10,345 nt of DNA from Chitinophagaceae bacterium (GTDB taxonomy: Bacteria; Bacteroidota; Bacteroidia; Chitinophagales; Chitinophagaceae), in NCBI GenBank assembly GCA_009996555.1, contig JAACZX010000474.1:1-10345 (forward strand), written 5' to 3'. Shown in pieces: positions 1 to 10,345 of the stretch; positions within the stretch are counted from its first letter, which is position 1; the number at the start of each line of letters is the position of its first letter. The notes beneath the pieces are model-generated. The model saw only the letters and a list, made by a program, of their open reading frames with translations, did not search any database and had not been told where the DNA came from. The translations under genes and the position numbers were made by a program.

Positions 1-1098
1 CACATTTTCTTTTGCACCAATTCTGTAAACAGCATCAATTGCGTACTGGTCAACTTTACGTTTTGGAGTACCAGCTACTTTTTCATTGATAGTGCGGCCT
101 TTTGCGTTTTCATAAGTACCAAACAGTTCTAAGCCTTGGAATTTAACTAAACCGTTAAATTGAAGAGCGGTGATCTGGTTAGTAAAGTTAGGGCTGATGC
201 GGCCTGAAGTAAAGTTGTCTTTTGCAGTTGCTGCAGCGCTTTCCATTACAAACCAGTAGTTGCTGCCGGTACGGTCGCCTGCATACAGTGTGCTGCGGCC
301 TGAGCTGTTATTATGGTAAACAGAACCTGCAACTCTTACACGCAGATCGCTTGTAACTTGTTTATCGTAAGCCAGTTTACCAACTAAAGAAGGGTTACGT
401 TTGTAAGTTTCAGTAGTACTGCCGGGTAATAATGGAGCTTGTGTACCACCGTTGATCAAACCATTGGTTACACTCACTGAACCAAGTAATCCGTTTTTAC
501 GAACAATCACTTCACCACCAACTTCTGTTGCAAATGCATCCATGATATAGTTTTCAATGAATGGGTTGTAGAGTGTTTGACCACCATCTGAACGACGGAA
601 CACCTGATCGCCATAGTTGATACCGAAGTGACCGATTTTCAGGGTAACCAGTTTAAAGATTTCATCCCAAGCTTTTCCTTTAAAAGGAACTTTATCGAAC
701 TGGATGTAACCACCTTTTACCCATGCTTCGTTGTGGTGACGTGCAGAAAGATAAGTAACGAGGTTAAGGGCAATACCATCTGCCAGCTGAACATCAATAT
801 TCAGGTTTGCCTGTGCCAGGTTGAAACCGGGTTTCAAACGGGGATACAAGGCAGGACTTCCTGCAGTATTAGAATGTTTCAGCGCCTGGAATTGTTGTGT
901 AAAGCCTGCGCCGATGCGTACTTTCAATCCATCAAAAGAACTAACAGTGTCTTTTGGCGCTTCAAAAACATTGATACCAGATTGATCATAAGGGCGCCAG
1001 TTTTGAATTTTTGGCTGTTGGGCCTGCATTGCTAAAGGTGACAGGAGAAGTGCAACAGCAGCTACTTTTTTCAGACAGTTTGTAAGGAGAGGTTTCAT
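1..1098 (-). CDS. Outer-membrane beta-barrel (porin-like) protein, 3' end missing
   Basis: An open frame of 366 codons starts at the ATG at 1098 and runs off the left edge, so the C-terminus is missing. The first ~26 residues form a signal peptide (MKPLLTNCLKK, a hydrophobic AVALLLSPLAM stretch, then QAQQ). The rest alternates short hydrophobic and polar stretches with many aromatic residues and Gly/Asn-rich turns, for example LVTLKIGHFGINYGDQVF and YWFVMES, as in outer-membrane barrels. I infer a porin-like role in the outer membrane; the substrate cannot be told from sequence. It lies 42 nt downstream of the YceI gene on the same strand with no terminator between, so the two are probably co-transcribed. 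A membership in a phosphate-selective-porin-like family is possible but not shown. Confidence 0.75.
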   Translation of the reverse strand, partial: MKPLLTNCLKKVAAVALLLSPLAMQAQQPKIQNWRPYDQSGINVFEAPKDTVSSFDGLKVRIGAGFTQQFQALKHSNTAGSPALYPRLKPGFNLAQANLNIDVQLADGIALNLVTYLSARHHNEAWVKGGYIQFDKVPFKGKAWDEIFKLVTLKIGHFGINYGDQVFRRSDGGQTLYNPFIENYIMDAFATEVGGEVIVRKNGLLGSVSVTNGLINGGTQAPLLPGSTTETYKRNPSLVGKLAYDKQVTSDLRVRVAGSVYHNNSSGRSTLYAGDRTGSNYWFVMESAAATAKDNFTSGRISPNFTNQITALQFNGLVKFQGLELFGTYENAKGRTINEKVAGTPKRKVDQYAIDAVYRIGAKENV

Positions 1099-1140
1099 AT
1101 ACTTTGTTTTAATTAAGTTAAAGAATTGAATGAATGTTTA

Positions 1141-1713
1141 TTAAGCTTTTTTAAGAATTACATCGTAAGTAAGTGTTACTTCATCGCCCACTTTCATAGC
1201 ACCCAGCATAAAGCTTGGAGGTTTAATACCGTGGTTGCTCATCAGGATCTTTTTTGTTCCTTTTACTTCCACATCACCGTTTGCTAATGTTTTAATGCGC
1301 AAGGTAAGATCAGTAGGTTTAGTTACACCTGCAATGGTAAGGTTACCGTTTATGTTCATAATTGTTTCTCCACCGCTTTGCTGAGTGCTCAGTACTTTTA
1401 CAAATACGAAACTGATTTCAGGGAACTTGTCTGCTTTCAGCGTGCTGTGTGTACGTTCATCCATCAGATCAGAGTTTTTTGTGCTCTTTAATGATTTTGT
1501 TTGAACTTTTACGGTAGCTGAATTGATTTTATCATTAGCTGCAGTAAAATCACTGTTAATGACTACGTTGGTAGCTTTTGTGCTCCAATCGTGAACATTA
1601 GATGTACCGTTTATTGTTAACTGAAAAGATTTGGTGCTGTATTTAGTTTGTGCTATTGCAGCGCCTGCCAGGAAAAAAGTGGCGATTAACAGAAGAATTG
1701 ATTGGCGTATCAT
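1141..1713 (-). CDS. YceI-family periplasmic protein
   Basis: A 190-residue protein with a signal peptide (residues 1-21, MIRQSILLLIATFF then AGAAIAQ), so it is exported. The mature part matches the YceI family, a lipocalin-like beta-barrel that binds isoprenoid-type lipids in characterised members. Visible family features are the early GTSNVHDW stretch (36-43), the region SDLMDERTHSTLKADKFPEISF (81-102, the usual D-x-R-x-x-H...K-F-P motif), and the late IAGVTKP and GDEVTLTYDV segments. Its length is normal for the family. The ATG at 1713 is the first residue of a good signal peptide. It is probably the first gene of an operon with the downstream barrel protein. The ligand and physiological role here are unknown. 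Confidence 0.9.
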   Translation of the reverse strand: MIRQSILLLIATFFLAGAAIAQTKYSTKSFQLTINGTSNVHDWSTKATNVVINSDFTAANDKINSATVKVQTKSLKSTKNSDLMDERTHSTLKADKFPEISFVFVKVLSTQQSGGETIMNINGNLTIAGVTKPTDLTLRIKTLANGDVEVKGTKKILMSNHGIKPPSFMLGAMKVGDEVTLTYDVILKKA

Positions 1714-1752
1714 AACCGTTGTTTTTAAATTGATGTTGTTAAATTGACATCA

Positions 1753-1782
1753 CAAATATTGCACGGGTGGGGTTGCTGCAAA
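1753..1782 (-). promoter_or_regulatory. Candidate Bacteroidota-type promoter for the YceI gene
   Basis: On the minus strand TTTG (1782-1779) is followed after 18 nt by AATATTTG (1760-1753), one mismatch from the Bacteroidota -7 consensus TAnnTTTG. It lies about 40 nt upstream of the ATG at 1713, which leaves a short leader. The spacing is one nucleotide shorter than the usual ~19. It was found by eye, and start-site data would decide it. Confidence 0.45.
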
Positions 1783-1804
1783 ATGATCTAATACAGTGTT
1801 TTGA

Positions 1805-1818
1805 GTGACTGGTGTCAC
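1805..1818. promoter_or_regulatory. Inverted repeat upstream of the YceI promoter, possible regulator site
   Basis: GTGAC-TGGT-GTCAC is a perfect inverted repeat with 5-nt arms and a 4-nt gap, the geometry of CRP/FNR-family sites. Its centre lies roughly 64 nt upstream of the start point expected from the promoter at 1753-1782, where class I activators of that family bind. A second repeat, TCAGT-N6-ACTGA (1837-1852), lies further upstream. Short repeats like these can occur by chance, and no regulator gene is in view. Confidence 0.25.
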
Positions 1819-1865
1819 AGCTTAATCTGACCATTATCAGTGAATTAACTGACGGAAAACTAACT

Positions 1866-1902
1866 AAAAACGAGAACGCCTCCCACTGATGCAGAAGGCG
1901 TT
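1866..1902 (-). terminator. Rho-independent terminator after the first LD-carboxypeptidase gene
   Basis: Arms 1896-1902 and 1875-1881 (AACGCCT/AGGCGTT, 7 bp) enclose a 14-nt loop. On the minus strand the hairpin is followed by CTCGTTTTT (1874-1866). It lies 26 nt past the stop of the gene at 1929-2837, before the YceI promoter region. The tail is moderate and starts 4 nt after the stem. Confidence 0.55.
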
Positions 1903-1928
1903 ATGCTATATTTAAGAGTATTCCTTTA

Positions 1929-2837
1929 TTATTGCTCTGATAATTGCGTGTCTTTTTTTGTTACATGCAACTGATAGGTAGCCCCAACTTTTAACGCATA
2001 GTTTTCTTTTGCATGGCTCACGGGGAAATCAAAGCAGATGGGGTATTTGTATTCGTTGATGAGATCATGAATAATAGCATGCACTTTCTTACCAAAAGGA
2101 CGTTCTGTATTTTGCATATCAGTAAACCCACCAATGATGAGCCCCGCAAGATCAGCAAGCTTGCCACTTCGCTTCATCTGGTGCAGCATACGGTCCACAT
2201 TGTAATGCTGCTCACCTACATCTTCAAGAAATAAAATTTTTCCTTTTGTCTGCAGATCACTTTTTGTACCAATAAGGTGCGACAGCAATGCAAGGTTGCC
2301 ACCCACTAATTCTGCTGTTACTTTTCCTTCATGGTTATAACGGTGATGTTTGCAGCTGTATGTTGCTTTTTTTCCTGCAAGTGCATCTTTTAGCGACTGT
2401 ACATACTTGTTTTTATAGCCACCATCATTAAACGCTGCTGCCATTGGCGAATGCAGCGTAGCTATTTTATAGTTCCGGTTAATGTGGGCATGCAGGATCG
2501 TAATGTCGCTAAAGCCAATGATCCATTTGGGATTTTTTTTGAACGCAGTAAAATCAAGCCGATCAATGATGCGTCCCACACCATAACCTCCCCGTCCGCA
2601 GAGTATAGCTTTTATTTCAGGTGCATCCAGCATAGCCTGTAATTCATTCAGCCGTTCTTCATCGGTTCCGCTGAAATAGTTTTTTGATTTGCTGCCCAGT
2701 GTTTTTCCAAGGAGTACTTCGTAGCCCCATTGTTGTAATACAGTAACACAGGTTTGTGCTTTTTCTTTTGCCATATATCCGGCAGGACAGGTAATAGCAA
2801 TGGTATCGCCGGGTTGTAAGTAAGGAGGATGTTTCAT
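1929..2837 (-). CDS. LD-carboxypeptidase, peptidase family S66 (no signal peptide)
   Basis: A 302-residue protein of the LdcA/MccF family, serine peptidases that cut the L,D bond before the terminal D-alanine of murein tetrapeptides during cell-wall recycling. The N-terminal lobe has the PGDTIAITCPAG entry motif and GTDEER (57-62). The catalytic triad can be assigned by family comparison: Ser110 in GFSD, Glu205 in FLEDVGE and His275 in PVSHAKEN. GRGGYG (81-86) is also typical. No signal peptide precedes PPYLQPGD, so a cytoplasmic location is inferred, fitting muropeptide recycling. It is a paralogue of the gene at 3034-4053 on the same strand. Other S66 members process microcin-type nucleotides, so the substrate is inferred. 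A hairpin terminator follows. Confidence 0.92.
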   Translation of the reverse strand: MKHPPYLQPGDTIAITCPAGYMAKEKAQTCVTVLQQWGYEVLLGKTLGSKSKNYFSGTDEERLNELQAMLDAPEIKAILCGRGGYGVGRIIDRLDFTAFKKNPKWIIGFSDITILHAHINRNYKIATLHSPMAAAFNDGGYKNKYVQSLKDALAGKKATYSCKHHRYNHEGKVTAELVGGNLALLSHLIGTKSDLQTKGKILFLEDVGEQHYNVDRMLHQMKRSGKLADLAGLIIGGFTDMQNTERPFGKKVHAIIHDLINEYKYPICFDFPVSHAKENYALKVGATYQLHVTKKDTQLSEQ

Positions 2838-2868
2838 CTTTTAAATATATATTGTGCTAAATTGAAAT

Positions 2869-3039
2869 ATGGTTTATGTGTTCCTTCGTTTTGCAATTGT
2901 ACCGCTTGCATTTTTCGGCTGGATCTTATTTCAGTTGTTTGTAAAGAAAAAACGTTTTCATGAATTGCAGAGTGATCTTTTAACGATCACTGCATTTCTG
3001 ATTGTTTGGGGGTTGTTGATCTGGTTCATCAAATCATAG
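2869..3039 (+). CDS. Small predicted membrane protein (56 aa), unknown function
   Basis: A 56-codon ORF from ATG 2869 to TAG 3039 encodes a short protein with two hydrophobic segments, residues 3-24 (VFLRFAIVPLAFFGWILFQL) and 38-54, separated by a basic and polar turn (VKKKRFHELQSD). This pattern suggests a two-helix inner-membrane protein; the charged turn KKKR would favour the cytoplasmic side. It sits opposite the two minus-strand LD-carboxypeptidase genes: 31 nt from the start of one and overlapping the stop of the other by 6 nt (3034-3039). No family is recognised. It fills what would otherwise be an unusually empty 196-nt gap, but such a short ORF may be fortuitous. Confidence 0.55.
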   Translation: MVYVFLRFAIVPLAFFGWILFQLFVKKKRFHELQSDLLTITAFLIVWGLLIWFIKS

Positions 3040-4053
3040 TTCGTGTAAAAAACTGCCTGTTGCTGATACTGATAACTTGTGTTTCATGCCGCATTTCAAC
3101 GCATAGTTATTTTTCTGGTGGCCAACAGGAAAGTCAAAGCAAACGGGGTAATTGCAGTCAGGAATTTTTTCTTTTACAATTTCATACAGATTTTTACCAA
3201 ACTCTTCCGCAGGGTCATCGCTGGATTTTATTTTAAAACCACCAACGATCAATCCGGCTAAGTGATCAAGCTTGCCGCTACGTTTTAAATTCCAGAACAT
3301 ACGGTCAATGCTGTACAGGTACTCACCGGTATCTTCAACAAACAAAATTTTATTGGTTGTACGTAAATCGCTTTTGCTGCCAGCAAGTGATTCAAGTGTT
3401 TTTAAATTACCGCCAACCAGTGTTCCTTCGGCCACACCTGTTTTGTTGTGTTCAGTTGCAGGTGCAGTATATTTCATCTTTACACCCTTTAATGCATCAC
3501 GTATTGAAAGGATGGTTTCAACCTGTATCGGTTCAGCCTTGCTCCAATCGGATGGAAAACTGTTGCACATTTTTGAATGAATGGAAGCAAAACCATAATT
3601 GCGGTTAATATGGCTGTGCAGCACAGTAATGTCGCTGAAACCGATCATCCACTTGGGATGTGTTTTCATTTTTGAAAAATCAAGTTTATCAATAATACGC
3701 ACAAAGCCATAACCGCCTCTTGCACAAAGAATGGCTTTGATCTGTTTGTCGTTGATCATTTGCTGAAAGTCGGCCGTCCGTTCTTCATCTGTTCCGCCAA
3801 ATGTATAATTACGTTTGCCGATTGTATTTCCCACTTTTACTTTAAAACCCCAGCTTTCGATCTGTTGTATGGCAGGCAGAATTTCTTTTTCAGTAACATA
3901 CCCTGCGGGAGAAGTAATGCCGATAATATCGCCTTCTTTTAAATACGGGGGAATAATACCTGCAGCATCAACTTCTTCATGCAGTCCTGCTGCCAGCGAA
4001 GGGATAGCTGCACTTACTGCTGCTAATGATGAAACAAATGTTTTACGGTTCAT
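3034..4053 (-). CDS. Secreted LD-carboxypeptidase, peptidase family S66
   Basis: A 339-residue S66 peptidase, paralogous to the gene at 1929-2837 (shared HPKW-IGFSDIT and HINRNY blocks). The start was set at the ATG at 4053 because it begins a signal peptide (MNRKTFVSSLAAVSAAIPSLAAG); the frame is open further upstream, but that extension would overlap the divergent hydrolase gene. NRKTFV followed by a mild hydrophobic stretch is somewhat Tat-like, though it lacks the twin arginine. The triad by family comparison is Ser140 (GFSD), Glu240 (FVEDTGE) and His312 (PVGHQKNN); ARGGYG is at 111-116. The likely role is L,D-carboxypeptidase action on murein peptides in the periplasm. It reads divergently from the hydrolase at 4114, with 60 nt between the starts. 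Confidence 0.9.
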   Translation of the reverse strand: MNRKTFVSSLAAVSAAIPSLAAGLHEEVDAAGIIPPYLKEGDIIGITSPAGYVTEKEILPAIQQIESWGFKVKVGNTIGKRNYTFGGTDEERTADFQQMINDKQIKAILCARGGYGFVRIIDKLDFSKMKTHPKWMIGFSDITVLHSHINRNYGFASIHSKMCNSFPSDWSKAEPIQVETILSIRDALKGVKMKYTAPATEHNKTGVAEGTLVGGNLKTLESLAGSKSDLRTTNKILFVEDTGEYLYSIDRMFWNLKRSGKLDHLAGLIVGGFKIKSSDDPAEEFGKNLYEIVKEKIPDCNYPVCFDFPVGHQKNNYALKCGMKHKLSVSATGSFLHEL

Positions 4054-4113
4054 ACTTAAAAATAAGAAATAGTAAACGCAGAAAATGTATATATTGAATA
4101 CAAATAAAACAGC

Positions 4114-4899
4114 ATGCGACCTGTTCTTGCCTTTCTCTTCATTTTTTTTATGCAAACCGTTTCTGCACAGGATACTTCTCTCTTTCAGCGAAAAGAATAT
4201 CATTATGCAGAAGGTAAAACGCTGCCTTATCGTATTCTTTATCCAGAAAAGTATGACAGGAAAAAGAAGTATCCGCTTGTGCTTATGTTACATGGTGCAG
4301 GTGAAAGGGGAAACAATAATCAGGCACAATTGGTACATGGTGCAAAACTATTCCTTGATCCGGCCAACAGAAAAGATTTTCCTGCCATTGTGGTGTTTCC
4401 ACAGTGTCCGTCCAATTCATTCTGGGCTTCGGTTAAAATTGATACAACCGTACGTCCATTTGGCATAAGCTTCGATTATACGCAGGAAGCAAACTGGCCT
4501 TTAACGGCGGCGAACGAATTGGTGCGGCGTATTTCGGCTGATGAATCTGTTGATCATTCCCGTATTTATGTTTCAGGGTTGTCGATGGGTGGCATGGGTA
4601 CATTCGAAATGGTTTGCCGTTATCCTGATATGTTTGCTGCTGCGTTACCCATTTGTGGCGGTGCCGATCTTGCGAGTTACAGCAACTGGAAAGGCAAAAC
4701 ACCGTTCTGGATATTTCACGGAGAAGCCGATGTGGTGGTGAATGTAAAATTATCCCGTGAAGCAAACGATAAATTGAAAGAAATAAAAGCACCCGTAAAA
4801 TATACTGAATACCCCGGCGTAAATCATAACAGCTGGGATAATGCATTTGCAGAGCCCGATTTTTTGAAGTGGATGTTTGCGCAGAAGAAGAAAAAATAA
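4114..4899 (+). CDS. Secreted alpha/beta hydrolase (esterase / prolyl-oligopeptidase-like)
   Basis: A 261-residue protein with a signal peptide (residues 1-18, MRPVLAFLFIFFMQTVSA, cut before Q). The mature part is an alpha/beta hydrolase of the group covering prolyl oligopeptidase-like, phospholipase/carboxylesterase and PHB depolymerase-type esterases. HGAGERG (60-66) fits the oxyanion-hole turn. The nucleophile is Ser157 in GLSMGG, with Asp206 (HGEADVVV) and His238 (GVNHNSW) completing the triad. It is single-domain and likely periplasmic or secreted; the substrate is unknown, and esters such as feruloyl or acetyl groups on polysaccharides are possible. A barrel-protein gene starts 26 nt after its stop, so the two probably form an operon. 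Confidence 0.85.
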   Translation: MRPVLAFLFIFFMQTVSAQDTSLFQRKEYHYAEGKTLPYRILYPEKYDRKKKYPLVLMLHGAGERGNNNQAQLVHGAKLFLDPANRKDFPAIVVFPQCPSNSFWASVKIDTTVRPFGISFDYTQEANWPLTAANELVRRISADESVDHSRIYVSGLSMGGMGTFEMVCRYPDMFAAALPICGGADLASYSNWKGKTPFWIFHGEADVVVNVKLSREANDKLKEIKAPVKYTEYPGVNHNSWDNAFAEPDFLKWMFAQKKKK

Positions 4900-4925
4900 A
4901 TTACTCTTCAATTCGTTTGGGCTAT

Positions 4926-5450
4926 ATGTGCAGGCATATCCTTTTCATCAATTTCTTCCTCATCACGGCTCTCGGTATTGCAGCCCAGGAACAGACCGAT
5001 AGTGTTGTTTCGCATCACCACGATGAAGTTCATGATGCAAGGAGTATAGCGGCTGTTATTGGATATAACTATTATCACCGAAGTGCCTTGGAGCTTGGCC
5101 TTGGGTATTACAGGCATCAATTAAGCAGCCACGGTAATTTAGCTTACACCCTTTACGGTGCTGTTGAACTTGCAGCTTACAACAGCGGAACATTGGTAGT
5201 GCCAAAAGTTGGTGCGTGGGTAAATGCATCCGTAACAACGGTTGGTGTGAGTATACTTCAGTTCATGCATGGCAATGAGAAAAACCTGGTGCTTCGCCCC
5301 GAAGCCGGAATTGGGTTGTTGTTTTTCCGGATCTATTATGCCTATAACTGGACCATTATAAACAAAGCTTTTCAGCCAGTATCCCGGAATATGCTGGGCA
5401 TTTCCCTCACGGTTCCGCTTAGCAGGCAGCTTTACAGTAAAAAGAAATAG
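4926..5450 (+). CDS. Small predicted outer-membrane beta-barrel protein, unknown function
   Basis: A 174-residue protein when started at ATG 4926. An in-frame ATG at 4869 would overlap the hydrolase gene and place a charged stretch before the signal peptide, so the later start is preferred. Residues 1-20 form a signal peptide (MCRHILFINFFLITALGIAA, then QEQ). A His/Asp-rich patch follows (HHHDEVHD, 30-37), which could bind metal but is unproven. The rest has repeated short amphipathic strands with aromatic ends (GYNYYHRSALELGLGYY, FFRIYYAYNW) and a strand-like C-terminus (ISLTVPLSRQLY), suggesting a small outer-membrane barrel. No specific family is recognised. Confidence 0.7.
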   Translation: MCRHILFINFFLITALGIAAQEQTDSVVSHHHDEVHDARSIAAVIGYNYYHRSALELGLGYYRHQLSSHGNLAYTLYGAVELAAYNSGTLVVPKVGAWVNASVTTVGVSILQFMHGNEKNLVLRPEAGIGLLFFRIYYAYNWTIINKAFQPVSRNMLGISLTVPLSRQLYSKKK

Positions 5451-5452
5451 CA

Positions 5453-5484
5453 TTTTCTTGTTCCTTGATTAAGCGGTAAATTTG
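5453..5484 (+). promoter_or_regulatory. Candidate promoter of metG
   Basis: TAAATTTG (5477-5484) matches the Bacteroidota -7 consensus TAnnTTTG exactly. The best upstream partner is TTTTCTTG (5453-5460), which leaves a 16-nt spacer, short of the usual ~19, so the -33 assignment is weak. The start point would fall near 5490, giving a leader of about 70 nt. Confidence 0.35.
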
Positions 5485-5558
5485 CCGACTTTCTGCCACA
5501 AAGGAGCTGAAATGGTCGTTGTGATCTTTGTGTCTTTGTGGGAAAACAAAAACAGAAC

Positions 5559-8228
5559 ATGAGTTTACCGAAACGATATTTAATTACGAGTGCGCTTCCT
5601 TATGCCAATGGTTTGAAACATGTGGGTCATTTGGCGGGTGCGTACATTCCGGCAGATATTTATGCCCGTTACCTGCGTGCGCAAAAGCGTGACGTGGTGT
5701 TTGTATGTGGCAGTGATGAACATGGAACCGCTATTCCCATACAGGCTACAAAAGAAGGCACAACGCCAAGAGCCATTATTGATAAGTACCATGAAGCGAT
5801 GAAGCAGGATTTTGAAGACCTGGGTATGAGCTTTGATATTTATCACCGCACAAGTGAACCCATTCATCATGAAACGGCACAGGAGTTTTTTACTTACCTG
5901 CACGAGCGTGGTGAACTGGAAACAAAAGAAACCGAGCAGTATTTTGATGAAGAGGCTAAAACATTTTTGGCCGATCGTTATATAAAAGGTACTTGTCCGA
6001 ACTGCGGCAGCGACCGTGCATTTGGTGATCAGTGTGAGAATTGCGGACGTACATTAAGTCCGGATGAGTTGATCAATCCCGTTAGTACACTCAGCGGTAA
6101 AGCGCCCATTAAAAAGAAAACATCGCATTGGTATTTGCCCTTGGGTAAGCACGAAGAATTTTTGCGTGAATGGATATTGAAAGAACACAAAGACGATTGG
6201 CGTGCAACAGTTGTTGGACAATGCAAAAGCTGGATCGAAGGTGGGTTGCAATCAAGGGCTGTAACACGTGATCTCGATTGGGGAATTAAAGTGCCAGCCT
6301 CCCTAAATCCCTCCAAAGGAGGGACTTCAGACTCCGATGAATCAGACAGTGCTTTTGATTATTTAACTGCTGATCCTGTTACTTATGGAAAGCTGAAAGA
6401 GTTTGTAAAAGAACATAGAAGTAATCCTACAGATGCTGAGATTGCCTTGTGGGAAATGTTGAGAGGAAAACAATTGGATGGATATAAATTCAGACGACAA
6501 CATATTATCGCCAATTACATCGCTGATTTTGTTTGCTTGTCAGCAAAACTTATTATTGAGGTTGATGGTTTAATTCATCAAATACCAGAAAATAAATTAA
6601 GTGATGCAGAACGTACGAAAGAATTAAATAAAAATGGATTTCAAGTAATACGTTTTAATAATATTGAAGTTATTAACGAACGTGAACGTGTAGCAAATGA
6701 AATTCTTGCTGCTGTATCAAAACGGAAAGCTGAATTAGCGGCGGCTAAAATCCCTCCTTTGGAGGGTGGGGAGGCTGGAAAGGTTCTCTATGTATGGTTT
6801 GATGCGCCGATCGGTTATGTAAGCGCAACCAAGCAATGGGCTATCAATAATAATAAAGAATGGGAACCGTATTGGTACGATCAGGATACGAAGCTGGTGC
6901 ATTTTATTGGTAAGGATAATATCGTTTTCCATTGCATCATCTTCCCGATCATGCTGAAGCTGCATGGAAATATTTTGCCGACCAATGTTCCTGCAAATGA
7001 ATTTCTGAATCTTGAAGGTGATAAAATGAGTACCAGCCGTAACTGGAAACTCGACATGCGTGATTACATCAACGATTTTGTGAAGAAAGAGAATGGTGGT
7101 GGACAGGCAGTTGATATGCTCCGTTATTACTTAACACAAATTGCTCCTGAAACAAAAGACAGTGAGTTTATGTGGAAAGGTTTCCAGGATGCTGTGAACA
7201 GCGAACTGGGAAACATCTTCGGCAATTTTGTAAACCGTACATGGGTGTTGATGCACAAACTCTGCGGCGGAAAAGTGCCGAAGCTGCATGAAGATGTATT
7301 CGTGGAAGAAGATAAATGGATCATCACAGAAATTGAAGCTGCAAAAGCAAAAGTTGAAAATTTATTAGAAGAGTATAAGTTCCGTGAAGCGTTGTTTGAA
7401 GTAATTGATCTCAGCCGCAAGGGGAATCAGTACATGCAGAAGAAGGAGCCTTGGATTGTTGCCAAACAATTAGCCTCCCCAAACCCCTCCGAAGGAGGGG
7501 CTTCAAAACCCGCAGGAGTAACAGAACTTTCAGGTTCTCAGAACCCTCCTTTGGAGGGCAGGGAGGCTGCACAAAAAAACATTGATAACACAATGCATTT
7601 GTGTTTGCAGTTGAGTGCAAATCTTGCTATCCTCATCAACCCCTTCTTACCAAACACAGCAAAGAAAATGCTGGGCATGATGAAAGTGGTGGAGAAAATG
7701 CTTGATTGGGAAAATGCAGGCAAGCTGAAATTGCTGAGTGTTGGTTATGCGTTGCGAGCACCTGAACTGCTTTTCAGAAAAATAGAAGACGATGAAATAA
7801 AATATCAAGTAGAAAAATTGAAAGCAGGGCTGAAGAAGGCTGAAGGTGAAGGGCAAAAGGCAGAAGCTGAAAACCCTCAACCCTCAACCGTAAGCCTTAA
7901 ACCTTCTATCCAGTTTGATGATTTCGCTAAGATCGATCTCAAAGTAGGGACCATTATTACTGCCGAAAAAGTAGAGAAAGCAGATAAGCTGTTGAAACTA
8001 TCGGTTGATCTTGGTTTTGAAACAAGAACTATTGTAAGTGGTATTGCACTTCATTTCAAACCGGAAGAGATTGTTGGCAAACAGGTAGTGGTAGTAGCCA
8101 ATCTTGCACCACGTAAAATGCGTGGTATTGAAAGCAACGGCATGATCCTAATGGCAGAAGATACAGAAGGCAAACTGCATTTTGTTGCACCTTCAACCGT
8201 GATCAACCCCGGCGCAGGCGTAAGCTAA
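5559..8228 (+). CDS. metG: Methionyl-tRNA synthetase with in-frame DUF559 nuclease insertion
   Basis: The enzyme charges tRNA-Met with methionine in the cytoplasm and is normally essential. The frame is intact at 889 residues, about 190 longer than expected for the class. Signature elements are HVGH (21-24), GSDEHGTA (51-58), the zinc knuckle Cys146/149/159/162, VLYVWFDAPIGY (409-420), KMSTS (489-493), the anticodon-binding helical region (~545-750) and a C-terminal EMAP-II-like tRNA-binding fold (~786-889). Two insertions interrupt it: residues 247-406, holding a DUF559 nuclease domain between the CP/zinc region and the second half of the Rossmann fold, and residues 639-670 in the anticodon domain. 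Both lie where family loops vary. ATG 5559 was chosen over a GTG at 5538 because SLPKRYLITSALPYANG is the usual start. All catalytic motifs are kept, so the protein is probably active, but a second metG elsewhere cannot be excluded. Confidence 0.95.
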   Translation: MSLPKRYLITSALPYANGLKHVGHLAGAYIPADIYARYLRAQKRDVVFVCGSDEHGTAIPIQATKEGTTPRAIIDKYHEAMKQDFEDLGMSFDIYHRTSEPIHHETAQEFFTYLHERGELETKETEQYFDEEAKTFLADRYIKGTCPNCGSDRAFGDQCENCGRTLSPDELINPVSTLSGKAPIKKKTSHWYLPLGKHEEFLREWILKEHKDDWRATVVGQCKSWIEGGLQSRAVTRDLDWGIKVPASLNPSKGGTSDSDESDSAFDYLTADPVTYGKLKEFVKEHRSNPTDAEIALWEMLRGKQLDGYKFRRQHIIANYIADFVCLSAKLIIEVDGLIHQIPENKLSDAERTKELNKNGFQVIRFNNIEVINERERVANEILAAVSKRKAELAAAKIPPLEGGEAGKVLYVWFDAPIGYVSATKQWAINNNKEWEPYWYDQDTKLVHFIGKDNIVFHCIIFPIMLKLHGNILPTNVPANEFLNLEGDKMSTSRNWKLDMRDYINDFVKKENGGGQAVDMLRYYLTQIAPETKDSEFMWKGFQDAVNSELGNIFGNFVNRTWVLMHKLCGGKVPKLHEDVFVEEDKWIITEIEAAKAKVENLLEEYKFREALFEVIDLSRKGNQYMQKKEPWIVAKQLASPNPSEGGASKPAGVTELSGSQNPPLEGREAAQKNIDNTMHLCLQLSANLAILINPFLPNTAKKMLGMMKVVEKMLDWENAGKLKLLSVGYALRAPELLFRKIEDDEIKYQVEKLKAGLKKAEGEGQKAEAENPQPSTVSLKPSIQFDDFAKIDLKVGTIITAEKVEKADKLLKLSVDLGFETRTIVSGIALHFKPEEIVGKQVVVVANLAPRKMRGIESNGMILMAEDTEGKLHFVAPSTVINPGAGVS
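6297..6323 (+). repeat. Left inverted end of the 480-nt element
   Basis: It consists of GCCTCCC, the spacer TAAAT, and the self-complementary core CCCTCCAAAGGAGGG (6309-6323). Its complement recurs at the right end (6752-6776), with a spacer of different length. It encodes A-S-L-N-P-S-K-G-G. The following ACTTCA matches GCTTCA at the same place in the 96-nt element. Confidence 0.85.
6366..6722 (+). other. DUF559 (Vsr-like, PD-(D/E)XK superfamily) nuclease domain within MetRS
   Basis: This is a protein domain within metG, residues ~270-388 of the synthetase. It shows the family pattern in order: T-D-A-E (291-294), LWEMLRGKQLDGYKFRRQH (298-315), YIADFVC (320-326), LIIEVDG (331-337) with His340, an Asp/Glu-Arg helix (349-352) and GFQVIRFNNIEV (360-371). 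By comparison with Vsr, Asp323 and Glu334/Asp336/His340 are the likely metal and catalytic residues, and none appears lost. No ATG, GTG or TTG lies in frame between the left border and Leu298, past the first conserved residues, so it is probably made only as part of MetRS. One 60-nt sample (6601-6660) has 16 G+C, against 24 in metG at 7021-7080. Activity is not shown. Confidence 0.85.
6752..6776 (-). repeat. Right inverted end of the 480-nt element
   Basis: CCCTCCTTTGGAGGG (6752-6766), then TG and GGGAGGCT (6769-6776). Read on the minus strand it repeats the left end: AGCCTCCC, a short spacer, then CCCTCCAAAGGAGGG. On the plus strand it encodes I-P-P-L-E-G-G-E-A. Confidence 0.85.
7473..7500 (+). 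repeat. Left inverted end of the 96-nt element
   Basis: GCCTCCCC-AAA followed by the core CCCCTCC-GAA-GGAGGGG (7484-7500), encoding A-S-P-N-P-S-E-G-G. It is nearly identical to the left end of the 480-nt element at 6297-6323. Confidence 0.85.
7544..7568 (-). repeat. Right inverted end of the 96-nt element
   Basis: The core CCCTCCTTTGGAGGG (7544-7558) is followed by CA and GGGAGGCT (7561-7568). It differs from the right end at 6752-6776 only in the dinucleotide between core and tail. It encodes P-P-L-E-G-R-E-A. Confidence 0.85.
7836..7905 (+). repeat. Degenerate heptanucleotide repeat tract coding the MetRS linker
   Basis: Ten 7-nt units lie in one continuous phase. The first five are AAGGCTG, AAGGTGA, AGGGCAA, AAGGCAG and AAGCTGA. 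The next five are AAACCCT, CAACCCT, CAACCGT, AAGCCTT and AAACCTT. The tract encodes residues 760-782 of MetRS, a charged and Pro/Ser-rich linker between the helical domain and the C-terminal tRNA-binding fold. It suggests the linker grew by simple-repeat expansion; the reading frame stays open. Confidence 0.65.
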
Positions 8229-8240
8229 TTTTGCGAATTC

Positions 8241-8291
8241 AAAAAAAAGTTCGGTTATTGTTCATGTTTTAGAACCATAGCCGAACTTTTT
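8241..8291 (+). terminator. Strong Rho-independent terminator after metG
   Basis: Arms 8244-8258 and 8277-8291 pair over 15 positions with one G-T pair (core AGTTCGG/CCGAACT), and an inner GTTC/GAAC stem (8260-8263 with 8272-8275) tightens the loop. The right arm ends in TTTTT and the left begins with eight A, so it could act in both directions. It starts 13 nt after the metG stop. Confidence 0.85.
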
Positions 8292-8343
8292 ACGTATAAG
8301 GCTGTTGTAGAGTACTGTGATAAAGAAATGGTCGGTGCAATTC

Positions 8344-8351
8344 TAAATTTG
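8344..8351 (+). promoter_or_regulatory. Candidate -7 promoter element of the sigma factor operon
   Basis: TAAATTTG matches TAnnTTTG exactly, 17 nt before the TTG start of the sigma factor gene. No convincing TTTG lies at the expected upstream distance. If it is used, the leader would be only about 10 nt; an autoregulated ECF promoter would look different from the housekeeping type. Confidence 0.3.
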
Positions 8352-8368
8352 TTAAACAATAACATTCT

Positions 8369-8920
8369 TTGTTTTCTGCAGCCACATATAACGAAAGCGA
8401 ACTAGTAAACCGTCTCACAAACGGCGATCAGCAGGCAATGTCTGAACTTTATGATCGTTTTTCAGGCGCCATACTTGGTGTCATCATGAAGATTATCACC
8501 GACCAGGCCATTGCAGAAGACGTATTGCAGGAAACGATGTTAAAGATCTGGAACAACATCAACAGTTTTGATACATCGAAGGGCCGTTTGTTTACCTGGA
8601 TGATCAATATTGCACGGAACCAGGCCATTGATAAAACAAGATCGAAAGGATTTAAAAACAGTTCGCAAAACTCTTCGCTTGAAGATTCCGTATATGTGAG
8701 CGAAACAGTTCCTTCAGCAGGAGCAAGTGTTGATACAATGGATGTTCAAAACTGGCTTTTACACCTGCCCGAAGAAAACCGACAGTTAATGCGTCTTGCT
8801 TATTTCATGGGCTACACCCAGGAAGAAATAAGCAAGGAATTAAATATGCCGTTGGGAACAGTCAAAACCAAAATCAGGAATAGTTTAATTGTATTACGTA
8901 AAAAACTAAATGTAACCTGA
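8369..8920 (+). CDS. ECF RNA polymerase sigma factor (SigK-like, RskA-paired)
   Basis: A 183-residue sigma-70 family protein of the extracytoplasmic-function type that directs RNA polymerase to a stress or envelope regulon. Region 2 spans about residues 24-92, with DVLQETMLKIWNNINSFD (core binding) and FTWMINIARNQAIDKTR (-10 recognition). Region 4 spans about 127-180, with the helix-turn-helix YTQEEISKELNMPLGTVKTK. The linker 95-125 is Ser-rich. A TTG at 8369 is chosen: an in-frame stop lies just upstream (8360-8362), and the next ATG (8438) would remove the helix YNESELVNRLTNGD that family members carry. The anti-sigma gene begins 1 nt after the stop, so the two are translationally coupled. 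The inducing signal is unknown. Confidence 0.93.
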   Translation: MFSAATYNESELVNRLTNGDQQAMSELYDRFSGAILGVIMKIITDQAIAEDVLQETMLKIWNNINSFDTSKGRLFTWMINIARNQAIDKTRSKGFKNSSQNSSLEDSVYVSETVPSAGASVDTMDVQNWLLHLPEENRQLMRLAYFMGYTQEEISKELNMPLGTVKTKIRNSLIVLRKKLNVT

Positions 8921-8921
8921 C

Positions 8922-9755
8922 GTGGATCTGAGTTGTATCATACAATCCGGTGACCTGGAACTTTATGTTCTTGGTATGCTTCCTCCCGACGAGGCCGGCA
9001 AGATAGAAGCTTTGTGTAAACTGTTTCCTGAAATTCAGCAAGAAGTAGATGCTATTGCTGCAACTTTTGAAGCAGGTGCCATGCAAATGGCTGTAACACC
9101 ATCGGCTGATGTAAAAGAAAAATTAATGGCTTCGATTTCTGCAAAAACGGGAGTCGCTGTTGCACCTGAAAAAAATGGTTCACCTGTAAAAGTAGTGGAG
9201 ATGAAACCTGTTGCGGAACAAAAATCATCTTTCAGCAAGTTTGCCATCGCCGCTTCATGGGGATTGTTTTTGTTGGCCGGTGCTTTTGCTGTGTATTTGT
9301 ATAACGGTAATCAGCAATTGAAAACTGATGTTGCAACGTTGCAACAAAACGCAACTAAATCTGAGCAACAAATAGGTGAGCTTGCTAAGGAAGTTTCTTC
9401 TTACCAATTATATCGTCAGTTAAAGTCAGATCCTTCTCTTACAACAATAGCATTGGCTTCAGTTAAACCTAATGAGGATTTTCAAGCTGAAGTATTCTGG
9501 AATAAAACATCTGGAGAATTGTTTATTGATCCATCTTACCTGCCTCAAATACCAATTGGCAAACAGTATCAACTTTGGTTCCTCATTGATGGAAAACCAA
9601 TAGATGCTGGTATGATTAGCCTAACCAATACGGCTTCGATCCAAAAAATGAAAGAATGCAAGGGCGCACAAATGTTTGCCATAACCGTTGAGAATGAAGG
9701 CGGCAGCCCAACTCCTACAATGGAACAGATGATTGTTGCAGGCAAGGTTGGTTAA
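8922..9755 (+). CDS. RskA-like membrane anti-sigma factor
   Basis: A 277-residue single-pass membrane protein expected to hold the neighbouring sigma factor inactive. The cytoplasmic part (1-~104) has the family's SGDLELYVLGMLPPDEA (9-25). The zinc HxxxCxxC motif found in many anti-sigma factors is absent. A membrane helix lies at about 107-127 (FAIAASWGLFLLAGAFAVYLY), then a Gln-rich coiled-coil stretch (130-160). The periplasmic RskA C-terminal domain (~170-277) is marked by YQLWFLIDGKPIDAGMISL and FAITVENEGGSPTPT. The start is a GTG at 8922, 1 nt after the sigma stop. In studied RskA systems regulated proteolysis of the anti-sigma factor frees the sigma factor; whether this occurs here is inference. 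Confidence 0.9.
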   Translation: MDLSCIIQSGDLELYVLGMLPPDEAGKIEALCKLFPEIQQEVDAIAATFEAGAMQMAVTPSADVKEKLMASISAKTGVAVAPEKNGSPVKVVEMKPVAEQKSSFSKFAIAASWGLFLLAGAFAVYLYNGNQQLKTDVATLQQNATKSEQQIGELAKEVSSYQLYRQLKSDPSLTTIALASVKPNEDFQAEVFWNKTSGELFIDPSYLPQIPIGKQYQLWFLIDGKPIDAGMISLTNTASIQKMKECKGAQMFAITVENEGGSPTPTMEQMIVAGKVG

Positions 9756-9798
9756 CTTTTTGAGCTACCATTATTTCCGTTAATTTCATTTCAAGTCT

Positions 9799-9828
9799 TT
9801 TGTGAAATAGCATTTAATGCTATCTTCG
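9799..9828 (+). promoter_or_regulatory. Candidate promoter of the 3-hydroxyacyl-CoA dehydrogenase gene
   Basis: TTTG (9799-9802) is followed after 18 nt by TATCTTCG (9821-9828), one mismatch from TAnnTTTG. The spacing equals that of the YceI promoter candidate. It gives a leader of about 40 nt before the ATG at 9873. Confidence 0.5.
9807..9823. promoter_or_regulatory. 17-bp palindrome in the promoter spacer, possible operator
   Basis: ATAGCATT-T-AATGCTAT is a perfect inverted repeat with 8-nt arms around one base. It fills most of the spacer between the two promoter elements and covers the first three bases of the -7 box, where a repressor would block polymerase. It has no T-run directly after it, so it is not a simple terminator. 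The regulator is unknown; TetR-type fatty-acid regulators are one possibility. Confidence 0.4.
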
Positions 9829-9832
9829 ATGT

Positions 9833-9860
9833 AAATAGTTAGTTATGCAACTATTTTTTT
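9833..9860 (+). terminator. AT-rich hairpin with T-run, terminator or leader attenuator
   Basis: AAATAGTT (9833-9840) pairs with AACTATTT (9849-9856) over 8 bp with an 8-nt loop, and the T-run 9854-9860 follows. The stem is AT-rich and weak. It could end the sigma/anti-sigma transcript, or lie in the leader of the next gene if the promoter at 9799-9828 is real. Confidence 0.4.
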
Positions 9861-9872
9861 AAAGCTTGAAAT

Positions 9873-10345
9873 ATGAAAAGAACAATTAAGAAAGTTGCCG
9901 TTTTAGGTAGTGGCGTAATGGGTAGTCGTATTGCCTGTCATTTTGCAGGAGTTGGTTTACAAACAATTTTATTGGATATGGTGCCGAAAGGTTTTGAAGA
10001 AAGCACCAAACCTGCAGAACGTAATAAGCTGGTGAATGATGCATTGGCTGCGGCCATCAAAAGCAACCCATCGCCTGTGTACACAAAAGATGTGGTAAAG
10101 AAAATTACAACCGGCAACTTCACCGATAACATGAAAGACATTGCTTCCTGCGATTGGGTGATTGAAGTGGTAGTGGAGCGTCTTGATATCAAACAACTCA
10201 TTTTTGAACAGGTAGAAAAATACCGCAAGCCCGGTACACTGATCACTTCTAACACATCTGGTATTCCCATCAGCATGATGGCCGAAGGCAGAAGCGATGA
10301 TTTCAAAAAACATTTCTGCGGCACACACTTTTTTAATCCGCCACG
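9873..10345 (+). CDS. 3-hydroxyacyl-CoA dehydrogenase (likely FadB-type fusion), 5' part
   Basis: The first 157 codons of a gene running off the right edge. The enzyme oxidises L-3-hydroxyacyl-CoA to 3-ketoacyl-CoA with NAD in beta-oxidation. The N-terminal Rossmann motif is GSGVMG (12-17) with Asp35 at the end of the second strand, which favours NAD. EVVVERLDIK (98-107), TSNTSGIPI (125-133) and GTHFFNPP (150-157) follow, with His152 the catalytic histidine and Ser126/Asn127 conserved by family comparison. The sequence resembles the long Bacteroidota version of about 800 residues with a C-terminal enoyl-CoA hydratase domain, but the rest is outside the window. A promoter candidate with a palindrome lies upstream. 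Confidence 0.92.
   Translation, partial: MKRTIKKVAVLGSGVMGSRIACHFAGVGLQTILLDMVPKGFEESTKPAERNKLVNDALAAAIKSNPSPVYTKDVVKKITTGNFTDNMKDIASCDWVIEVVVERLDIKQLIFEQVEKYRKPGTLITSNTSGIPISMMAEGRSDDFKKHFCGTHFFNPP

Follow-up and report, generated by a model that had tools for sequence, protein, structure and literature searches.

A Vsr-like nuclease element read in frame within methionyl-tRNA synthetase and other conserved proteins of Bacteroidota is probably of a homing type

The window, that is, the whole analysed stretch of 10,345 nucleotides from a Chitinophagaceae bacterium (contig JAACZX010000474.1), contains a methionyl-tRNA synthetase gene, metG, with an in-frame insertion that encodes a DUF559 nuclease (Table). 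It was concluded, with a probability of roughly 0.7, that the insertion belongs to a family of homing-type selfish elements, in which the coding sequence of a Vsr-like nuclease lies mostly between inverted GC-rich palindromes, and that many copies reside in conserved, often essential genes, where they form an additional domain of the host enzyme, with no sign of removal. According to the best reading, the element is not spliced and is tolerated in length-variable loops. The initial annotation had proposed such a homing-type element living in coding DNA without splicing. Comparative evidence supported this with respect to mobility, and cleavage and nuclease-driven homing are presumed. Homing endonucleases are thought to require a neutral home, which can be an intron, an intein or a gap between genes. 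The present nuclease, of a homing fold, instead forms part of the reading frame of aminoacyl-tRNA synthetases and further conserved enzymes, and does so in many genomes. This offers a natural test case of a selfish element that furnishes an essential protein with another folded domain.

Table. Features of metG and its two inserted elements (positions in the window)
Feature	Position	Strand	Basis
metG (methionyl-tRNA synthetase), host gene	5559..8228	+	ORF scan and Pfam; start by eye
Element 1, in-frame insertion of 160 codons in place of 5 loop codons	6297..6776	+	empty alleles in relatives
Element 1 left end: outer arm AGCCTCCCT, palindrome TCCCTCC-AAA-GGAGGGA and CTT	6296..6327	+	sequence; hairpin z -2.67
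Element 1 right end: palindrome and outer arm (GGGGAGGCT) repeated in inverse orientation	6748..6776	+	sequence; hairpin z -1.10, unremarkable taken alone
DUF559 domain (nuclease with a Vsr-like fold) retaining its conserved residues	6393..6716	+	Pfam, residue conservation, fold comparison
Element 2, short in-frame element of 32 codons, net +27 against relative L056	7473..7568	+	alleles of relatives, ends, hairpin

The metG gene occupied a single frame (5538-8228), open from GTG 5538, and its start was likely ATG 5559, chosen by eye. In the Pfam scan of the product, DUF559 (PF04480, E 4.8e-34) was flanked by two matched tRNA-synt_1g stretches. The ends of element 1 were read off the sequence against the empty alleles, which set its borders at 480 nt in place of 15 nt, a net gain of 155 codons. 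The host residues IKVP and GKVLYVW lay on either side of the element, with LQDAE between them in the empty relative L052. The 160 extra in-frame codons and their coordinates, as initially annotated, were thereby found to be exact to the codon. The same site was empty in 28 of the 29 related metG loci, and the remaining one could not be called, which agreed with the earlier view of a mobile rather than a universal MetRS domain. No in-frame ATG, GTG or TTG was present between GTG 6291, the host valine codon one codon ahead of element 1, and TTG 6447. Hence, the nuclease would be made within MetRS, unless translation begins at GTG 6291. The loop position was taken from a sequence alignment to 1rqg, since the structure model of the whole MetRS was poor (mean pLDDT 51.5, 19 rows). 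The suggested insertion into a loop held for the reading frame and, by this alignment, for the loop, but not for a pure addition, as loop codons were often replaced.

The GC-rich inverted ends around DUF559 in the intact metG frame were confirmed by the match of the arms and by shuffling. The arms 6309-6345 and 6730-6766 were 81% complementary across 37 nt, and the best-scoring inverted match enclosing the domain reached 62, whereas 30 shuffles gave 36 at most. The end motif CCCTCCNNNGGAGGG occurred 10 times in the genome, 4 of them within the studied metG, and its reversed control was absent (0 occurrences). The ends N-P-S-K-G-G and P-P-L-E-G-G, which had been expected to mark such elements, proved to be one end type, but several others occur. 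Of 59 copies counted in this genome together with the related ones, 28 were stand-alone genes, therefore residence in a host gene was not obligatory. Inspection of the empty sites by eye revealed no DNA motif that they share as a target.

The domain showed both the DUF559 profile match and a Vsr-like fold, and the fold matched that of the homing endonuclease I-Bth0305I (PDB 3r3p), so the link to this enzyme drawn at the outset holds at the fold level. Among 416 DUF559 relatives chosen by similarity, T298, E301, W305, R320, Q321, H322, D330, E341, D343, G344, H347, D356, R359, R372 and N375, among others, were 95-100% conserved, and all of them were present here. E301, D330, E341, D343 and H347 (99-100% among the 416 domains) are putative catalytic residues, in line with the earlier expectation of catalytic-type residues. 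The insert frame was open and under selection as a protein in the host frame; the dN/dS of the embedded nuclease was 0.04-0.28, indicating purifying selection. DUF559, whose name still denotes a family of unknown function, gains a candidate role in the homing-type reading.

Further, the same nuclease was found in frame within 20 unrelated host families, with host sequence mapped on both sides, and 13 of these families had at least two members. The occurrence of DUF559 inside other proteins, on which the idea of mobility had been made to depend, was thus established. The hosts included MetRS, LeuRS, IleRS, ValRS, MetH, AroC and CinA (identities of the examples confirmed by Pfam scans), and the insertions were often at recurrent exact sites. 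Identical sites recurred in distant genera, and nuclease lineages were tied to the site. At one metH site, occupancy switched at least 8-9 times on the host tree of 56 related genes, of which 12 were filled and 5 of these had been picked for being filled. Named strains with filled sites, e.g. Flavobacterium frigidimaris DSM 15937 for metH, allow testing. The nuclease was uncoupled from its host: a host identity of 91% was accompanied by a nuclease identity of 68%, and in another case 65% by 75%, with loose rank correlations of 0.12-0.68 per site. Similar nucleases were also found in unrelated hosts, e.g. MetRS and adenine deaminase (89%). As in homing elements, there was a fixed site with empty alleles in relatives and a spread independent of the host gene. 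A divergence gradient flanking the insertions, such as co-conversion of the flanks would leave, was absent in metG, metH and leuS; a dS gradient was present in one filled/empty comparison (ade), whose control pairs were saturated, and same-site dS over the named loci was mostly saturated. A viral source was rejected, as the 24 relatives in IMG/VR were at most 43% identical.

Element 2 had been overlooked in the initial annotation; its ends were of the same kind as those of element 1. In the MetRS of other species, a nuclease element occupied the element 2 site, and the short form matched both borders of the long form there. Element 2 is therefore probably what an internal deletion has left of a nuclease element, the direction from long to short being presumed. 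Scars of mobile DNA of this kind would account for some of the loops rich in proline and glycine that Bacteroidota proteins contain. Two weak Rfam matches to unrelated families were obtained over metG, one of them across element 2.

We proposed the following sequence of events, in which the choice of target and a role of the palindromes are likewise assumed. The nuclease, made within the host protein, would cut or nick the insert-less allele, and repair would copy the insert and some flank from the filled allele. More rarely, the element would reach a site not occupied before, and insertions there would survive only if they were in frame and fell in loops of variable length. A later deletion, also in frame, would remove the nuclease and reduce the element to a short palindromic scar, e.g. 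7473-7568. Ordinary recombination, without the nuclease, could also spread the inserts, which counts against this explanation. Also against it stand the dS gradient limited to ade, the lack of a common target motif by eye, the choice of 5 of the 12 filled metH rows for being filled, the stand-alone copies, the copies whose inverted ends did not exceed all shuffles or matched away from the termini, and genome G013, which had the end motif and no DUF559 match.

A passive palindromic element of the REP or MITE kind, inserting widely via its ends, with the nuclease as its transposase or resolvase and the in-frame copies as survivors in tolerant loops, was regarded as unlikely. It would fit the inverted palindromic ends that stand-alone and in-frame copies have in common; these ends scored above every one of the 30 shuffles in 17/28 copies with short and 22/31 with longer frames (39 of 59 together), some matches not being terminal. 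It would also fit the spread of the end motif: 9 of the 10 occurrences in the own genome did not adjoin a DUF559 domain, frames of at least 200 aa held 21 of 33 distinct copies read (several genomes, ends of full elements included), and DUF559 was enriched in genomes having the motif (8/9 vs 29/59 overall, hypergeometric p 0.011). However, the recurrence of identical sites and the site-tied nuclease lineages are better explained by target-specific copying, and the junctions that were read bore no target-site duplication visible by eye.

An old domain used by the host, as in a moonlighting enzyme or a DNA-repair accessory, and inherited vertically with losses, would agree with the purifying selection and with the same sites throughout the phylum. 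It was nevertheless judged highly improbable, given the nearly uniform absence from related metG loci, about 9 occupancy changes on one host tree, the loose coupling of identities and the similar nucleases in unrelated hosts. Least probable was an unrecognised self-removing element, i.e. an intein, an intron or a translational bypass. Inteins and introns likewise reside in conserved genes, and the palindromes flanking the insert are able to form hairpins, but the host frame continued open through the insert, which was under selection as protein in that frame. An intein was rejected, as Pfam scans of the metG product and the example hosts found no Hint splicing domain; a group I or II intron was rejected, as an Rfam search of 5538-8228 at E values of 1 or less returned no intron family.

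Among known systems, I-Bth0305I is similar in fold and is reportedly intron-associated, whereas the nuclease described here is a domain within a cellular enzyme, has palindromic ends, and no intron or intein was found. In REP/RAYT and REPIN systems, inverted pairs of GC-rich palindromes enclose a nuclease gene and short copies lie at other places, and in these respects they resemble the homing-type element. However, REP/RAYT have a Y1 HUH transposase, whereas the Pfam matches within the insert were limited to DUF559 and MTES_1575, with no Y1 HUH transposase, and many copies of the present element lie in frame inside genes.

Two precedents came nearest, namely the palindromic elements of Rickettsia and the insertion of phage ShiLan. 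The former, of ~150 bp with a conserved peptide, lie in frame in unrelated genes, as described in the accessible text of a review (PMC10969869). The elements studied here are likewise palindromic and in frame in unrelated genes, and element 2 resembles a Rickettsia element. A nuclease is unmentioned in that text, whereas the full element here encodes one and the short form resembles its remnant. The anticipated combination of Rickettsia-element and homing logic needs correction in that a short Rickettsia-like form lies in frame in the same metG and looks like a remnant. The ShiLan insertion in a phage methylase is, in the available part of its description, open in the host frame, patchy and endonuclease-encoding, with no splicing domain found (PMC11855218). 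Its HNH nuclease is out of frame in a non-essential phage gene, whereas here the DUF559 nuclease lies in the host frame of many bacterial housekeeping genes. No description of a combined in-frame palindromic and nuclease element was found in the searched library of open papers (subscription papers and most preprints lying outside), and none of the 14 papers naming DUF559 there pointed, by its title, to an inserted element. The earlier suggestion of novelty therefore stands within that library, qualified by ShiLan as a partial precedent. We lean slightly towards regarding protein-resident homing elements as an element class not previously described, present in ~20 Bacteroidota host families, in which a tolerated loop domain would replace splicing and proteins would become permanently longer through a cycle of invasion, same-site transfer, jump and decay to in-frame palindromic scars. 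In fungal mitochondrial rps3, a LAGLIDADG coding sequence is fused in frame, so that a homing endonuclease is likewise made as a host-protein fusion; according to the accessible text, this rps3 itself lies within a group I intron, and the nuclease family and the organellar setting differ (PMC7902536).

The metG gene of the window was found to contain, besides an in-frame insertion with a Vsr-like nuclease domain (element 1), a second and shorter one (element 2). The nuclease domain of element 1 was assigned by Pfam to DUF559 (PF04480, E 4.8e-34, residues 286-393 of the open frame). Both ends of this element were inverted copies of one palindrome with an outer arm, the left end being AGCCTCCCTAAATCCCTCCAAAGGAGGGACTT and the right end approximating the reverse complement of AGCCTCCCTAAATCCCTCCAAAGGAGGGACTT. 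As a single strand, the left hairpin was unusual when compared with shuffles (z -2.67), and the right one was not (z -1.10). No second metG was recorded for the genome of the window, 93% complete in 801 contigs, among the matches to whole MetRS in a protein search of this genome and 38 relatives.

Coordinates of metG and its two insertions in the window
Feature	Position	Description	Remark
metG	5538-8228	one open frame	
element 1	6297-6776	160 codons with DUF559 domain, flanked by IKVP and GKVLYVW	
element 2	7473-7568	in frame in metG, ends of the same kind as in element 1	absent from the initial annotation

Among the 38 relatives, 29 related metG loci were read, and the place of element 1 was empty in 28 of them, with 22 to 37 nt between the flanks; L071, at a contig end, was not classed. 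The 13 remaining genomes sampled from the genus were likewise all empty there. Since 15 nt (LQDAE) of the empty locus L052 were replaced, the net gain by element 1 was 155 codons. Nineteen loci were read at the position of element 2: the element was present in two genomes (G008 and G012) and absent from 15 loci, a third genome, G011, held a short palindromic insert of another kind, and L063 was left unclassed. It was also observed that in-frame simple repeats of the GTCAACAGTCAACAG/AAAAGTCAAAAGTT type filled the same loop in L049, the metG of a relative without the element, and likewise the loop of leuS site A in L172.

MetRS site B, where element 2 lies, was occupied by a full nuclease element in 18 database domains, and both borders of these full elements are kept by element 2. 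In the best case, protein P0049, the left border matched at 12 of 12 residues and the right at 20 of 23, the right-hand match extending into host sequence. At least nine residues of the left border matched in 14 of the 18 elements, and only about five in the other four. Element 2 was therefore probably a remnant of a nuclease element, so that the window most simply shows a full and a decayed element in one gene, the short form presumably derived from the long one. Two database proteins, P0001 and P0002, carried nucleases at both MetRS sites.

Of the four DUF559 copies in the genome of the window, one was stand-alone and the others lay in frame in metG, leuS and aroC; the domain was present in 29 of 59 genomes (this one and 58 sampled relatives). 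The best 62 of 78 listed matches were fetched, and those with 90 or more domain codons, 59 in all, were classed: 21 lay well inside a host frame, 28 were stand-alone and 10 were other (N- or C-terminal fusions, contig-end cuts and the like). The hosts confirmed by Pfam were LeuRS, AroC, adenine deaminase, MetH, acetyl-CoA synthetase, CinA, HsdS, HsdR, a methylmalonyl-CoA mutase fusion and an M23 peptidase. LeuRS was occupied at two sites, and one leuS (G026) had two copies.

Further, DUF559 was detected in 222 of 395 genomes sampled across the phylum; among the matches listed, at least 38 by manual count lay in frames of at least 500 aa, one being the window metG. Twenty of these loci were fetched, and the seven that were scanned comprised two LeuRS, two MetH, the mutase, HsdR and an Eco57I-type enzyme. 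When databases were searched with the inserted region, 639, 186 and 104 proteins matched, the listings covering 120, 120 and 104 of them; this set gives no estimate of frequency because it was drawn by likeness to in-frame copies. Mapping was applied to 419 domains from 401 proteins and distinguished 33 host-site labels, in bins set by the analyst, across 25 host families, counted by hand; 29 domains were unlabelled. The same host was found on both sides of DUF559 in 20 families, 13 with at least two members and seven with one, which partly served as its own reference. In Pfam scans of examples the domain lay inside IleRS (two copies), ValRS, a PheT-like protein, a glutamyl-type tRNA synthetase, RecG, RarA/MgsA, CinA, a DegT aminotransferase and a SpoIID-like protein, and preceded the helicase in RecQ.

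Among the best 80 of 572 relatives in named genomes, 74 were flanked by host sequence on one side or both, and 71 on both (MetH 44, MetRS 11, CinA 6, Ade 4, mutase 3, IleRS 2, Acs 1). The sites among these 80 were mostly 400 in MetH, mostly 255/256 in MetRS, 160/155 in CinA and 224 in Ade. Carriers included Flavobacterium frigidimaris DSM 15937, Winogradskyella sediminis, Marivirga aurantiaca and Salegentibacter holothuriorum. By record title, some in-frame copies came from outside Bacteroidota, namely in PheT-like proteins of Saccharibacteria (P0341, P0342) and MetH of an Ignavibacterium MAG (L312); a MetH copy titled Candidatus Nitrotoga MAG (L348) may be misbinned.

In a tree of 416 domains (389 labelled) built with FastTree, the host-site label changed 60 times, compared with 267 on average and a minimum of 258 among 200 label shuffles. 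This indicated that nuclease lineages were tied to sites, yet had jumped often, the clustering being partly raised by near-copies. A MetRS copy and an adenine deaminase copy were 89% identical. For one metH site, filled in 12 and empty in 44 of 56 related genes, 9 occupancy changes were needed, 8 of them forced by starred branches, versus 11.0 on average with shuffled occupancy, hence its occupancy was near unstructured; the tree was a quick one with some long branches, two of them meeting, and 5 of the 12 filled genes had been picked for carrying the element. The F. frigidimaris metH was placed among empty alleles. A genus sample of 61 genomes (57 matched) had 7 filled and 44 read as empty at the metH site.

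Host and nuclease identity were decoupled: pairs with 91/68, 85/51 and 65/75 per cent (host/nuclease) were recorded, and the rank correlation per site was 0.12-0.68. For aroC of G000 and G012, dS was 0.36 in the nuclease and 0.95 in the right flank. Filled (G012) and empty (G011) adenine deaminase genes differed by a dS of 0.41 near the site and 0.14 far from it (p 1.3e-5), in this one case a tract of the kind that co-conversion would leave. In comparison with two empty genes that were more distant, the sequence close to the site was the more conserved at the nucleotide level, the synonymous controls being saturated. No such gradient was found in metG, metH or leuS.

In 39 of 59 copies (17/28 with frames below 240 aa, 22/31 with longer ones), the inverted match that scored best around the domain, in some of them not terminal, did better than every one of 30 shuffles. 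The motif CTAAATCYCYCCN{2,5}GGRGRGACTT occurred 10 times in the genome of the window and was found in 8 of 58 relatives; its reversed control gave 0. DUF559 was present in 8 of the 9 motif-bearing genomes versus 29/59 overall (p 0.011), G013 being the one without a match, and 21 of 33 distinct motif copies read sat in frames of at least 200 aa. By eye, insertion replaced from none to about eight variable-linker codons at the junctions read. For metH, filled L306 and empty L378 had GAAGCAAGTAAAC in common to the left of the insertion and GGAAAAATATTGATG to the right of it, the insertion having replaced some 23 nt of linker. Window-type palindromes also formed an inverted pair about 520 nt apart in L006/L007 (G000:C77 3747-4294), with no DUF559 match between them.

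Of 12 pairs compared (11 from the same site and one formed by two copies in a single gene), 10 gave a finite dN/dS for the embedded nuclease, in the range 0.04-0.28, and the putative catalytic residues were 99-100% conserved in 416 domains. An ATG within 45 codons before the domain was present in 10/21 embedded copies of the genome of the window and its relatives, 56/73 at named loci and 26/28 stand-alone copies; the window had no start codon between GTG 6291 and TTG 6447. Judged from these start codons, internal starts would be possible for many embedded copies and hardly for the window metG nuclease.

In-frame insertion has been reviewed for Rickettsia palindromic elements (PMC10969869). ShiLan is a homing insertion through which the host frame stays open, whereas the HNH nuclease that it encodes is out of frame (PMC11855218), and an in-frame fusion of rps3 to a LAGLIDADG sequence has been mentioned (PMC7902536). 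A search of open PMC papers found no account of DUF559 elements residing in housekeeping genes. Comparison established that the insert codes in frame, that empty alleles are exact, that gain or loss at fixed sites recurs, that nuclease and host are decoupled, that the nuclease is under selection and that a short form has matching borders. We proposed that the nuclease would cut the empty allele and repair would then copy the insert, that loops adjoining conserved segments would be chosen by their tolerance and conserved flanks, and that the palindromes may aid rarer jumps to new sites.

DUF559 was also seen inside restriction-modification genes (HsdS, HsdR and Eco57I-type; L105, L110, L257, L264), with translated ends palindrome-like by eye, and a link of these elements to restriction systems is possible. 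In-frame N-terminal DUF559 fusions to a HisA-type protein and an amino acid kinase, ArgB-like by eye, were present at L092 (1479-2609), L121, L096 and L099, and similar ones to PF02542 (IspF) and PF00625 (Gmk) proteins in P0236-P0239, P0225 and P0233. Locus L104 (G008:C174) held a tandem pair of stand-alone DUF559 genes, identical in protein, with long inverted palindromes around each.
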